A DNA stretch of 64,000 nt from Rhodocytophaga rosea (GTDB taxonomy: Bacteria; Bacteroidota; Bacteroidia; Cytophagales; 172606-1), in the NCBI RefSeq assembly GCF_010119975.1, contig NZ_CP048222.1, forward strand, positions 8,656,501 to 8,720,500, given 5' to 3'. Under the pieces are notes generated by a model. It saw only the letters and a program-made list of their open reading frames with translations, was not told the origin of the DNA and did no database searches. This document shows, piece after piece, positions 1-64,000 of this stretch (the stretch's first letter is position 1; each line of letters opens with the position of its first letter). The translations under genes were made by a program, and so were the position numbers.

Positions 1-1495
1 GGCCTTTCAGGTTCATAACTGCCACAAATTCATCCATTTCTTTGATAAATTCCGGTTTACGCCTGGAAGATTTCAGGGAATATTTTCTGGCAAAAATATC
101 GCCTTTGGTCTGGAGTTCATTTTTCTTCTCCATAATATAATTCAGCCGTTCAATCAGGTCTTTGGTAGACCTGCCAATTACTTCTGTAGCTTCTAGGGTA
201 CCAATCGTCATAACGGTGGTGCCGCCTACGGTAGATACTATCTTCTGTGTAGGGGAAGGCTGTAATACTACCGGGGCAAGTCCGGACACAGCCCCTAAAG
301 AAGCATTGGTGATGGATCTTCCTTTTTTGCCTTTTTTAGCCCGGTTATACTTCTTTTTCAGGTCTTTTTCGGTATCTTTTAGCTGCTCCATCAGATCCCA
401 GGCTCTCACCAGACTAGTGCGGTAGTCGGTATATAATTTATTGTCTTTCTCCCCTTCATTTACAGCATTCAGAATCGTAACCTGTACCTTTTTTTCATCC
501 CGTTTCTGCGTTTTGTCGATCACAAAAAAGTTGATGGAAAAAGTAACTGAATCCACTGGGTCTTGCACAAAATCATAGCCTGGTGTCCAGATGAATTCAT
601 ACTGATTAATAGTATTCTGCACCAGCGCAGACTTAGGAACCAGCGTATTTTCCGAAACAAAGCCAAACGAACTGATATCACTGTCTCCATTCGGGTCCAT
701 CAGGTAGAACTTCATATTTACGGTAGCATCTTCTTTGTAACGGATCGCTGCCGTTTTGGGAACTATAGAAACTTCCGGCGCCAGATCCATAGAAGTGGCT
801 TCAATCCTGAACTTGCCTTTCGTACGGCTTTTACCAGGCTGGTCTTCTACATAGAATTCCAGCGAGAGCGGCTTACTTTTTAACTGGTTGAACTGGGTGA
901 GGGAAGGTTTCCAGATAAATTCTCCCTGGCTGGAAAGTTTGGCACCTTCAGGCATGGCATCTGAAATAGGAATAAACACCAGTGGATCTTCATCCTCATC
1001 TCTCACAGCTGCTTTATCAATAGTATAAGTATTTGATACATTGTATTGTACATAGAAAGGCTTTAATTCTTCTACTACCGGTGCCTGGTTCATGTGAACT
1101 ACCTTAAGTTCAATCACTTTTGTTGCTTTCTCATCAAAATCATTATGGGCTTCGAATACGAGTTGCGCATTGCGGCTGGGGTGCAAACGGTCAACAAAAT
1201 CAAATCCTGGTGTCCAGGAAAAATGGCCGGTTGAATCCAGCACCATTCCATCCAACGCTCCCTCTTTCAACGAAAATGTAAAATCACTGGCATCGGCCTG
1301 ATTCGTTTTCAGGTCAAATTCCAGCTTTTGTCCTTCGGGAATATAATTCCAGTTGATATGTGTAGGCAAAATTATTTCTACCGGAATGGCTGGTGGTACA
1401 CTTTGCACGCTTTGTACATTTGTAGAATCCTGGGCAGAAACAGGCAGCTGGAAAAGTCCTGCAAAAAATAGACTAAACAAAGCACGTTTTTTCAT
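1..1495 (-). CDS. secreted Ig-like/cadherin-like domain protein (3' part outside window)
   Basis: An open frame runs from an ATG at 1495 (reverse strand) to the left edge without a stop, about 498 codons. It begins MKKRALFSLFFAGLF and has a typical signal peptide ending near PVSAQ, so the product is exported. The next ~330 residues show repeated units of the type 'pEGxxLxFDLxxN...GxFxWTPGFDFVD' and 'DxDEDPLVFIP...GEFIWKPSL', which resemble the putative-Ig (He_PIG/cadherin-like) folds of surface proteins. The last visible part is charged and helical (KDTEKDLKKKYNRAKKGKKG), then a Gly/Thr/Val-rich stretch and another Lys-rich helix. No catalytic motif is visible and the function is unknown; an envelope structural role is inferred. 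The C-terminus, and therefore any sorting domain, lies outside the window. Confidence 0.8.
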   Translation of the reverse strand, partial: MKKRALFSLFFAGLFQLPVSAQDSTNVQSVQSVPPAIPVEIILPTHINWNYIPEGQKLEFDLKTNQADASDFTFSLKEGALDGMVLDSTGHFSWTPGFDFVDRLHPSRNAQLVFEAHNDFDEKATKVIELKVVHMNQAPVVEELKPFYVQYNVSNTYTIDKAAVRDEDEDPLVFIPISDAMPEGAKLSSQGEFIWKPSLTQFNQLKSKPLSLEFYVEDQPGKSRTKGKFRIEATSMDLAPEVSIVPKTAAIRYKEDATVNMKFYLMDPNGDSDISSFGFVSENTLVPKSALVQNTINQYEFIWTPGYDFVQDPVDSVTFSINFFVIDKTQKRDEKKVQVTILNAVNEGEKDNKLYTDYRTSLVRAWDLMEQLKDTEKDLKKKYNRAKKGKKGRSITNASLGAVSGLAPVVLQPSPTQKIVSTVGGTTVMTIGTLEATEVIGRSTKDLIERLNYIMEKKNELQTKGDIFARKYSLKSSRRKPEFIKEMDEFVAVMNLKG

Positions 1496-1872
1496 GGATA
1501 TAGTTTGTTTGTAATGGTCAATGGTACTGGCCATTTTATGAAATAAATTTTCTTTGATAACAGCGAAATAAACTACGAGTATAAAGAGAAATGCCCTAAA
1601 CACGATAAATTATGTATCCAAATTATTACATAGCCTGAATTTTATGTGAATTATTCGGAATTTAACAGCCAATCGGACTAACAAAAATAATGCCCGCCTA
1701 TGAAGCTACTTACTTTATAAATCAGAATTTCTACTCATTTTCTGTAGGCTGTATTACGTTTATGCCCATTTCGATCTATACTCAATAGTAGCTTATACAT
1801 TAATAACAACAAATACTTCTGCTTCGTTTTCTGATTTCTAACTTCTAACTTCCGGCCACTAATCTTAAATGT
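1496..1872. other. intergenic region between divergent genes
   Basis: AT-rich spacer between the Ig-like protein gene (minus) and the Nif3-like gene (plus); it must hold both promoters. No convincing TTTG / TAnnTTTG pair was found. The only structured part is a run of imperfect heptamers just before the plus-strand gene, listed separately. Confidence 0.6.
1828..1855. repeat. imperfect heptamer repeat
   Basis: Four consecutive 7-mers TTTCTGA, TTTCTAA, CTTCTAA, CTTCCGG sit directly upstream of the Nif3-like gene. Similar 7-nt periodic tracts occur in other spacers of this window (23231-23279). Confidence 0.55.
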
Positions 1873-2970
1873 ATGCCCACCATTCAACAAATCATTCAAC
1901 AACTAGAAATCCTGGCTCCTCCATCCTACCAGGAAAGCTACGACAATGCCGGACTGATTACCGGCCGTCCGGAATGGGAACTTACTGGAGCATTAGTTAG
2001 TCTGGATGCCACAGAAGATATAGTAGCAGAAGCGATTCGCGAGAATTGTAACCTAATTATCGCCCATCATCCCATTGTATTTAAAGGACTAAAAAAGCTC
2101 AATGGAAACAATTATGTAGAACGCACCATTATTTCAGCCATTCAGCACCAGATTGCCATTTATGCCATTCATACCAACCTAGATAATGTAGCAGGCGGTG
2201 TAAATTTCAAAATTGCCCAAAAACTCAAACTCGAAAAGGTAAAGATACTGGCCCCCAAAAAACAGGTATTACAGAAACTGGTCACCTTTGTTCCACTGGA
2301 ACATACCACAACCGTATTGAATGCTTTATATGAAGCAGGCGCAGGAAATATTGGTAATTATTCCCATTGCAGTTTCCGCAGCAAGGGTAGCGGCACCTTT
2401 CTACCCAATGAGCAGGCAAATCCACATACCGGGCAGCCAAACAAACCCGAAGAAGTGCAGGAAGAACGGATTGAAGTGATTTTACCAGCTTATCTTTCTC
2501 ATAAAGTCATAGCAGCTTTACAGCAATCTCATCCCTATGAGGAGGTGGCATATTATCTTACTGCGCTTGAAAATGCCTACCAAAATGTGGGAGCCGGTAT
2601 AATTGGGCAGCTGGCCGAACCTATGGATGATCTGGATTTTCTGCACTATCTGAAAGCGGAAATGCAAGTCTCTTGTGTGCGGCATACAGCCCGTTTACAT
2701 AAACCGGTTCAACGGATAGCCCTATGTGGCGGCGCTGGTATTTTCCTGCTCCCCGATGCCCTGCGACAGAAAGCAGATGTGTTTATAACGGCCGATGTTA
2801 AATACCATGAGTTTTTTGATGCCGAAGGAAAACTGATACTGGCAGATATCGGGCATTATGAAAGCGAAGTTTTTACAAAAGAATTGATTGCTACGTATTT
2901 GTCAGAAAAATTTCGTAATATTGCACTCATTTTGTCAAAAACAGTTACCAACCCCATCAATTACTTGTGA
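1873..2970 (+). CDS. Nif3-like dinuclear metal center protein (YqfO/DUF34 family)
   Basis: A 365-residue protein of the Nif3/YqfO family, toroidal hexamers with a two-metal site; the physiological reaction is unsettled and the label 'GTP cyclohydrolase I type 2' is common in databases. Visible metal-site motifs are IIAHHPIVF (His65, His66), IHTNLDN (Asp104) and the C-terminal GHYESE. The length fits the long form, with a PII/CutA-like domain inserted about residues 130-240 (it contains SHPYEEVAYYL). The ATG start matches the family N-terminus ('IQQLEILAPPSYQESYDNAGL'-type, given here in part). It runs directly into the zinc-ribbon gene, and this Nif3 plus zinc-ribbon pairing is common in bacteria, so an operon is very likely. 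Confidence 0.9.
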   Translation: MPTIQQIIQQLEILAPPSYQESYDNAGLITGRPEWELTGALVSLDATEDIVAEAIRENCNLIIAHHPIVFKGLKKLNGNNYVERTIISAIQHQIAIYAIHTNLDNVAGGVNFKIAQKLKLEKVKILAPKKQVLQKLVTFVPLEHTTTVLNALYEAGAGNIGNYSHCSFRSKGSGTFLPNEQANPHTGQPNKPEEVQEERIEVILPAYLSHKVIAALQQSHPYEEVAYYLTALENAYQNVGAGIIGQLAEPMDDLDFLHYLKAEMQVSCVRHTARLHKPVQRIALCGGAGIFLLPDALRQKADVFITADVKYHEFFDAEGKLILADIGHYESEVFTKELIATYLSEKFRNIALILSKTVTNPINYL

Positions 2971-2975
2971 TCTCA

Positions 2976-3725
2976 ATGGAAAGAACAGTAGCACAGAAAC
3001 TTGAAGCCTTACTTGCCTTACAACAAATCGATTCTAATTTAGACGCTATCCGCAAGGTAAGAGGTGATCTTCCGGAAGAGGTAATGGATTTAGAAGATGA
3101 AATCGCTGGCTACGAAACCAGAGTGGGAAAATTCGACAAAGACATAGCTGGTTTAGAAGAGGAAATCACCCGTAATAAGCAAACAAAAAAAGATTCTGAA
3201 AAGCTGATCAACAAGTACAAAGACCAGCAAATGAATGTGCGCAACAACCGGGAATATGATGCAATTACCAAGGAAATTGAACTGCAAACCCTGGAAATGG
3301 AATTAGCCGATAAACGTATCAGCGAAGCCAATGCCAGAATCCTTCGCAAAAATGATGAGATCAAAGGTACCCAGCAGATATTAGCGGAACGAAAAAAAGA
3401 TCTGGCTATTAAAAATAATGAACTGAGTGTAATAGTTTCTGAAAGTGAAGATGAAGAAAATAAACTCATCAAAGAAAGAGAGAAGTTTCAGGTAAATATT
3501 GAGGACCGCTTATTAAAATCATACGAGAAAATCAGAAGCAATGCCATGAACGGGCTTGCTGTGGTAGTGGTAAAAAGGGGGGCTTGCGGAGGTTGTTTTA
3601 ACACGGTGCCGCCACAGCGTCAGGCTGATATCCGGGATAAGAAAAAGATCATTGTATGCGAACATTGTGGTCGCATTTTCGCAGATGTAGAGGATATAGT
3701 GGTAGCTGAAAAGCCAAAAAGATAA
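2976..3725 (+). CDS. C4 zinc-ribbon coiled-coil protein (CT398-like)
   Basis: About 249 residues: a long charged coiled coil (roughly residues 5-190, rich in E/K/D with heptad leucines) followed by a C-terminal zinc ribbon with CGGC and CEHC motifs. This is the CT398-like/DUF164 family, probably a nucleic-acid or protein scaffold; the molecular function is not established. Two starts are possible: GTG at 2967, which overlaps the TGA of the upstream gene, or ATG at 2976. I chose ATG because the conserved part begins at MERTVAQKLEALL. Translational coupling with the Nif3-like gene is likely either way. A hairpin terminator follows. Confidence 0.85.
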   Translation: MERTVAQKLEALLALQQIDSNLDAIRKVRGDLPEEVMDLEDEIAGYETRVGKFDKDIAGLEEEITRNKQTKKDSEKLINKYKDQQMNVRNNREYDAITKEIELQTLEMELADKRISEANARILRKNDEIKGTQQILAERKKDLAIKNNELSVIVSESEDEENKLIKEREKFQVNIEDRLLKSYEKIRSNAMNGLAVVVVKRGACGGCFNTVPPQRQADIRDKKKIIVCEHCGRIFADVEDIVVAEKPKR

Positions 3726-3750
3726 TATTTTTTATAGTATTGTAAAACAC

Positions 3751-3778
3751 AAAACCTGTCTCTGTGGCAGGTTTTTTT
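3751..3778 (+). terminator. intrinsic terminator after zinc-ribbon gene
   Basis: AAACCTG and CAGGTTT form a stem around a 9-nt loop, followed by a T tract. It lies 26 bases after the stop codon. Confidence 0.75.
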
Positions 3779-3980
3779 ATGAGGCCATATACAGATCTTT
3801 TTATATTTTTTGATCAATGCGCTGAGTCAAACCTCCATCACGTATTGGTTATTATACCAATACATTATATTCTTTACAAATTTATTACATGCAAAAGGTA
3901 AAGTCCTGTTCTTTCTGATGCAGAATCTGGTAAAATTCTACCTTATGAAGGTATTATATTTTATTAATTATCAGATAGAT

Positions 3981-5444
3981 ATGAAAAAGACATTTTGCAT
4001 TATCCTGTCATTAGGGATGGTATTTACTGCTTTCGGGCAGAACCAGAAGAAAAACTTAGGGAAACCCAACAGCCCTGAAGTTACCGATGGATCTCCGTTT
4101 ATGTCTGCCGACGGAAACCAGATCTACTACAGAAAATCGGCTACAGCTTCAGGCACTGATTACAAACCCTACGTAACTACACGTCAGGCCGATAATACCT
4201 GGAGTGAAGGCCAGCTTATTAAAGAATGGGATGAGCAAGGATATGATGGTGTCTGCTATGTTTATGCAGATGGTAATGCTATGATTCTTCCTAAAAATGG
4301 CACTGGTAAAGAAGGAGGCTTTTCAAAGATGTATCGGACTGCGAATGGCTGGTCTAAAGCCGAGCGCTTGGAATTTGAAAGTTTACCTTTTGACAAATGG
4401 TTTGCACAAGGTTGTTCATTAACACCCGACGGAAAAGTGATGATTATGGCTAATAACATGGTTATGTATGTCTCTTATTTAAAAGATGGCCATATCTGGA
4501 CAAAACCCGAATTACTATCCGACCTTGATACACCTGGAAATGAATATACACCTATTTTCTCATCTGATTACAAAACCTTGTATTTCTCCAGTGATGGCCG
4601 TAGCGACAAAATAGGAGATAATGATATTTATAAAACATATCCTTTAGATCATACCTATACAAAATGGGCAGTGCCGCAAAATCTGGGGCCAACAGTAAAT
4701 ACGCCAGCTTTTGACAATTACTTTTCGGTAAGCGCCAAAGGTGATTTTGCCATTATGTATTCAAGAGGTGAAGGAAATGGGGATATTTTTATTATGCCGC
4801 TGATTGAAGAAAACCGCCCGGACCCGGTGGTACTGCTTAGTGGTAGAGTAATTGATGCAAGCACGAATCAAACACTGGCTGCCAAAATATATTATGAAAA
4901 TCTGACGGATAGGGTAGCATTTGGAGAAGGCATGGCAAATCCTACAGATGGTAAGTATAACATTGTTTTTCCGTATGGCAAAAAATATGGTTTCCGGGCT
5001 GAACTGGAAGGATATTATGCAATTTCAGATAATATTGATTTGACCCAGTCGACTGGCCAGTATCAGGAAATTCAGAAAGACATTAAAATGTATCCCATTA
5101 CCAAAGGCCAGACGATTGTGTTAAATAACCTCTTTTTTGACTTTGGAAAATCTGAGCTGTTGCCAGCTTCTTATCCAGAATTAGAACGGCTGATTGAGGT
5201 ATTACAATCAGATAAGAGCATTAAAATCATGATCGCTGGCCATACAGACGATAAAGGAGCCGATGCCCTCAATCTCACCCTTTCTCAAAACCGTGCGAAT
5301 GCTGTAGTTAAATACCTGGTTGAGAAAGGCATTAATGCTTCGAGACTATCGGCAAAAGGGTTTGGCAAAAGTAAGCCCATTGTTGCCAACGATTCAGATA
5401 CAAACCGCCAGCAAAACAGGCGTGTGGAATTTAATGTTTTGTAA
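3981..5444 (+). CDS. OmpA-family protein with PD40-type propeller
   Basis: A 487-residue envelope protein. The reading frame is open from 3810, but the start at 3981 gives a clean signal peptide (MKKTFCIILSLGMVFTAFGQ). Residues ~40-280 contain propeller-like units (DGSPFMSADGNQIYY, YTPIFSSDYKTLYFSSDGR, DNDIYKT) as in WD40-like PD40 repeats. A small carboxypeptidase-regulatory-like beta domain (LSGRVIDASTNQ) follows, and then a C-terminal OmpA peptidoglycan-binding domain over the last ~107 residues (FFDFGKSELLP, IAGHTDDKG, LSQNRANAV, NRRVEF). This is a common Bacteroidota architecture, also seen in T9SS-associated PorE. It probably anchors an outer-membrane complex to peptidoglycan. The long hairpin downstream separates it from a beta-barrel gene on the same strand. 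Confidence 0.87.
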   Translation: MKKTFCIILSLGMVFTAFGQNQKKNLGKPNSPEVTDGSPFMSADGNQIYYRKSATASGTDYKPYVTTRQADNTWSEGQLIKEWDEQGYDGVCYVYADGNAMILPKNGTGKEGGFSKMYRTANGWSKAERLEFESLPFDKWFAQGCSLTPDGKVMIMANNMVMYVSYLKDGHIWTKPELLSDLDTPGNEYTPIFSSDYKTLYFSSDGRSDKIGDNDIYKTYPLDHTYTKWAVPQNLGPTVNTPAFDNYFSVSAKGDFAIMYSRGEGNGDIFIMPLIEENRPDPVVLLSGRVIDASTNQTLAAKIYYENLTDRVAFGEGMANPTDGKYNIVFPYGKKYGFRAELEGYYAISDNIDLTQSTGQYQEIQKDIKMYPITKGQTIVLNNLFFDFGKSELLPASYPELERLIEVLQSDKSIKIMIAGHTDDKGADALNLTLSQNRANAVVKYLVEKGINASRLSAKGFGKSKPIVANDSDTNRQQNRRVEFNVL

Positions 5445-5470
5445 GGAATTAGGTCAGGCTTTGTATATCA

Positions 5471-5528
5471 GTTTCGGATGTAAATAAATAATAGATTTAG
5501 TTCTGTGTCCATTATTTGCATCCGAAAC
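5471..5528. other. long intercistronic hairpin
   Basis: GTTTCGGATG (5471-5480) pairs with CATCCGAAAC (5519-5528). The stem continues through a T-G wobble into AAATAA/TTATTT, giving about 17 pairs around a 24-nt loop. No T tract follows, so it is not a standard terminator. It lies between the OmpA-family gene and the beta-barrel gene. Confidence 0.6.
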
Positions 5529-5601
5529 CAAATCAACCAATTAGTATACAACTCCTTTTCATAAATACCGTATCCTTATTATAAAAACCAGTCTATGAAC
5601 C

Positions 5602-6345
5602 ATGTATAAAAAATTATTCTTTTCGCTTATAGTATGCCTCTGTGCACATTACGCTGTACAAGCTCAATTTTTACTTGATGTGGAGTCAGGTGTCGTATTT
5701 AATTCCAGGTATAATGAAGTACGTGTACCCGGCAATACCGGAACCCAATTTGACTTATCCAAAGATTTTTCAGGTAATTCTACCTTTTTCTACCGGATCA
5801 GGGCAGGAATTACCCTCAGCGACAGACATACAATTTCATTACTGTATGCTCCCTTACATGTAAAGTCCACAACTACGCCTGATCAACAGATCTTATTTAA
5901 CGGAGCTACTTTTACAGCCGGAAACCGGTTAGATGCCAGTTATACATTTAATTCATACCGCCTTACTTACCGCTACGACTTTATACGAAATCCCAAATTG
6001 CGCTTTGGTGCTGGGTTAACTGCAAAAATCAGGGATGCTGACATCCAGTTAAGTAATGAACAATTGAGTACCACTAAGTCGAATGTTGGATTTGTGCCGC
6101 TGATTAACTTTTACCTGGAATGGAATTTTGCCGAAAGATTTGGATTGATCCTGGAAGGAGATGCACTGGTAGGAAAACAAGGCCGGGCTGAAGACATTTT
6201 TGCAGGCCTGGGATACCAGATCGTAAAAGATAAGGTGACGCTAAAAGCTGGTTACCGGGTACTGGAAGGCGGTGCAGATAATGACGAAGTATACAATTTT
6301 ACCTGGTTCGATTATGCTTCTGCCGGGCTTATTTTCCGGCTATAG
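5602..6345 (+). CDS. outer-membrane beta-barrel protein
   Basis: A 247-residue protein with a signal peptide (MYKKLFFSLIVCLCAHYAVQAQ) and alternating hydrophobic/polar beta strands throughout, ending in the aromatic/hydrophobic residues ASAGLIFRL typical of outer-membrane barrels. Segments such as 'RLTYRYDFIRNPKLRFGAGL' and 'FYLEWNFAERFGLILEGDA' resemble 8-stranded OMP_b-brl/OmpW-like proteins. No specific function can be named. It lies downstream of the OmpA-family gene on the same strand, 157 bases away, and ends at a bidirectional terminator shared with GAPDH. Confidence 0.75.
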   Translation: MYKKLFFSLIVCLCAHYAVQAQFLLDVESGVVFNSRYNEVRVPGNTGTQFDLSKDFSGNSTFFYRIRAGITLSDRHTISLLYAPLHVKSTTTPDQQILFNGATFTAGNRLDASYTFNSYRLTYRYDFIRNPKLRFGAGLTAKIRDADIQLSNEQLSTTKSNVGFVPLINFYLEWNFAERFGLILEGDALVGKQGRAEDIFAGLGYQIVKDKVTLKAGYRVLEGGADNDEVYNFTWFDYASAGLIFRL

Positions 6346-6463
6346 CTTATTTAAGTGTATATTTAAAATTGATCCGTTAGTATTCTGATATATAATCATT
6401 TACACACGCTTAACCTAAGTATTACTTTTGCACATTAAGTTCTTGTTAGGGTAGCCATAAATA

Positions 6464-6493
6464 AAAAGAGACGTTAGGAATAACGTCTCTTTT
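6464..6493. terminator. bidirectional terminator
   Basis: A perfect 13-bp stem AAAAGAGACGTTA / TAACGTCTCTTTT with a GGAA tetraloop (GNRA type) has A/T tails on both sides. It sits between two convergent genes (beta-barrel, plus; GAPDH, minus) and can serve both. Confidence 0.85.
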
Positions 6494-6523
6494 GCATATT
6501 ATCTGTACAAGTAAATTGATTTA

Positions 6524-7546
<1,023 letters not shown>

Positions 7547-7670
7547 TTAATTTAGTTTAACAATCATCCTTGCGCAATATTACAATCATTCTTACCTAAA
7601 ATCAAGAAACATTGCACGAAATAGAATTATTCAATTACAGCTGTTTATATCCGGTAAACAAAAATAGTAA

Positions 7671-7723
7671 GAAAAATATCCATTCTGAATAAAGAATTGT
7701 AAATCTTCATTCAGAATGGATAT
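7671..7723 (-). terminator. intrinsic terminator of the cytochrome/PA14 gene
   Basis: A perfect 15-bp inverted repeat ATATCCATTCTGAAT (7676-7690) / ATTCAGAATGGATAT (7709-7723). Read on the minus strand it is followed by TTTTTC. It lies just downstream of the 7749-10751 gene. Confidence 0.8.
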
Positions 7724-7748
7724 CAAATAGTATTATTCTAATAAATAA

Positions 7749-10700
7749 TTACTTTTTACTCAGCAAGCCTGGTTCTACAGGCAAATTATTCATCGTATAC
7801 CAGGCTTCTGTTGACCACAAATTTTGTCTATTTGCAGAAGTTATCGTTTGCCGGTTGAGGCGGATGTAGACCAGATGTCTGGCTTTCATGCCCCCCAGTT
7901 CCAGAAACACTTTTTTGCGGTCTGCGGAAACATTTACTGATTTTATAGGCAATGCCTGGTCATCCAGTTTTGGTCCGCCATATTCTGAGGTTGGTTTATA
8001 GTACCACTGACGAATGGTATAATCACTGGCAGCAGCTCCAACTCCTTCTTTTAATGGTTCTGTAAATTCGATTTCAACGCCATTGGATTTTGCCCGCACA
8101 GCCAACATTTCGAACGCTACTTTGTTATTGAAAGTAAGCCGCTGCAAACCATATGATAACTTTCCGCTATGGCCCCAATTTCCGGTAGAACCTACCCCAC
8201 CTGCATATAAGGCGCCATCTGGTCCCCACACAAGGCGGTTAATGCCTGCTTCCAGACCTTGCGTAAACCGGAACACTGCTCCCTGGTATTCTCCATTTAT
8301 TTTTTCAGCAAACACGCGTTTGATTCCGCCATGCGTTACTTCTCCATGAATCATCTGGTTCTTGTAAGGACCAACGTTTAATACCGCTGGCTGGCTGGGC
8401 GAATTTCCAATCTCATCTTGTGGCAACCATACTACTGGCTGTTTTTCAGTGAGATTAGCGGTACCTTCAAAATCTACCGAGCGTGAACCATACCAGGCAC
8501 CTTCTTGCAGGTGCAGAATTTTGCTGGAAGGGAGCCAGTCGCCCTGGTTATCGGCAATGAATATTTCATTATCTACGCCGTAGCCAATGCCATTTGGTGT
8601 ACGCAAGCCACTGGCAATAAATTCAAAGGAACCGTCTTTTTTAGAGATTTTCACCACTTTGCCTCTGTCTGGAATCTGAGGTTTGGTACTGGCCCCACCT
8701 GGATTAATGGCGGTAGCCAGAGTTCCGTAGAAATAGCCATCTTTATACAGCAATCCAAAGGCAAACTCATGAAAATTAGCCGATACCTTCCATCCGTTAC
8801 AAATGGTCTGGTATTCGTCTATTATATCATCTTTATCGAGGTCAACCAGTTTGGTGAGCTCCTGTTTTTGTAATATATAAATTTCATTATCTACCACTTT
8901 AAGACCTAAGGGTTCTGCCAGGCCATAGGCAATTTTCTTCGCTTTAATGGCTTTGGGATCTTTCCCTTGTACGCCATCCAGAATATATACTGAGCCCAGT
9001 GAATCCCAGGTACTTACTACCATTCGGCCATCTTCCAAAAAATCTATCCCACCTACTTTGGGATGAAAATCATCGGGACGGGCTTGTGCCAGATCGAAAC
9101 TAGGGTGTACGGTAACTAATGGAGAGGCATCACCAGGAATAAGGTCTTTACTGGCGGCGGAGGCAACTAGAGCCTGCTGGGTTTTCTTTATATCAGTCCC
9201 TTTGTAGGTAAATACCGACGGTGGAACTACTACAAATTCTTTGGTTCCATAAGGCCTCCATTGTAGGGAAAGACCTTTTCCACCACCGCCCTGGTAATAT
9301 TCCAAACGGAAAGGATGTTTGCCGGCTTTCAAAATGATCTCCCCATCTTTACCTTCCAGCGCATGATTTCCCCCATTATTAATGACAAGTTTATTATCAA
9401 TATATAATCTGGAACCATCGTCGCTTACCAATCTGAATACGACATTGGTTGTTTTCTCAGCATTAATAAATCCTGATGCAAAAATGGCAAAGTTTTCATC
9501 CAGGCCACCAAAATCTTCATTCACATGCATGGCGTTAACAGTACCAGAACCAATTGGCAGCATTTCGTCATTGATGGCAGGAAAATCAGAAATAGCTTCA
9601 CTGAACTTATAAATATTTACTGCCATTCCTGGTTGTTCTGCCTGTGGGTCTACATCAGACAGGTTTATTGATTTAAAATTTACTTCATAGTCAGGCTTAG
9701 GCATCAGTTTATTAGAAGCCTGGTTTTTTTCTTCTGCGGCATCCAAAGCTAAAATATAAGATACCATGGTAGTGGCATCTTCTTTTGGCAGATTCGGATG
9801 AGGGGTCATAGCTACAGCTCCCCAGTTACCGGCACCTCCTTTAATCACTTTCTCCACCAGCTGAGCGTTCATCTGCTCTGAGTTTTCATATTTCTTGGCA
9901 ATATCTATATAAGCTGGTCCAACCGTTTTTACATCTTTGTTATGACAGGTATTACAATCACTTTTTGCAAACAAAGCGGCAACGGCTTCTTCCCCAGCTA
10001 ATTTTTCAGCATCCGCTTTTGCTACAACCGGCTTTGAAATCAGGGTTGAAGTAAAATCAGTCTGGCCATTGCTGTTTAAGAGCAACACTCCCTGAAGTGT
10101 TGTATATTTTTTGCTTTGTATTTCCTCCTCTGTTTTATTCTGAACCGTATATTTTCCATTGGTCTGATACTCATTTTGGGCACCACTAGAACCTGTATGC
10201 ACCTGCAAGGCTACCTGAACATCAGCCGGAACATTTGCGGTAGTAAACACTCTTTCCAGACTGATCTGCTTATTTTCGCCCGCTTTGTATTCAGGCTTTT
10301 CTTCTACTTTAATCAGCTGCTTATTATACACCAGCTCGTACGTAAGCGTAACCTGGTTATTCTGAATGCGATGCCCTTTGTAGATCACCTCTGGCGTAGT
10401 TTCTGTGCCATTAGATACAATCCGCCAGGGGTTTCCGTCTGGTTCTTCCACATACGCGGCACCCAGACTGGTAGGCTGCGGACCATGCGCCGTAGTATAT
10501 ACCGGGCCATCAAAGTTTACGCCTTCTGTCCATGCTTTGTAGAGAGAGCCGGTTTGTGTATTATAGGCAACCCATAAGGAGTCATGCAGGGCAATGCTGA
10601 GCATTCGTGGCTTTTTATCCAGTACCGAACGTAATACCCATGCTTCGTAAGGCCTCTTTACCTTTTCTTTGGAGGCATTGTTGTTACAAGCACTCAAGCA

Positions 10701-10751
10701 TAGAACTAATCCCACTAAGAAAACAGTTGAAAACTGATGTAAGTACTTCAT
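7749..10751 (-). CDS. lipoprotein with cytochrome c, PA14 and sugar-dehydrogenase-like propeller
   Basis: A 1000-residue predicted lipoprotein (lipobox LSAC, Cys22). Domains in order: a beta-rich N-terminal domain (about 35-245) containing TTAHGPQPTS; a class I cytochrome c domain with CNTCH at 266-270 and a likely distal ligand Met315 in VAMTPHP; a PA14 domain at about 360-515 (FRLVSDDGSRLYIDNKLV, LEYYQGGGGKGLSLQWRP); a six-bladed propeller like the glucose/sorbosone dehydrogenases at about 560-870 (GGIDFLEDGRMVVSTWD, GLRTPNGIGYGVDNEIFIADNQGDW, RLVWGPDGALYAGG); and a beta-sandwich tail. Such fusions are frequent in Bacteroidota and Planctomycetota. An oxidoreductase acting on a carbohydrate, with electrons passed to the haem, is inferred; the substrate is unknown. 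It has its own terminator. Confidence 0.82.
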   Translation of the reverse strand: MKYLHQFSTVFLVGLVLCLSACNNNASKEKVKRPYEAWVLRSVLDKKPRMLSIALHDSLWVAYNTQTGSLYKAWTEGVNFDGPVYTTAHGPQPTSLGAAYVEEPDGNPWRIVSNGTETTPEVIYKGHRIQNNQVTLTYELVYNKQLIKVEEKPEYKAGENKQISLERVFTTANVPADVQVALQVHTGSSGAQNEYQTNGKYTVQNKTEEEIQSKKYTTLQGVLLLNSNGQTDFTSTLISKPVVAKADAEKLAGEEAVAALFAKSDCNTCHNKDVKTVGPAYIDIAKKYENSEQMNAQLVEKVIKGGAGNWGAVAMTPHPNLPKEDATTMVSYILALDAAEEKNQASNKLMPKPDYEVNFKSINLSDVDPQAEQPGMAVNIYKFSEAISDFPAINDEMLPIGSGTVNAMHVNEDFGGLDENFAIFASGFINAEKTTNVVFRLVSDDGSRLYIDNKLVINNGGNHALEGKDGEIILKAGKHPFRLEYYQGGGGKGLSLQWRPYGTKEFVVVPPSVFTYKGTDIKKTQQALVASAASKDLIPGDASPLVTVHPSFDLAQARPDDFHPKVGGIDFLEDGRMVVSTWDSLGSVYILDGVQGKDPKAIKAKKIAYGLAEPLGLKVVDNEIYILQKQELTKLVDLDKDDIIDEYQTICNGWKVSANFHEFAFGLLYKDGYFYGTLATAINPGGASTKPQIPDRGKVVKISKKDGSFEFIASGLRTPNGIGYGVDNEIFIADNQGDWLPSSKILHLQEGAWYGSRSVDFEGTANLTEKQPVVWLPQDEIGNSPSQPAVLNVGPYKNQMIHGEVTHGGIKRVFAEKINGEYQGAVFRFTQGLEAGINRLVWGPDGALYAGGVGSTGNWGHSGKLSYGLQRLTFNNKVAFEMLAVRAKSNGVEIEFTEPLKEGVGAAASDYTIRQWYYKPTSEYGGPKLDDQALPIKSVNVSADRKKVFLELGGMKARHLVYIRLNRQTITSANRQNLWSTEAWYTMNNLPVEPGLLSKK

Positions 10752-10949
10752 CTTAAATATTTGGTTTGATAGAAATATAGTATAGGTTCACAATTCGTTT
10801 CAATATTTGTACATCTTACGAATTAAAATGTACAAATATCAGCATTACACTCTTTATAATGAAGGGGAACAGCCGCCAAATTTACTAATTTTTGATGGCT
10901 TTTTATAACAATCAAATCCTAATACAGATTTTACTAATTTTACCAGCAC

Positions 10950-12449
10950 ATGAATTCAATACCTCTCTCTTTACAAAATTCTGAAAACCGGGTAGCTACT
11001 GATTATACGGCAGGTATGCTCACTGAATGGAAAAGACGGGTGGATAAAGGGGAATTTTTAGAAGACTGGCAACGAATAGTAACAAGAAAAAATAATTTTT
11101 TAAGGCAGCCTGCTACTTCTGAAAAATATCAGTACAAAGGTCCGCATTTAACTGATAAAAACACACCGCTGACCAATTCCATTCCGGTAACCGGAAAATC
11201 TAAAACCAATGTAGAACCCACTTTGTGGCAACGGGCAGAAGTGTATGAAGCTGCTTTGTGGAGTTTACTGAAAGCAGATACTAAAAATCCGGTCGAAGAA
11301 GCACAGGTTCGGGAAATCAACCGCCGGATTAAAGACTTACTGCTATTTTATGCCACTACACCTGGGCTGAGATTTTCGGATCAAAACCGCTGGGATGGTA
11401 AATTCCATGATCTTTCGCCTGGCTATATTATTTCCTTGTGGGTGCACCAGCTGGAAGATGTATTCCATGTTTGCAAGCATTTGTTCTCTTCTGAAGAAAA
11501 AGAAATATTTATCAACTGGGTGTTTTCGGCGGCAGCGTTTTCGTACCATTTACTCAGACAGGATTTAAGTAAGCCGTTTAAAAACCGCTCGCAGGGGAAC
11601 TATGAACCGGTCAAACCAATTGCGTATGGTCCCCCTATTTCCCTACACTATGCAGGTGAAAATACATATGCAGGAAACCGTTTTTATAATAACCGCCGCT
11701 TAGCCCATCTTCCGCTGGTTGCCAAAGCAGGCGCTATGCAGGCCAACCAGAAAAGTTTAGGTATTACTATTCCAGCCACTATTGATTTCCGCAAGGAAGC
11801 AGAACAGATTTATAAAGAAGCTATTGCTTTTGCCTTGTATCCAACCGGAGAATGTGTGGAGATGGAGCGGAATGACGATGATAAGCCTTCGCAGGGCATG
11901 GGCTATAGCTTTATTTTTTTTGATGCCATTGCATGGGTTCCTTATTACCGCTTGCTGGAAGGCGATGATTCACTCTATTTTTATCAGACCTCGGCTGGTA
12001 TTTTAGGCAGCGAAGATCCTACCTGCAAAACCCCTTATCAACTCGATAGCATGGGAAAAAACCCCAAGTCTTTACTTAAAGCCATCAAATATCAGTTTGA
12101 GTGTATGAGCCTGGCAAAGGAAGTGTATGGCACCCGCAAAACAGAAAACTATACCAGTGCACAGAAAGAACTGTTCCGCTACGATGGAAGCGGACAATTA
12201 CAAAAGCCGGAATGGCTGAGCGGACATTTTCTGATGACTTTACAGGCTAACTTAGGATTCAAATCTGCTGCCATTCGTCAGGGTTGCGAACACCCTTATG
12301 AGGCACAAGGTAGAGCGAAGGTGATTACAAATAAACAATCTGATACTGTGGCTTACGCAGGATCAGGTGCTTATAGACCTTCAGAAGGAATATTCGGACT
12401 GGAAAGTTGCCTGATTCTGAAATACTATGGAATGGAAGCTTTAATTTAA
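10950..12449 (+). CDS. alpha/alpha-toroid protein related to alginate-lyase-like enzymes, no signal peptide
   Basis: A 499-residue, mostly helical protein. I see no signal peptide: it begins MNSIPLSLQNSENRV, so it is probably cytoplasmic. Its plan matches the N-terminal domains of the two secreted proteins at 47132 and 52328. Shared features are a start like WKRRVDKG (WRKRANVG / WKQRAKSG in the others), then DWQRI..FL..P..EKYQYKG (DWDRI..FLSNPSAERYKG), a central FYNNRRLA at about 245-252 (YNNRRSAQ), then 'YPTGECVEMER' (YPDGTSAEFQR). This points to the alginate lyase/chondroitin AC-type toroid superfamily. Whether it still cleaves a glycan is unknown. The methyltransferase gene begins 33 bases downstream, suggesting an operon. 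Confidence 0.6.
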   Translation: MNSIPLSLQNSENRVATDYTAGMLTEWKRRVDKGEFLEDWQRIVTRKNNFLRQPATSEKYQYKGPHLTDKNTPLTNSIPVTGKSKTNVEPTLWQRAEVYEAALWSLLKADTKNPVEEAQVREINRRIKDLLLFYATTPGLRFSDQNRWDGKFHDLSPGYIISLWVHQLEDVFHVCKHLFSSEEKEIFINWVFSAAAFSYHLLRQDLSKPFKNRSQGNYEPVKPIAYGPPISLHYAGENTYAGNRFYNNRRLAHLPLVAKAGAMQANQKSLGITIPATIDFRKEAEQIYKEAIAFALYPTGECVEMERNDDDKPSQGMGYSFIFFDAIAWVPYYRLLEGDDSLYFYQTSAGILGSEDPTCKTPYQLDSMGKNPKSLLKAIKYQFECMSLAKEVYGTRKTENYTSAQKELFRYDGSGQLQKPEWLSGHFLMTLQANLGFKSAAIRQGCEHPYEAQGRAKVITNKQSDTVAYAGSGAYRPSEGIFGLESCLILKYYGMEALI

Positions 12450-12482
12450 TACTTATATCCTAAAACGTTACCTACCAACAAT

Positions 12483-13289
12483 ATGAAGGAAAATAATATA
12501 AGCGAAGAAAGAGCGGCTATGCCCTCCGGCACACACGTAGTTTTAGACCGTAGAACTTTAGAAAACAGCAATAAAAATCTGTTAAAATGGCTTAAACCTG
12601 GTATGGCTGTGTTGGATGTAGGTTGCGGAACCGGAGCTATCACCAAAGGCATTGCAGAAAAAACTGGACTTAAAGGCAAAGTAGCAGGCATAGACGTAAG
12701 CGAAGAATTAATCACAAAAGCGAAGCTAAATTTTGGACATCTAGAGAATCTTTCATTTGAAGTAGCCAATATACTTTCCTATACTCCTAATCAGAAATTT
12801 GATCTGATCACCTCTGCCAGGACACTGCAATGGATGGCTGCTCCGGATAAAGCATTGGAGCAGATGAAAAAATTATTGAATCCTGGTGGTATCATTTCTA
12901 TTCTCGATTATAACCATGAGAAAATCAATTGGCAACCAGAGCCTCCAAAGACGATGAGGCGTTTTTATAATGCGTTTCTGCAGTGGAGAAAAGAGGCTGG
13001 TTTTGATAATACCATTGCTGATCACTTAAAGCAATTGATGAATCAGATTGGACTTAAAGATATAGAAATCAGCCAACAACATGAATTAAGTCTGAACGGA
13101 GATAGTAATTTTTCCCACCAGGCTGGCATATGGCTGGAAGTAGCCAGGCTCCGTGGACCACAGCTTGTACAATCCGGGTATATTTCAGAAGAAGACAGAC
13201 TTGCTGCGATTGAAGAGTATGAACACTGGATTAATAGCAACGGCCAATCTATGCAATTATACTTACTGGCCGTTGAAGGACATATTTAA
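12483..13289 (+). CDS. class I SAM-dependent methyltransferase
   Basis: 268 residues with the SAM-binding motif I VLDVGCGTGA (43-52), an acidic motif after strand 2 (AGIDVSEEL), and post-motifs 'KFDLITSARTLQWMAAPDKAL' and 'LLNPGGIISILDYN'. The arrangement is that of UbiE/BioC-like methyltransferases with a helical C-terminal extension that may hold the acceptor. The acceptor cannot be deduced. It lies 33 bases after the toroid-protein gene and 39 before a small lipoprotein gene, all on the plus strand. Confidence 0.85.
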   Translation: MKENNISEERAAMPSGTHVVLDRRTLENSNKNLLKWLKPGMAVLDVGCGTGAITKGIAEKTGLKGKVAGIDVSEELITKAKLNFGHLENLSFEVANILSYTPNQKFDLITSARTLQWMAAPDKALEQMKKLLNPGGIISILDYNHEKINWQPEPPKTMRRFYNAFLQWRKEAGFDNTIADHLKQLMNQIGLKDIEISQQHELSLNGDSNFSHQAGIWLEVARLRGPQLVQSGYISEEDRLAAIEEYEHWINSNGQSMQLYLLAVEGHI

Positions 13290-13328
13290 TAGGATTATTA
13301 TTTAGGTATTGTATGCCATTGGAATAAA

Positions 13329-13700
13329 TTGAAAAGAATAAAACGAAAGTATCTAATACTACTTGTAGTGTGGTTGGGATTGATATTAACAGGAAGCTGT
13401 TCTACAAAAAAAGTAGGTTTAACTGCCAATCAGTCAAAGAGTCAATCAGCAGATTCACTACAAATCAAAAACGATCCTCTGATAAAAGATGAACAGATGG
13501 CAGTAGCGCTAGCCGAGCCAATTTTGTTTAGAAGATTCGGAAAGAAGCATATTCTGAGGCAAAAACCATATAGAGTAAAACAAATAAATAACTATTGGAT
13601 CATTCAAGGTTATTTGCCAGCAGGCTCTGATGGAGGAGTTTTTGAAATTACTTTAGACGGCAATGATGGCAAAATAATCAAAATCATGCATGGACAGTAA
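13329..13700 (+). CDS. small lipoprotein, NTF2-fold immunity-like (YbbC/YhhH type)
   Basis: 123 residues, starting at TTG 13329 because no ATG precedes the signal sequence. A hydrophobic segment leads to Cys24 (LTGSC), a plausible lipobox. The mature part holds 'EQMAVALAEPILFRRFGKK...QKPYRVKQINNYWIIQGYLP...GGVFEITLDGNDGKIIKI'-type sequence (quoted in parts), which fits the NTF2-fold immunity / YbbC-YhhH family: an A-x-x-(I/L)-A-E helix, a tyrosine-rich strand with W..GYLP, then GG..E..L. In other bacteria such proteins protect against polymorphic toxins, but no toxin gene is visible here, and many Bacteroidota carry solitary copies of unknown role. Confidence 0.6.
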   Translation: MKRIKRKYLILLVVWLGLILTGSCSTKKVGLTANQSKSQSADSLQIKNDPLIKDEQMAVALAEPILFRRFGKKHILRQKPYRVKQINNYWIIQGYLPAGSDGGVFEITLDGNDGKIIKIMHGQ

Positions 13701-13828
13701 ATAAATGGCATACAACACTTACTTAAGCCATCCATCGGTCTACCTCAACACAAGGCTTAATAAAAAGGCTCGACTGTAGTAATTTGTGGCCCTTTTCTCA
13801 CATCTTACTAATAACCAACAAGTCAGCC

Positions 13829-15277
13829 TTAATAGCCACTTACTGCAGTAATTGGTGCTGACATTTCAAGCGAATGGAAAGTATGAAAAAGAGTTTTGCC
13901 AGCTTTGATATCAAAATTCATCGGATGAGTTTGTTCCATGCCTGCGTTTATGCCAGATTTGGTTATAAACTGCACCTGCTGGTTGCCTTCAGGCAATGAT
14001 AAGCGGGTATAATAAATCCCATGCGGTACAGATTGCCAGCTTCTGGTGTCTGCCTGTTCGGTGATTGCATTCACCAGGCCAATGAGGGCACCTGCATTGT
14101 CGTTCTCCTTTCGCATCGTGTATTCAGCGGCTTTCTTCAAGGCTACCCTCAATACAGATTTTCCTACTTCCAGCAACATCCGTTGGTTTAGTGTTTTAAA
14201 AGCAATCGCATTTACATCTTCTGCCAGATTAAGCGGATAGGATTGGTCATTCCAAACCAATTGTGCATGATTGTACAGAGCTGGGCGTTCTACATATTTA
14301 GGGAATGTAATCCGAATAAATTCCAGTGAACTGAGTCCGCTTTTATGGTAAGTACTGTCATCCATAGGAAACGCAAAATTCAGCGCAAGATCCTGGTTGG
14401 TAAAATTTACTACGCCCCCCTGCCCGCGAAGAATGGTAAAATTAATACCATTTTCTACTTTTACCGGACCTAATCCATTGTGCCACAAAAATACCAGATC
14501 TCCTTTTTTCGACTTGTCATGCTTGTATTGCATGCCAAACTCCTTCTCGTAGCGACGTAAGTCTTCGCTAAAATTATTCACATACGCTGTTCTAAGCAGA
14601 TCTTCCTTTAATTGTTGTGGCACTTCCTGGTTGAAGAACTTGTGGTAATCATTCTGGTAAATATCGAGGGCATTCCGGTAAGCAATGAAAGCATTATTCG
14701 CATCACCATTGGCATCATATATAATTCCCATCAGCAGATGAATAAAGGCATCCCGTTGAAATTTATTTTCAGAGGTATACTTACTGCTCAGCTTGCTCAG
14801 TTTTATATCCATCCGCTTGCATTCCACCAGGGCAGCTTCTTTATCACCTAATTTCAAAAAATTCAGGGCTTTGTAATAATGCACCATCAAAATCTCAAAA
14901 TCTTCGCCCTTATATTCCACAATATTAGGATTCAGCAGAAAGGAGGCAGCTTCATTCAGGTAATTTACCTGGTAATCTTCGCCGAGCATATAGGCTTTTT
15001 CAAAATAAACATTGCTCTCTGCATAATTTCCTTGTAAAGAAGCTACAACCCCCATATTCATGTAATAGAGTAACTTTGTTTTACGGGTTTCTGCTTTTTT
15101 ATCTTTCGCTAAAGCCGCCTGTGCTTCCCCAAAATTACCCCGTTCAAAATTGCTGTTAAACGTATAGATCGTCTGATAGTAATTCATGCAGGAAGAGCAC
15201 AGAACCGTCAGTAATGATAGATATAGAACAACAGCAGGCCGGATTATAATACGATTTTTCAACGGTCGGGGTAACAT
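13829..15277 (-). CDS. COG3014-family TPR-like lipoprotein
   Basis: 482 residues. A hydrophobic N-terminus ends in CSSC (Cys30), a lipobox. The first ~230 residues are helical pairs like tetratricopeptides (FERGNFGEAQAALAKDKK, YNMGV..LQGNYAESNVYFEKA, LKLGDKEAALVECKRM, YDANGDANNAFIAYRNAL); a beta-rich C-terminal domain follows. This matches the COG3014 family found next to LpoB-like proteins in many Bacteroidota and Proteobacteria. Role unknown, probably in the periplasm or at the outer membrane. It begins 66 bases after the LpoB-like gene and is probably its second cistron. Confidence 0.78.
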   Translation of the reverse strand: MLPRPLKNRIIIRPAVVLYLSLLTVLCSSCMNYYQTIYTFNSNFERGNFGEAQAALAKDKKAETRKTKLLYYMNMGVVASLQGNYAESNVYFEKAYMLGEDYQVNYLNEAASFLLNPNIVEYKGEDFEILMVHYYKALNFLKLGDKEAALVECKRMDIKLSKLSSKYTSENKFQRDAFIHLLMGIIYDANGDANNAFIAYRNALDIYQNDYHKFFNQEVPQQLKEDLLRTAYVNNFSEDLRRYEKEFGMQYKHDKSKKGDLVFLWHNGLGPVKVENGINFTILRGQGGVVNFTNQDLALNFAFPMDDSTYHKSGLSSLEFIRITFPKYVERPALYNHAQLVWNDQSYPLNLAEDVNAIAFKTLNQRMLLEVGKSVLRVALKKAAEYTMRKENDNAGALIGLVNAITEQADTRSWQSVPHGIYYTRLSLPEGNQQVQFITKSGINAGMEQTHPMNFDIKAGKTLFHTFHSLEMSAPITAVSGY

Positions 15278-15343
15278 GGGTTTGTTAGATTAAAATTTTG
15301 ATTTAAAGATTCTTCATTACGTAGTATTAAATGAAAGATTAAA

Positions 15344-15931
15344 TTAGTTCGTCACGTATTTTTTTATCTGCTTCTCTCCTACCCACACAATTTCGTTGGT
15401 TTCCAGGTCAGCCAGTTCCAGGTTCACCTGGTAGTAAGTCACCTGCTTTTTATTCACCGCATCCACAATAGAGTTAATCGTACCAAACATCATATAATCA
15501 GCACCCAGCTCTTTTCCCCATTTCTTCTGAGTATCCGGAGAAGCGAATTCCTGCTGATCAGCACGTTCCTGACGCATTTTTTCCCGGAATTCAGCATTCT
15601 GCACAATCCGGATGGTAGACGTATTAATAAACTCACGTTCCATATTTTTTATAAATGTTTCCGCTTCAATATGTTCATGGCTTTTATTTGTGATCATGCC
15701 TACGATCATCACCGGCTTTTTATTGGTTTTATTTACAAAGTCGTTGCGCCATTGGCGGTTAATGGCATCTTTCACCATTTCTTCAGCCACCAGCCTGGAG
15801 TCGGTATCATTCCAGCGTCCGCTTAGGTCAATCTGCTGATCGGGACTAACACGGGTAACGGTGTGCTTATTACAAGCAGAAAATACAGTAAAAAATGAAG
15901 CAATACAGAATAGTTTAGCAATTGTTTTCAT
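15344..15931 (-). CDS. LpoB-like lipoprotein (penicillin-binding-protein activator family)
   Basis: 195 residues with a lipoprotein signal (FSACNK, Cys20). The body follows the LpoB/YcfM pattern: 'SGRWNDTDSRLVAEEMV' near the N-terminus, then PVMIVGMITNKSHEHI, FIKNMEREFINTSTIRIV, KKWGKELGADYMMFGTI and a final strand LADLETNEIVWVGEKQIKK. In E. coli LpoB activates PBP1b from the outer membrane. In Bacteroidota this family is usually paired with a COG3014 protein, as here, and a PBP partner has not been shown. It is first in the two-gene minus-strand unit. Confidence 0.85.
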   Translation of the reverse strand: MKTIAKLFCIASFFTVFSACNKHTVTRVSPDQQIDLSGRWNDTDSRLVAEEMVKDAINRQWRNDFVNKTNKKPVMIVGMITNKSHEHIEAETFIKNMEREFINTSTIRIVQNAEFREKMRQERADQQEFASPDTQKKWGKELGADYMMFGTINSIVDAVNKKQVTYYQVNLELADLETNEIVWVGEKQIKKYVTN

Positions 15932-16124
15932 TGGTATATAGTATATGTGATTGGGTTTATATGCTTAATTTGTCAACTAGCGTATATATTTTACAATATC
16001 GCCTGGTTTTCGGAAGTTTCATTCAATATTCATGCAATTGTAACCTTCCTCCATGTAATAAATGATGAAAGCTTATAACAGGCGGATGAAGTGTCTGAAT
16101 ACCTTCTGTATGGCGGAAATAATT

Positions 16125-16228
16125 GAGTGAATGAGAGATTGAGTGATTAAATTAAATGGTTGTAATGTTAAATTTGACTTGTCTAATAATCTGGCTAATA
16201 AACAGAGTACTCACTCATTCACTCACTC
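16125..16228. repeat. GAGTGA-type inverted repeat at the 3' end of the permease gene
   Basis: GAGTGAATGAG (16125-16135) and its exact complement CTCATTCACTC (16214-16224) face each other, each within a longer run of GAGTGA-like units. The right arm covers the last codons and the stop of the permease gene (KKASE-stop), so the protein tail is repeat-encoded. Confidence 0.55.
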
Positions 16229-17541
16229 GCCTTTTTCATGGCCATACGGCTATTAATGAAATAGATTAGGGCACCGGCAGCAATAATGCCTAATCCAATA
16301 CATGATTCCAGCGGTCGCTCTATCAATACATAGATCATAATCCAGGTGTTGGCTAGAAGAAATAAGGCAGGTGTGAACGGATAACCCCAGGTTTTATAGG
16401 GCCTTGGCAAATCAGGACGGCGCCATCTGAGCACATACACACCGGCTACTGTTAAAGTAGTAAGCAACATCAGGGTAAAAGCGGCATATACAATTACCTG
16501 CTCGAAGGAAGACGTGTAAATGAAAATCAGAGTTATGAGGGTTTGAAACAAAATGGCATTCACTGGCGTATGGCGCACCGTCCGGAGAGATAAAAGATGC
16601 AAAGCCGGATAATCTTCTCCCATGACCTGCGTAATACGTGCTCCCACAAATATCATGGCGCTAATGGTAGATATCATCAAGGCCGCTATCAGCAAGGATA
16701 AAACATCAGCGGCGGTTGTCCCAAATAATTTATTACCTGCCAGAAAGCCTATTTCCACTTTGCCAGCCAGTTCTGCCATAGGTACCGTATAGAGAAATAC
16801 ATAATTAAGTAAGGCATATAGTACCAGTACCAGAAGTGTACTTAAAAAAAGCGCCTTCGGAAGATTCTTCTGAGGATTCCTTAATTCTCCTACCACATAA
16901 ATAGAAGCATTCCAGCCGGTGTAGGCATAGGAAACATATACCAGAGATACGGCAAAAGGCGGACTTAACAACACTTTCCAGTCTGAAAATTCAGGCAGCA
17001 GGCTGATCGATTGTGGTGTATTGGTAGTAAATCCAAAGAAGATAAAAATCAGCATAACACCGATTTTAATAAGCGTAAAAAAATTCTGAAAATAACTTCC
17101 CAGCCGGATACTGATACTATGAATAACAGCAAAGACTATCACTACCACTGCCGCCAGATGATTAACTGGTACTGAAGGAAACACAACGGCCGTATACTTT
17201 CCCAGGGCAATGGCAGCAATGGCCGTTGGCGCTACAAATCCGGCTGTAGCTGATACCCATCCGGATAAGAAACCCATCGCCGGATGATAAATAGCTGTCA
17301 GTAAATGATATTCTCCTCCGGACCTTGGAAGCGCCGTACCGAGTTCTCCGTAAGAAAGTGCCCCACATAAAGCTATAATTCCTCCTACAATCCAGAGCAT
17401 AATCAACGCAAAAACTGACTGTATATCTACTACCTGGTATCCCAGACTGGTAAATACACCTGTTCCTACCATATTGGCAATAGCAATTGATGCAGCCGTA
17501 TGTAAACCAATGGTTTTGTGGTGGGCATTAGATGTTGGCAT
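16219..17541 (-). CDS. APC-family amino acid permease
   Basis: 440 residues with about 12 membrane helices. The first helix carries the substrate-binding Gly-rich stretch IANMVGTGVFTSLGY (APC signature G-x-G), followed by 'GALSYGELGTALPRSGGEYHLL', typical of the amino acid/polyamine/organocation superfamily (LAT-like subgroup). It imports or exchanges amino acids across the inner membrane; the substrate cannot be read from sequence. It is transcribed away from the poly-cysteine leader and redoxin gene, sharing a 554-base intergenic region with it. That arrangement may link both to amino-acid supply, but this is inference. Confidence 0.88.
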   Translation of the reverse strand: MPTSNAHHKTIGLHTAASIAIANMVGTGVFTSLGYQVVDIQSVFALIMLWIVGGIIALCGALSYGELGTALPRSGGEYHLLTAIYHPAMGFLSGWVSATAGFVAPTAIAAIALGKYTAVVFPSVPVNHLAAVVVIVFAVIHSISIRLGSYFQNFFTLIKIGVMLIFIFFGFTTNTPQSISLLPEFSDWKVLLSPPFAVSLVYVSYAYTGWNASIYVVGELRNPQKNLPKALFLSTLLVLVLYALLNYVFLYTVPMAELAGKVEIGFLAGNKLFGTTAADVLSLLIAALMISTISAMIFVGARITQVMGEDYPALHLLSLRTVRHTPVNAILFQTLITLIFIYTSSFEQVIVYAAFTLMLLTTLTVAGVYVLRWRRPDLPRPYKTWGYPFTPALFLLANTWIMIYVLIERPLESCIGLGIIAAGALIYFINSRMAMKKASE

Positions 17542-17643
17542 ATAAAATCTTGATTGAAAGATAATTATCTACGAAGCACAATATTATACCTATTCAGATG
17601 TAAGTTATTAATATTAAAAAAAGCAAAGAAAAAGATAATCAGA

Positions 17644-17675
17644 TTTGGTAATTATAAAAATAGTTAGAATATTTG
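17644..17675 (+). promoter_or_regulatory. candidate Bacteroidota promoter for the leader
   Basis: TTTG at 17644-17647 and AATATTTG at 17668-17675, 20 bases apart. The Bacteroidota consensus is TTTG, 17-23 bases, TAnnTTTG, so the downstream element has one mismatch. Transcription would begin about 17682, some 26 bases before the leader ORF. Confidence 0.35.
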
Positions 17676-17707
17676 TCTATTAATTTAGTAGACAATAAAA
17701 AGAACGC

Positions 17708-17791
17708 ATGATAATTACGGCAAATAGTCAAGTAAACATTTTTAGTAATGTAAATCCCTTTACATTAACTTGTCGTTGCTGTTGTTGCTAA
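17708..17791 (+). CDS. poly-cysteine leader peptide (upstream ORF)
   Basis: A 27-codon ORF starts with ATG ATA ATT ACG and ends TCRCCCC-stop, so five of the last six residues are Cys (codons TGT CGT TGC TGT TGT TGC TAA). Position, size and end composition are those of a leader peptide whose translation stalls when charged cysteine tRNA is short. Poly-Cys leaders of this kind are known to control sulfur genes in mycobacteria. I am not aware of a firmly described Bacteroidota counterpart, but could not check. It lies 304 bases before the redoxin gene, which encodes no cysteine at all. That it is translated is inferred from sequence only. A chance ORF of this length is possible, but such a dense C-terminal Cys run is unlikely by chance. 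Confidence 0.6.
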   Translation: MIITANSQVNIFSNVNPFTLTCRCCCC

Positions 17792-17909
17792 TCTCCCCTG
17801 TATAGGTTTTGGCAAACCTCACAAATTGCCAGCTTTCAATCCTATTTAATTATCTATTGCTGCATGATTGATTTCTGTCAATACAGCCGTGTTTTTACGC
17901 TGTTCTGAA

Positions 17910-17940
17910 GACAGAATGTTGTAGCGTCTGTCCATTATTT
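17910..17940 (+). promoter_or_regulatory. candidate attenuator hairpin in the redoxin leader
   Basis: GACAGA (17910-17915) and TCTGTC (17927-17932) form a stem with an 11-nt loop, followed by CATTATTTTG. A smaller hairpin ACAGC / GCTGT lies just upstream (about 17883-17903). The T tract is weak, so it could be a terminator or only a structured leader. Confidence 0.35.
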
Positions 17941-18095
17941 TGTCTGACCATGCAGAATTATTCAACCTATCATTGGAGAAAAAGCAGATGTTCATTTTAT
18001 ACTCAATCCTGGCTCAGCCGATGTTGTAGTGAATAATTCATCAGATCAGTAAATCAAACTAAATATATCTATCTCAATTCTAAATAAAGAAACTC

Positions 18096-18734
18096 ATGTA
18101 TTCATATTCATTTTCCGATAGCGAACTTTTATCCATTTCTGAGCAATGGTTACACAAAGTAAAGAGTAATGAGCCGCTGCCACAGCCTTTAACCGCTGGC
18201 AGCCAGTCGCCTGAATTTGTTGTTGAAACTTATCCTGGCATCTGGTCTGGCTTATTGTCTCCTTTAGCCCAGTCCAGCCACATCAGCCTGAATGATCTGA
18301 CAGGTTACCGCCCCTTAGTAATCAGTTTTTACAATCCACATACCCATGACTATGGACACCAGCAGATACAAACTTTAATTAGCCTGTATGATAAAATCCG
18401 GGCCTTAGGAGGAGAACTGCTGGTGATTACAGCGGAATCTGCCGAAAACATTCAACTTATTGCTTCTCATTATAAGCTTCCTTTCACGATAGTGCAGGAT
18501 GCTGGCAACCGGATTGCTTCTCAGTTTGGTCTTTTCTCAGCCGCTCACCCGGTTTGGGACAGAATAGCTGGCGTAGATGAGAATGTGGCTACGCCTGCAA
18601 CGTATGTGATCGCACCTGGCGGGCAAATCACCTATGCTTTCGCAGACAGTGAGTTTAACAAACAACTACCAGTTCGTCCCATGCTTTCTGCTGTTTACTC
18701 TACAAGCAGCAACCGCATCAGAAAGGTAGCCTAA
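18096..18734 (+). CDS. cysteine-free redoxin (peroxiredoxin-like fold)
   Basis: 212 residues with an AhpC/TSA-like thioredoxin fold at about 40-200: 'YRPLVISFYNP', 'IRALGGELLVITAESAENI', 'YKLPFTIVQDAGNRIASQFGL', then 'TPATYVIAPGGQITYAFAD' with a cis-Pro context. In active peroxiredoxins the motif after strand beta3 is Pro-x-x-x-Thr-x-x-Cys. Here it reads PHTHDYGH (81-88), with Tyr86 where the peroxidatic Cys should be, and the whole protein contains no cysteine. It therefore cannot be a thiol peroxidase; a binding, regulatory or unknown role is inferred. The poly-Cys leader lies upstream and a hairpin downstream. The SDR and ATP-grasp genes follow on the same strand. Confidence 0.72.
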   Translation: MYSYSFSDSELLSISEQWLHKVKSNEPLPQPLTAGSQSPEFVVETYPGIWSGLLSPLAQSSHISLNDLTGYRPLVISFYNPHTHDYGHQQIQTLISLYDKIRALGGELLVITAESAENIQLIASHYKLPFTIVQDAGNRIASQFGLFSAAHPVWDRIAGVDENVATPATYVIAPGGQITYAFADSEFNKQLPVRPMLSAVYSTSSNRIRKVA

Positions 18735-18762
18735 TCCTCAACCACTATATAATTTCTTTTGC

Positions 18763-18795
18763 CAATCCCTCCCAGTGAGGGATTGTTGCTTTATA
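18763..18795 (+). terminator. probable terminator after redoxin gene
   Basis: A perfect 9-bp stem CAATCCCTC / GAGGGATTG with loop CCAGT, followed by a weak T-rich tail (TTGCTTTATA). Confidence 0.5.
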
Positions 18796-18885
18796 GCAGG
18801 TTTATTAATTTTCCTTTCTCTCTTCTACCCTGAAATGAATCCTGTAGATTTGCCCTGAATACCATAAAATTTTACTTTTAAAAAT

Positions 18886-19662
18886 ATGGCAAATACCTCT
18901 CAACGATGGACACTTCAGGGAAAACGGGCTTTAATTACCGGCGGCACCAAAGGAATTGGCAAAGCGATTGCCGATGAATTATTGGCTTTTGGCGCAGAAG
19001 TATGCATTATCGCAAGGAAAGAAGCAGAAGTACAAACGTTGCTCCAGGAATGGCAACAACAAGGTTTACCAGCCATTGGTATGGCAGCAGATGTAAGCAA
19101 ACCCGAGCAAAGGCAACAAATTGCAGATTTTATCTCCCAGAAGTGGGGTTCTCTGGATATACTCATCAATAATGCAGGCACGAATATCCGCAAAAAGACA
19201 CCCGATTATTCCCAGTCTGAATACCAGCAGTTGATGGATACCAATATTACCTCTGCCTTTCATTTATGCCAGCTATGCTATCCGCTACTGAAAGCCGCTA
19301 CCCAGGCAGATATAGTCAATATATCCTCTGTATCAGGTTTGACCCATGTACGTTCCGGCTCAATCTATGGCATGACCAAAGCAGCACTTATCCAGTTGAC
19401 CAGAAATTTAGCATCTGAATGGGCAGCCGACCACATCCGGGTGAATTCCATAGCCCCCTGGTATATCGAAACGCCCCTGGCCAAACCAGTTTTAGAGAAC
19501 AAGGCATACCTGCAGGAGATTTTACAGCGTACACCCATGCAACGGATCGGGAAGCCGGAAGAAGTGGCCGCTGCTACCGCCTTTCTTTGTATGCCAGCTT
19601 CGGGTTATATCACCGGACAGTGTATTGCCGTAGATGGAGGCTTTACTACGTATGGATTTTAA
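18886..19662 (+). CDS. SDR-family oxidoreductase (tropinone reductase-like)
   Basis: A 258-residue classical short-chain dehydrogenase/reductase. It has the cofactor motif TGGTKGIG (18-25), Arg44-Lys45 after strand beta2 (favouring NADP(H)), NNAG (95-98), and the catalytic set Ser148, Tyr161 and Lys165 (YGMTK). The C-terminus [17 protein letters not shown] is typical of FabG/tropinone-reductase-like members. The substrate is unknown. The ATP-grasp gene follows after 15 bases, so the two are probably co-transcribed, possibly as a small biosynthetic pair; no known pathway is recognised. Confidence 0.88.
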
Positions 19663-19677
19663 ATTAGGTTTGTACCC

Positions 19678-20547
19678 ATGAAAATAGCGTTTGTCACCTA
19701 CCAGGACCAGGGAAAGTATGTTTCATCTGTAGAAAATGAAGATGAAAAGCTGCTTGCATTTTTGCAAAATAAAGGCCATTCTATTGAGTTCGCCATCTGG
19801 AATGACCCAACTGTAGACTGGCAGCAATATGACCTGGCGATTGTAAAATCTCCCTGGGATTATTTTGATAACATCGGTTTATTTTATCAGTGGCTGGATA
19901 CTCTGAAAAGCCTGCAGGTACGTTTGCTGAATCCATATGAAACTGTACGCTGGAATGCTGATAAGCATTATTTATTGGATATTGCTCAAGCCGGACTACC
20001 CATTACCTCTTCGCTATTTATAGAAAAAGGCTGGAAAGCAGAACTGCCAGCGTTGTTTGACAAGATGAGGGCAGAAAAGTTGATCATTAAACCTTGTGTA
20101 AGCGGCGGTGCCAAACATACCTATGCCTTTACCAGAAATGAAGCCACACAACTTTCTTCTGTAATAGACCAGTTATTAACGCATGAAGCCTTTCTGGTGC
20201 AGCCTTTTCTTCCGGAAATTGAAACGCAGGGAGAATGGTCTTTTGTATTCTTTCACGGAAAGTTCAGCCATTGTCTGCTGAAAAAAGCCAAACCTGGTGA
20301 TTTCAGGGTACAGCATTATTTAGGTGGTACGATTCATACAGGAGATGTTCCAGATCAATTGCTGGAACAGGCAGCAAGATTTGTAGGAAAATTTGCCGGA
20401 AATTGCCTTTATGCCAGGGTAGATGGCGTAGTTATTCATGATGAATTTGTGCTGATGGAACTGGAATTAATAGAACCTTTCCTGTTCCTGTTCACCCATT
20501 CGCAGAGCTACGAAAATTACTACCGGGCTTTACAAGAATTACTATAA
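19678..20547 (+). CDS. RimK/glutathione-synthetase-like ATP-grasp protein
   Basis: 289 residues. The N-terminal domain (1-100) is a Rossmann-like pre-ATP-grasp fold with 'DLAIVKSPWDYFDNI'. The ATP-grasp part follows: WNADKHYLLDIAQAGLPIT, then the nucleotide-binding LIIKPCVSGGAKHTY, then EAFLVQPFLPEIETQGEWSF, and the metal-binding RVDGVV...LMELELIEP near 255-270. These enzymes ligate a carboxylate to an amine or thiol through an acyl phosphate in the cytosol; the substrates are unknown here. The start ATG at 19678 follows the SDR stop by 15 bases. Confidence 0.82.
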   Translation: MKIAFVTYQDQGKYVSSVENEDEKLLAFLQNKGHSIEFAIWNDPTVDWQQYDLAIVKSPWDYFDNIGLFYQWLDTLKSLQVRLLNPYETVRWNADKHYLLDIAQAGLPITSSLFIEKGWKAELPALFDKMRAEKLIIKPCVSGGAKHTYAFTRNEATQLSSVIDQLLTHEAFLVQPFLPEIETQGEWSFVFFHGKFSHCLLKKAKPGDFRVQHYLGGTIHTGDVPDQLLEQAARFVGKFAGNCLYARVDGVVIHDEFVLMELELIEPFLFLFTHSQSYENYYRALQELL

Positions 20548-20606
20548 TTTCTGTTGAAGAATAGGTGTATATTCGCTATATCCTATTAGTATGAGCACTT
20601 GTATAG

Positions 20607-22208
20607 TTACTTCTTCCGAATAGATTGTCCTGGAAGTTCTCCGGTAAGTTTGCCTGCTGAGATCACTGGCTTTCCATTTACGATTACATAGTCAATACCA
20701 GTTGCATATTGGTGAGGTTGCCCAAAAGTAGCCTGGTCTGTTACCAAATTTTCATCTATTAACAGTAAATCTGCCGCATACCCTTCCCGGATGTAGCCCC
20801 GGTTTTTCAAGCCAAATGTCTGGGCAGGCAGTGAGCTCATTTTCCGGATGGCATCTTCAAACGGAAGCAGTTTTTTCTCCCGGACATACCGGGCCAGCAC
20901 CCTGGCATTGTTGCCATAGCCTCTCGGATGCGGCACACCCACACCTAAATTTCCTGGACCAGCATCGGATGCAATCATGGTAAATGGCTCCTGCATGATT
21001 CGCTCCACATCGGGCTCCCCCATCGAATGATAGACCATTTGCGCATCTCCGGCCAGGTACATATCCAGAATCACCCGGATCTGATTGTCAAGCGTACTAT
21101 CGCCTTTGAGTCCATATGTCACTTGTGGGATGGATTTGCCATTGTAGGTAGTATCCGATTTAAAATTAGCGACTACCGCATAACTGTAATCTGTATGGCT
21201 GCTCTCTCCTATTCCGTTCTTCATAGCTTCTACAATTTGTTTCAGGGTATCAGGTTGATTGATACGTTCTTTGGCAGTTTCAAAACCACCAGCTAGTACC
21301 CAGGATGGAATCAGATTGGAGGAAAGCCGGGTTGAGGAAGCTGTATAGGCATACTGGTCAATGGTTACCTGCAATCCTTTCCTTCGGGCTTCAGATACCA
21401 GATTAATTGTTTGATCGCTGCTGCCCCAGAGTGCTTTACTGGAAATTTTAAAATGAGAAATCTCAACCGGCATTTGGGCTGCTTCGCCGATCTGAATGGC
21501 TTCGCCAATAGCTTCCATTACGCCATTTCCCTCATTACGGATGTGAGAAGCATAGATACCTCCATATTTGCTGGCCACTTTTGCCAGGGCAATTACTTCA
21601 TCGGTTTTTGCATAGGTACCAGGTACATAAATCAAACCGGTAGAAAAACCAACGGCTCCTTGCTGCATGGCTTTTCCCACCAATTTCTCCATTTGTGCCA
21701 GTTCATTTGCAGTTGGTTGCCTGCTTATTTCGCCCATTACCGAACGACGTACTGAATTATGCCCGATCAGGGTAGCAATATTCAATGGAATATGCTTATG
21801 CTGCGTGAGATTAAGAAAACTATCCACGTCTGTTACGGAACTGCCACAATTCCCGGTAACCAGGGTAGTTACCCCCATCCGGATAAATCGCTCAGAGGAA
21901 AGTTCAAATACATTTTCCGCATGGGCATGTACATCAATAAACCCGGGAGTCAGCATACGATTTCTGGCATCAATTACTTGGCTGGCTTTTCCCTGGATAG
22001 AAGGCTCCACTTTGACGATCATTCCATCTTTAATGGCCACATCCGAATAATACCATGGATTACCAGTCCCATCTGCTATTCTGGCCTGTTTGATCAATAT
22101 ATCGTAGGTAGAAGAGTGTACACTGCCCTGTTTGGCACAGGTGGTAAAAATGAGAAGGGAAAGCAATAATACACTATTGATAAAATATAAGACTTGGCGG
22201 TTTGTCAT
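20607..22208 (-). CDS. D-aminoacylase-type amidohydrolase, exported
   Basis: 533 residues of the N-acyl-D-amino-acid deacylase branch of the amidohydrolase superfamily. It has a hydrophobic N-terminus with a possible lipobox FTTC (Cys24). Metal-site motifs: FIDVHAHAEN (HxH), 'YASHIRNEGNGVMEAI', VEISHFK, and the catalytic Asp in MIASDAGPG. It ends with the family's return to the small beta domain (GYAADLLLIDENL, YVIVNGKPVI). Probable reaction: hydrolysis of N-acyl-D-amino acids or dipeptide-like compounds in the periplasm; substrate not proven. Convergent with the ATP-grasp gene, 59 bases apart. Confidence 0.88.
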   Translation of the reverse strand: MTNRQVLYFINSVLLLSLLIFTTCAKQGSVHSSTYDILIKQARIADGTGNPWYYSDVAIKDGMIVKVEPSIQGKASQVIDARNRMLTPGFIDVHAHAENVFELSSERFIRMGVTTLVTGNCGSSVTDVDSFLNLTQHKHIPLNIATLIGHNSVRRSVMGEISRQPTANELAQMEKLVGKAMQQGAVGFSTGLIYVPGTYAKTDEVIALAKVASKYGGIYASHIRNEGNGVMEAIGEAIQIGEAAQMPVEISHFKISSKALWGSSDQTINLVSEARRKGLQVTIDQYAYTASSTRLSSNLIPSWVLAGGFETAKERINQPDTLKQIVEAMKNGIGESSHTDYSYAVVANFKSDTTYNGKSIPQVTYGLKGDSTLDNQIRVILDMYLAGDAQMVYHSMGEPDVERIMQEPFTMIASDAGPGNLGVGVPHPRGYGNNARVLARYVREKKLLPFEDAIRKMSSLPAQTFGLKNRGYIREGYAADLLLIDENLVTDQATFGQPHQYATGIDYVIVNGKPVISAGKLTGELPGQSIRKK

Positions 22209-22497
22209 GCATACAATATAAATATCAAACCGGAAAAATGCAATAATATCTATTACTAAAGAACTTGCCGGGTTAATGGTTATCTGTTTGAATTCTTATT
22301 ATATTGCCCGCCATCTATAAAAATTACTAAGTATTCCGGTTACTTCCTGTGTAAGCCTTCATTAACCGATGGTTGAAAAAATGGGTATAAACCGAAGCCT
22401 GATGATGAAAACAAAATACACATCTTGCTTTTACAATAAAAAATGTTTAACTCATCCTATCAACAAGCGTTTTTATCAATTCACAAACCAAAAAAAT

Positions 22498-23160
22498 ATG
22501 GGAATATTTAACCGCATCGCCGACATTTTTAAATCGAACATCAACGATGCTTTAGACAAAGCAGAAGATCCTGAAAAAATGATTAAACTCATGGTCATTG
22601 AAATGCAGGAAGCGCTCACTAAGTCTACTTCAGCCCTGGCTCAGGCTATGGGTAACGAAAAGCGCCTGGAACGCCAGTATCTGCAACTGCAAAGCTCTTC
22701 TGAAGATATGCAGGGCAAAGCCATGATTGCCTTAAAAGCCGGGAACGAAACCCTGGCAAAAACGGCACTTACTAAAAAATCACAGGTAGATCAGCAACTT
22801 ACCCAATACAAGCAAATGTATGATACGGCCAGTACTACCACTGCCCAGATGCGTTCGCAGGTAGAAAAATTAAAAACCAAACTGGATGAGGCCCGCATGA
22901 AAGAATCTACCCTGATCGCCCGGAGCCAGCATGCCAAAGCCCAGACACAAATTGCCAAAAGTGTAGGCGGTTTTGATGATAATGCCTTTGCTAAATTCGA
23001 CAAAATGGAGCAGAAGGTATTGAAAGCTGAAGCCGAGGCACAGGCATTTACTGAACTTTCCGCTTCCAATACCAGCATGGACGATCAGTTTGCCGAACTG
23101 GAAAAAACCAGCCAGGTAGACAATGAACTGGCTAAACTCAAAGCCATGCTTAATCAGTAG
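22498..23160 (+). CDS. pspA: PspA/IM30 family envelope-stress protein
   Basis: 220 residues. The frame is open from 22369, but the family start is MGIFNRIADIFKSNINDALDKAEDP at 22498 (quoted in part in databases; here MGIFNRIADIFKSN). An amphipathic first helix is followed by EKMIKLMVIEMQEAL and a long coiled coil (about 30-215). PspA/IM30/Vipp1 proteins are ESCRT-III relatives that polymerise on damaged membranes. No pspB, pspC or pspF gene lies nearby. The downstream gene is a YbjN-like small protein on the same strand. Confidence 0.92.
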   Translation: MGIFNRIADIFKSNINDALDKAEDPEKMIKLMVIEMQEALTKSTSALAQAMGNEKRLERQYLQLQSSSEDMQGKAMIALKAGNETLAKTALTKKSQVDQQLTQYKQMYDTASTTTAQMRSQVEKLKTKLDEARMKESTLIARSQHAKAQTQIAKSVGGFDDNAFAKFDKMEQKVLKAEAEAQAFTELSASNTSMDDQFAELEKTSQVDNELAKLKAMLNQ

Positions 23161-23230
23161 AAAATTACAGAATTACTGACTTACAGAAGGTCTGAGTGAA
23201 TGCTTGGGCGAATAAATGAATAAAGAAACG

Positions 23231-23279
23231 TAATTCGTAATTATTTATCATTTTTCAATTATCAATTATCAACTAACCA
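23231..23279. repeat. imperfect heptamer repeat
   Basis: Seven consecutive 7-mers: TAATTCG, TAATTAT, TTATCAT, TTTTCAA, TTATCAA, TTATCAA, CTAACCA. They lie in the spacer between the PspA and YbjN-like genes and show the same 7-nt period as 1828-1855. Confidence 0.6.
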
Positions 23280-23295
23280 TTATTTAAAAGCCTTT

Positions 23296-23745
23296 ATGCC
23301 AAAATTTGCTATACTTAAAAATGGAGTGAATGAATCACTCGTAACCTCTGTGCAGCAGAAGGTAACAGACTACCTGGGCCGCTTATTTGAAACACATGAA
23401 CTGGTTACGGTAGAAGGTATCTCTGCGTTTACGTACGGAACCGTTCAGATCGAAGTGCAGGTTGTAGCCTGGCATTCGGAAGATGTACTGGTAAAAGTAT
23501 TTTCCTATGTATGCGAAGATGTAAAACTCACCCAGGAACTGGCTGAAGAACTACTTCGGCTGAATGCCACTACTTCTTTCGGCAGTTTCGGTATTACTTT
23601 CGATAGCAATGTGATTTTCTCTTACTCTCTGGCTGGTGCAAACCTCGATTTTAACGAATTTGCCGCTGCGATCCAGACAGTAGCTACTATCGCCGATGAT
23701 TATGACGAAAAACTAAAAGAGCTCCGCAGTTTCCAGACCGCCTAA
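23296..23745 (+). CDS. YbjN/T3SS-chaperone-like small protein, PspA neighbour
   Basis: A 149-residue acidic protein without signal peptide or membrane segment. The pattern of helix ('VTSVQQKVTDYL'), long strands ('TVQIEVQVVAWHSEDVLVKVFSYV'), helix ('QELAEELLRLNATTSFGSFGI') and a hydrophobic strand ending in a C-terminal helix resembles the YbjN / CesT-Tir chaperone-like fold. No catalytic residues are evident. Its position 135 bases after pspA on the same strand, and a terminator after it, suggest a shared unit; E. coli yjfI-yjfJ is a comparable pairing of a small protein with a PspA homologue. Family call by pattern only. Confidence 0.6.
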   Translation: MPKFAILKNGVNESLVTSVQQKVTDYLGRLFETHELVTVEGISAFTYGTVQIEVQVVAWHSEDVLVKVFSYVCEDVKLTQELAEELLRLNATTSFGSFGITFDSNVIFSYSLAGANLDFNEFAAAIQTVATIADDYDEKLKELRSFQTA

Positions 23746-23764
23746 TCAAAATTAATTGAACAAT

Positions 23765-23797
23765 AAAAAGCCGTGCTACTCATAGCATGGCTTTTTT
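23765..23797. terminator. bidirectional terminator
   Basis: AAAAGCCGTGCTA / TAGCATGGCTTTT is a 13-pair stem with one G-T wobble and loop CTCA, with A and T runs on either side. It lies between the YbjN-like gene (plus) and a convergent lipoprotein gene (minus). Confidence 0.85.
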
Positions 23798-23825
23798 ATG
23801 GAATAGATTTACAAATTTCTATATT

Positions 23826-24515
23826 TTACTTATCCGTATTTCCGGAAAGGATAAACGTATTATTCCCGAAAGTATATTCAATCTTCCTTTTAAGAGAAGA
23901 CTCATTTTGCAGCGTAAACTCCCGGATCAACCTGTCTTTGGTCACGTAAAAAGTATCCTGGCCTATATACCCTTTTTGTAGTTCCGGCGAAAGGTCCGGT
24001 AATACAATATCTGCCTGCTTATTCTGGCCATCAATTTCATGCGCATACAGACTGCCTTTGTTATCTGTACGGCTTTGGGTAACTACAATCACTTCTGCCT
24101 GCATATCTGCATCCATATCAGTAATAAACGCATTGATAATGCGTCCCTCCCGCTGTCCACTGATGGAAAAATACTCATTAGAAAGTTTATCTGATTTAAG
24201 TATGAGGTAATTGCCTTTAGATTCAGAACCCCAGCTAAGCACATCGAACGTAAGTGTATCATTTACTTTAAATTGCTTGTGGTAAGTAAACAGATTATCC
24301 AGGGATGTCGGGCTGTTTTCAGTTTCAACTGCTAGCGTATCAGTGTTTTTTGATTCAGAGGATACTATTTCCTGTTGGCTTCCATTCGTTGTTTGTGAAT
24401 CGCAAGCCGTTAACAGCATGCTACTTATTAACACAGAAGTTAATAGGTAGAAAAGAGTATTTCTGCTGGGTTGAAAAATTCCGCTATTCCGTAAGTTCAT
24501 AGGTTCCAAGGGCAT
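23826..24515 (-). CDS. lipoprotein with PliI-like domain (tentative)
   Basis: 229 residues from the first start (24515); an ATG at 24500 (MNLRNSG) is equally possible. The lipobox is LLTAC near residue 38. A low-complexity Ser/Thr/Glu linker follows, then a beta-rich domain with 'NYLILKSDKLSNEYFSISG', 'FITDMDADMQAEVIVVTQS' (an Asp-rich D-x-D-x-D loop followed by E-V-I-V-V) and a beta C-terminus. The central part resembles periplasmic i-type lysozyme inhibitor (PliI)-like or FG-GAP-like sequences, but I am not sure of this. Function unknown. Confidence 0.6.
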   Translation of the reverse strand: MPLEPMNLRNSGIFQPSRNTLFYLLTSVLISSMLLTACDSQTTNGSQQEIVSSESKNTDTLAVETENSPTSLDNLFTYHKQFKVNDTLTFDVLSWGSESKGNYLILKSDKLSNEYFSISGQREGRIINAFITDMDADMQAEVIVVTQSRTDNKGSLYAHEIDGQNKQADIVLPDLSPELQKGYIGQDTFYVTKDRLIREFTLQNESSLKRKIEYTFGNNTFILSGNTDK

Positions 24516-24644
24516 ATCTCGCTATACTGTTAGATAGCTTATGGCTCCTTACGTAAATTCTTGTTAAAACGGTTGGAATAATACGGCAGTACTGGTTAAA
24601 TGTCTTAACAAAGCAGGTTCGCCTGTAAAAAGCGTTAATTGCTA

Positions 24645-26369
24645 TCAGGGAGTAAGCACCAGCTTTTTGCTATCAATTTTTACTCCATCTACAAACAGGC
24701 TGTATACATATGTGCCGGCAGGGAACATGCCTGCTGCTATGGTTATTTCTCCATGAGTTTTGCCCCTCATATCAAAGCTTTTTACTTCTTGTCCGGTAGA
24801 GGAATAGACTTTAATAAAGGCACTGCTGGCCGAAAGGGGAAGGCTGTAGGGAATGGTAGTGATTTGATTGGCAGGGTTAGGCAGGTTCTGCCCTAACCTG
24901 GCTTGCTCGTTGCCTGCTGCCGGTATATGTTTCAATACTAATTCTTTCAGTGCTGCCAGTTCTTGTTTGAGGTCTTGATTCTCCTGTTTTAACTCTTTCA
25001 CAGCATTCACCAGAATATAGGTAAGGGCCGTGGCATCATAATCCAGATATTTCTCTTGTGCGCCTGTAGAATCCTGATAAGTAAACTCCCCGACCATGTA
25101 AGGAGCGATCTGTTGCATCTCCTGGGCAATCACCCCTACATATTCTTTCTCAGTAGGCAAGCCTGCTTTGCCATTGTATCGGAAAGTAACTGGTCGTATC
25201 TGCTCAAGTACTGCCAGACCTTCTGTGAAGTCTTTGATATTTTGTTTGAGCTTCTTATCCGAGGCAGCTATCCAGCTTCCTCCACCAGGCTTAGCCGCAG
25301 CACCATTGGCATGCAGCAGGTAGCCGGGAGAAGCCGTGCCTATGCCTACCTTGATGGTAGCAGTGGCTCCATTGGTTCCATTGATCGAACCTAGCACCAT
25401 TGCATCCGATACATTTACCCTGGCCCGGTGGCCAATGGCAGTGGCATTGGAAAGAGTAGCCGAAGAAGGACCGGATAAATAGCCTAAGGCTGTATTTTTA
25501 TTGCCTGTGGTATTGACTGAGCCGGCAGAGTTGCCAAGGAAAGTATTTTCATAACCCGAGCTGTTGTTCTGCCCAGTTGACCTGCCCATAAATACATTAT
25601 GATAGCCATTCACATTGTTGAACCCGGCTTCACTGCCCACAAAGGTATTGATTCCCCCGGTAGAGGTTTTCTCTCCGGCACTTTTGCCGATAAAGGTGTT
25701 ATTACTAGAAGTAGTAGCATACCCTGCTCCATTGCCCACAAAGCTGTTATTGGTGCCGGTTGTGTTGGAGTAACCAGCTTCATTGCCCAGAAAGCTGTTG
25801 TAGGAACCGGTTGTGTTGGAGCGGCCAGCATCATCACCTAGGAAGCTGTTGGAAGAGCCGCTTGTGTTGGAGTAACCAGCTCGGTAACCCACAAAATTGT
25901 TGCCAGAGCCGGTTGTGTTGGAGTAACCAGCTTGATAACCCACAAAAATATTGTCAGAGCCACTTGTGTTGGAGTAACCAGCTCGGTAACCCACAAAATT
26001 GTTGCCAATGCCGGTTGTATTGGAGAAACCGGCCGCATATCCAAGAAAGCTGTTGGCCGAGCCGTATGTGTTGTAAAAACCTGCATAACCGCCTAGAAAG
26101 CTGTTATAGTCGCCGTTTATATTGGAGAAACCGGCTGCATAGCCAAGAAAGCTATTGCCATTGCCGATTGTATGGGAGTAACCGGCCTGGTAACCCACAA
26201 AACTGTTGCGAGAACCGGTAGAGCTTCTCCCGGCGTAAGAACCTACGTGTACATTATAACTGCCATTTTTGCCCGAGCCAACGCCAGCATAGTAATTTTG
26301 TCCATAACTAATGGATACGCCAAGCAGCAGGCTCAGAGACAGAAAAGAGAACTGTATAAATTTTTTCAT
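24645..26369 (-). CDS. repeat-rich surface protein with S74 chaperone domain and T9SS sorting domain
   Basis: 574 residues from the ATG at 26369, which gives a clear signal peptide (MKKFIQFSFLSLSLLLGVSI); the open frame continues upstream but codes no sensible N-terminus. Residues ~39-308 are 15-16 copies of a 17-residue repeat, consensus NSFLGYxAGYSNTTGSG, like YadA-head/beta-roll repeats of trimeric fibres. An intramolecular chaperone (peptidase S74) domain follows with ASDKKLKQNIKDF and EYVGVIAQEMQQIAPYMV, then a coiled coil (LVNAVKELKQENQDLKQELA). The last ~85 residues are a type A T9SS sorting domain (NLPNPANQITTIPY ... GTYVYSLFVDG...KKLVL). Probably a surface fibre; ligand unknown. Confidence 0.85.
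   Translation of the reverse strand: MKKFIQFSFLSLSLLLGVSISYGQNYYAGVGSGKNGSYNVHVGSYAGRSSTGSRNSFVGYQAGYSHTIGNGNSFLGYAAGFSNINGDYNSFLGGYAGFYNTYGSANSFLGYAAGFSNTTGIGNNFVGYRAGYSNTSGSDNIFVGYQAGYSNTTGSGNNFVGYRAGYSNTSGSSNSFLGDDAGRSNTTGSYNSFLGNEAGYSNTTGTNNSFVGNGAGYATTSSNNTFIGKSAGEKTSTGGINTFVGSEAGFNNVNGYHNVFMGRSTGQNNSSGYENTFLGNSAGSVNTTGNKNTALGYLSGPSSATLSNATAIGHRARVNVSDAMVLGSINGTNGATATIKVGIGTASPGYLLHANGAAAKPGGGSWIAASDKKLKQNIKDFTEGLAVLEQIRPVTFRYNGKAGLPTEKEYVGVIAQEMQQIAPYMVGEFTYQDSTGAQEKYLDYDATALTYILVNAVKELKQENQDLKQELAALKELVLKHIPAAGNEQARLGQNLPNPANQITTIPYSLPLSASSAFIKVYSSTGQEVKSFDMRGKTHGEITIAAGMFPAGTYVYSLFVDGVKIDSKKLVLTP
25446..26255 (-). repeat. 51-bp in-frame tandem repeat
   Basis: The DNA behind the 17-residue repeats of the tail-fibre-like protein, about 15 units. 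Most are 51 bp and one unit is one codon short. Units diverge mainly at positions 6-7 and 16-17 of the repeat. Confidence 0.8.
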
Positions 26370-26913
26370 CAGTAGAAGGTTTAAGTAGGAAGAAAGCAAT
26401 AGAAAAAGATAGTGAATCAATAAAAGGAATACAAATACAGCTTTTGCTGGAGTTACGGTTTCCATACCATCAATAAGACATCCTTTGACCATCCTTACAG
26501 TTTGCGAACATCTGGTTACGAAATACACGGGAAAGCTGTAAGACTCTAACCATAGGTAACTATAAAAAGGATTGCAATCTATAAGCGGTAATTGCTTATT
26601 AGTAACTATTTTTATAAAAAGTTAACATGCTGGTAGTGAAAAAATTATTGCCAGTTTTCCATCATATACTAGATAAAAGTTCCGCACAAAGCAAGGGCTT
26701 ATCTATCTACAATAATTGCCGGATATGTTTGCAATAGTTTTCAGTAGGAATAAGCGATACCCAGATAAGTAGTTTGAAAAGAACTCAGAAAGGATACAAC
26801 CTAAAAAACTAAAAGAAATAGCCTTTACAAAGCAGTGTTTATTACTGGGATAAAATAGAAGTTAAAGCTCAGAAAATCAAGGAAAATACAAGATTTTGCA
26901 CCATGGAACGATG
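26370..26913. other. intergenic region
   Basis: 544 bases between two minus-strand genes (ligase, then the fibre gene). It must hold the fibre gene's promoter. It is AT-rich with no ORF of note. An imperfect palindrome around AACTATTTTTATAAAAAGTT (26605-26624) is the only structure seen. Confidence 0.5.
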
Positions 26914-28506
26914 CTAGGCAGTATATATTTTCAACAGGTCACGTAATTGATCCAGTGTATCGGCTTCGTTCACTTTTTTATCATGTCGCCACCGGAGTAT
27001 TCTTGGGAAACGCACCGCTACCCCAGATTTGTGCCGGCTGGATGCCTGAATGCCTTCGAAGGCTATCTCAAAGACCAGTTCTGGTTTTACAGTACGCACC
27101 GGCCCAAATTTTTCGTAGGTATTTTTCTTCACAAAGGCATCTACCTGGCCAATCTCTTTATCAGTTAAACCGGAATAGGCTTTGGCAAAAGGCACCAGGG
27201 TTTCGCCATCCCATACACCAAAGGTATAATCGGTAAATAAATCTGCCCGGCGGCCATGTCCTTTCTGGGCATAGATCAACACCCCATCAATGGTAAGAGG
27301 TTCAATTTTCCATTTCCACCAATCTCCCCTTTTGCGGCCTACCTGGTAACTGGAAGCCAGCCGTTTTAACATCAGGCCTTCGGCAAAATTCTCCCTCGAT
27401 TGCATACGGATTTTGGTAAGTTCTTCCCAGCTGGTAAAAGGAACAGCATCCGAATAGGTAATAATATCAGAAGCCAGTGAATCTACTACCTGTTCCAGTA
27501 ATTGCCTCCGTACAGATAATGGCTCAGTCCGGATGTCTTTTCCCTGCCATTCAAGTAGATCATAAGCACACACCATAACCGGGGCTTCTTTCAAGGATTT
27601 AGCGGTCAGGTTTTTACGGCCAATCCGGGTTTGCAGGGTACCAAAGTTCATGATCTTTCCTTCGTAAAAAGGCAGAATCTCGCCATCTATTACCGCACCA
27701 TCTGGCATTTGATCTTTCAGGTGATGAAATTCCGGAAATTTATCCGTTACCAAGTCCTCCCCTCTCGACCAGATGAACAACTCTCCCTGCCGCTTAATAA
27801 TTTGCGAACGGATGCCGTCCCACTTCCATTCTGCCTGCCAGTCTGCTGGCTCTCCCAGAAAATCAGGCGTATCTTCAATGGCATACGCCAGAAAGAAGGG
27901 ATAGGGTCGGGAAAGCTGCCCTACTTCCTGTTTATCTGAGATCAGTTCGTCAAAGGTAATTTCAGTAGGCTTCCATTTTCCCATCAGGCGGTGGGCAATC
28001 ACTGAAGTTTCAATGCCAGTTAGTTCAGCTATGGCCTTGGTAGCCAGGTTCTGGGAAACGCCGATCCGGAAACCGCCGGTCATGAGTTTGATAAATACCA
28101 TGCGTTCCATCTGGTTGAGTTCTTCCCAGGCCGCAATGATCAGTTCTTTGCGTTCAAACTCATCTGCTCCATCCAGCGATTGTAAAAAAGCCATCCATTC
28201 CGATAAACTTTTATCGGAGGATTTTTTGGGAGGCGGCAACATTAATGCCATCGCTTCTGCCAGATCGCCTACCACATGATATGATTCTTCAAAAAGCCAG
28301 GGTGGAATTTCACTCACTTCGGTAGCCCAGGTGCGGAGCAAGGTAGTATTGATTTGCCGTTTGGGTCGTTTTCCGGTAAGTAAGGCAATCGCCCATACTT
28401 TATCAGCATCCGAAGCCTGAGCCAGATAGTTTTTCAAAATGGCTACTTTGTCGTTGGTCTTATTGGTCTGGTCGAGTTCGGTAAAAAGCCGGGCAAAATT
28501 TTTCAT
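26914..28506 (-). CDS. ATP-dependent DNA ligase
   Basis: 530 residues. The adenylation motif is EWKWDGIR with nucleophile Lys228, followed by further nucleotidyltransferase motifs (VIDGEILPF, FAEGLMLKRL, WWKWKIEPLTIDGVL). There is a helical DNA-binding N-terminal domain (1-200) and a C-terminal OB domain ending with RFPRILRWRHDKKVNEAD. The size and layout are those of the Bacteroidota 'ligase-associated' repair ligase rather than the NAD-dependent LigA. That ligase usually clusters with an exonuclease, an Lhr-like helicase and a PdeM phosphoesterase; none are beside it here. Confidence 0.93.
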   Translation of the reverse strand: MKNFARLFTELDQTNKTNDKVAILKNYLAQASDADKVWAIALLTGKRPKRQINTTLLRTWATEVSEIPPWLFEESYHVVGDLAEAMALMLPPPKKSSDKSLSEWMAFLQSLDGADEFERKELIIAAWEELNQMERMVFIKLMTGGFRIGVSQNLATKAIAELTGIETSVIAHRLMGKWKPTEITFDELISDKQEVGQLSRPYPFFLAYAIEDTPDFLGEPADWQAEWKWDGIRSQIIKRQGELFIWSRGEDLVTDKFPEFHHLKDQMPDGAVIDGEILPFYEGKIMNFGTLQTRIGRKNLTAKSLKEAPVMVCAYDLLEWQGKDIRTEPLSVRRQLLEQVVDSLASDIITYSDAVPFTSWEELTKIRMQSRENFAEGLMLKRLASSYQVGRKRGDWWKWKIEPLTIDGVLIYAQKGHGRRADLFTDYTFGVWDGETLVPFAKAYSGLTDKEIGQVDAFVKKNTYEKFGPVRTVKPELVFEIAFEGIQASSRHKSGVAVRFPRILRWRHDKKVNEADTLDQLRDLLKIYTA

Positions 28507-28510
28507 GAAT

Positions 28511-28653
28511 GTCTGGAACCTGGATTACTCAAATCAAGGGATTGTTGGGATTACATACCTGTATAGATTAACTTGCTAGAAAGTTTATGGATACTCTTAG
28601 AAAGAATATTACATCCTGTTCATCTCAAAATCCCATACTTCCAGGTTCCAGAC
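28511..28653. repeat. palindromic intergenic element
   Basis: GTCTGGAACCTGGA (28511-28524) and its exact complement TCCAGGTTCCAGAC (28640-28653) bound a 143-bp element; inside, GGGATT and AATCCC are also opposed. It fills the gap between the ligase and DUF1343 genes. A diverged relative lies at 31316-31451. Confidence 0.75.
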
Positions 28654-28655
28654 AA

Positions 28656-29891
28656 TTACGGATACAACAGATATTTGTTCCGCATAGCTTTGTAAGCTTG
28701 CAGTTCCTGTTGCCAGCTTTGTTTGATCTGTGCTTCTGTCATCCCGCTCTCTATGTGCTTGCGTACCTGATCTGTTCCGGTAAGGGTATTAAAGTAAGGC
28801 TTGAAGAATTTTGTTTTGTCCGGCGCTTTCTTATACATATCAATTACCAGTTGAATGGATAAATGATTGAGCGTATCCTGGCGGAAATCCTGTCCGTAAC
28901 ACTTCACATTGGCATGTGGCGGATTTTTAGCATAAGGCAGGTCTTTGGGTGTAAAGGTAAAATTGCCAAAACCAGGATCTGGTGCCCCAATTACCTGGAA
29001 TGGATAATCTGTTCCCCGGCCTACACTTAACATGGTTCCTTCAAATAAACAGGTAGTCGGATATAAGCGGATAGATTGCTGGTTGGGAAGGTTGGGAGAA
29101 GGTTTTACCGGCAGTATATATTCCGTCTGGTGGGTATATTCTTTCACCGGGATTACTTTCAAATTACAGGATTTGCCACCTGCCAGCCATTTTTCTCCAT
29201 TGATCATCTGCGCCAGTTCACCTACGGTTAAGCCGTGTACAATCGGAATGGGATGCATGCCCACAAAAGATTTAAAAGCAGGTTTGAGAATAGGTCCGTC
29301 TATATAATGGCCATTGGGATTAGGGCGGTCAAGCACAATGACTTGCTTAGCATTTTCCGCACAAGCTTCCATTACATAATGCATCGTACTGATATAGGTA
29401 AAAAACCTGGTGCCTACGTCCTGAATATCAAAAATAACCAGGTCAATATCGGCGAGTTGTTCGGCAGTGGGCTTTTTATTTTTGCCATACAGGGAAACCA
29501 GAGGCAAACCTGTATTTGGGTCAATTTCGTTTTTCAGGGTTTCACCATTGGATGCCTCTCCCCGGAAGCCATGTTCGGGAGCAAATATTTTCCGGATATT
29601 GATTTTATGACTCAGCAAGGTATCTACCAGGTGCGTATTTCCCACCAGTGACGTATGATTTACGACCATTGCCACTTGTTTCCCTGCTAGTTCCGGCAAA
29701 TAGGCATTGAGTTGCTGGGCACCGGTCAGTAATTGGGCAGCCTCCTTCTTTGGTGGTTCCGGCTCTGGCTGGCTGGATGTTGGCGCAGCAGGTATTTGTT
29801 TTTCAGGGAGCGAAGCTATTGGGGAACTTGCCGGTTTCTGGGCACAACTCCAGCTAAGCACAATAGCTATGGTAAAAGGTAAGAGCTTCAT
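28656..29891 (-). CDS. DUF1343 family, exo-beta-N-acetylmuramidase NamZ-like lipoprotein
   Basis: 411 residues with a lipoprotein signal (SWSC, Cys16) and a Pro/Glu-rich linker. The conserved part begins at about 60: GKQVAMVVNHTSLVG, IFAPEHGFRGEASNGE, DIDLVIFDIQDVGTRFFTYISTM, VIVLDRPNPNGHYIDGP, 'SVGRGTDYPFQVIGAPD'. These are hallmarks of DUF1343, now known as NamZ, which releases N-acetylmuramic acid from the non-reducing ends of peptidoglycan fragments. Bacteroidota such as Tannerella use it in cell-wall sugar recovery. Catalysis in the periplasm is inferred. No other MurNAc-recycling gene is adjacent. Confidence 0.9.
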   Translation of the reverse strand: MKLLPFTIAIVLSWSCAQKPASSPIASLPEKQIPAAPTSSQPEPEPPKKEAAQLLTGAQQLNAYLPELAGKQVAMVVNHTSLVGNTHLVDTLLSHKINIRKIFAPEHGFRGEASNGETLKNEIDPNTGLPLVSLYGKNKKPTAEQLADIDLVIFDIQDVGTRFFTYISTMHYVMEACAENAKQVIVLDRPNPNGHYIDGPILKPAFKSFVGMHPIPIVHGLTVGELAQMINGEKWLAGGKSCNLKVIPVKEYTHQTEYILPVKPSPNLPNQQSIRLYPTTCLFEGTMLSVGRGTDYPFQVIGAPDPGFGNFTFTPKDLPYAKNPPHANVKCYGQDFRQDTLNHLSIQLVIDMYKKAPDKTKFFKPYFNTLTGTDQVRKHIESGMTEAQIKQSWQQELQAYKAMRNKYLLYP

Positions 29892-30084
29892 AATAAAAAT
29901 GAAAGATGGAACGCAAATAAGGTAAAGTTCAAATATTCTTTAACACGCATATGCAAAAAATCATGCCGCATACAAACAAACTAAGATTTAATAAAATTAG
30001 TATATGAAATCCGGCTATTCCAGCCAAACTTGCCGTTTAACAAATTAATTAGTTACTTGCCACATTCGCAAACTATAGGTTTCA

Positions 30085-31311
30085 TTGAATATAGCCTTAT
30101 TTATTGCCCGCCGCATTCAACATACACAGGGTAAATCTTTTTCTTCTACCGTCGCCCGGATCGGAGTAGCCAGTATTGCCATTGGAATAGCGGTAATGAT
30201 TGTTTCTTTTGCGATTCTGGGTGGATTTAAAGAGACTATTCAGCGAAAGATATTCAGCTTTGGTGCCCATTTACAGGTTAACCAGTTTTCAGTGAACCGC
30301 TCGTTTGAAGAATTGCCCGTATCTACCAATACCGATCTTTACCAGCATTATCAGAAAATTCCCGAAATCAGCAGTATTCAGGTATATAGCCACAAAGCCG
30401 GACTGCTCAAAACGGAAGAAGATCTGCTGGGGGTTTTTCTGAAAGGAATCGGAAAAGATTTTAACCTGCAGGCATTCAATCAGAATATGGTAGATGGAAA
30501 GTTTATTTCCTTCAGCGATACAGCCTATTCTAAAGAAATTGTGATCAGCCGGAAAATTGCTGCCCAGTTGCGGCTGAAAGTAAAAGATGAAGTACTCTTG
30601 TATTTTGTCCAGAATGCCCAGAGCAGACCACGGGTAAGAAAATTAACTGTGAGTGGCATTTATGAAACCGGGATGGAGGAATTTGACGAAAGTGTAGTAC
30701 TGGGGGATATCCGGCTGATTCAGCGGCTCAATGACTGGAGTGATACCCTGGTAGGTGGATATGAGATATACCTGAAAGATTTTGCCCAGCTGGAACCAGC
30801 CGCTGATAAAGTATATGACCTGATGGATTTTGATATGCAGGTAGAAACGATCAAAGACAAATACATTCAGGTATTCGACTGGCTTTCGCTGCTCAACCGG
30901 AATGTGGCCATTTTTCTGAGCCTGATTTTGTTTGTTGCCTGCTTTAATATGGTGGCTATTCTGATTATTCTGATTATGGAACGTACGCAGATGATCGGCA
31001 TTTTAAAATCGGTAGGTGCTACCCAAAGCCAGGTAAGACGGATATTTTTACTGGGAGGCGTTCAGCTCATTACCAGAGGATTATTGTGGGGAAATGTTCT
31101 GGGAATTGGCTTTTGTGCGCTACAATACTATTTTAAGTTGATTCCTCTGGATGTGGAAGCTTATTATATGAACACCGTACCCATCGCCTGGGACTGGCCT
31201 ATCTTTATACTGGTAAATCTGGCGGTGCTGTTATTGGTTACGCTGGTGCTCATTATTCCCACCATTATCATTGGGAGAATTCAACCGGTACAAGCCTTGC
31301 GGTTTGATTAG
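30085..31311 (+). CDS. LolC/LolE-like ABC transporter permease (FtsX family)
   Basis: 408 residues. An in-frame TAG at 30076 leaves TTG 30085 as the first usable start; the next ATG would remove the first membrane helix. The N-terminal cytoplasmic/transmembrane part (NIALFIARRIQHT, then helix VARIGVASIAIGIAVMIVSFAIL) precedes a ~220-residue periplasmic domain and three more helices. FtsX motif: MIGILKSVGATQSQVRRIFLLGG. Homologues release lipoproteins from the inner membrane for transport to the outer membrane. The ATPase partner (LolD) is not nearby. Confidence 0.87.
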   Translation: MNIALFIARRIQHTQGKSFSSTVARIGVASIAIGIAVMIVSFAILGGFKETIQRKIFSFGAHLQVNQFSVNRSFEELPVSTNTDLYQHYQKIPEISSIQVYSHKAGLLKTEEDLLGVFLKGIGKDFNLQAFNQNMVDGKFISFSDTAYSKEIVISRKIAAQLRLKVKDEVLLYFVQNAQSRPRVRKLTVSGIYETGMEEFDESVVLGDIRLIQRLNDWSDTLVGGYEIYLKDFAQLEPAADKVYDLMDFDMQVETIKDKYIQVFDWLSLLNRNVAIFLSLILFVACFNMVAILIILIMERTQMIGILKSVGATQSQVRRIFLLGGVQLITRGLLWGNVLGIGFCALQYYFKLIPLDVEAYYMNTVPIAWDWPIFILVNLAVLLLVTLVLIIPTIIIGRIQPVQALRFD

Positions 31312-31315
31312 TATT

Positions 31316-31451
31316 GTCAGAGATTAGGATTTGTAAGATTACAAGATGAAAGGATTAATTAAATTACAGACAATAATTCCTTAAATATATAATCCTGGTT
31401 ACAGACAACTAATCCTTCAATCCATTAATCCAATAAATCCTAATGCCAGAC
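31316..31451. repeat. diverged copy of the palindromic intergenic element
   Basis: Begins GTCAGAGATTAGGATTT and ends AAATCCTAATGCCAGAC; the arms ATTAGGATTT (31323-31332) and AAATCCTAAT (31435-31444) are exact complements. Inside are many GGATT/AATCC units at 7-8-base spacing. It resembles 28511-28653 in ends (GTC.G / C.GAC) and core word. Confidence 0.6.
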
Positions 31452-31455
31452 TAAT

Positions 31456-32229
31456 TTACCCCACTGATTTTTCAAGTTTGGATACTTCCAGGAAATCATG
31501 AGAGGCATAACTTCTGAAAAAACTATTGATCTTCATTTGTAATACGCCAAAAACAGCTTCCTTGAAGATACCTCTAGTCATTTTGGATTGCCCTTTGGTG
31601 CGGTCAGTGAAAATGATCGGCACTTCTTTGATTTTAAAGCCATATTTCCAGGCGGAAAACTTCATTTCGATCTGAAAGGCATATCCTACAAACCGGACTT
31701 TATCCATATTGATGGTTTCCAGCACTTTGCGGCGGTAGCATTTAAAACCTGCTGTTGTATCCCGGATGGGCATTCCGGTAATAAACCGTACATAGTGACT
31801 GGCAAAATACGACATCAGCACCCGGCTCATAGGCCAGTTTACTACATTTACCCCGGTTACATACCTGGAGCCAATGGCTACATCATTTCCTTGTTTGGCA
31901 CAAGCCTGGTAGAGTTTGACGAGGTCTTTTGGATTGTGAGAAAAATCGGCATCCATTTCGAACACATACTTGTAGCCTTCCTGTAATGCATATTTGAAAC
32001 CGTGAATGTAAGCCGTGCCTAAACCCTGTTTACCCGTTCTTTCCAGCAGGTGAAGCCTACCCGTAAATTCCTGCTGTAGATTTCTGACTTTTTCGGCTGT
32101 GCCATCCGGAGAGCCATCATCTATAATCAGCACGTCAAAAGGGACAGGCAATGAGAAAATTTTGCGGATAATGTCCTCCACATTCTCAATTTCGTTGTAG
32201 GTGGGAATAACGACGATACATTCTTTCAC
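31456..32229 (-). CDS. polyprenol monophosphomannose synthase-like glycosyltransferase (GT2, DPM1 type)
   Basis: 257 residues with a GT-A fold: VVIPTYNEIENVEDII, VLIIDDGSPDGTAE, KQGLGTAYIHGFKYA, the metal/donor motif EMDADFSHNP and RDTTAGFKCYRR, with IFTDRTKGQSKMTRGIFKEA near the end. These match the dolichol/polyprenyl-phosphate mannose synthase branch of family GT2. It probably makes polyprenyl-phosphate hexose at the inner face of the membrane for protein or envelope glycosylation. It lacks the C-terminal membrane helices of the longer forms. Confidence 0.9.
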   Translation of the reverse strand: MKECIVVIPTYNEIENVEDIIRKIFSLPVPFDVLIIDDGSPDGTAEKVRNLQQEFTGRLHLLERTGKQGLGTAYIHGFKYALQEGYKYVFEMDADFSHNPKDLVKLYQACAKQGNDVAIGSRYVTGVNVVNWPMSRVLMSYFASHYVRFITGMPIRDTTAGFKCYRRKVLETINMDKVRFVGYAFQIEMKFSAWKYGFKIKEVPIIFTDRTKGQSKMTRGIFKEAVFGVLQMKINSFFRSYASHDFLEVSKLEKSVG

Positions 32230-32469
32230 GGGATAATATAGCGTTTAGGTTGGCACAACGTAAATTAACACAAAATTAAAATATTTTGATATATTGTATT
32301 ATTTTTTTAACATTCTTTTAACATATTTCATTCAACTCACCCTATTAAAATTTGTTTCGTTTACAATAAAATTAAATGACTTATGCGTACCAGGCACAAA
32401 AATACTGCACAATCGCTTAGGGAACATATTTCAAGTCTTTTGTTGTTCAGAAAAAAACCATTATTAATT

Positions 32470-32829
32470 ATGAAAAAAACCGTGATTCTGGGTGCTACTG
32501 ATAATCCTTACCGTTTTGCCTATAAAGCCGCTCACAGCCTGCTGCGTCATGGACATCCAATCGCCCTGGTTGGTATTAAAAAAGGCAGCGTCGCCGGGCA
32601 GCCTATTTTGAACGGCAGGCCGGAATTAGGAGAAGTGGATACTGTTACCTTATATGTAGGACCGCAAAACCAGGTAGAATGGTACGATTACATTATCAAC
32701 CTGAAACCCAAACGGATCATTTTTAACCCTGGCACCGAAAACGAAGAATTAGAGCAACGGGCTAGGCAGAACGGCATCCAGACGATTGAGGGCTGTACGC
32801 TGGTAATGCTCAATGCTGGTATGTATTAG
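32470..32829 (+). CDS. CoA-binding (Rossmann) domain protein
   Basis: 119 residues from the ATG at 32470 (MKKTVILGATDNPYRFAYKA). A CoA_binding_2 domain: GATDNPYRFAYKAAHSLL, HGHPIALVGIKKGSVAG, VTLYVGPQNQ, KPKRIIFNPGTENEEL, and a final VMLNAG. It is probably a cytosolic CoA- or acyl-CoA-sensing protein like YccU; its role is unknown. The frame upstream (from 32383) is ignored because it carries no conserved sequence. Confidence 0.85.
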   Translation: MKKTVILGATDNPYRFAYKAAHSLLRHGHPIALVGIKKGSVAGQPILNGRPELGEVDTVTLYVGPQNQVEWYDYIINLKPKRIIFNPGTENEELEQRARQNGIQTIEGCTLVMLNAGMY

Positions 32830-32879
32830 TCATTGAACAGTTATCATTGGTCAGTAGTAAGATTCTCTTTATTTTATTT

Positions 32880-33725
32880 GTGTATAATCAGAAAACTCTG
32901 TTCTTGGTTTTATTATCTCTGATTTGTTTTGCCTGCAAACGAGAGAAAGAACAACTCATTGGGCACTGGCATATAGAAGATGGTTCAGGCAGTTACCAGG
33001 CTTTTGATATTACCGATAGTTTGACTATAGAAAGGTTTGAGTTTGAGCAGTCCAGTTATTTTCCAGCACGATTTTATGACGGAAAGTTGTATTATCAAGG
33101 CTATGATGATGCGCCTCCAGGAGATAAATCATGTCCTATTCTGTTAAAAGGAGACTCACTAATTAATACTTTTTGTACTGTTAATGGATTTACTGCAATA
33201 AGGCTGCCTGATTGTAATCTAAAGAAAGATTACTTAAGTGAAATGTATTTAAAAATCAGTTTACCAATCTCAAGAGAATGTAGTGTGTTAGATAGTAATC
33301 ATTATGTTTCATTTATTTCAATGGGTAAGCCTCAACGATATTTATATACTGGTCCCGGTGCTCATAAAAAAGATACCATACTTACTCAGGTACATGATGT
33401 TCTTCTTCCTCTTTCCGCCATCCCAGAATTTTTGCATAGGGAATCATTAGCGGAGAATGGAGAGCACCTAGATATAAATGTATGCCTGAATCTCGATAAA
33501 GACATTCCTCTATCTGCCATACAAAGCGTTGTTGAGGAAGTTGTAAAATATAAATCTGTAAAAAAGTTGTATTTCGCCTGCCAGGACCATTCACCCGATC
33601 TTATTCCGTACACTGGCATTGAGGTAAATGTAGAGAAACTTCTGGAAGCATTACAAAGCAAGCAATATAGTCAACTGGGCATCCAGCAAATCCTAACCAC
33701 CCATCTGCACACCATTACAGATTAA
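32880..33725 (+). CDS. hypothetical lipoprotein
   Basis: About 281 residues from GTG 32880 (VYNQKTLFLVLLSLICFAC gives a normal lipoprotein signal); TTG at 32847 is the alternative, and no ATG is available. After the Cys the sequence KREKEQLIGHWHIEDGSG suggests a small lipocalin-like or META-like start ('xLxGxW'). The C-terminal third (HLDINVCLNLDKDIPLSAI, VVKYKSVKKLYFACQ) resembles the periplasmic ExbD/TolR fold in pattern. Neither assignment is secure. It follows the CoA-binding gene closely (50 bases) on the same strand. Confidence 0.6.
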   Translation: MYNQKTLFLVLLSLICFACKREKEQLIGHWHIEDGSGSYQAFDITDSLTIERFEFEQSSYFPARFYDGKLYYQGYDDAPPGDKSCPILLKGDSLINTFCTVNGFTAIRLPDCNLKKDYLSEMYLKISLPISRECSVLDSNHYVSFISMGKPQRYLYTGPGAHKKDTILTQVHDVLLPLSAIPEFLHRESLAENGEHLDINVCLNLDKDIPLSAIQSVVEEVVKYKSVKKLYFACQDHSPDLIPYTGIEVNVEKLLEALQSKQYSQLGIQQILTTHLHTITD

Positions 33726-33887
33726 AATTCTCCCACACAACTTTAATCTCATAAGCGAACCAAACTTAATTCAAAAACGTACATTTTTATACTAATGCTT
33801 TTATAGCTTCTTCTTGCACCTTATTTGATTACCTATGTTAGTAGAGTTGCTTGCTTTCGCTGAGGTATTCCCCCAGATGGCGGTCCT

Positions 33888-34535
33888 GTGTATGCAGAAA
33901 CAGATTTAACACGTTTTGTGGCAGAGCCCTGGAATGCCTATTCTTCCCTCACTTTTTTAATTCCTGTTATTTACTGGTTTTTGAAGCTCCGCAAGCATTA
34001 CCGGGAGTACCCTTTTTTGATTATGTGTATGCCACTACTTGCACTGGGAGGTATTGGAAGCACATTATACCATGCCTTCCGCAATTCGGTATTTTTTCTC
34101 CGGATGGATGTATTGCCTATTGCGATACTTACCCTGCTGGTGAGCCTGTATTTCTGGTGGAAATCGGTAGGAAGGTGGGAGTATGTAGCTTTAATTGCTA
34201 TCGCTTTTATTGGTACGCGAATATTTATTTACCGGGAGGTAGTGTTAGCCCAGCAACAGGCCATTAATCTTTCGTATTTTATTACCGGTATTATGATTTT
34301 TTTGCCAGCTTTTTTGTTGCTGCTCAGAACCAGCTATACCGGTACAAAAGTCATTATACTGGCCACCGTCTTTTTTATATTTTCGCTGGTCTTCCGGCAA
34401 ATCGACTCCCAGTTTTTTGCCCTGCCCATGGGTACCCACTGGCTCTGGCATACCTGCTGTGCCATTGGTGCCTTTTTTCTGGCACAATACCTCTACATCA
34501 TTGCTAATGTAGCGAGGCAGAAAGTAAATGCCTGA
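33888..34535 (+). CDS. alkaline-ceramidase-family membrane protein (start uncertain)
   Basis: 215 residues from GTG 33888, seven hydrophobic helices. Family motifs: the N-terminal metal-site Glu in YAETD, then VAEPWNAYSS, STLYHAF, an Asp in FFLRMD, and MGTHWLWHTCCAIGAF near the end, with the His residues of the Zn site. It belongs to the CREST/ceramidase superfamily of membrane hydrolases. The GTG start truncates the usual N-terminus: the frame upstream encodes IPPDGGP, which also looks conserved, but has no ATG before a TGA at 33861. Either a non-standard start (ATT 33867) is used, or a base is missing in the C5 run at 33870-33874, which would join it to ATG 33835. Confidence 0.75.
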   Translation: MYAETDLTRFVAEPWNAYSSLTFLIPVIYWFLKLRKHYREYPFLIMCMPLLALGGIGSTLYHAFRNSVFFLRMDVLPIAILTLLVSLYFWWKSVGRWEYVALIAIAFIGTRIFIYREVVLAQQQAINLSYFITGIMIFLPAFLLLLRTSYTGTKVIILATVFFIFSLVFRQIDSQFFALPMGTHWLWHTCCAIGAFFLAQYLYIIANVARQKVNA

Positions 34536-34677
34536 ATTCTTCCATGGTCAGTAGGTATTTGTGATTGATTTATTTTGGTAATAATTAATTAGTTTTTATT
34601 CATTCTACTAATAATCTGCAAATGACCCATAACTACTGACCAAAACTTTACGAAACTGTATCGAGTTTAAGCATGAT

Positions 34678-35319
34678 ATGACGCTTCTGTATGAAATATT
34701 AGCCATCCTTCCCGATAACGAAAGCCTGATTCAATGGGGTGGACTGGCATTGATTGCCGCTCTTGTATTTATTGAAACCGGCTTGCTGATTGGTTTGATA
34801 GTTCCTGGCGGAGAAACACTATTATTTACTGCCGGTTTACTTTGTGGCACACAGACCCTCAATACTTCATTGTTTGTACTAATTATTTGCTTGATTGGCG
34901 CTGCTTTGGCCGGAGATAGTACCGGGTATTTCATTGGCCGGAAGCTGGGTAAGCGCCTGCATCACAGAAAAGATTCTTTGATCTTTAAAAAGCGCTATTT
35001 ATTGCAGGCGGAAGATTTTTATAAAAAGAATGGCAAATCAGCCTTGATCCTGGGAAAATTCATCCCCATTATCCGCACGTTTAACCCATTAGTTTCTGGA
35101 ACGTCCCGAATGGAATATCATATCTTTATTATGTATGCGCTGATCGCGTGTATTCTTTATATTGGTTCGCTGGTGACAGCCGGCTATTTTCTGGGTCAGC
35201 AGTTCCCCCAGATCAAAGATTATATCGGGTACATTTTGCCAGTCCTGGTTATTCTGTTGCTTATTCCAGTAATTGTTAAGTTTGTGAAAGAAAGGAAAAA
35301 GGCAAGCCAGCATGAATAG
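34678..35319 (+). CDS. DedA family membrane protein (VTT domain)
   Basis: 213 residues with about five membrane segments. Typical DedA sequence: FIETGLLIGLIVPGGETLLF near the N-terminus, ALAGDSTGYFIGRKLG, KSALILGKFIPIIRTFNPLVSGTSRM (the functional Arg in FIPIIRTF and the G-x-x-R/M motif), then two further helices and a basic tail (KERKKASQHE). DedA proteins act in lipid carrier or phospholipid translocation and in membrane-potential homeostasis. It is monocistronic as far as can be seen. Confidence 0.92.
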   Translation: MTLLYEILAILPDNESLIQWGGLALIAALVFIETGLLIGLIVPGGETLLFTAGLLCGTQTLNTSLFVLIICLIGAALAGDSTGYFIGRKLGKRLHHRKDSLIFKKRYLLQAEDFYKKNGKSALILGKFIPIIRTFNPLVSGTSRMEYHIFIMYALIACILYIGSLVTAGYFLGQQFPQIKDYIGYILPVLVILLLIPVIVKFVKERKKASQHE

Positions 35320-35421
35320 CTATTTCTTCAAACGAAATAAAATCTTGCAACAACCCTCATAATAAGATAAAGGGTAAATAGTCTAGTGTAGAGTTTTATG
35401 CTATGCCCTCTTATTCATTTT

Positions 35422-37242
35422 TTATAACGCCTTAGCTGCCGTAGATTCTTTTAGGAATAGTATCAGATCAAATTCTTTCACAATTTGGGTTTGAGAAAAC
35501 TCTCTTCTAGTAGCCATAGCTCCTACAGTGCGAAAATAGCGAGGTTCAAATAGCCACTGTGTTGCTTTTGATAAAGATATTTTTCTTAAATCAAGCATAA
35601 AAGCTGATGAATTAACTTTATCAAAAAACTGCTCGTAGCTACCCACTTGAGCCGGCTCAGCCTTTATGGTGGCTATCTTACCAGAAGCGGGATCAATACC
35701 ACGGTAGCTGCCTTGTCCAAAAGCAAACCCAACATTAATATACTTTTCTTTATAAGTATCTTTTAGATAACGGCCCATGGGTCTTACATCTACATACATA
35801 CCTTGGTTACTTACATGCCCATTATGAGCCCATACGACTACTTTTTCTTTAGGATATTTACCTAACAGGTAGTGCAGGTTATCAGCCATACAGGCATCCC
35901 GGTAACCTGCAGCCTCTTTCAGAGGTAATAGATGAAACTCAATAAACTGATTTAGCAAGAGTAAGTCTTGTCTTAAAGTGGATAGTTCATCTAATGTTAG
36001 AATATTTAAATAATATCCTTTTTGTAATTCTATCCGTTCGTGAAGTAATCTGCAAGCCAATCTGGCTTTTGACTGCAATTGGCTTGACATCATTCCTGCT
36101 CTGGTATTGGTTGTACGAACAGTTTTAATAAACTCTTTTATTGGCTGTAGCGAGTTTTTTAATAAAGTATCTCTCTTCTCTGCAAATTGCCAGAGGTTAT
36201 CCATAGCTACTTCAGGCACTTGCATATCAAATCCGGTAAATTTTACCTTTGTTGTACTTTTCATGTTATACTTTCTCATCCAGGAAATCAGCCCTAATAT
36301 CTCCTCCGTATTCCATGTCCAGAAACCCAAACCAGTGAGCAGTTGTCTAGGATCTCCTTCTCCTGCTAATACATATTGATTTAATCTATCAGCTGCTCCC
36401 ATATCAGCTTCAATGGCAAATAAACTGAAACCATGTTGCTCGACTAAATAGCGAAGGAGGCGGTGTTTCATCAAAAATATTTCTCTTGAACCATGACTTA
36501 CTTCCCCTAATCCTACAATTTGAGCAGTTCCCATGATAGACTTAATGAAGTAAAGGTCTTCTAAGGGAACTGCAGGATTAAAGGTTTGAAGTGGAAGATT
36601 ATACTTTTGGAGCCAGTCAATTTCTATTTGAGAAGGAGTTCTTGCAGAAGCAGTTGTAGCCGAACTATCAGGTTCTATTATGGGTATGTCCGGATAAGGT
36701 ATACTATCAAGCAAGATAGTTGCCTTGTCAAACCAAACTTTTCCTGATCCAAACATGCGAAATCCAAAAGCAACTTGGCCAGCTTCTAAAGGAACAGGAA
36801 TCTGTAGCTTGTACGGATGCCATTTGCCAAAGCTTTTCAAGGTATCCATTCGTAGCACATCATTAAGTCTATCTACTTTGCCTTGTACAGCAATATAGGT
36901 TTGTATAACAATAGGTTTCTCCGCACGCGCCAGCACTTGCAAGGTTAAAAGTTTACCTTTAACAGAATCTACCGGTAATTTATTGGTATAAATTGTAAAA
37001 AAAGCCGTTGGTTGAGCAAGCTTACTTTCTATAACCAAACTTCCTTTTCCTTCAGTTGCTAGGGTTGTGTCAATGTAAAAAACATAATTTGGTCCTTTTG
37101 TATACCAAAGTTTTAGAGGTTGATTCCCATTAACATGAGGCTCAAAACTCAGATTAAGAATGGACTGGCCTAAGAGCGGAAAAGTGATCAGTAATGAAAT
37201 AAAACAGAAGAATATTTTCACTGGTCTTTTGATATACAACAA
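35422..37242 (-). CDS. exported erythromycin-esterase-like protein
   Basis: 606 residues with a signal peptide (ISLLITFPLLGQ). Residues ~25-190 are a beta-sandwich, carbohydrate-binding-module-like (ILNLSFEPHV, GSGKVWFDKATILLDSIPYPD). The rest is an erythromycin esterase (EreA/B) domain: VGLGEVSHGSREIFLMKHRLLR, SLFAIEADMGAADRLNQYVL, 'WTWNTEEILGLISWMRKYN', VVWAHNGHVSNQGM. The GE..HG, E-A-D and H-N-x-H motifs are the catalytic ones of the family. True macrolide resistance is not implied: most chromosomal exported homologues have unknown substrates. Confidence 0.87.
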   Translation of the reverse strand: MLYIKRPVKIFFCFISLLITFPLLGQSILNLSFEPHVNGNQPLKLWYTKGPNYVFYIDTTLATEGKGSLVIESKLAQPTAFFTIYTNKLPVDSVKGKLLTLQVLARAEKPIVIQTYIAVQGKVDRLNDVLRMDTLKSFGKWHPYKLQIPVPLEAGQVAFGFRMFGSGKVWFDKATILLDSIPYPDIPIIEPDSSATTASARTPSQIEIDWLQKYNLPLQTFNPAVPLEDLYFIKSIMGTAQIVGLGEVSHGSREIFLMKHRLLRYLVEQHGFSLFAIEADMGAADRLNQYVLAGEGDPRQLLTGLGFWTWNTEEILGLISWMRKYNMKSTTKVKFTGFDMQVPEVAMDNLWQFAEKRDTLLKNSLQPIKEFIKTVRTTNTRAGMMSSQLQSKARLACRLLHERIELQKGYYLNILTLDELSTLRQDLLLLNQFIEFHLLPLKEAAGYRDACMADNLHYLLGKYPKEKVVVWAHNGHVSNQGMYVDVRPMGRYLKDTYKEKYINVGFAFGQGSYRGIDPASGKIATIKAEPAQVGSYEQFFDKVNSSAFMLDLRKISLSKATQWLFEPRYFRTVGAMATRREFSQTQIVKEFDLILFLKESTAAKAL

Positions 37243-37339
37243 AATTGATTGATAGTTTAGTATGATCTTCGCTCCAGTATTTTATTCAATAAAGCATAAC
37301 ACATATATAAAGTCGAAAAACTTAATACTGCAATCAATC

Positions 37340-39208
37340 TTATTTTTCCTCTATCTCAAATATATAAGCGCCTAAGGGTTCCAGAGTTACAGGTATGCCT
37401 GTTTGCGAATTCTTCCTATCTGTAGCATCGTTTCCTTTAAAGCTTATACTTTTACCTGACAATAAAATATCAGTTACCTGAAAGTCTTTATTTACATCTA
37501 CATTCATCAGGGCAAAGGCATTGGCAGGAATTTTCAGTTTAATCTGTTTTGCCTGATTATCATCAAAATTTACCAAAATCAGCAATTTCTGAGCACTGGT
37601 AAAGCGCAGATAGGCATATACTTTCCGGCCATCATACTGAGCATTCTGTGAATTAGGAGCCTGCAGGTCATAGAGTTTACCTTTTCGGATCGCCTCGTTC
37701 TCCTTCGATACGTTCAGCAGTTTGACATAAAAGTCTCTCAGCTTTTTTTGTTCTTCAACCAGTTGTCCTCCATCAAAAGCGCCGTTATTTACCCACTTCT
37801 GGTGTTCAGGTACACCCCAGTAATCAAAAATGGTAGTCCGGCCATCTTCTCCACCAAAACCTTCTGCGCCTCTGCCAGGCTCTCCTACTTCCTGCCCAAA
37901 ATATACCATCACTGGTCCGGAATTCAACGTAGCACTCACCACCATGGCAGGAATTCCTTTTCTGGCAGAACCGGCAAACCCATCAGAAGCAATGCGCTGT
38001 TCATCGTGGTTTTCCAGAAAACGGAGCATATTATTATTAATTCCCTGTAATTGTTTCCAGTTCACAGGCAGATCATAGGCGCCAGCCCGGTTCTGTATCA
38101 CGGCTTTCAGGGAATCGTACAAACCTACTTTGTCGTAGAGATACGTGAATTTTCCATTTTCAATATAATTGCGGTATTCGTTGGGATTATAGATCTCGGC
38201 AATAAATACAATATCCTTGTTTACTTGCTGTACTTTTGGAATCACATAATTCCAGAATTCTACCGGCACCATTTCAGCCATATCACAGCGGAATCCATCT
38301 ACTCCTTTTTGTGCCCAGAATACCAGAATATCCCGCATTTTTTCCCAGGTGTCCGGTATGGGCTCGAAGTGCCTGTTCCGGTTATTCTGAATATCTACGC
38401 CATAATTCAACTTAATGGTTTCAAACCATTCGTTAATGCCGGGAGATGGGGTAAACTGATCATTGCCGGTAACTTTGGCTGGTGTTTCATTGAACTTGCC
38501 ATCTTTGGTGGGATGTGGCAGATCGCCCAGTGGCTTGTACTCAGAAGGAACCTGAAAACTGGTTCCTGGCAGGTAATAGAAATTATTGCCGGCCACAAAT
38601 GATTTGCTTGTATCGTCATTTTCGCCCAGGTCTTTTATTCCCTTGGGCCTGGCATCTGAATGGTAGCTTCGGGCTACATGGTTGGGTACAAAATCGATGA
38701 GTACTTTTAAACCAGCGGCATGGGTACGCCCGATTAAGGCTTCAAACTCCTGCATGCGATTGGGTACGTCCGCTGCCAGATCCGGGTTTATATCATAATA
38801 ATCTTTGATAGCATACGGAGAACCGGCTCTGCCTTTCACCACATCCGCATCATCCAAGGGAATACCAAATCTGGTATAATCGGTCATGGTGGCATGCTCA
38901 ATCACACCGGTATACCAAACGTGGGTAATGCCCATATTTTTGAGTTCACCCAGAGCTTTTTCATTGATGTCTTTAAATTTCCCAACGCCGTTTTCTTCCA
39001 GGGTGCCATAGGGTTTATTAGTGGTACTATTAGTATTTCCAAATAACCTGGTAAACATCTGGTATACAATCAATTTATGGTCCTGTACCTCTTCTTTAAG
39101 AAGATTTTCGTCATTAATATCTGCTTGCATAGTAGATTGTTTATTTTCGTTAGAAGTACACGCCCATAAGCACAGGCATACAATGGCGCAAATCCGTCTG
39201 GGGTTCAT
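37340..39208 (-). CDS. GH13 alpha-amylase family lipoprotein
   Basis: 622 residues with a lipobox LWAC (Cys17). The GH13 (beta/alpha)8 barrel shows conserved regions I (VLIDFVPNHV, 169-178), II (GVDGFRCDMAE, nucleophile Asp309), III (IVFIAEIY, acid/base Glu338) and IV (FLENHDEQR, Asp402), followed by a C-terminal beta domain ending LEPLGAYIFEI. It probably cleaves alpha-1,4-glucans at the cell surface or in the periplasm. No Sus operon partners (SusC/SusD/MalR) are adjacent. Confidence 0.92.
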   Translation of the reverse strand: MNPRRICAIVCLCLWACTSNENKQSTMQADINDENLLKEEVQDHKLIVYQMFTRLFGNTNSTTNKPYGTLEENGVGKFKDINEKALGELKNMGITHVWYTGVIEHATMTDYTRFGIPLDDADVVKGRAGSPYAIKDYYDINPDLAADVPNRMQEFEALIGRTHAAGLKVLIDFVPNHVARSYHSDARPKGIKDLGENDDTSKSFVAGNNFYYLPGTSFQVPSEYKPLGDLPHPTKDGKFNETPAKVTGNDQFTPSPGINEWFETIKLNYGVDIQNNRNRHFEPIPDTWEKMRDILVFWAQKGVDGFRCDMAEMVPVEFWNYVIPKVQQVNKDIVFIAEIYNPNEYRNYIENGKFTYLYDKVGLYDSLKAVIQNRAGAYDLPVNWKQLQGINNNMLRFLENHDEQRIASDGFAGSARKGIPAMVVSATLNSGPVMVYFGQEVGEPGRGAEGFGGEDGRTTIFDYWGVPEHQKWVNNGAFDGGQLVEEQKKLRDFYVKLLNVSKENEAIRKGKLYDLQAPNSQNAQYDGRKVYAYLRFTSAQKLLILVNFDDNQAKQIKLKIPANAFALMNVDVNKDFQVTDILLSGKSISFKGNDATDRKNSQTGIPVTLEPLGAYIFEIEEK

Positions 39209-39401
39209 TCCTGATCATTTTTAACTTGTCGGTGATAGTCAGATAAACAGCAGGAGATAGGAAATTAAAAATCCATCTTTTACTGATGATCTGTAAATGA
39301 ATGCGAATGGTAAATGTATATATATTAGGATATTATTCTACATTTTCCACGGAAATTTTGCCTTAAACGCTAAAGCTTTACTTTTTACAAAGCCTTCAGC
39401 A

Positions 39402-40637
39402 CTAATCGGTTACTATTACTTCCCGTGCCCGCAAGCTGTTGAAAATTTCTTTATAGGGCATATATTCGGGAGAGTTTTTATTAATCGCATTATTATTCAG
39501 AAATAACATTTTCAGATGAGGCATTTCTGCCAGCTTCGGATTAAATTCCTCAATATAATTGTGTGAAATATCCAGATCCTGCAGGTTTTTTAGGGATACA
39601 ATCTGAGTTGGAAAATAAGAAAAGTCATTGTTATTGATGTGTAAGGTCTTCAGTCCTTGTAACCGGCTGATACTTTCCGGCAGAAAACTCAGGCGGTTGT
39701 GGTGTACATACAGACCTTCCAGATGAGGCAAAGTGCCTACTTCTTCCGGAAGAAAACGGAGTTTATTAAAAGACAAGAACAGAACTTCTAAACGTTGCAG
39801 GTTATGAATCCGGGATAATAGCTCTGGTATTTCATTATAGGCCAGATCCAGCTCATACAGGTTTTTTAGTTCGTATATAGGCTCAGGTACAGCTGTCAGC
39901 TTGTTTTTGTAGAGGATAAGCGCAATCAGGTTCTGCAATTTTCCAGTTTCTGCCGGAAGTCGGGTAAGCTTATTAGATGCCAGATTCAGTTTAGTTAGGG
40001 AGCTTAAACCAGTAATCTGCATTGGTAGTGCCTCCAGGCTGTTCCTCGACAGGTTAATTTCTTGTAAGCCGGTAAGCCGCCGGATGGAGGGATGCACCGT
40101 AGTCAGATAGCTATTCGAATAATTTAAGCGCCGGATGTTGCGGCAATTTCCAAATCTGAGGGTCCGTTTAACAGGCTGATTCATTAAGGCTGTAATCAAT
40201 GCAGTAATAGAGTCGCTTTTCACCCTGATTTCCGGCGTCCACATACCATTAAACTGCTTCATTACTTCGAAATTAGCCGCTTGCAGAGCGCTTATCCGCT
40301 TATTCTTATCAGCTGACCCATTTCCGGAAATATTGACCTGGGCAAGCGAATCGAATCTATTGAGTTTTGAAGGAAGCCTTCTCAGGTCATTATTAGCCAG
40401 GTTTAATACTTTCAGGTTTTCAAACTTATAAATGTTCTTTGGTATCCGCTTTAACGACTGATTGCTCAGGTTAAGATAATAGATAGTATCTGGCCTTGCA
40501 GATTGCATGGCTTTTTCCAGAGTGATCCATTGCTCAATCTGGTCAGAAAAATTAATAGTGAGTCTTGTTTTTTCTTGTGCCTGGGTAATAGATAGCGATA
40601 ATATAAGTAAAAGCGCGGAAAGGATGGAAAATTTCAT
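39402..40637 (-). CDS. secreted leucine-rich-repeat protein
   Basis: 411 residues with a signal peptide (MKFSILSALLLILSLSITQAQ). From residue ~70 it consists of about 12 LRRs of the bacterial type LxxLxxLxLxxNxLxxLPxxI (e.g. LKVLNLANNDLRRLP, LTKLNLASNKLTRLP, LEVLFLSFNKLRFLP, LEGLYVHHNRLSFLP). A stretch at ~125-165 is not repetitive (AANFEVMKQFNGMW). No sorting domain or membrane anchor is visible at the C-terminus. It is probably a protein-protein interaction module in the envelope; partner unknown. Confidence 0.87.
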   Translation of the reverse strand: MKFSILSALLLILSLSITQAQEKTRLTINFSDQIEQWITLEKAMQSARPDTIYYLNLSNQSLKRIPKNIYKFENLKVLNLANNDLRRLPSKLNRFDSLAQVNISGNGSADKNKRISALQAANFEVMKQFNGMWTPEIRVKSDSITALITALMNQPVKRTLRFGNCRNIRRLNYSNSYLTTVHPSIRRLTGLQEINLSRNSLEALPMQITGLSSLTKLNLASNKLTRLPAETGKLQNLIALILYKNKLTAVPEPIYELKNLYELDLAYNEIPELLSRIHNLQRLEVLFLSFNKLRFLPEEVGTLPHLEGLYVHHNRLSFLPESISRLQGLKTLHINNNDFSYFPTQIVSLKNLQDLDISHNYIEEFNPKLAEMPHLKMLFLNNNAINKNSPEYMPYKEIFNSLRAREVIVTD

Positions 40638-40876
40638 AGGGTTGAGCAGGTTCCGGTGGTTAGAACTAAATGAGTAGTTGAAGTTAAAGAAGGAACCTTA
40701 ACATTCAAAGTAAAGCTACCCAATTAATTCTGCAAAACGTATAGGGTTTTGCGTTGGTTATACTCCACATATACTGAAGTAAAAAACCCTCAAGTTCTAA
40801 CACTTACGGGTTATATGGGGATGATTACAATATAGAATCTTAACGAATTATCAGCAGGTAATGAAAATTTTCCGCA

Positions 40877-41887
40877 TCAATACTTTACTGTTTCCTTCAA
40901 TAAAACCTCATTATTTAATCCTTTGATGAGTATGTCTACCTGAATCGGTTTCTGGTTCCAGTCTATTTCCAATACTCCAAAGTTAAGTACATTTACCAGA
41001 TTCCCTACCCGGTACTGGTTAGGTTCGCCGGTATTGTTGGTAGAGGAATGGGTAAGTCCACTGGCAGTAACTTCATAGATAGGTGCAGATACACCCGGCT
41101 GCGTATATTTTGATATTTCAGCAATATGCCGGTCGCCGCTGAGCAGCATTACATGTTGAGCCCCAGTGCTGGCTAATACATCAAATAATCGTTTGCGGGC
41201 TTTGGGAAAGTTGGCCCATTTCTCATATATATGTTCATCAGGAATGACCTGGATTCCGTTGCCGATTAAATGAATATCTGCTTTGCTGTTTCTGAGTTCA
41301 TTTTCCAGCCATTTCCACTGGTCTTCACCCAGAATGTCGCCTGTTTCATTGATTACATATGTTTTGTCCTGTTTCTGCAAAGCGTCTCTGAAATACCTGG
41401 AATCGAGTAAAATCACTTTCACCTGTTTGCCCACCGGACCATAAGTATAGGAAGTATAAGCGCCCTCCTGCTTCCGCCTGGCACTTCCGGCAGGCTCGCC
41501 CAGAAAATCGAGCATCAATTGCTGGCTTTCTTTTTTGTGAGCATATTCTACTCCGGCATCATTCTGGCCAAAGTCATGATCGTCCCAGATTCCAATAACA
41601 GGCACAGCGGCAGTCAGTTTGCGGTATTCCGGATTATTCTGTTGTGCATCGTATTTGCGTTTCAGCACCTGCATGGTATCAGAATCACCATAAATATTAT
41701 CCCCCAGCCAGATCCAGAGTTGTGGTTTGCTCTGCACAATATATTCCCACATGGGCTGAGGTTTATCCTGCCGGTTGCAGGAACCGAAGGCAATTCTGGT
41801 TAAGGGCTCCTGGGTAGTTTTACTTTGTTTATTGCTGCTACAAGCTGCCAGAGAGAATACAATTAGAAAAAGTTTAAGGTGGTTCAT
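40877..41887 (-). CDS. PhoD-like alkaline phosphatase/phosphodiesterase lipoprotein
   Basis: 336 residues from ATG 41887, which gives the lipoprotein signal MNHLKLFLIVFSLAAC. Metal-site motifs of the calcineurin-like PhoD family: RIAFGSCNRQ, LWIWLGDNIYGDSD, VIGIWDDHDFGQNDAG, then 'ILLDSRYFRD' and HVMLLSGDRHIAEIS. It probably hydrolyses phosphomonoesters or diesters outside the cytoplasm. It begins 10 bases after the stop of the upstream small secreted-protein gene, so both are likely in one operon. Confidence 0.9.
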   Translation of the reverse strand: MNHLKLFLIVFSLAACSSNKQSKTTQEPLTRIAFGSCNRQDKPQPMWEYIVQSKPQLWIWLGDNIYGDSDTMQVLKRKYDAQQNNPEYRKLTAAVPVIGIWDDHDFGQNDAGVEYAHKKESQQLMLDFLGEPAGSARRKQEGAYTSYTYGPVGKQVKVILLDSRYFRDALQKQDKTYVINETGDILGEDQWKWLENELRNSKADIHLIGNGIQVIPDEHIYEKWANFPKARKRLFDVLASTGAQHVMLLSGDRHIAEISKYTQPGVSAPIYEVTASGLTHSSTNNTGEPNQYRVGNLVNVLNFGVLEIDWNQKPIQVDILIKGLNNEVLLKETVKY

Positions 41888-41897
41888 AGAGGTTTGG

Positions 41898-42407
41898 TTA
41901 ATTATATATATAAGCTTTATACTTTTTATTTTTGCTTTTACTTCTATAATAACTGCCATTCAATACATACTGAATTGTTTTATCCGGAAGTGTATATTTT
42001 GCAGAAATTGTTTTTTCATCTATCTCTGTCTTTCTAAAAGCCAGAATTTTTGAACTTTTGAGAATCGTTAAATCCTTAAATAAAGCAGTGTTATAGGAGA
42101 AATATTCCACATTTCTGATTTTAACCCCATTCTTTTTAACTTTTGTTTTGTCTTGACTAACCTTAAATGGATAATTCAGATTATCGGAGCCCACTTTATT
42201 ATCATACCCGGTAATTTTCATTCTCCGGCCATTTTTACTTAAAAGCACAGTATAGTAATCTATCTGTTTTTTAAACTTTTCTTCGATCTCATTCATAGTC
42301 TGTACTACAGTATCCTTTTCCGCAATAGAAGCGCTGGTAGTTTGAGCTGTGGAGTATTTTGTAAAAATAACAACAAGAGATAACAGTAAATAAAATCGTA
42401 GATTCAT
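41898..42407 (-). CDS. small secreted protein of unknown function
   Basis: 169 residues with a signal peptide (MNLRFYLLLSLVVIFTKYSTAQ). The mature part is basic, with alternating strands (MKITGYDNKVGSDNLNYPF, VKKNGVKIRNVEYFSY, IDEKTISAKYTLPDKTIQYVLNG) and a Lys/Tyr-rich tail. I recognise no family. It lies 10 bases upstream of the PhoD-like gene, suggesting a shared transcript. Confidence 0.7.
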   Translation of the reverse strand: MNLRFYLLLSLVVIFTKYSTAQTTSASIAEKDTVVQTMNEIEEKFKKQIDYYTVLLSKNGRRMKITGYDNKVGSDNLNYPFKVSQDKTKVKKNGVKIRNVEYFSYNTALFKDLTILKSSKILAFRKTEIDEKTISAKYTLPDKTIQYVLNGSYYRSKSKNKKYKAYIYN

Positions 42408-42786
42408 AAATTAAATAGCTGGATTAAAATAAAGTGTGAATATATAATGCACACCATCCTGAGAAGCAATAATTAATCTCTAAATATTACCTCTCTTAAT
42501 TGATTATTTAAAACTTTCTATCCTTTATATGTAGAAAAATTGGGATACACTTATACGTATCCCTTTCAGGGGTTTGTTAGAAAAAATTAAAAAGAATATC
42601 CGGCACCCCCTTGTATCTGGTGAACCATATCTGATTTTGTCTGCTTCCAGCATTCTGATTAACCCAGCGAATGTATCCATGCAAATTCTGATTTAAGCCG
42701 GTTACAGAAAGCAGATTCTGGTTTACAGGTTATACTTTCAAGTCCAGGCTTTATTAAGCTGGTTAGCAAAAGAAGTGTAACTTGAA
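42408..42786. other. intergenic region with three diverged direct repeats
   Basis: 379 bases between two minus-strand genes. It contains ATTCTGATTAA, ATTCTGATTTA and ATTCTGGTTTA at roughly 30-base spacing (about 42653-42721) and a hairpin at 42542-42563. A minus-strand frame here lacks a start codon and has no recognisable product. Confidence 0.5.
42542..42563 (-). terminator. candidate terminator downstream of the YdcF gene
   Basis: GGGATAC / GTATCCC, 7 bp, with an 8-nt loop. On the minus strand it is followed by AATTTTTC. It is about 220 bases after the YdcF stop, so the link is only probable. Confidence 0.5.
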
Positions 42787-43800
42787 CTATACTTCAGTTG
42801 CAGAATCGAACCAGAAACGGATATACAGATATTTGGCAGCTTCGGTTAGCACATTTTTCACTACCGATCTAGTTTGCCACCATAGCGCAGGATCATACTT
42901 TTTATTTTCAACAGCAATAATTCCTATAGAGAACTCTTTCCCTAATGCTTTCTCATAACTGAGCCAGCTCCGTCTGCTATGCACACCTAAGGAAACCAGA
43001 TTGAATGAAGAAATTTGATGCGCTACCAGGTATTTTCTGAGAACCGCTGCCGAAGTATACGTTCTGTGTGTATACACTTTAGGCCCGGGAATTGCCATAA
43101 TCTTAGTGCTGTCAACACCTAACCGGATTAGTTCAGCTGCGGCATTCTCTGCATAAGTTGCATACACTGTCACATATTTGGTCTCCTTCGGCCAGTGTTG
43201 CTCATAGATCATCGTTCCGCTGGAATAGGGTATATTTACACCATTGATAGTAATGGTGCCTACATACAAATCTCTATCCTGCGTCCGCTTATAACTATCA
43301 TTATCAAACTGAATGTGTAAACTTTTAATACTACCGATACAAGTATCTACAGGAAATTCATAAACTATTGAACGGCCGGTAGTATAAGCTTCGCCCAGAT
43401 AGACAGAATCATTTACTGAAACCTTAAAATGAGCAAATACTTCATCCACATGAGATCCGTAGGCTCCTATCCGTAAAAAGGTTGAACCGGATAAGTGTTG
43501 CAAGGAGTCTGGTACTGGGATGTGCAAAGTGCCCGTAATATACGTTCTGAAATATGGGTCTAAATGTCCACCTGCGGTAATGATTCTCTGATAGGGGTGG
43601 GTTTTAAATTCCTTCACAGCTTCCTTTAAACCATCTTCGGAAATCCAGCCTTCAACTACTAATGTATTTGTATTTTTAATTCTTTGGGTAGGAGATAAAA
43701 ACGGGTGTATACTAAAGAATAGCATGAGGGAGAGTATACATACAATAATCCCTGCAATGGCTAAGCGTTTATAAAACACATTAAGAAAAATAAAATGCAT
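42787..43800 (-). CDS. YdcF/SanA-type (DUF218) membrane protein with inserted CBM60-like domain
   Basis: 337 residues. One membrane helix at ~14-34 anchors it. The DUF218 fold is split: the first half (about 42-90) has NTLVVEGWISEDGLKEAV and RIITAGGHLD, the second (about 205-337) YATYAENAAAELIRLGV, the RTYTSAAVLRKYL motif and SLGVHSRRS. Between them, ~100-192, lies a beta domain with HFKVSVNDSVYLGEAYTT and FDNDSYKRTQDRDLYVGTI. This matches the calcium-dependent xylan-binding CBM60 pattern and two domains in the 47132-49693 protein. DUF218 proteins act in envelope/glycan metabolism (ElyC, SanA); a glycan-sensing or -processing role here is inferred. Confidence 0.75.
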   Translation of the reverse strand: MHFIFLNVFYKRLAIAGIIVCILSLMLFFSIHPFLSPTQRIKNTNTLVVEGWISEDGLKEAVKEFKTHPYQRIITAGGHLDPYFRTYITGTLHIPVPDSLQHLSGSTFLRIGAYGSHVDEVFAHFKVSVNDSVYLGEAYTTGRSIVYEFPVDTCIGSIKSLHIQFDNDSYKRTQDRDLYVGTITINGVNIPYSSGTMIYEQHWPKETKYVTVYATYAENAAAELIRLGVDSTKIMAIPGPKVYTHRTYTSAAVLRKYLVAHQISSFNLVSLGVHSRRSWLSYEKALGKEFSIGIIAVENKKYDPALWWQTRSVVKNVLTEAAKYLYIRFWFDSATEV

Positions 43801-43824
43801 CTGCCGGTATAATCACATAAATAA

Positions 43825-43846
43825 AAAGAGGCCCTGGAGCCTCTTT
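43825..43846 (-). terminator. terminator of the TonB receptor gene
   Basis: AAAGAGGC / GCCTCTTT with a 6-nt loop, followed on the minus strand by TTATTT. It separates the receptor transcript from the YdcF gene. Confidence 0.75.
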
Positions 43847-43879
43847 CAAAATTACACATTTTTGTAAAATATTATCCAC

Positions 43880-46825
43880 CTAATTCAGCAGCTCATCGAA
43901 GGTTAATGAAATATAATATAAGCCTCCCACGGATGGATTTCCGAAAGCCTGCGTATAATAGCGGTTAAAAATATTAGATCCTCCTACTTTCAGAATGGAT
44001 TTGATAGCCGGAATTTTATAACTGATCTGTGCATCTATGCTGTTGTAAGCAGGCACAATGGTACTGATTGCCGGCAAAGAAAAAGATGATTCCCACAAAA
44101 AGGCATCCTGCCAGCGCCATACGATATTAAAGCCCAGGTTCTTTACCAGATTCCGGTTTCCAAAACTTACATTAGAGCGGTACCTTGGTGTATTAAACTG
44201 CGTTTGTGCCAGGTTATCATCTCCTTTAATAAGTGAGTTATAGGCCACATTTCCGCCTAAGGTAAAACCTTTAGGTAGCGCATAGTCCAGCCCTAAGGCC
44301 CAGCCATGCGCGGTAATCGTGCCTGAACTGTTTTCAGGGAACGCATAAATCTGCCTGGTACCAGCCAGGCCAATTAAAGCCAATGGATTAGAAGGTCCTT
44401 CCGTTGGGTTAGATTGAATGACAATCTGCTGGCCATTAAAGTTTTTATAGGCATTGTAATAATAATAGGCATCAATCATCAGCTTGTTTCCAATCAGGCT
44501 TTTGTACCCGATTTCATAAGATTGCACCCGTTCCGGCTTAAATTCTTTAAATTGATACGGCTGGAGTACGCTTAACGAAGCCTGATACCCTATACCAAAA
44601 GCTGTTTGGGCGACAGCTGCCTGAATCGCAGCAGGGTTATTTGGAACTTGTCCGGTAGCTACTAGCCCCTGCACTATTGTTAGCGCTTGTTGAATAGTGG
44701 CTGCACTTGTAGCACTTGCCTGAATAGCACCACCAAAGGCAGTCAGATTATCCCGGGTATAAACCGGGTTGTTAATCATATTAAAACGTTCCCTGAATAC
44801 GGGTAATCCACCAATTAAACGTGCCTGTGGCGTATTTAAATTAATATACTGGTCTTGAGTGGTAGGAATCCGGAAACCAGTCTGGTAGGACAGCCGGATA
44901 TTATGTGTTTTTGCAACTGTATATACAGCAGAAAGCCTGGGGCTGAACTGACCTTTAAAGTTTTCATTTTTATCATACCGGATAGAACCTGTTAGTTTCA
45001 GGTTATCGGCCAGAATACGCTTAGAAGCCTGTACATAACCTCCATATTCACGGATATTAAATTCTTTCCCATCAGTATCCTGCAGAAATAAAGTTCCTTC
45101 TGAATTCAGGTCGTATAACCGGTAATTGCCACCCACGATCACTTCAGCAAAGTTGATGAGTTTATTCAGGTTATACATTCCTTCCAGGTGATACAAATTG
45201 GTCTTATCTGTAAATCTGGCTCCCTGTGGAAGAGGAGTATTAGTAATCTGGTCTTTTGCTGTGTTAAATTGAGAAGTTCCGGGTTGAAAACGATTCTGAT
45301 CAGCGAAACTCCTGGCTCCCAGGTGTGCCTGATCATCTGAAGCACCGGTTAGTTTTGCCTGTAAAAAAGCAGCTGTATACGTGGGAAACCATTGTGATAC
45401 ACTTGGACTATAAGCTTCGTTCATCAACACACCCAGGGTACCTGCCGCATAAGAGTCTCCGGAACGTTCCTGTGTGGTATATCCCCGTATAAAAAAATTA
45501 GATCCTTTTAGTTCCAGTTTAGTTTGCAAAAGATCAAAACCAGTGAGTGAATAACGGTCTATACCAGTATACATGGTAGTGCCTGTTCCATAATTTGCCT
45601 GAAGAATAGCTTCTATATTCTCAGTAATCCGGTAATGCAGCGCACCACTGAATTTTATACTTTCGGTATTATAATTTGACAGATCTGCTTCCTGGTAGCC
45701 GGTTCTGGTGACAAACTGATTGGGAATCAATGATTGAAGTTGATTTACACTCACTCCTTTATCCGCTGATATTGGGTTTAACACCTGTGTCACAAAAGCA
45801 GGGTTAGTGGCTACTGCCTGAAGATTTCCAGAATTTTCATCGCCATATAAATTTACACCATTATAATCGGGATTGGTTTGCCGGTTGCTCAGTTGCCACA
45901 GGTCAGCATTTTTATCACGTGCATCGGTTGCCCGCCAGTCGATAGCCCGTAAGTAAGAGGCATTCACTTTAAAGGCGAATTTATTATTAAATGCCTTTGC
46001 ATAGCGAATAGAATAATCCTGCATGGCATTGGGATCTACTCCGCTTTTTCCGATGTTCATCACGCCTACCTTAGCCGTAGCACTTAAACCCTGGTATTGA
46101 AAAGGACTTTTACTAGTCATAAGCACAATACCCTGTATGGCATTAGGTCCATACAAAGCAGAAGCCGCTCCCGGCAACACTTCTACACTTTCTACATCCA
46201 GCTCTGACATGCCCACAATGTTGCCCACTGAAAAGTTCAGTCCAGGTGCCTGGTTATCCATACCATCAATTAATTGTACCAGTCTGGCATTCCCATTTGA
46301 ATTAAATCCACGTGTATTCACCGACTTAAAGGTTAAGCTTTGGGTATTCAGGTCGATGCCTTTAATATTGGCTAAGGCATCATAAAAATTGGAAGCCGGT
46401 GAATCTCGGATGGTACGAATGTCCATCTTTTCTATGGATACCGGCGACTGTAAAATACTTTCTTCTACCCTTGAAGCTGACACTACTATTTCTTGTCCCA
46501 TGATGATTTGCTCCTTTAAGGCAAATTCAAGGCTCGATTCTCCGCTGGAGATTTCTTTTTCCTGGGTTTCATATCCTACCGTTGATACCACCAACGTAAA
46601 CGGAAGTGGTGTTGATGTGGAAAGTAAAAAGTTTCCCCTGGCATCCGTAACAGTACCTACCAGTTTGCCTTTCACCGAAATATTAACCCCTGCCAGCGCA
46701 TCCTGACTGGCGGAGTCTGTTACCCGGCCGCTCACGGTGACGCCTTGTGCTGATACGCTATGAGCAAAAAACAGTATGGTCAGGCTTATCAGCCAGGTCC
46801 ACAAATGAGTTGAGGTGGGTTGCAT
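43880..46825 (-). CDS. TonB-dependent receptor with carboxypeptidase-regulatory-like N-terminal domain
   Basis: 981 residues, signal peptide ending HSVSAQ. Residues ~28-110 form the CarboxypepD_reg-like domain (VTVSGRVTDSASQDALAGVNI, GTVTDARGNF). The plug domain follows (VESILQSPVSIEKMDI, NTRGFNSNGNARLVQLIDGMDN, VEVLPGAASALYGPNAIQGIV) and then the 22-stranded barrel, ending YISLTFDELLN. This is an outer-membrane active importer. It has no SusD partner on either side, so it is not a canonical SusC/D pair. The substrate is unknown; neighbours suggest a polysaccharide or oligosaccharide, but siderophore or peptide import is equally possible from sequence alone. Confidence 0.92.
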   Translation of the reverse strand: MQPTSTHLWTWLISLTILFFAHSVSAQGVTVSGRVTDSASQDALAGVNISVKGKLVGTVTDARGNFLLSTSTPLPFTLVVSTVGYETQEKEISSGESSLEFALKEQIIMGQEIVVSASRVEESILQSPVSIEKMDIRTIRDSPASNFYDALANIKGIDLNTQSLTFKSVNTRGFNSNGNARLVQLIDGMDNQAPGLNFSVGNIVGMSELDVESVEVLPGAASALYGPNAIQGIVLMTSKSPFQYQGLSATAKVGVMNIGKSGVDPNAMQDYSIRYAKAFNNKFAFKVNASYLRAIDWRATDARDKNADLWQLSNRQTNPDYNGVNLYGDENSGNLQAVATNPAFVTQVLNPISADKGVSVNQLQSLIPNQFVTRTGYQEADLSNYNTESIKFSGALHYRITENIEAILQANYGTGTTMYTGIDRYSLTGFDLLQTKLELKGSNFFIRGYTTQERSGDSYAAGTLGVLMNEAYSPSVSQWFPTYTAAFLQAKLTGASDDQAHLGARSFADQNRFQPGTSQFNTAKDQITNTPLPQGARFTDKTNLYHLEGMYNLNKLINFAEVIVGGNYRLYDLNSEGTLFLQDTDGKEFNIREYGGYVQASKRILADNLKLTGSIRYDKNENFKGQFSPRLSAVYTVAKTHNIRLSYQTGFRIPTTQDQYINLNTPQARLIGGLPVFRERFNMINNPVYTRDNLTAFGGAIQASATSAATIQQALTIVQGLVATGQVPNNPAAIQAAVAQTAFGIGYQASLSVLQPYQFKEFKPERVQSYEIGYKSLIGNKLMIDAYYYYNAYKNFNGQQIVIQSNPTEGPSNPLALIGLAGTRQIYAFPENSSGTITAHGWALGLDYALPKGFTLGGNVAYNSLIKGDDNLAQTQFNTPRYRSNVSFGNRNLVKNLGFNIVWRWQDAFLWESSFSLPAISTIVPAYNSIDAQISYKIPAIKSILKVGGSNIFNRYYTQAFGNPSVGGLYYISLTFDELLN

Positions 46826-47072
46826 AAAAGGAGCATTTATAGTGAGAAAAAAATAAAAATATTTTCAGTTAAAATAGCAATTAATTAATATTAAATATTA
46901 AAAATCAACTAAACAATTATCTCTACAAGAATTTATACTTTTCAATTTTACTGTATAGACAATTAATTCATAGGCAAGTGCTTATTGAAAACTTTGAGTA
47001 ATTCCTATAATTATGGATGCCCAATATTCCATATAATATTATCAGATTCAGCGAGAGTTATACTTTCGTCTA
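46826..47072. other. promoter region of the TonB receptor gene
   Basis: AT-rich spacer between the receptor start and the terminator of the upstream lyase-like gene. It must carry the receptor promoter, but no clear consensus was found. Confidence 0.4.
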
Positions 47073-47113
47073 AATAAAAAGAGCCGGCTAATGATTAGCC
47101 AGCTCTTTTTATT
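47073..47113 (-). terminator. intrinsic terminator of the lyase-like gene
   Basis: AATAAAAAGAGC / GCTCTTTTTATT plus an inner GGCTA / TAGCC, separated by one C-A mismatch, around loop ATGAT. A very stable hairpin with A/T flanks, 18 bases after the stop codon at 47132. Confidence 0.85.
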
Positions 47114-47131
47114 AAATGTAACTGAAATTAC

Positions 47132-49693
47132 TTATTGTTTCACGAACTTCTTAATGACTGATTCATTTCCTACCAATACTTTAACCAGATACATTCCGGC
47201 AGGAAGCTCTGGAAGTTCAATTTTTTCATCCAGCTGATATGATACCGAAGGATAGGTTTCTTCATATAATACATTGCCGATCATATCCATTACGACCAGC
47301 GCAACATCCGTTTCAGCATTCATTTCAACAAATAGAGTGAACACACCAGGATTAGGATTAGGTGCAATGATTACATCGGTTATCTTTGACAATTCCGGAT
47401 CTCCTCCTTCTACACTAAAATCCTGCCGGGCAATAGCATCAGTTAAGCTATTAGGCAGATTGTAAACCAGATACCCAGCCCATAACAGGTCTACTCTTCC
47501 TGCCATTACATCTTTACCGTCCAATGCATATCTATCAAATTTCACACTGCTGGATGTAGATGATATTTCAACCCCATTTACCACTATGGATTTCACAAAC
47601 AGGTTTCTGTCTTCTCCATTGGCATTCCTGTCATTGTCATAATGAACCACTACCTGGCTTAGGTCACTAATGTTCCAGTCTGAAGTAAACGTGTAATCCT
47701 TCAAACTATTTGTTGTATACGCTTCGCCAATAACCGTACCTTTGATCATAACTTTGAAATGTCCATATACGCCTGAACTGATAGTGCTATACGCTTTTAC
47801 AGTTACTGTGGTACCATTTGAAGGTGCTGGTTCTTCCACCGGATCTTCATCATTTTGATATCCGGAAGGCTTGAACACCAAAGCCCCATTCCAAAGCATA
47901 GCTGTCTGTCCATTAATGATGTCTTTTCCATCAATATTGAATTTATCATACTTCACATTACTCGCATTTGCTTTTATGTTTTGACTTCCAACCGTTATTG
48001 AATTGATAAAAAGATCCTTTCCGGTATCATCATTATAGTGATGAATCATTACAGTTTTTATGTCACTAAGAGAAAACTTAGTTGTGAATTTAAGGTTTTG
48101 TACAGAACTGGAAGCTGTAACATCACCCACAATAATCCCATTTACAATTACTCTGAATTTAGGGGAATTCTTACCATACGCACTTACAGTAATCGTATTA
48201 TTAGCATTTGGATCTGATTGCAAGGAAGATGGATTAGAGATATTTACATAAGGCCATACTTTATTCTCCATTTGTCCGAACATAAAGAGCATACCCGGAT
48301 AAGTATCCCAGGAACCACCAAATGGAACATGGGGACCTGAGCCGGCAGGACCGCTAGGATAAGGTTTTACATTGGAAGCAGTACGGGTATATAATTTTTT
48401 TGTTCTATCATTTTTGAAATACAGATTCGGTTTAGAAAACCATAATTCATTTATTGCAAACCAACCATCTCCTTCATCTATATTATTGATCTGGTAGTTA
48501 GTATTCTGGTTGCCTGATGAGGCAGTTCCATACCGCCTAACCGTGCCATCTACATAATTTAGCACATGGTTTACTACCAGCGCCAGATTTTTTGTGCCAC
48601 CACTTGTACCATATGCACCCTGTGATGTAGTAAACCGGTAAAGTTCTGCATCTCCCGCACGTGCAAAATGGTCTGCAACATCTACAGCATCAAAAATTGA
48701 ATGTGACACATATGACCAACCGGCATCAGGAAAACCTTCTGTCCAGCGTTGAAATTCAGCTGATGTGCCATCAGGATATATGCTATACATAAGCATTTCC
48801 TTTACATATCGTTTTCCACTGTTTTTTAATACGCTTGCATTTTGCATAATACCTACCAAAGCGAAATATTTCACTTGTGCACTTCTCCGGTTATTATAGG
48901 CACGTCCTATACTTGAGGTTTTATAGCCATTATAATGAGTAGTTCTTCCATAGCTTGCACTCATCATATGTGCATATTCACTTAAGGTATAATTGTCACT
49001 ACTGCGGTTAACATAATATTTACCTAAGTCCTGATCTACATTTAATTGCAAGAAAATGGCTGCATCATAAAACCACTTATCAAGTTTATTTCTATCAGAA
49101 TCAGATAAAGTGCTTTTTATATAATCGTATGCAAATAACAAACGGGTAAGCCAGGAAGCAATAGGATAAGCAGGAGGCGCATCTCCTAAGTTAGTACACC
49201 AACGGGACCTAACAGCAAAATTAGCATTAGCTTCAGAGGATTGTGCAATTAATTCATTACGGACAGCATTTCTGTAACTGATATCACCTGTAATCAGGTA
49301 AACAAAAGCAGCATCCCTAAGCTTTTTTCCGTTGTTTGTGGGTTCACTTGCCCCCACTTGTACACAAGAACCAGTTGACACTCCCTTGTATCTTTCCGCA
49401 GAAGGATTGCTCAGGAATGATTTAGCATTTGAGGTAATACGGTCCCAGTCAGCAGGAGAACTAGTACTTTCATATCCAAAATGCTTATAAGGCCCAACAT
49501 TTGCCCGTTTCCGCCATATATCTAATTCCTGCTGTGTAAAATGTAAACCTAATCTGGTTTGAGCAGAAATTTCGCAAAATACTAAAACAACAAATACTAA
49601 ACTTAAAGAAAGGCGTTTGCTTAAAGCAAAGGGGGAATAAAAGAATGGAAGTTTCACTGCACGTGTGTGCAGTGTGAAAAATAGCGATTTCAT
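47132..49693 (-). CDS. secreted alginate-lyase-like protein with two CBM60-like domains and type A T9SS domain
   Basis: 853 residues, hydrophobic signal ending CEISAQ (~45). Residues ~50-485 are an alpha/alpha-toroid related to alginate lyases: DWDRITSNAKSFLSNPSAE, 'RSRWCTNLGDAPPAYPIASWLTRLLFAYDYI', GRTTHYNGYKTSS, YNNRRSAQVKYFALVGIM, YPDGTSAEFQRWTEGFPDAG. Two CBM60-like modules follow at ~498-610 (ITVSAYGKNSPKFRVIVNG, HYNDDTGKDLFINSI) and ~628-746 (VTVKAYSTI, HYDNDRNANGEDRNLFVKSI). The last ~85 residues are a type A T9SS sorting domain (PNPNPGVFTLFV, ELPAGMYLVKVLVGNESVIKKFVKQ). It is probably a cell-surface or released polysaccharide-degrading enzyme. Glycan specificity is unknown; xylan-type or uronic-acid polymers are guesses from family knowledge. 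Confidence 0.78.
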   Translation of the reverse strand: MKSLFFTLHTRAVKLPFFYSPFALSKRLSLSLVFVVLVFCEISAQTRLGLHFTQQELDIWRKRANVGPYKHFGYESTSSPADWDRITSNAKSFLSNPSAERYKGVSTGSCVQVGASEPTNNGKKLRDAAFVYLITGDISYRNAVRNELIAQSSEANANFAVRSRWCTNLGDAPPAYPIASWLTRLLFAYDYIKSTLSDSDRNKLDKWFYDAAIFLQLNVDQDLGKYYVNRSSDNYTLSEYAHMMSASYGRTTHYNGYKTSSIGRAYNNRRSAQVKYFALVGIMQNASVLKNSGKRYVKEMLMYSIYPDGTSAEFQRWTEGFPDAGWSYVSHSIFDAVDVADHFARAGDAELYRFTTSQGAYGTSGGTKNLALVVNHVLNYVDGTVRRYGTASSGNQNTNYQINNIDEGDGWFAINELWFSKPNLYFKNDRTKKLYTRTASNVKPYPSGPAGSGPHVPFGGSWDTYPGMLFMFGQMENKVWPYVNISNPSSLQSDPNANNTITVSAYGKNSPKFRVIVNGIIVGDVTASSSVQNLKFTTKFSLSDIKTVMIHHYNDDTGKDLFINSITVGSQNIKANASNVKYDKFNIDGKDIINGQTAMLWNGALVFKPSGYQNDEDPVEEPAPSNGTTVTVKAYSTISSGVYGHFKVMIKGTVIGEAYTTNSLKDYTFTSDWNISDLSQVVVHYDNDRNANGEDRNLFVKSIVVNGVEISSTSSSVKFDRYALDGKDVMAGRVDLLWAGYLVYNLPNSLTDAIARQDFSVEGGDPELSKITDVIIAPNPNPGVFTLFVEMNAETDVALVVMDMIGNVLYEETYPSVSYQLDEKIELPELPAGMYLVKVLVGNESVIKKFVKQ

Positions 49694-50799
49694 AATGCAA
49701 AATTTAAAGTGTATGTAAGTGTATATTCGGTATTAATTCTTCCTCTGAATAAATTTAAAAGCGCGATTGTCAGAGGAGTTCACAGATAAAAAGAGGCGAT
49801 ATCAATAAAAATGAGAGGAGTGGGTGATTTGTTTCAACCGAAGAAAGAGAATCAGAAGAATGTAATGAATGAATAATTGTAAACCCATAGAGTAAGGATA
49901 ATATTTAGTTAGTGATTAAATTTAAGATTATATAATTACCGCATAACTTTTGTGTAAAATCCATAACTAAAACTATTAAAACACTAGTTTATGATAAAAC
50001 TACTAACTCTGAATATAAGAGTCGGATTCAAAGGGTAGTTTGGGTTTGGCTATACTCACCGGTAATGTAAGTATGATATAGAAGTAAAGTGCATTAAAAA
50101 ATCCTACTTTACTATAGTTTTTAAACTCAAAACTAAAAATGAAATTGTAATAAACAATCCATTTTTTGTAATTTCATTATAAAGTATACATAATTCTTTA
50201 AATAGTTATATTTTATATTTATAATAAGAGTTTTGCCTCATGTAATTTATAGTTTCTCATTTAGAAAATTCTAAGTATAAAACTCAATTGCAACAAATCA
50301 TTTTAGAAAATATGCCTAAGAATTTATTAATTTTTATATCGGGAGGATTTTGATATTGAAATCACAGATAAATATTTCTATTTTCTGTACTATTTTTTAT
50401 TATAACCTATAAACGAATTGTTATCTCATATAAATTATTCATATCCTATCAATAAGTAACAGATGTATTCTTTTTATTTCTTAAAAAATCCTGGAAATAT
50501 TACTAAAATAAAGAGTGTTTGTACTTACTAACATTGCTTAAATAACTGTGTATAGCAAATGTATTGTGATTCATATACAACAGTATTTCTGCATAAGAGC
50601 TGCATTTTTAGTGGATAATTCCTTCAACTGTTAGGCAAAAAATTCCCATTGGAGAATATCGCAATCATCTTGAGCTATTTGTAACTTTTTATATACTTAC
50701 ATAATTGCCTAGTTATAACTAAAAAGGTTAACAAGACATAAAGCCATTGTTAACCTTGAGTAGTCATTTTAAATTAGCTGGTAAATTGTTGAGAATTGA
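49694..50799. other. long AT-rich intergenic region
   Basis: 1106 bases between the PorP/SprF gene terminator and the lyase-like gene, both on the minus strand. No ORF of substance in six frames. One CAAATGTA (50556-50563) reads TACATTTG on the minus strand, matching the Bacteroidota -7 box, but without a well-placed TTTG. Apart from the terminator near its right end I see no structure; it is probably the promoter/regulatory region of the lyase-like gene. Confidence 0.5.
50720..50757 (-). terminator. terminator of the giant gene / PorP-SprF unit
   Basis: A perfect 11-bp stem AAGGTTAACAA (50724-50734) / TTGTTAACCTT (50747-50757); on the minus strand TTTAG follows. It lies 43 bases after the PorP/SprF stop. 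Confidence 0.8.
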
Positions 50800-52236
50800 T
50801 TACTCTACAATCAAAACCCAGGTATCTGCAAAGCCTTTCATTTTTCTGAGCTTATCCCTTTCGAATCTGGCCTTGTTTACATCCTTGGTATATAGCACAT
50901 AAGTGTAGTAATACAATGATTTTGAGCTAAATCCAAAACGGCTTTCAAAATAAGTATCTGACAAATATTCGTGATATTTCATGGCATTGTCAAAAATCCG
51001 GAAAGCGCTTACTACCACATAATATCCTTTTTCCATTTCCATAGGATGTTCCTTCTTTTGAACCACTATTTTTTGTTCTGGTTTACCTGCTACTTCCCCA
51101 TCAAACATTTTGTTTACGGACTCTTCAGGTTTAGAAGCAGGAGTTGAAGATTGTTTCTCTTGCGCCGTTATTTTTTTCTGTGCTGCCGTTTCAGATTTTT
51201 CTTCAGAAACTTCTTTGGTTTGGGAATCTGGTAATTTAGCCAGCTCTTTTTCGATATAGGCATCTTTGGCATCTTTCAATTTTTCTGCCGGAGTCTTTTT
51301 GTGAGAAGCAGTAGGAATATTTCTATTTACACTCTTCCGTTCTTCTCTCTTCCTGTTTCCAAACCGCATACTCAACATAATCTCATGCGAACCACCAGAA
51401 TAATTTGAAATTTTGGAAGGTCCCATCTCATATACATAACTAAATCTGAGCTTATCATTCAATTTAATACCTGCAAAAGCAGCCGGACCATTATTATGCC
51501 GGTAAGCTGCTCCTGCCCAGAATTTATCATAAAAATAGACGGTACCCAGAGCTTCAAACTGACTAGGCATACCATCAGCAATCTGATAAACCATCTGCGG
51601 TTCAAAAACAATGCTGCTTTGAGAAAAATTAAATTTATAGCCAGCCGAAAATAAATAATGATCCAGTCGTTTAACCTGTAATTGATTCTTCAGATTAGTT
51701 TGCACCACATTCCGCTGAAACAGTTTAGGAAGAGAAGCACTTAAAGTCAGTTTTTTGTATTGATAACTCACCCCAGCATTTCCATCGAAAAACATGCCTC
51801 TGTTTCTGATATTACTCAGGGCCGGATCGCTGATATTTTCAACTTTTTCCAGGTCTATTCCATTTGTACCTAAGCCTCCAGAAAGACCTGCTCTTAAATA
51901 TTGATCATCTGCCAGCTTTGCAGTATAGGCTACTGTAAAAACGCCTGAAGTAGTGGAAAGCAAACCACGGGAATAGTTACTGATGCGAAAGCCATAAGCC
52001 ATTTTACCCTTTGTAGGCAAGTGAACGCTTAAATCAGAAGTAACTGGTGCCCCTTCTACGCCCATCCACTGGCGGCGATGTGTCAAATATACTTCGTTAT
52101 AACCGTTAACACCAGCCAATGCAGGGTTATACACATACGGGTTAATATAATAATGACTGAAAGTAGGTAATTGTTGCGCATACAAATATACCTGCACAAA
52201 AATTAGAAACGGAAGCGTACACACAAATTTCTTCAT
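50800..52236 (-). CDS. PorP/SprF family T9SS membrane protein with SPOR-like C-terminal domain
   Basis: 478 residues from ATG 52236 (MKKFVCTLPFLIFVQVYLYAQ signal, cut in two here: MKKFVCTLPFLIFVQ, VYLYAQ). The PorP/SprF barrel spans ~20-300: LPTFSHYYINPYVYNPALAGVN, YLTHRRQWMGVEGAPVTSD, 'YRHNNGPAAFAGIKLNDKL', ending HEIMLSMRFG. A charged Lys/Glu-rich linker (~305-400) leads to a final ~75-residue domain, GYYVVVSAFRIFDNAMKYH ... FADTWVLIVE, that resembles SPOR domains, which bind denuded peptidoglycan. PorP/SprF proteins help secrete and attach type B cargo. The gene follows the giant type B cargo gene by 91 bases on the same strand. Confidence 0.85.
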   Translation of the reverse strand: MKKFVCTLPFLIFVQVYLYAQQLPTFSHYYINPYVYNPALAGVNGYNEVYLTHRRQWMGVEGAPVTSDLSVHLPTKGKMAYGFRISNYSRGLLSTTSGVFTVAYTAKLADDQYLRAGLSGGLGTNGIDLEKVENISDPALSNIRNRGMFFDGNAGVSYQYKKLTLSASLPKLFQRNVVQTNLKNQLQVKRLDHYLFSAGYKFNFSQSSIVFEPQMVYQIADGMPSQFEALGTVYFYDKFWAGAAYRHNNGPAAFAGIKLNDKLRFSYVYEMGPSKISNYSGGSHEIMLSMRFGNRKREERKSVNRNIPTASHKKTPAEKLKDAKDAYIEKELAKLPDSQTKEVSEEKSETAAQKKITAQEKQSSTPASKPEESVNKMFDGEVAGKPEQKIVVQKKEHPMEMEKGYYVVVSAFRIFDNAMKYHEYLSDTYFESRFGFSSKSLYYYTYVLYTKDVNKARFERDKLRKMKGFADTWVLIVE

Positions 52237-52327
52237 AGCAATATTGACTTGGCTGAATAATTTCAATCATATGGCTTCAGATGGTTAGGTATAGGTGGCT
52301 TGTTTAATCAGCTATAATTCTCTTTTA

Positions 52328-55300
52328 TTATCTTATCAGGGTGATCGTACCTGTTTTAATATTTCCCTGGGTAGCACTTCTGATCACATAGTAGTAAGCT
52401 TCTGCCATCAAAGGTACTCCCTGATACCGGCCATCCCAGTTGTTGGTGTAAGGCATGGCCTGGAATACTTTATTTCCATTTCTGTTGAAGATAATTACCT
52501 CATAGTCCGGATGCTGCTCAATGTTACTAATCACCCAAAGATCATCAATACCATCTTCATTAGGAGAGAACAGGTAGCTAGGTTTGAGGGTAATAACGGC
52601 CGGTTCTATATTAAAGCATCTGGCTGTATTAGCACTGGCTACTGCTATTCTCTTGGTTCCATTTGGCCCGATAATGGTCCAGGTTAGACTAGTTCCATTT
52701 TTGAAGACGGCAGTGAATGCACGTACGTTTTTACCTGGCGAAAACTTCTCAAGTACTTCACCTTTTAAAGGAGCAGGAGCAAAGAAATTAGAATTACCAG
52801 CAGTTAAGGTAACTTCTTCTGCAGAGGCATTTATATATCCAAAGGTTGCTGTAAATGTACCATTGCCATTGTCAAGTACACACTCTACAATTGGGGTAAT
52901 TTCATTGCCTCTGTTATCACTGTCTTGTACGTCGATTTTTCTGTTAATTGAGCAATTATTAGCATCTGTGATAGTAACCGAATAAGCACCTGCTATAAGT
53001 CCGGAGATAGTTGCGGTAGTAGCGCCCGTAGACCATTTATACTTATAGGGAGCTGTTCCTCCATTTACTGTTACACTGATCGAACCTTTGCTGGAAGCAG
53101 TTTGATGCACGACTGTTTCATTGATTGAAATAGCCGAAGGCTGAGCAATAGTAACGGTTTTGTTTACTTTTGCACCAGCTTTATCGGTAACAGTTACACT
53201 ATACTCTCCTGCTTTCAATCCGGATACTGCTGCGGTAATTGCTCCATTAGACCATTTGTAGCTATAAGGACTTGTTCCGCCGCTTACACTGGCTGTGGCT
53301 GTACCTTCTGCTGAATTGTTACACTCATTGTTCTTGGCACTGATCTGCACCACGAATGGGCTACTTTTCCGCTCTACAATCTCAAAACTAATCGTAACTG
53401 CTTTTCCCTTAACAATCTCTTGATTATATGGGGTTGCTGTTAAGGTATACTTACCAGGCGTTATATTCCATGGTTTTATAGTGGCACCATCATTATTTGC
53501 AATAAAATATGGGGTTGCATAATCACGGTGATAATCTACTGTGTTATTTAGGCTGAACTGCACTTTCTTTATGTACTTCGGATCAGTCGTATTAGCTTGA
53601 ATGCTTAGCTTACGTGTTGGCAAGGTTGCTAATTCCAATACATCTCCATCTTTCAAAGTAGCATAAGCTGAAATCACCTTGTCTGTCTCTGCATTCATCA
53701 GACTTAAACTTATTACAGCTACCTGTGCCTGCTCTTTTTCTACCACAATAGATTTGCTTATTGTACAGTTATTGGCATCCGTAATAGTAGCTTTATAAGA
53801 ACCGGCAGCAACATTTGTCAGATTCTGAGTGGTAGCCCCGGTAGACCATTTATACTTATAGGGAGCTGTTCCTCCATTTACTGTTAAATTGATGGAACCT
53901 TTGCTGGAAGCAGTTTGATGCACGACTGTTTCATTGATTGAAATAGCCGAAGGCTGAGCAATAGTAACGGTTTTGTTTACTTTTGCACCAGCTTTATCGG
54001 TAACAGTTACACTATACTCCCCTGCTTTCAATCCGGATACTGCTGCGGTAATTGCTCCATTAGACCATTTGTAGCTATAAGGACTTGTTCCGCCATTTGC
54101 AGTAGCTGTGGCACTGCCATTGCTTGACCCATTACAAGTAACGTCCTTAGAAGTTACATTGATTGCAAACACTGCTTGTGCACGCACAATGAAAGTTTCA
54201 TTAACCGAACAATTATTATCGTCGGTAACAGTTACTGTATATTCTCCTGCTTTCAACTCAGATACTGAGGCAGTAGTTACTCCATTTGACCACTTATACT
54301 TATAGGGAGCTGTTCCTCCACTTATGGTAAGATCGATGGAACCTTTGCTGGAAGCTGTTTGATGCACGACTGTTTCGCTGATTGAAATAGCCGAAGGCTG
54401 AGCAATAGTAACGGTTTTGGTTACTTTTATACCAGCTTTGTCAGTAACAGTTACACTATACTCGCCTGCTTTTAACCCTGATACCGAGGCAGTAGCCGCT
54501 CCATTTGACCACTTATACTTGTATGGGCTTGTACCTCCACTTACGCTAGCTGTGGCACTACCTTTTGCTCCATTACATCCGGCATTAGCACTATTGATCG
54601 CTATAGCTAAAGGATTCTTCTTTCCTTCCACCAGATAAAAAGTAATTGTTACAGATTTACCATTTTTATTCTTTTTATCATATGCTGTTGCAGTTACAGT
54701 ATATTTACCTGGCTTTAATTTCAATGCATGATATGTATCACCATTATTACCCTCTAACAGGTAAGGAGAATTACGTTCAGTTCTATAATTATCGTTTGAG
54801 TTTAATTTGAACTTTACTTTTAATATTTCCTTCGGATCAGTTGTATTAGCTACAATATTGAAGTTACGGGTAGGTAATGCAGACAAATCCAGGGTATCTC
54901 CATTTTGTAAAGGATCAAAGCCGGTAATCTGGCGTTTAGTATCTACACTAATAAGACTTAAGCTTTGAACAGCCACTTGCGCAAGCATTTCATTTTCTAC
55001 CACAATAGATTTGCTTACTATACAATTATTAGCATCCGTAACAGTAATAGAATAGGTACCGGCAACTATACCAATCAGATCTTTAGCAGCTACGCCCGTA
55101 GACCATTTATACTTATAGGGAGCCGTTCCGCCACTCATACTTAAACGGATGGAACCTTTGGCAGTAGCGGTTTGATGCACGACTGTTTCATTGATTGAAA
55201 TGGCCGAAGGCTGAGCAACAGTAACGGTTTTGGTTACTTTAGCTCCGCTTTTATCAGAAACAGTTACCGTATATTCGCCTGCTTTTAAACCTGAGATAGC

Positions 55301-58300
55301 CGCACTAGTAGTACCAGTAGACCACTTATAGCTAAAGGGAGCCGTTCCGCCATTTGCAGTAGCTGTGGCACTGCCATTGCTTGACCCGTTACAGGTATTT
55401 TGTTTAGTAGTAATCTGCACAGCCAGACGGGTGGATCTCTTTTCAACAATATAGAAAGTTAGCTTTAGCTCGGTTCCTTTCACATGTGAGGAATCATAAG
55501 GACTTACCTCTACACTATATTTACCCGCACTAAGCTTCCATGGATCAAAATCACCTCTAAAATCACCATCCAAAGAATAAGGAGAAAAACGGTCTATTCT
55601 GTGTTCAGGATTTCCATTCAGACCAAACTTAACTTTCATGATTTTATTTGGATCAGTCGTATTGGCTTGAATATTGAGTTTTCGTGTTGGCAATGTTGAC
55701 AAATCCAGAGTATCGCCATCTTTTAAAGTAGCATAAGCTGAAATCACCTTGTCTGTCTCTGCATTCATCAGGCTTAGGCTAAGTACGGCCATAGAAGTAG
55801 GGGTACTTTTCTCTATTTCGATAGTCCTGCTAATTGTACAATTGTTAGCATCAGTAATGTTAACAGTATAGGTACTGGCCACCAGTCCGGAAATAGCTGC
55901 GGTAGTAGCACCGGTTGACCATTTATACTTATACGGTGCTGTTCCTCCACTCACTGTTACACTGATCGAACCTTTGGTAGTCGCTGTCTCATCAATTGTT
56001 TTCTCACTCATACTCATAACAGAAGGCTCATTAACAGTAACAGTTTTGCTTTGTTTCACGCCTGCTTTATCAGTAACAGTTACGCTATACTCGCCTGCTT
56101 TCAACCCTGTTACTGCTGCTGTAGTAGTTCCGTTAGACCAGGCATAAGTATAAGGGGCAACACCACCGCTTACTGTGGCTGTGGCACTGCCATTGCTTGA
56201 TCCGTTACAGATCACTGATTTTGCACTCACGCTAACAGAAAGAGGAGATATTTCTTTTGTAAGGGTAATAGTTTGGCTTACTGAGCAAGTATTGGCATCT
56301 GTGATAGTGATAGTATAAGTACCGGCCACCAGTCCAGAAATGGATGCCGTAGTAGCCCCGGTAGACCATTTATACTTATACGGTGCTGTTCCCCCACTCA
56401 CTGTTACACTGATCGAACCCTCAATATTATCAGTCTGATTACTTACTGTTTTATTGATGCTGATTGCCGTTGGCTGGGTGATAGAAACGGTTTTGCTCAC
56501 TTTTATACCTGCTTTATCAGTAACAGTTACGCTATACTCGCCTGCTTTCAACCCTGCTACTGCTGCTGTAGTTGCTCCGTTAGACCAGGCATAAGTATAA
56601 GGGGCAACACCACCAATCACACTTACACTTGCATTACCTTCACTGCCTCCATAACATTTTGCCGGTTGAGAGCTAGTAGTCACACTTAATGAAGGAGCAA
56701 TCGCATTAACTGTAACCGATTTGTTAACAATACAATTATTAGCATCAGTCACAGTGATGGTATAAGAACCAGCAGAAACACTCGTCAGATCCTGAGTAGT
56801 AGCGCCATTAGACCACTTATATGTGTAAGGACTTGTTCCTCCACTTACTGTTAAATTGATAGAACCTTTGCTGGAAGCCGTTTCAGCTACAACCGTTTCA
56901 CTCACATTTATTGCTGTAGGTTGAGTGATAGCAATGGTTTTGCTTTGTTTCACGCCTGCTTTATCGGTAACAGTTACGCTATACTCGCCTGCTTTCAACC
57001 CTGTTACTGCTGCTGTAGTAGTTCCGTTAGACCAGGCATAAGTATAAGGGGCAACACCACCGCTTACTGTGGCTGTGGCACTGCCATTGCTTGATCCGTT
57101 ACAGATCACTGATTTTGCACTCACGCTAACAGAAAGAGGAGATATTTCTTTTGTAAGGGTAATAGTTTGGCTTACTGAGCAAGTATTGGCATCTGTGATA
57201 GTGATAGTATAAGTACCGGCCACCAGTCCAGAAATGGATGCCGTAGTAGCCCCGGTAGACCATTTATACTTATACGGTGCTGTTCCCCCACTCACTGTTA
57301 CACTGATTGAACCCTGGCTAGTCGCTGTCTCATTAACAATGGCCTTAGCAATAGTAATAGCCAACGGCTGAGTAATTATCACACTTTTACTTTGTTTCAC
57401 CCCTGCTTTATCAGTAACGACCACACTATATTCCCCTGCTTTCAGACCTGTTACCATATTGGTGGTAGCCCCTGTAGACCAAAGATAGGTATAAGGTGAA
57501 GTGCCGCCAGTAACTGTTGCTGTTACGCTTCCTTCATTGCCTCCATAACATTTGGTTGGTTGAGCACTTATGGCTATTGAAATCGTTGGATTTATTACGC
57601 TTCCCGGATACGGCCATACTTTCCCATCCATTTGTCCATACATCAACATTACACCGGGAAATACATCCCAGGCTCCTCCATAGGGCTTGTGTTTACCTGC
57701 TGAAGCTGCATTGCCCGGAGAAGGGTAGGCTCTCGTACCTGGTGCTCTTCTTAAATAAGAATCTTTGATATAACTGTCTTTGAAATACAGATTACCCTGG
57801 GCAAACCAAGTATCGTTAACAGTATACCAGCTGCGGCCTGACTCGGTGTTCACTCCATCAATAAGGGCAGCTGTTGTACCCATCTTAGAAGAAGATTCAG
57901 TTCCATATCTTTTCAGGTTGCCATCCATGTGACGCAACATGGTTTTAATTAACAATTCTAAATTCTTTGATCCTCCTTGGGTGCCAAAAGCGCCTTTGGA
58001 AGTGGTAAACTTATACAGCTCAAAATCTCCGCTGCGGGCAAAATAATCTGCCATGTTAACAAGCTGGGAAATGGTCAGGAAGGAATAGGAAATGCCAATA
58101 TCGGCAAAGTCTTCCCGCCACCGTTGAAACTCAGAAAAAGTGCCATCCGGATAAGTGGCAAACATTAAGGCTTCTTTCACATATCTTTTGCCACTCTCTT
58201 TCAATGAACTAATGTTCTGTTTGAAACCTAATAAGGTAAAGAAATATACCTGGGAAGAACGTCTGTTGTTATAATATCTGCTCAAGCTGGAGGTTTTGTA

Positions 58301-59020
58301 GCCATTGTAATGCGTCGTACGGCCTAAACTGCTATTAAGGGTAACAGCATATCCACTTGGTGTCCAGTCTCCCCCGTTGCGGTTAACAAACATCTTACTC
58401 AGATCAGCATCCACATTGCGCTGAAAATACAGGGCTGCATTGTAGAACCACTTGTCGATTCTGCTCTTATCTTCTGAGGAAAGGCCGCTTTCTATATAAG
58501 CATACCCAAAAAGGAGTCTGGTCAGCCAGTCGTTGATCTCATAGGCAGGAGGCAGATCATGAAGAATGCCATCGCACCATTTTGATCTGACGCTAAAATC
58601 TGAATTAGGTTCTCCAATCTGTGCCAGCAGTTCTTTGCGCACCGCTTCTTTATAGTTGGCATTGCCGGTAATCAAGTAGGCAAAGGCAGCATCTCTGAGC
58701 AGTTTACCATTGGTAGCCGGTGCATAATCCACGCTGACCTGTGCACAACCGCTGGTAGGCACACCTTTCCATCGCTCAACTGATGGATTACTCACAAATT
58801 TATTGGCATTAGCCATGATCCGGTCCCAATCACCGGGGGAGTTAGCCTGAACATCTCCAAAGCTTTTATATGGACCACTTTTGGCTCTTTGTTTCCAGAT
58901 CTCTACTTCTTCTTTTGTAAAAAAAGGACTCAATGGTGTCTGAGCAATAGTGCTGGTGCTTACTAATAAAAACAGAATTAAAAAAGCTTTTAAATACTGT
59001 CTGGTAAGGGTTGTTTTCAT
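52328..59020 (-). CDS. giant T9SS surface protein: alginate-lyase-like domain, 16 SprB repeats, type B sorting domain
   Basis: 2230 residues from ATG 59020; the signal peptide ends STIAQ (~27), and the open frame upstream to 59143 codes no signal. Residues ~33-470 are an alpha/alpha-toroid close to that of the 47132 gene (DWDRIMANANKFVSNPSVE, GRTTHYNGYKTSS, YYNNRRSSQVYFFTLLGF, YPDGTFSEFQRW). From ~479 come 16 SprB repeats (GGTAPYKYKWSTGATT ... GLKAGEYSVTVTDKAG) in eight pairs, interrupted three times by a ~120-residue beta module. The final ~90 residues are a gliding-motility-associated type B domain (LFSPNEDGIDDLWVI, VIIFNRNGNKVFQ, NWDGRYQG). SprB-like proteins are surface adhesins used in gliding; here an apparent enzyme sits at the distal tip. 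PorP/SprF partner downstream. Confidence 0.87.
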   Translation of the reverse strand: MKTTLTRQYLKAFLILFLLVSTSTIAQTPLSPFFTKEEVEIWKQRAKSGPYKSFGDVQANSPGDWDRIMANANKFVSNPSVERWKGVPTSGCAQVSVDYAPATNGKLLRDAAFAYLITGNANYKEAVRKELLAQIGEPNSDFSVRSKWCDGILHDLPPAYEINDWLTRLLFGYAYIESGLSSEDKSRIDKWFYNAALYFQRNVDADLSKMFVNRNGGDWTPSGYAVTLNSSLGRTTHYNGYKTSSLSRYYNNRRSSQVYFFTLLGFKQNISSLKESGKRYVKEALMFATYPDGTFSEFQRWREDFADIGISYSFLTISQLVNMADYFARSGDFELYKFTTSKGAFGTQGGSKNLELLIKTMLRHMDGNLKRYGTESSSKMGTTAALIDGVNTESGRSWYTVNDTWFAQGNLYFKDSYIKDSYLRRAPGTRAYPSPGNAASAGKHKPYGGAWDVFPGVMLMYGQMDGKVWPYPGSVINPTISIAISAQPTKCYGGNEGSVTATVTGGTSPYTYLWSTGATTNMVTGLKAGEYSVVVTDKAGVKQSKSVIITQPLAITIAKAIVNETATSQGSISVTVSGGTAPYKYKWSTGATTASISGLVAGTYTITITDANTCSVSQTITLTKEISPLSVSVSAKSVICNGSSNGSATATVSGGVAPYTYAWSNGTTTAAVTGLKAGEYSVTVTDKAGVKQSKTIAITQPTAINVSETVVAETASSKGSINLTVSGGTSPYTYKWSNGATTQDLTSVSAGSYTITVTDANNCIVNKSVTVNAIAPSLSVTTSSQPAKCYGGSEGNASVSVIGGVAPYTYAWSNGATTAAVAGLKAGEYSVTVTDKAGIKVSKTVSITQPTAISINKTVSNQTDNIEGSISVTVSGGTAPYKYKWSTGATTASISGLVAGTYTITITDANTCSVSQTITLTKEISPLSVSVSAKSVICNGSSNGSATATVSGGVAPYTYAWSNGTTTAAVTGLKAGEYSVTVTDKAGVKQSKTVTVNEPSVMSMSEKTIDETATTKGSISVTVSGGTAPYKYKWSTGATTAAISGLVASTYTVNITDANNCTISRTIEIEKSTPTSMAVLSLSLMNAETDKVISAYATLKDGDTLDLSTLPTRKLNIQANTTDPNKIMKVKFGLNGNPEHRIDRFSPYSLDGDFRGDFDPWKLSAGKYSVEVSPYDSSHVKGTELKLTFYIVEKRSTRLAVQITTKQNTCNGSSNGSATATANGGTAPFSYKWSTGTTSAAISGLKAGEYTVTVSDKSGAKVTKTVTVAQPSAISINETVVHQTATAKGSIRLSMSGGTAPYKYKWSTGVAAKDLIGIVAGTYSITVTDANNCIVSKSIVVENEMLAQVAVQSLSLISVDTKRQITGFDPLQNGDTLDLSALPTRNFNIVANTTDPKEILKVKFKLNSNDNYRTERNSPYLLEGNNGDTYHALKLKPGKYTVTATAYDKKNKNGKSVTITFYLVEGKKNPLAIAINSANAGCNGAKGSATASVSGGTSPYKYKWSNGAATASVSGLKAGEYSVTVTDKAGIKVTKTVTIAQPSAISISETVVHQTASSKGSIDLTISGGTAPYKYKWSNGVTTASVSELKAGEYTVTVTDDNNCSVNETFIVRAQAVFAINVTSKDVTCNGSSNGSATATANGGTSPYSYKWSNGAITAAVSGLKAGEYSVTVTDKAGAKVNKTVTIAQPSAISINETVVHQTASSKGSINLTVNGGTAPYKYKWSTGATTQNLTNVAAGSYKATITDANNCTISKSIVVEKEQAQVAVISLSLMNAETDKVISAYATLKDGDVLELATLPTRKLSIQANTTDPKYIKKVQFSLNNTVDYHRDYATPYFIANNDGATIKPWNITPGKYTLTATPYNQEIVKGKAVTISFEIVERKSSPFVVQISAKNNECNNSAEGTATASVSGGTSPYSYKWSNGAITAAVSGLKAGEYSVTVTDKAGAKVNKTVTIAQPSAISINETVVHQTASSKGSISVTVNGGTAPYKYKWSTGATTATISGLIAGAYSVTITDANNCSINRKIDVQDSDNRGNEITPIVECVLDNGNGTFTATFGYINASAEEVTLTAGNSNFFAPAPLKGEVLEKFSPGKNVRAFTAVFKNGTSLTWTIIGPNGTKRIAVASANTARCFNIEPAVITLKPSYLFSPNEDGIDDLWVISNIEQHPDYEVIIFNRNGNKVFQAMPYTNNWDGRYQGVPLMAEAYYYVIRSATQGNIKTGTITLIR
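53370..53735 (-). repeat. interspersed beta module, copy 3
   Basis: One of three ~120-residue modules within the SprB array (others about 54625-54985 and 55440-55805). Shared motifs: SLSLMNAETDKVISAYATL, a LPTRKL.I.ANTTDP segment, a Y..PY or SPY turn and an end such as GKAVTISFEIVE. The module resembles a beta-sandwich seen in other Cytophagales surface proteins. Confidence 0.7.
54625..54985 (-). repeat. interspersed beta module, copy 2
   Basis: The most diverged of the three modules (SLSLISVDTKRQITGFDPL, LPTRNFNIVANTTDP, GKSVTITFYLVEG), placed between SprB pairs 5 and 6. Confidence 0.7.
55440..55805 (-). repeat. interspersed beta module, copy 1
   Basis: Lies between SprB pairs 4 and 5. Its first ~35 residues match copy 3 closely (SLSLMNAETDKVISAYATLK), more than copy 2. 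Confidence 0.7.
56043..56420 (-). repeat. 378-bp internal duplication, copy A
   Basis: Nearly identical to 56937-57314. By reading I see only two differences (CAG/CGG near the start, ATC/ATT near the end). The offset is 894 bp, exactly two SprB pairs. Confidence 0.8.
56937..57314 (-). repeat. 378-bp internal duplication, copy B
   Basis: Partner of 56043-56420. The near-identity contrasts with the much greater divergence of other SprB units and points to recent duplication or gene conversion. Confidence 0.8.
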
Positions 59021-59244
59021 AAACTGGGCATTTATTTTTACAAATTTTCTAATAAAATGCCTGGATACCGACTCAAAAACCCACTTACAGGTACATGTGA
59101 GATAATATGCAGTTTTTACGACCGGACAAAATTCTGTCTTCATTAAAGATTAACAGCTCCGGATTATATTGAATAAGTTTCCTGATGGAGGCTTTGAGGC
59201 GGAAAGTGATTTGCTTCTATAATTTATAAAAGTAAACGTCCATG

Positions 59245-59266
59245 AAAAAACCACTCCGGGAGTGGT
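59245..59266 (-). terminator. terminator or attenuator upstream of the giant gene
   Basis: ACCACTC / GAGTGGT, 7 bp with a 3-nt loop, followed on the minus strand by TTTTTT. It lies 225 bases before the giant gene's ATG and ~900 bases after the glycosyltransferase gene. Confidence 0.6.
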
Positions 59267-59439
59267 CGCTAAAGGGATATTGAATTATTCTGTCTTCTCT
59301 ATTGAAACTTAGCGTTTGCCAGGGAGAATTACATGGCGTTTTGATAAGATTAAAAAATTCAGCTATAGATCATAAAAATTAATCCAATCAGAAACGACTT
59401 CTTTTTTTCTTTACTTTTTATATGATTTCTGCGCTTCCC

Positions 59440-59776
59440 AACCGTTGAAGCTTGATAAAATGAAAATTATCACTGAAATACAGTATATTATTATGATTCG
59501 GCTTTATCCTGATCAGTTATTTTTTCAGATAATTTTATTACACTGCTTAAAATATTTGCGATTCTGAATAAAAAGAAGAGAACTGAAAGGTGTTTCAACG
59601 GCAGAAGTATCTCCAGTAGCTGAGGCTGGCCGGAAAAAACAAAATTCCGAGAATGGCGAGAGAGGCTACTATTCATACTCCCAAAATAAGGTTACATAAG
59701 ACGGCATTTTAGATCAGACACCCTGTAAGAACAGGTTAAAAATCGCCGGATTCAATCCGTTTTTAACATTTTTTTT
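59440..59776 (+). ncRNA. candidate structured RNA with its own terminator
   Basis: GTTAAAAA / TTTTTAAC encloses an inner CGGA / TCCG stem (59735-59767) and is followed by a run of eight T (59769-59776): a good plus-strand terminator. No plus-strand gene precedes it. A small hairpin CCTGT / ACAGG lies just before (59722-59735), and CCGTTGAA (59442-59449) can pair with TTCAACGG (59594-59601). The 5' limit is a guess; expression is unproven. Confidence 0.3.
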
Positions 59777-60158
59777 CTAAAAAGGAATATTTTTCCACAT
59801 GGAGCCTCAAAAAAAGAAGAGTATTCTCCTATTCGGGTTAGGCTCTGAAATCAGATTATTTACGCTTTATCATAGAAAAACAATGGGTTTAATTATTAAA
59901 ATATAAACCTGGGAGTTGAAAGAATAGAATCATTGGAATGATAAGGCTGCATAAGTATAGCTGCTTTGCTGCCCTTACCAGTAACTTTATTTGCAATAAT
60001 AAAAAGACATATGCTATGTATAAATTCCTTTACAGCACAGGTAATAGATAATAAAACACCCATATTTAATATCTCTTTTTTACAACTCACTATAACACAA
60101 TTAACTCTGTATATCTAAAACATCCGGCAAAGAAGATGCAAATGCTTAAATAGGCTTC

Positions 60159-61346
60159 TTAAGCAGGTTGTTTGTGCTTTTTTGCAGCGATGGCCTGCTC
60201 ATAAATAGATAAAAGCAGGGTATAATTCTTTTCCGGCGTATATTTATCCAGATAATCCTGCCTCGCCTGTTTGCCTAATTGTATAGAAAGTTTGGCATCG
60301 GCTGAAAGTACCTGTATTTTATCTACCAGATCAGCACTGTTGCCCGGCAGAAAATGTAAGCCGTTTTGCAAATCATCCACAATCTCGGCCATACCTCCCA
60401 GTTTAGAGGTAATAACCGGGGTGCCTGTAGAAAAAGCTTCGAGAATCGTCATGGGGAAGCCTTCGTACCAGACAGAGGGGAAAACTAAAGCCCTGCATTT
60501 TTTTAATTCGCTGATGATAAAAGGCTTTTGCTGAAAGCCTGCATATAAGATATTGGGATACCTGGCCGCATAACTTTCCACCGTTTCCTTTAAAGGGCCA
60601 TCCCCAATAATTTTAAGTGTAAACTTTCCGGTGGCGGCTGCATCCAATACGGTTTGAATGCCTTTTTCCCCGGTTAATCTTCCAATAAACAGGAAAAAGT
60701 TCTCCCGCTGCTCCTCTCCTATGCCCAGATCATCGGTGAAGTTTGGCTTTACAATTAACTGCTCAGTCGGAACCTGTAAAGAAGAATCCAGAAATTTATT
60801 TTTTGCAAACTCAGTGAGGACAATATACCTGTCTACTTTATTTTTCCAGGTGCCGGTTAGTTTATGTATTCCGGTCATGAGTACGGTGGAAGCCGTCTGA
60901 ATTTTAGATTCTCGGTATACTCCTTTTAATATAGCATCAATCGGAAAAACTTTATGTATACTCTTTTCATAAATCTTTCCATCATAATACAGCGAATAAC
61001 TTGGGCAAATCAGTCTGTAATTATGCAGGGTTACAATAACGGGAACACCAAATTTGGCTGCTACAAAAAAAACAGCCGGTGAAGCAAGCGGAAAAAAATT
61101 ATGTACATGAATAATATCTGGCTGAAAAAACCGGATTACGGCATCTACCCGGTTAGCGCTTTGTACATTGTATACACTTCCGATGCCGGAGAGAATTACA
61201 TCTTTCGCCGATTTGATTTGAGAATTATCGAATAGCAGCCTTTCTACCGTATGCCCATGACTTGCCATCAACTCGCCTTCTGCGCCAAACACCACATCTT
61301 CCCCTCCTTTTTGCTGGTATTTATTATGAATCAGTAATATTCTCAT
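60159..61346 (-). CDS. glycosyltransferase family 4
   Basis: 395 residues with a GT-B fold. The N-terminal acceptor domain begins MRILLIHNKYQQKGGED with HVHNFFPLASPAVFF and VIVTLHNYRLICP. The C-terminal donor domain carries FFLFIGRLTGEKGIQTVLDAA, LKIIGDGPLKE and the nucleotide-sugar E-x7-E motif VWYEGFPMTILEAFSTGTPVI. It probably adds a sugar during capsule, LPS or exopolysaccharide synthesis in the cytosol. No other assembly genes are adjacent, so the product cannot be named. Confidence 0.9.
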   Translation of the reverse strand: MRILLIHNKYQQKGGEDVVFGAEGELMASHGHTVERLLFDNSQIKSAKDVILSGIGSVYNVQSANRVDAVIRFFQPDIIHVHNFFPLASPAVFFVAAKFGVPVIVTLHNYRLICPSYSLYYDGKIYEKSIHKVFPIDAILKGVYRESKIQTASTVLMTGIHKLTGTWKNKVDRYIVLTEFAKNKFLDSSLQVPTEQLIVKPNFTDDLGIGEEQRENFFLFIGRLTGEKGIQTVLDAAATGKFTLKIIGDGPLKETVESYAARYPNILYAGFQQKPFIISELKKCRALVFPSVWYEGFPMTILEAFSTGTPVITSKLGGMAEIVDDLQNGLHFLPGNSADLVDKIQVLSADAKLSIQLGKQARQDYLDKYTPEKNYTLLLSIYEQAIAAKKHKQPA

Positions 61347-61865
61347 GCAAGGCGATAAGTAAGTAAAAGATGATCCGGTACGTCAGCTAATATATTCGGA
61401 TATATAATTATTGATACCGTGAACAGAATTAACACAAACAGCTACAATATTAAGGCTTTATTGAGTAGCCAGCAAATGAGTAATTATATTAACCCGCACT
61501 GGTGAGGTACTATTTACCATCATTTCATCAGAAAAATATATTGAACAAACAAAAAGAAAATACAAACTGGCAGTTAAAAATATTTTGTTTGTACCTCTTG
61601 ATCTTCATCACATAGTTATTGTTTCAGAAAAGAATTCAATAGATGGCTGATTGAATTATATTAATACTTTTAAGTATTTAATTATAGTCTATTACTGACA
61701 GCTTCTATATCCCAGGCAAAGAATCTGTCATATAATAGGTATTATTAAATGTATTCGAAGAAGAATTAATCCGGATTTTGTAGTAAAAGGTATGGTGCAG
61801 GAAGTAAAAACTATCTTTTTAATACTTTTTACTATGTTTTTGAAGCAATTATACTGTTCGTAAAA
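61347..61865. other. AT-rich intergenic region
   Basis: About 520 bases between two minus-strand genes. ACAAACAAAA (61545-61554) and TTTTGTTTGT (61583-61592) are exact complements. No ORF or other element is recognised; promoter of the glycosyltransferase gene expected here. Confidence 0.5.
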
Positions 61866-61890
61866 AAAGCAGGCTATTGATACCTGCTTT
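61866..61890 (-). terminator. terminator of the pyridoxamine-oxidase-like gene
   Basis: AAAGCAGG / CCTGCTTT with a 9-nt loop. On the minus strand a T tract (TTTTTTT) continues after the stem. Confidence 0.8.
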
Positions 61891-61901
61891 CAATTCGATT
61901 A

Positions 61902-62390
61902 TTAATGTGTTCCTAATTTCTCGTTTCTGCCACCCTGGTCTTGTTCTCCGGTAACAATGGCTTTAGCTACCTGGAATAACTTTACCATTTTTCCGCCTGG
62001 CCTGTCCCAGTATTCGGCCTGATGCAGCGTAACTTTTAACAGAGCAATTCTGGGATCAGTTTTTCCTTCCGGAAACCAGGCTTTGAGATAATTATTCCAG
62101 AGTTCATTGATTTTTGCCTGGTCTTTCACCAGTTCAGCTTTTCCGGCAGCTGAAACATACGTTTCAGACCCAATATCTGTATAAGAAAGGCTTACTTTAT
62201 CGTTGCGCTGAATCTCCCGGACTTTCGCTGAATCGTCCTGGGTAAAAAACCAAATAGTGCCATCATCATCCATGTCGTGGGTGGCCATTGGGCGGCTGCG
62301 GAGGTCATCGTCTTGCTCAACAGTAGTGAGCATGGCAAACCGAATGTCTTTAATTTTGTCTTTGAGGACATCAAATTCTTCTTTTCTCAT
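61902..62390 (-). CDS. pyridoxamine 5'-phosphate oxidase family protein (general stress protein 26-like)
   Basis: 162 residues with a split-barrel flavin-binding fold: FAMLTTVEQDDDLRSRPMATHDMD, IWFFTQDDSAKVREIQRNDKVSLSY, YVSAAGKAELVKD, WFPEGKTDPRIALLKVTLHQAEYWD. This is the general-stress-protein branch (FMN or F420-type binding), not true PdxH. It is probably a cytosolic flavin-binding stress protein; no reaction is established. It lies 59 bases downstream of the HAD gene on the same strand. Confidence 0.88.
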   Translation of the reverse strand: MRKEEFDVLKDKIKDIRFAMLTTVEQDDDLRSRPMATHDMDDDGTIWFFTQDDSAKVREIQRNDKVSLSYTDIGSETYVSAAGKAELVKDQAKINELWNNYLKAWFPEGKTDPRIALLKVTLHQAEYWDRPGGKMVKLFQVAKAIVTGEQDQGGRNEKLGTH

Positions 62391-62449
62391 AGTGGTTAAA
62401 GATTATAACTTCCAGCGTAGACGCATTCCCGCAGAAAAAGTTGATGCAT

Positions 62450-63103
62450 TTAGCTATTCTTTGGCCGTTGCAGTAAAAACTCCTCCATCGACAGTTCTTT
62501 ATAGTGATTAATAACCAGATCTGCTTGTTTTAACTGGTCTTTTCCTCTGGTGGAAGTAATGGCAATGCAACTCATATTTGCGTTTTTGGCCGCTTCTACG
62601 CCATTGGTGGCATCTTCCATCACCACACATTCCTGCGGAGGCACATTCAACTTTTGCGCTGCTTTCAAAAATACTTCCGGATCTGGCTTGCCATTTTTTA
62701 CATCATCGGCGGTAACAAAGGCATCGAAATACTGGCGTATCTGGAAGAGTGCCAGAATAAAATCAAGTTTTTCCTGGCTGGAACCAGTAGCCAGAGCCAT
62801 TTTCAGATTCAACTTTCGACACTCCTGCATTACTTTTTCTACATCCGGAATCAACTGAAGGCCATTTTTTTCAACTAATTGTTTTAAATAGGTTTCCTTT
62901 TTCTCCAGTAGTTCCTCAATTTGCTCATCACTGATATCTATCCGCTCTTTTATAATTTCCGAACCTTTGGCACCCAGCACCCCAATATATTCATCATAAG
63001 GAAAGTCAACCTGTTGTTCATCAAACATCTGCTTCCAGGCATCATATTCAATTCTGGTGGTGTCTACTACCGTACCATCCATGTCAAAAATTACTGCTTT
63101 CAT
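62450..63103 (-). CDS. HAD family phosphatase (beta-phosphoglucomutase-like)
   Basis: 217 residues. Motif I FDMDGTVVDTT (nucleophile Asp7, Asp9), a helical cap ('DFPYDEYIGVLGAKGSEIIKERI'), motif II LATGSSQEK, motif III Lys in KNGKPDPEVFLKA, and motif IV CVVMEDATNGVEAAKNANM. These are the marks of the PGMB/GPH-like sugar-phosphate phosphatases or mutases. The substrate is not determined. It precedes the stress-protein gene in the same direction. Confidence 0.9.
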   Translation of the reverse strand: MKAVIFDMDGTVVDTTRIEYDAWKQMFDEQQVDFPYDEYIGVLGAKGSEIIKERIDISDEQIEELLEKKETYLKQLVEKNGLQLIPDVEKVMQECRKLNLKMALATGSSQEKLDFILALFQIRQYFDAFVTADDVKNGKPDPEVFLKAAQKLNVPPQECVVMEDATNGVEAAKNANMSCIAITSTRGKDQLKQADLVINHYKELSMEEFLLQRPKNS

Positions 63104-63191
63104 AAGTTTAGCTCAGTATTTAGTAGTGAGTATTCGGTATTAAGATTGTATACGGATTATTCAAAAGGGATTGTTCGATAGAATAAGCACA

Positions 63192-63242
63192 AAAAAATAA
63201 TTGAACTTCTGTATAGCCACTTTACGGCTTAGAAGTTCAATT
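63192..63242 (-). terminator. terminator of the alpha/beta hydrolase gene
   Basis: A perfect 12-bp stem AATTGAACTTCT / AGAAGTTCAATT with an inner AGCC / GGCT, followed on the minus strand by ATTTTTTT. Confidence 0.85.
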
Positions 63243-63337
63243 ACTGATTAGGGAAGAAATAAGTTGTATTACATCAATATTATTTCTGCTACGAGTAAGT
63301 ATGGGTTTGAAAACTATTGATACTCATATCAGGCTAT

Positions 63338-63958
63338 TTAATCTTTAAAGATAAGCTTATTGACCTGGTCTATTTCATCCTGGCTGATGGTGTGGCCCAT
63401 GTTTTTGTATACTTTTTTGGTAACCTGTGCATGCATTCTCTCTAAAACCTGTACAGATTCCTCCACTCTCTCTACCGGTACATGCGGATCGGGATCGCTG
63501 GTACCAATAAATACAGGAGTGTCATTAAAGTCTCCGCTGTAATTCTCCGGATAGATTTTATCCCCAATTAATCCGCCTGTAAATGCAACGGCCCCGCCCC
63601 ACCGGGTTGCATGTCTGGCTACAAACTCCAGGGTTAAACAGGCCCCTTGCGAAAAACCGAGAAAATAAATATGCGCTGATGATATTCCCTGCTCATTTAT
63701 ATCCTTTACAATTTCCTTTAACACCTCTATAGCTGAGGAAAGCCAGGGTTCATTCTGCTTGGGAGGCATGAGAAAAGAATACGGATACCAGGTATAATTG
63801 GTGGCCTGTGGGGCAAGTATAGCAAAGTCATTCACTTTCAGATAGGAGGCTATTGAAAGTATATCTTCTGCAGATGCCCCTCTGCCATGCAGCATAATTA
63901 ATACCTTTTTTGCATCCTTTATATCTTTTCCGGCCTGTATGATTTGTTTTTTATGCAT
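63338..63958 (-). CDS. phospholipase/carboxylesterase-type alpha/beta hydrolase
   Basis: 206 residues from ATG 63958; an upstream TTG at 63991 would add 11 residues near the window edge. Catalytic triad: Ser in LGFSQGACL, Asp in GTSDPDPHVP and His in NMGHTIS. The oxyanion-hole loop is MLHGRGASAEDI. It belongs to the carboxylesterase/thioesterase (YtpA/EstB-like) group of serine hydrolases, probably cytosolic since no signal peptide is seen. The substrate is unknown. Confidence 0.88.
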   Translation of the reverse strand: MHKKQIIQAGKDIKDAKKVLIMLHGRGASAEDILSIASYLKVNDFAILAPQATNYTWYPYSFLMPPKQNEPWLSSAIEVLKEIVKDINEQGISSAHIYFLGFSQGACLTLEFVARHATRWGGAVAFTGGLIGDKIYPENYSGDFNDTPVFIGTSDPDPHVPVERVEESVQVLERMHAQVTKKVYKNMGHTISQDEIDQVNKLIFKD

Positions 63959-64000
63959 AGCTTTCAGAAGTTCAATTCTCTCCACAATCAATTATAATTT

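Follow-up and report, generated by a model that had tools for sequence, protein, structure and literature searches.

A putative cysteine-sensing leader ORF upstream of a cysteine-free peroxiredoxin-fold gene in Rhodocytophaga rosea

The classical leader-peptide transcription attenuators are those of the trp and his type. The described systems closest to the arrangement reported here come from actinobacteria. They are the leaderless short ORFs with poly-cysteine runs in mycobacteria (Canestrari 2020, through its citation in PMC9094748 and PMC9031893) and the Cys leader peptides described by Seliverstov 2005 (PMC1262725). In a flavobacterial transcriptome (PMC9723704), leader-peptide attenuation is described upstream of amino-acid operons, and the passages cited here do not name cysteine. 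No cysteine leader in Bacteroidota was recognised among the literature matches listed, which cover few subscription papers. In Pseudomonas, a peroxiredoxin has been tied to sulfur limitation: LsfA, which is of the 1-Cys type, belongs to the response to sulfur starvation (PMC12581299, PMC4199769).

The window analysed here is a stretch of 64,000 nt from the genome of R. rosea. Its forward strand contains a leader ORF of 27 codons (leader ORF 1, 17708–17791; ATG at 17708, TAA at 17789–17791) for the peptide MIITANSQVNIFSNVNPFTLTCRCCCC-stop, a putative cysteine sensor. The last codons read TGT CGT TGC TGT TGT TGC TAA, and the poly-Cys end TCRCCCC-stop described in the initial annotation is verified in the sequence. 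A candidate promoter, TTTG-N20-AATATTTG (17644–17675, forward strand), can be read directly from the sequence, with TTTG at 17644–17647, a spacer of 20 nt and AATATTTG at 17668–17675; the Bacteroidota promoter consensus is TTTG/TAnnTTTG. The sequence of the candidate promoter named earlier is present, and its distance to the leader ATG is corrected from 33 to 32 nt. The hairpin reported after the leader is the small AGGTTT-TGGC-AAACCT (17804–17819, forward strand), which has no U-tract. The leader stop and the redoxin gene are separated by 304 nt (17792–18095), in which lies a weak, possible leader ORF 2, MQNYSTYHWRKSRCSFYTQSWLSRCCSE-stop (17950–18036, forward strand). Its stop is 59 nt 5′ of the redoxin, and its end, SRCCSE-stop, holds just two Cys. 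The upstream region of the R. aerolata redoxin reads DRCCCLPRF at about −74, which may be compared with leader ORF 2.

The redoxin (18096–18734, forward strand) has 212 residues and no cysteine, as originally claimed. It matches the AhpC-TSA family (PF00578) with 58 bits, and the best matches of its structural model (pLDDT 90) are Bcp-type peroxiredoxins, with TM-scores (query length) of 0.56–0.64. The place of the peroxidatic Cys is taken by Asn, SFYN standing where Cys-bearing relatives show SFYC; the family orthologues have Ser or Thr, and the Spirosoma, Dyadobacter and Rudanella rows have Cys at this position. As the peroxidatic Cys is lost, the protein is unlikely to be a thiol peroxidase and is best described as a predicted sulfur-poor member of the peroxiredoxin fold. 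It contains a single Met besides the start. Among 25 mechanically called R. rosea ORFs of 180–245 aa, Cys-free ORFs are not rare (5/25), and none has a sum of Cys and Met, start excluded, as low as 1. The mean number of further Met is about 0.8–0.9 per redoxin over 135 proteins, with or without a leader (subgroup means 0.5 to 1.4); the Met content of the ORFs of R. rosea, the sole proteome compared, is 1.86%. The low Met of the redoxin family examined fits a general sulfur economy. An ATP-grasp protein is encoded in the window at 19678–20547, 3′ of an SDR gene, and scores 157 bits with the D-cycloserine synthetase model (cut-off 360).

The initial annotation proposed that cysteine had been removed from the redoxin to keep its synthesis possible during cysteine starvation. 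This proposal is partly supported: the poverty in Met agrees with it as sulfur economy, but in Chitinophaga the leader does not explain the Cys loss. Redoxins of this genus are Cys-free at 23/23 loci with a leader and at 48/53 without one. Because the Cys-free state is about equally common without a leader, the leader is not the cause of the Cys loss, and we rejected it as the explanation. Over the 135 loci, leader and Cys-free redoxin are associated with a Fisher p of 3e-5, where the tree provides only 4 independent pairs on starred branches and 8 on all branches, numbers too small for a test.

A profile scan of named genomes gave 65 redoxin orthologue loci. The counterpart leader in R. aerolata, MNYTRTYKPVMVSAPSSADFIHCLYASSGCCCCL-stop, lies 374 nt 5′ of the redoxin and has the end ASSGCCCCL-stop. 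Leaders ending in CCCC-stop are found upstream of the redoxin in several Chitinophaga species, and Mucilaginibacter myungsuensis has one ending in WRCCCCCHQLQ-stop; the leader of Xanthocytophaga (YACYCCW-stop) is weak and that of Telluribacter (L169) is doubtful. No leader was found upstream of the redoxin in a MAG of the same family (L105) or at the Runella loci. Seventy-seven of 79 Chitinophaga genomes possess the redoxin. A leader is present in 24 of 77 upstream regions tested, whereas the reverse strand gave 1 and the average over 200 shuffles was 0.8 (maximum 4); among the 24 loci are one with a broken gene (L368) and two copies from one genome. The stop of the Chitinophaga leaders is 50–102 nt 5′ of the redoxin. 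At L368 the redoxin gene is broken and the leader is intact, and the two copies of the redoxin in one genome (L306 and L369) are identical.

The non-redundant set, from which L368, a locus at a contig end (L333) and seven duplicates were left out, consists of 135 loci, 29 with a leader (L133 and L169 doubtful, L110 weak) and 106 without; the reverse strand gave 2. The initial annotation had named the absence of Cys-rich ORF ends upstream of orthologues as a refutation of its idea; such ends do occur, though at a minority of the loci, and the idea withstands this check. On a quick tree, gain and loss of the leader take 8 changes by parsimony, at least 4 of which are forced by starred branches. 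The suggestion that the divergent amino-acid permease belongs to the same response is unsupported, because no permease stands at that place in the four family orthologue loci, whose neighbours were read by eye.

The same device precedes sulfur genes. Upstream of the sulfite reductase operon of R. rosea, which encodes sulfite reductase, a tetrapyrrole methylase (SUMT) and a siroheme-synthase/PAPS-reductase fusion (Pfam), there are tandem poly-Cys leaders, MTKCCCACCCC-stop and MMKHIHTTCCDTTCCCCYSTMERLCMG-stop (14504–14590 of the genome region 3916001–3935000). A strong intrinsic terminator lies 3′ of the second of these cysI leaders, and an imperfect one is readable after the first. Another R. 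rosea leader, ending in QPCCCCCC-stop, is located upstream of SusC, SusD and two sulfatases (Pfam), and no terminator was found there by the same rule. Among upstream regions from the order, Cys-rich cysI leaders were found in 9 of 26, that of R. rosea included and one (L394) distal and doubtful, with 1 on the reverse strand and the fragments L406–L408 left out. Six of these nine leaders are followed by a terminator, and in the family of R. rosea 4 of 8 regions have a leader.

A scan for the CCCC-stop pattern gave 95 places in 13 genomes versus 17 for the reversed control, totals that are not a survey, as the genomes were hand-picked, most for having a redoxin leader. Of 93 places examined, 72 are inside ORFs of more than 150 aa and 21 outside; of the latter, 13 possess an ATG and lie no more than 400 nt from the start of a gene, and 8 have no ATG. 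The genes behind 15 leaders (these 13, the window and cysI) are TonB-dependent receptors (4), redoxins (3), TonB (3) and one each of cysI, metX, PhyH, S10 peptidase and an unknown gene, identities that were checked for seven representatives and for the R. rosea SusC. A direct sulfur link is evident only for cysI, metX and the sulfatase operon. In M. myungsuensis, a SAM riboswitch and, after it, the CCCC leader stand 5′ of metX, which puts two sulfur signals in series. Poly-Cys leaders also stand before a PhyH-type dioxygenase gene (L268) and an S10 peptidase gene (L272), possible sulfur-scavenging genes, and Chitinophaga tropicalis has a leader, MFSYNYCCCCCC-stop, 189 nt 5′ of a 120-aa ORF that has no Pfam match.

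Two explanations would deny 17708–17791 a role as a sensor. In favour of a chance ORF of the intergenic region stand the 4.2% of 20,000 dinucleotide shuffles of 17542–18095 that show a looser tail, with three or more Cys among the final 12 residues, and the absence of the leader at most redoxin orthologues. Against chance, none of the 20,000 shuffles has a CCCC-stop sORF on the forward strand, and counterparts exist in the congener R. aerolata and in other families. Across the R. rosea genome, sampled at even spacing by 17 stretches of 20 kb (340 kb, 53.7 kb of it outside ORFs of at least 100 aa), three sORFs have the looser tail and no sORF on either strand has 4 Cys in the last 6 residues. 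The Cys-ended leader ORF 1 is genuine, and we regard a chance origin as extremely improbable. The ORF could instead encode a functional Cys-rich peptide for metal or thiol binding, for which the Cys content speaks and nothing further. The N-termini, however, are unlike between genera while the Cys runs are retained, and the groups of same-length leaders have 21 amino-acid versus 10 silent changes (summed over pairs), again with the Cys run retained. As a varied peptide with a kept Cys run is what one would expect of a codon sensor and not of a working peptide, and as the same design is found upstream of unrelated genes, a functional peptide is very improbable. The Cys codons of 28 leaders comprise 81 TGT and 32 TGC.

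The layout is repeated in relatives before the redoxin and before sulfur genes, and therefore it is probably a switch for cysteine shortage. We believe, with a probability of about 0.8, that 17708–17791 forms the coding portion of a leader that senses cysteine in a sulfur-limitation regulon. The earlier proposal, which placed a cysteine-responsive attenuator in this Bacteroidota genome, appears well supported by the leaders at orthologues and at sulfur genes. Against the sensor reading stand the 106 leaderless orthologues, the doubtful or weak cases among the 29 leaders, the long gap between leader and gene, the lack of a terminator or of significant pairing in the window, and the lower frequency at leader loci of a palindrome described below.

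The step under control at the redoxin locus would be either termination by Rho, from which a stalled ribosome would shield the RNA, or the release of translation initiation. The RNA from 17680 to 18110 is more stable than all of 100 shuffles (z −3.1), and no covariance model of an Rfam cis-regulatory RNA matched 17540–18140 up to E 1. Terminator scans found no intrinsic terminator between leader and redoxin in the window, unlike at the cysI leader of R. rosea, and did not class 17804–17819 as one. Transcription attenuation by Rho or by a weak terminator in 17792–18095, with the stalled ribosome shielding the RNA, is consistent with the length of this gap, with the structured leader RNA and with the terminators behind most of the cysI leaders; the same idea was proposed for mycobacterial Cys leaders that have no terminator, according to the passages cited from PMC1262725. 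The negative terminator scans of the leader region speak against it, and we consider this mechanism somewhat less probable than even.

The other mechanism is translational attenuation, in which the Cys run would serve as an anti-initiation sequence paired to the first redoxin codons, and a stalled ribosome would free them. None of 28 redoxin leader loci (the window, R. aerolata, Mucilaginibacter, Xanthocytophaga and 24 of Chitinophaga) has a terminator-like hairpin between leader and redoxin, which agrees with this mechanism. RNAalifold folds the CUGUUG run onto CAACAG, at about codons 4–8 of the redoxin, in Chitinophaga groups of 8, 4 and 3 loci. A complementary motif (AACAAC, CAACAG, ACAACA or CAACAA) lies in +1 to +40 at 17 of 24 Chitinophaga loci with a leader and at 4 of 52 without one (Fisher 3e-8, descent ignored; L333 and L350 left out of the leaderless starts), and in −20 to +40 at 17 versus 7. 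At 15 of the 24 leader loci the pairing beats 96% or more of the base shuffles of that locus's start; when the leaderless starts are the comparison, just 6 of the 24 reach this level, and one leader group runs contrary to the trend. These counts are not independent, because 20 of 23 Chitinophaga leader loci belong to one clade. In the window, pairing of either Cys run with the redoxin start is no better than in shuffles, and the pairing was not found in R. aerolata, in five MPNxTTSEK loci or at the eight leaders of other genes tested. Translational attenuation is thus a tentative proposal, with the odds leaning against it.

The candidate promoter overlaps by one base, its last, with the palindrome GTCTATTAATTTAGTAGAC (17675–17693), a candidate operator. 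In the 8.98-Mb genome of R. rosea, TCTATNNANTTAGTAGA has 2 exact matches, the one in the window included, and 9 places with at most one mismatch, compared with 2 for the control. One of the nine (L085) stands 5′ of a TonB receptor gene (Pfam), and reading by eye gave no clear sulfur link at the remaining places of this genome. The palindrome consensus, sought on both strands, was found upstream of 64 of 135 redoxins with at most one mismatch (0 in five rounds of shuffles) and of 100 with at most two (0–4 in shuffles), counts that are biased in its favour, as the consensus was built from the same loci. With at most two mismatches it is present at 86 of 106 leaderless loci versus 14 of 29 with a leader. 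In six Chitinophaga genomes, hand-picked for a redoxin that has no leader, a stricter pattern gave 10 places versus 0 in the control. Four are at redoxins (by position) and three at divergent TonB receptors, one of which was checked with Pfam and resembles by eye the receptor behind the R. rosea site. The remaining three are at the gene of a 1-Cys peroxiredoxin (L374, one mismatch), at a SusC-type gene (L377) with its own leader QSCCCCN-stop, and at another SusC-like gene (L370).

An Rrf2 gene is divergent to the redoxin and the palindrome at a Rudanella locus (L031), and two similar Rrf2 genes are found in the genome of R. rosea (L094 and L103). With the CymR model they score 71, 80 and 74 bits, respectively, so that none reaches the cut-off of 195, and the IscR model does nearly as well (72 bits for L103, 67 for L031). 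We infer that an Rrf2 protein of the CymR/IscR kind may bind 17675–17693. Within 1643–6933 of L103, the second R. rosea Rrf2 gene has two sulfatase genes and an ORF resembling SusD as its neighbours.

In the proposed mechanism, scarcity of Cys-tRNA would stall the ribosome at the Cys codons that close the leader, and the redoxin downstream would be expressed more strongly as a result. With ample cysteine, the leader would be translated through and redoxin expression would stay low. A transcription factor at 17675–17693, for which an Rrf2 protein of the above kind is the candidate, would probably provide a second signal. A cell short of sulfur would thereby make a sulfur-poor peroxiredoxin-fold protein that has no catalytic Cys. 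A wider picture, which we offer as a conjecture that is rather less probable than even, is a Bacteroidota cysteine-starvation regulon of poly-Cys leaders and an Rrf2-type operator, whose output would include a dedicated sulfur-free peroxiredoxin-fold protein and in which the Cys codons of Chitinophaga would double as an anti-initiation sequence for the redoxin; the starved codon would then itself repress translation. If true, Bacteroidota would be a second phylum in which the translation of a leader senses cysteine, next to genes for sulfate assimilation, methionine synthesis, TonB-dependent uptake and sulfatases. The analysis provides a concrete gene list for a sulfur-limitation regulon of soil Bacteroidota, and it raises the question of what role a Cys-free and nearly Met-free peroxiredoxin has in a sulfur-starved cell.

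Compared with CymR, the cysteine regulator of the Rrf2 family, the R. rosea system is alike in its two Rrf2 genes and in the one beside the Rudanella redoxin and site; it differs in that all candidates are under the cut-off, with IscR nearly as good for two of them, and in that binding is only predicted. LsfA, as far as the cited passages describe it, is similarly a peroxiredoxin-fold protein tied to sulfur limitation, and a 1-Cys peroxiredoxin gene of one Chitinophaga carries the palindrome; unlike LsfA, the redoxin of the window has no Cys, and LsfA-type thiol chemistry is therefore impossible for it. The cysI leaders of R. rosea and its relatives resemble the trp/his-type attenuators, with a Cys-rich leader followed by a hairpin and a U-tract, whereas the redoxin leader has no such terminator. 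The likeness to the mycobacterial poly-Cys leaders, as the cited passages present them, consists in a short ORF with a Cys run near the stop, in a position also upstream of sulfur genes, and in the 28 tested redoxin leader loci that have no intrinsic terminator. Because the candidate promoter lies 32 nt 5′ of the ATG, the leader of the window is perhaps not on a leaderless transcript. The putative system described here further differs from the mycobacterial one in its Bacteroidota host, in its peroxiredoxin-fold target and in the palindrome that stands alongside the leader.
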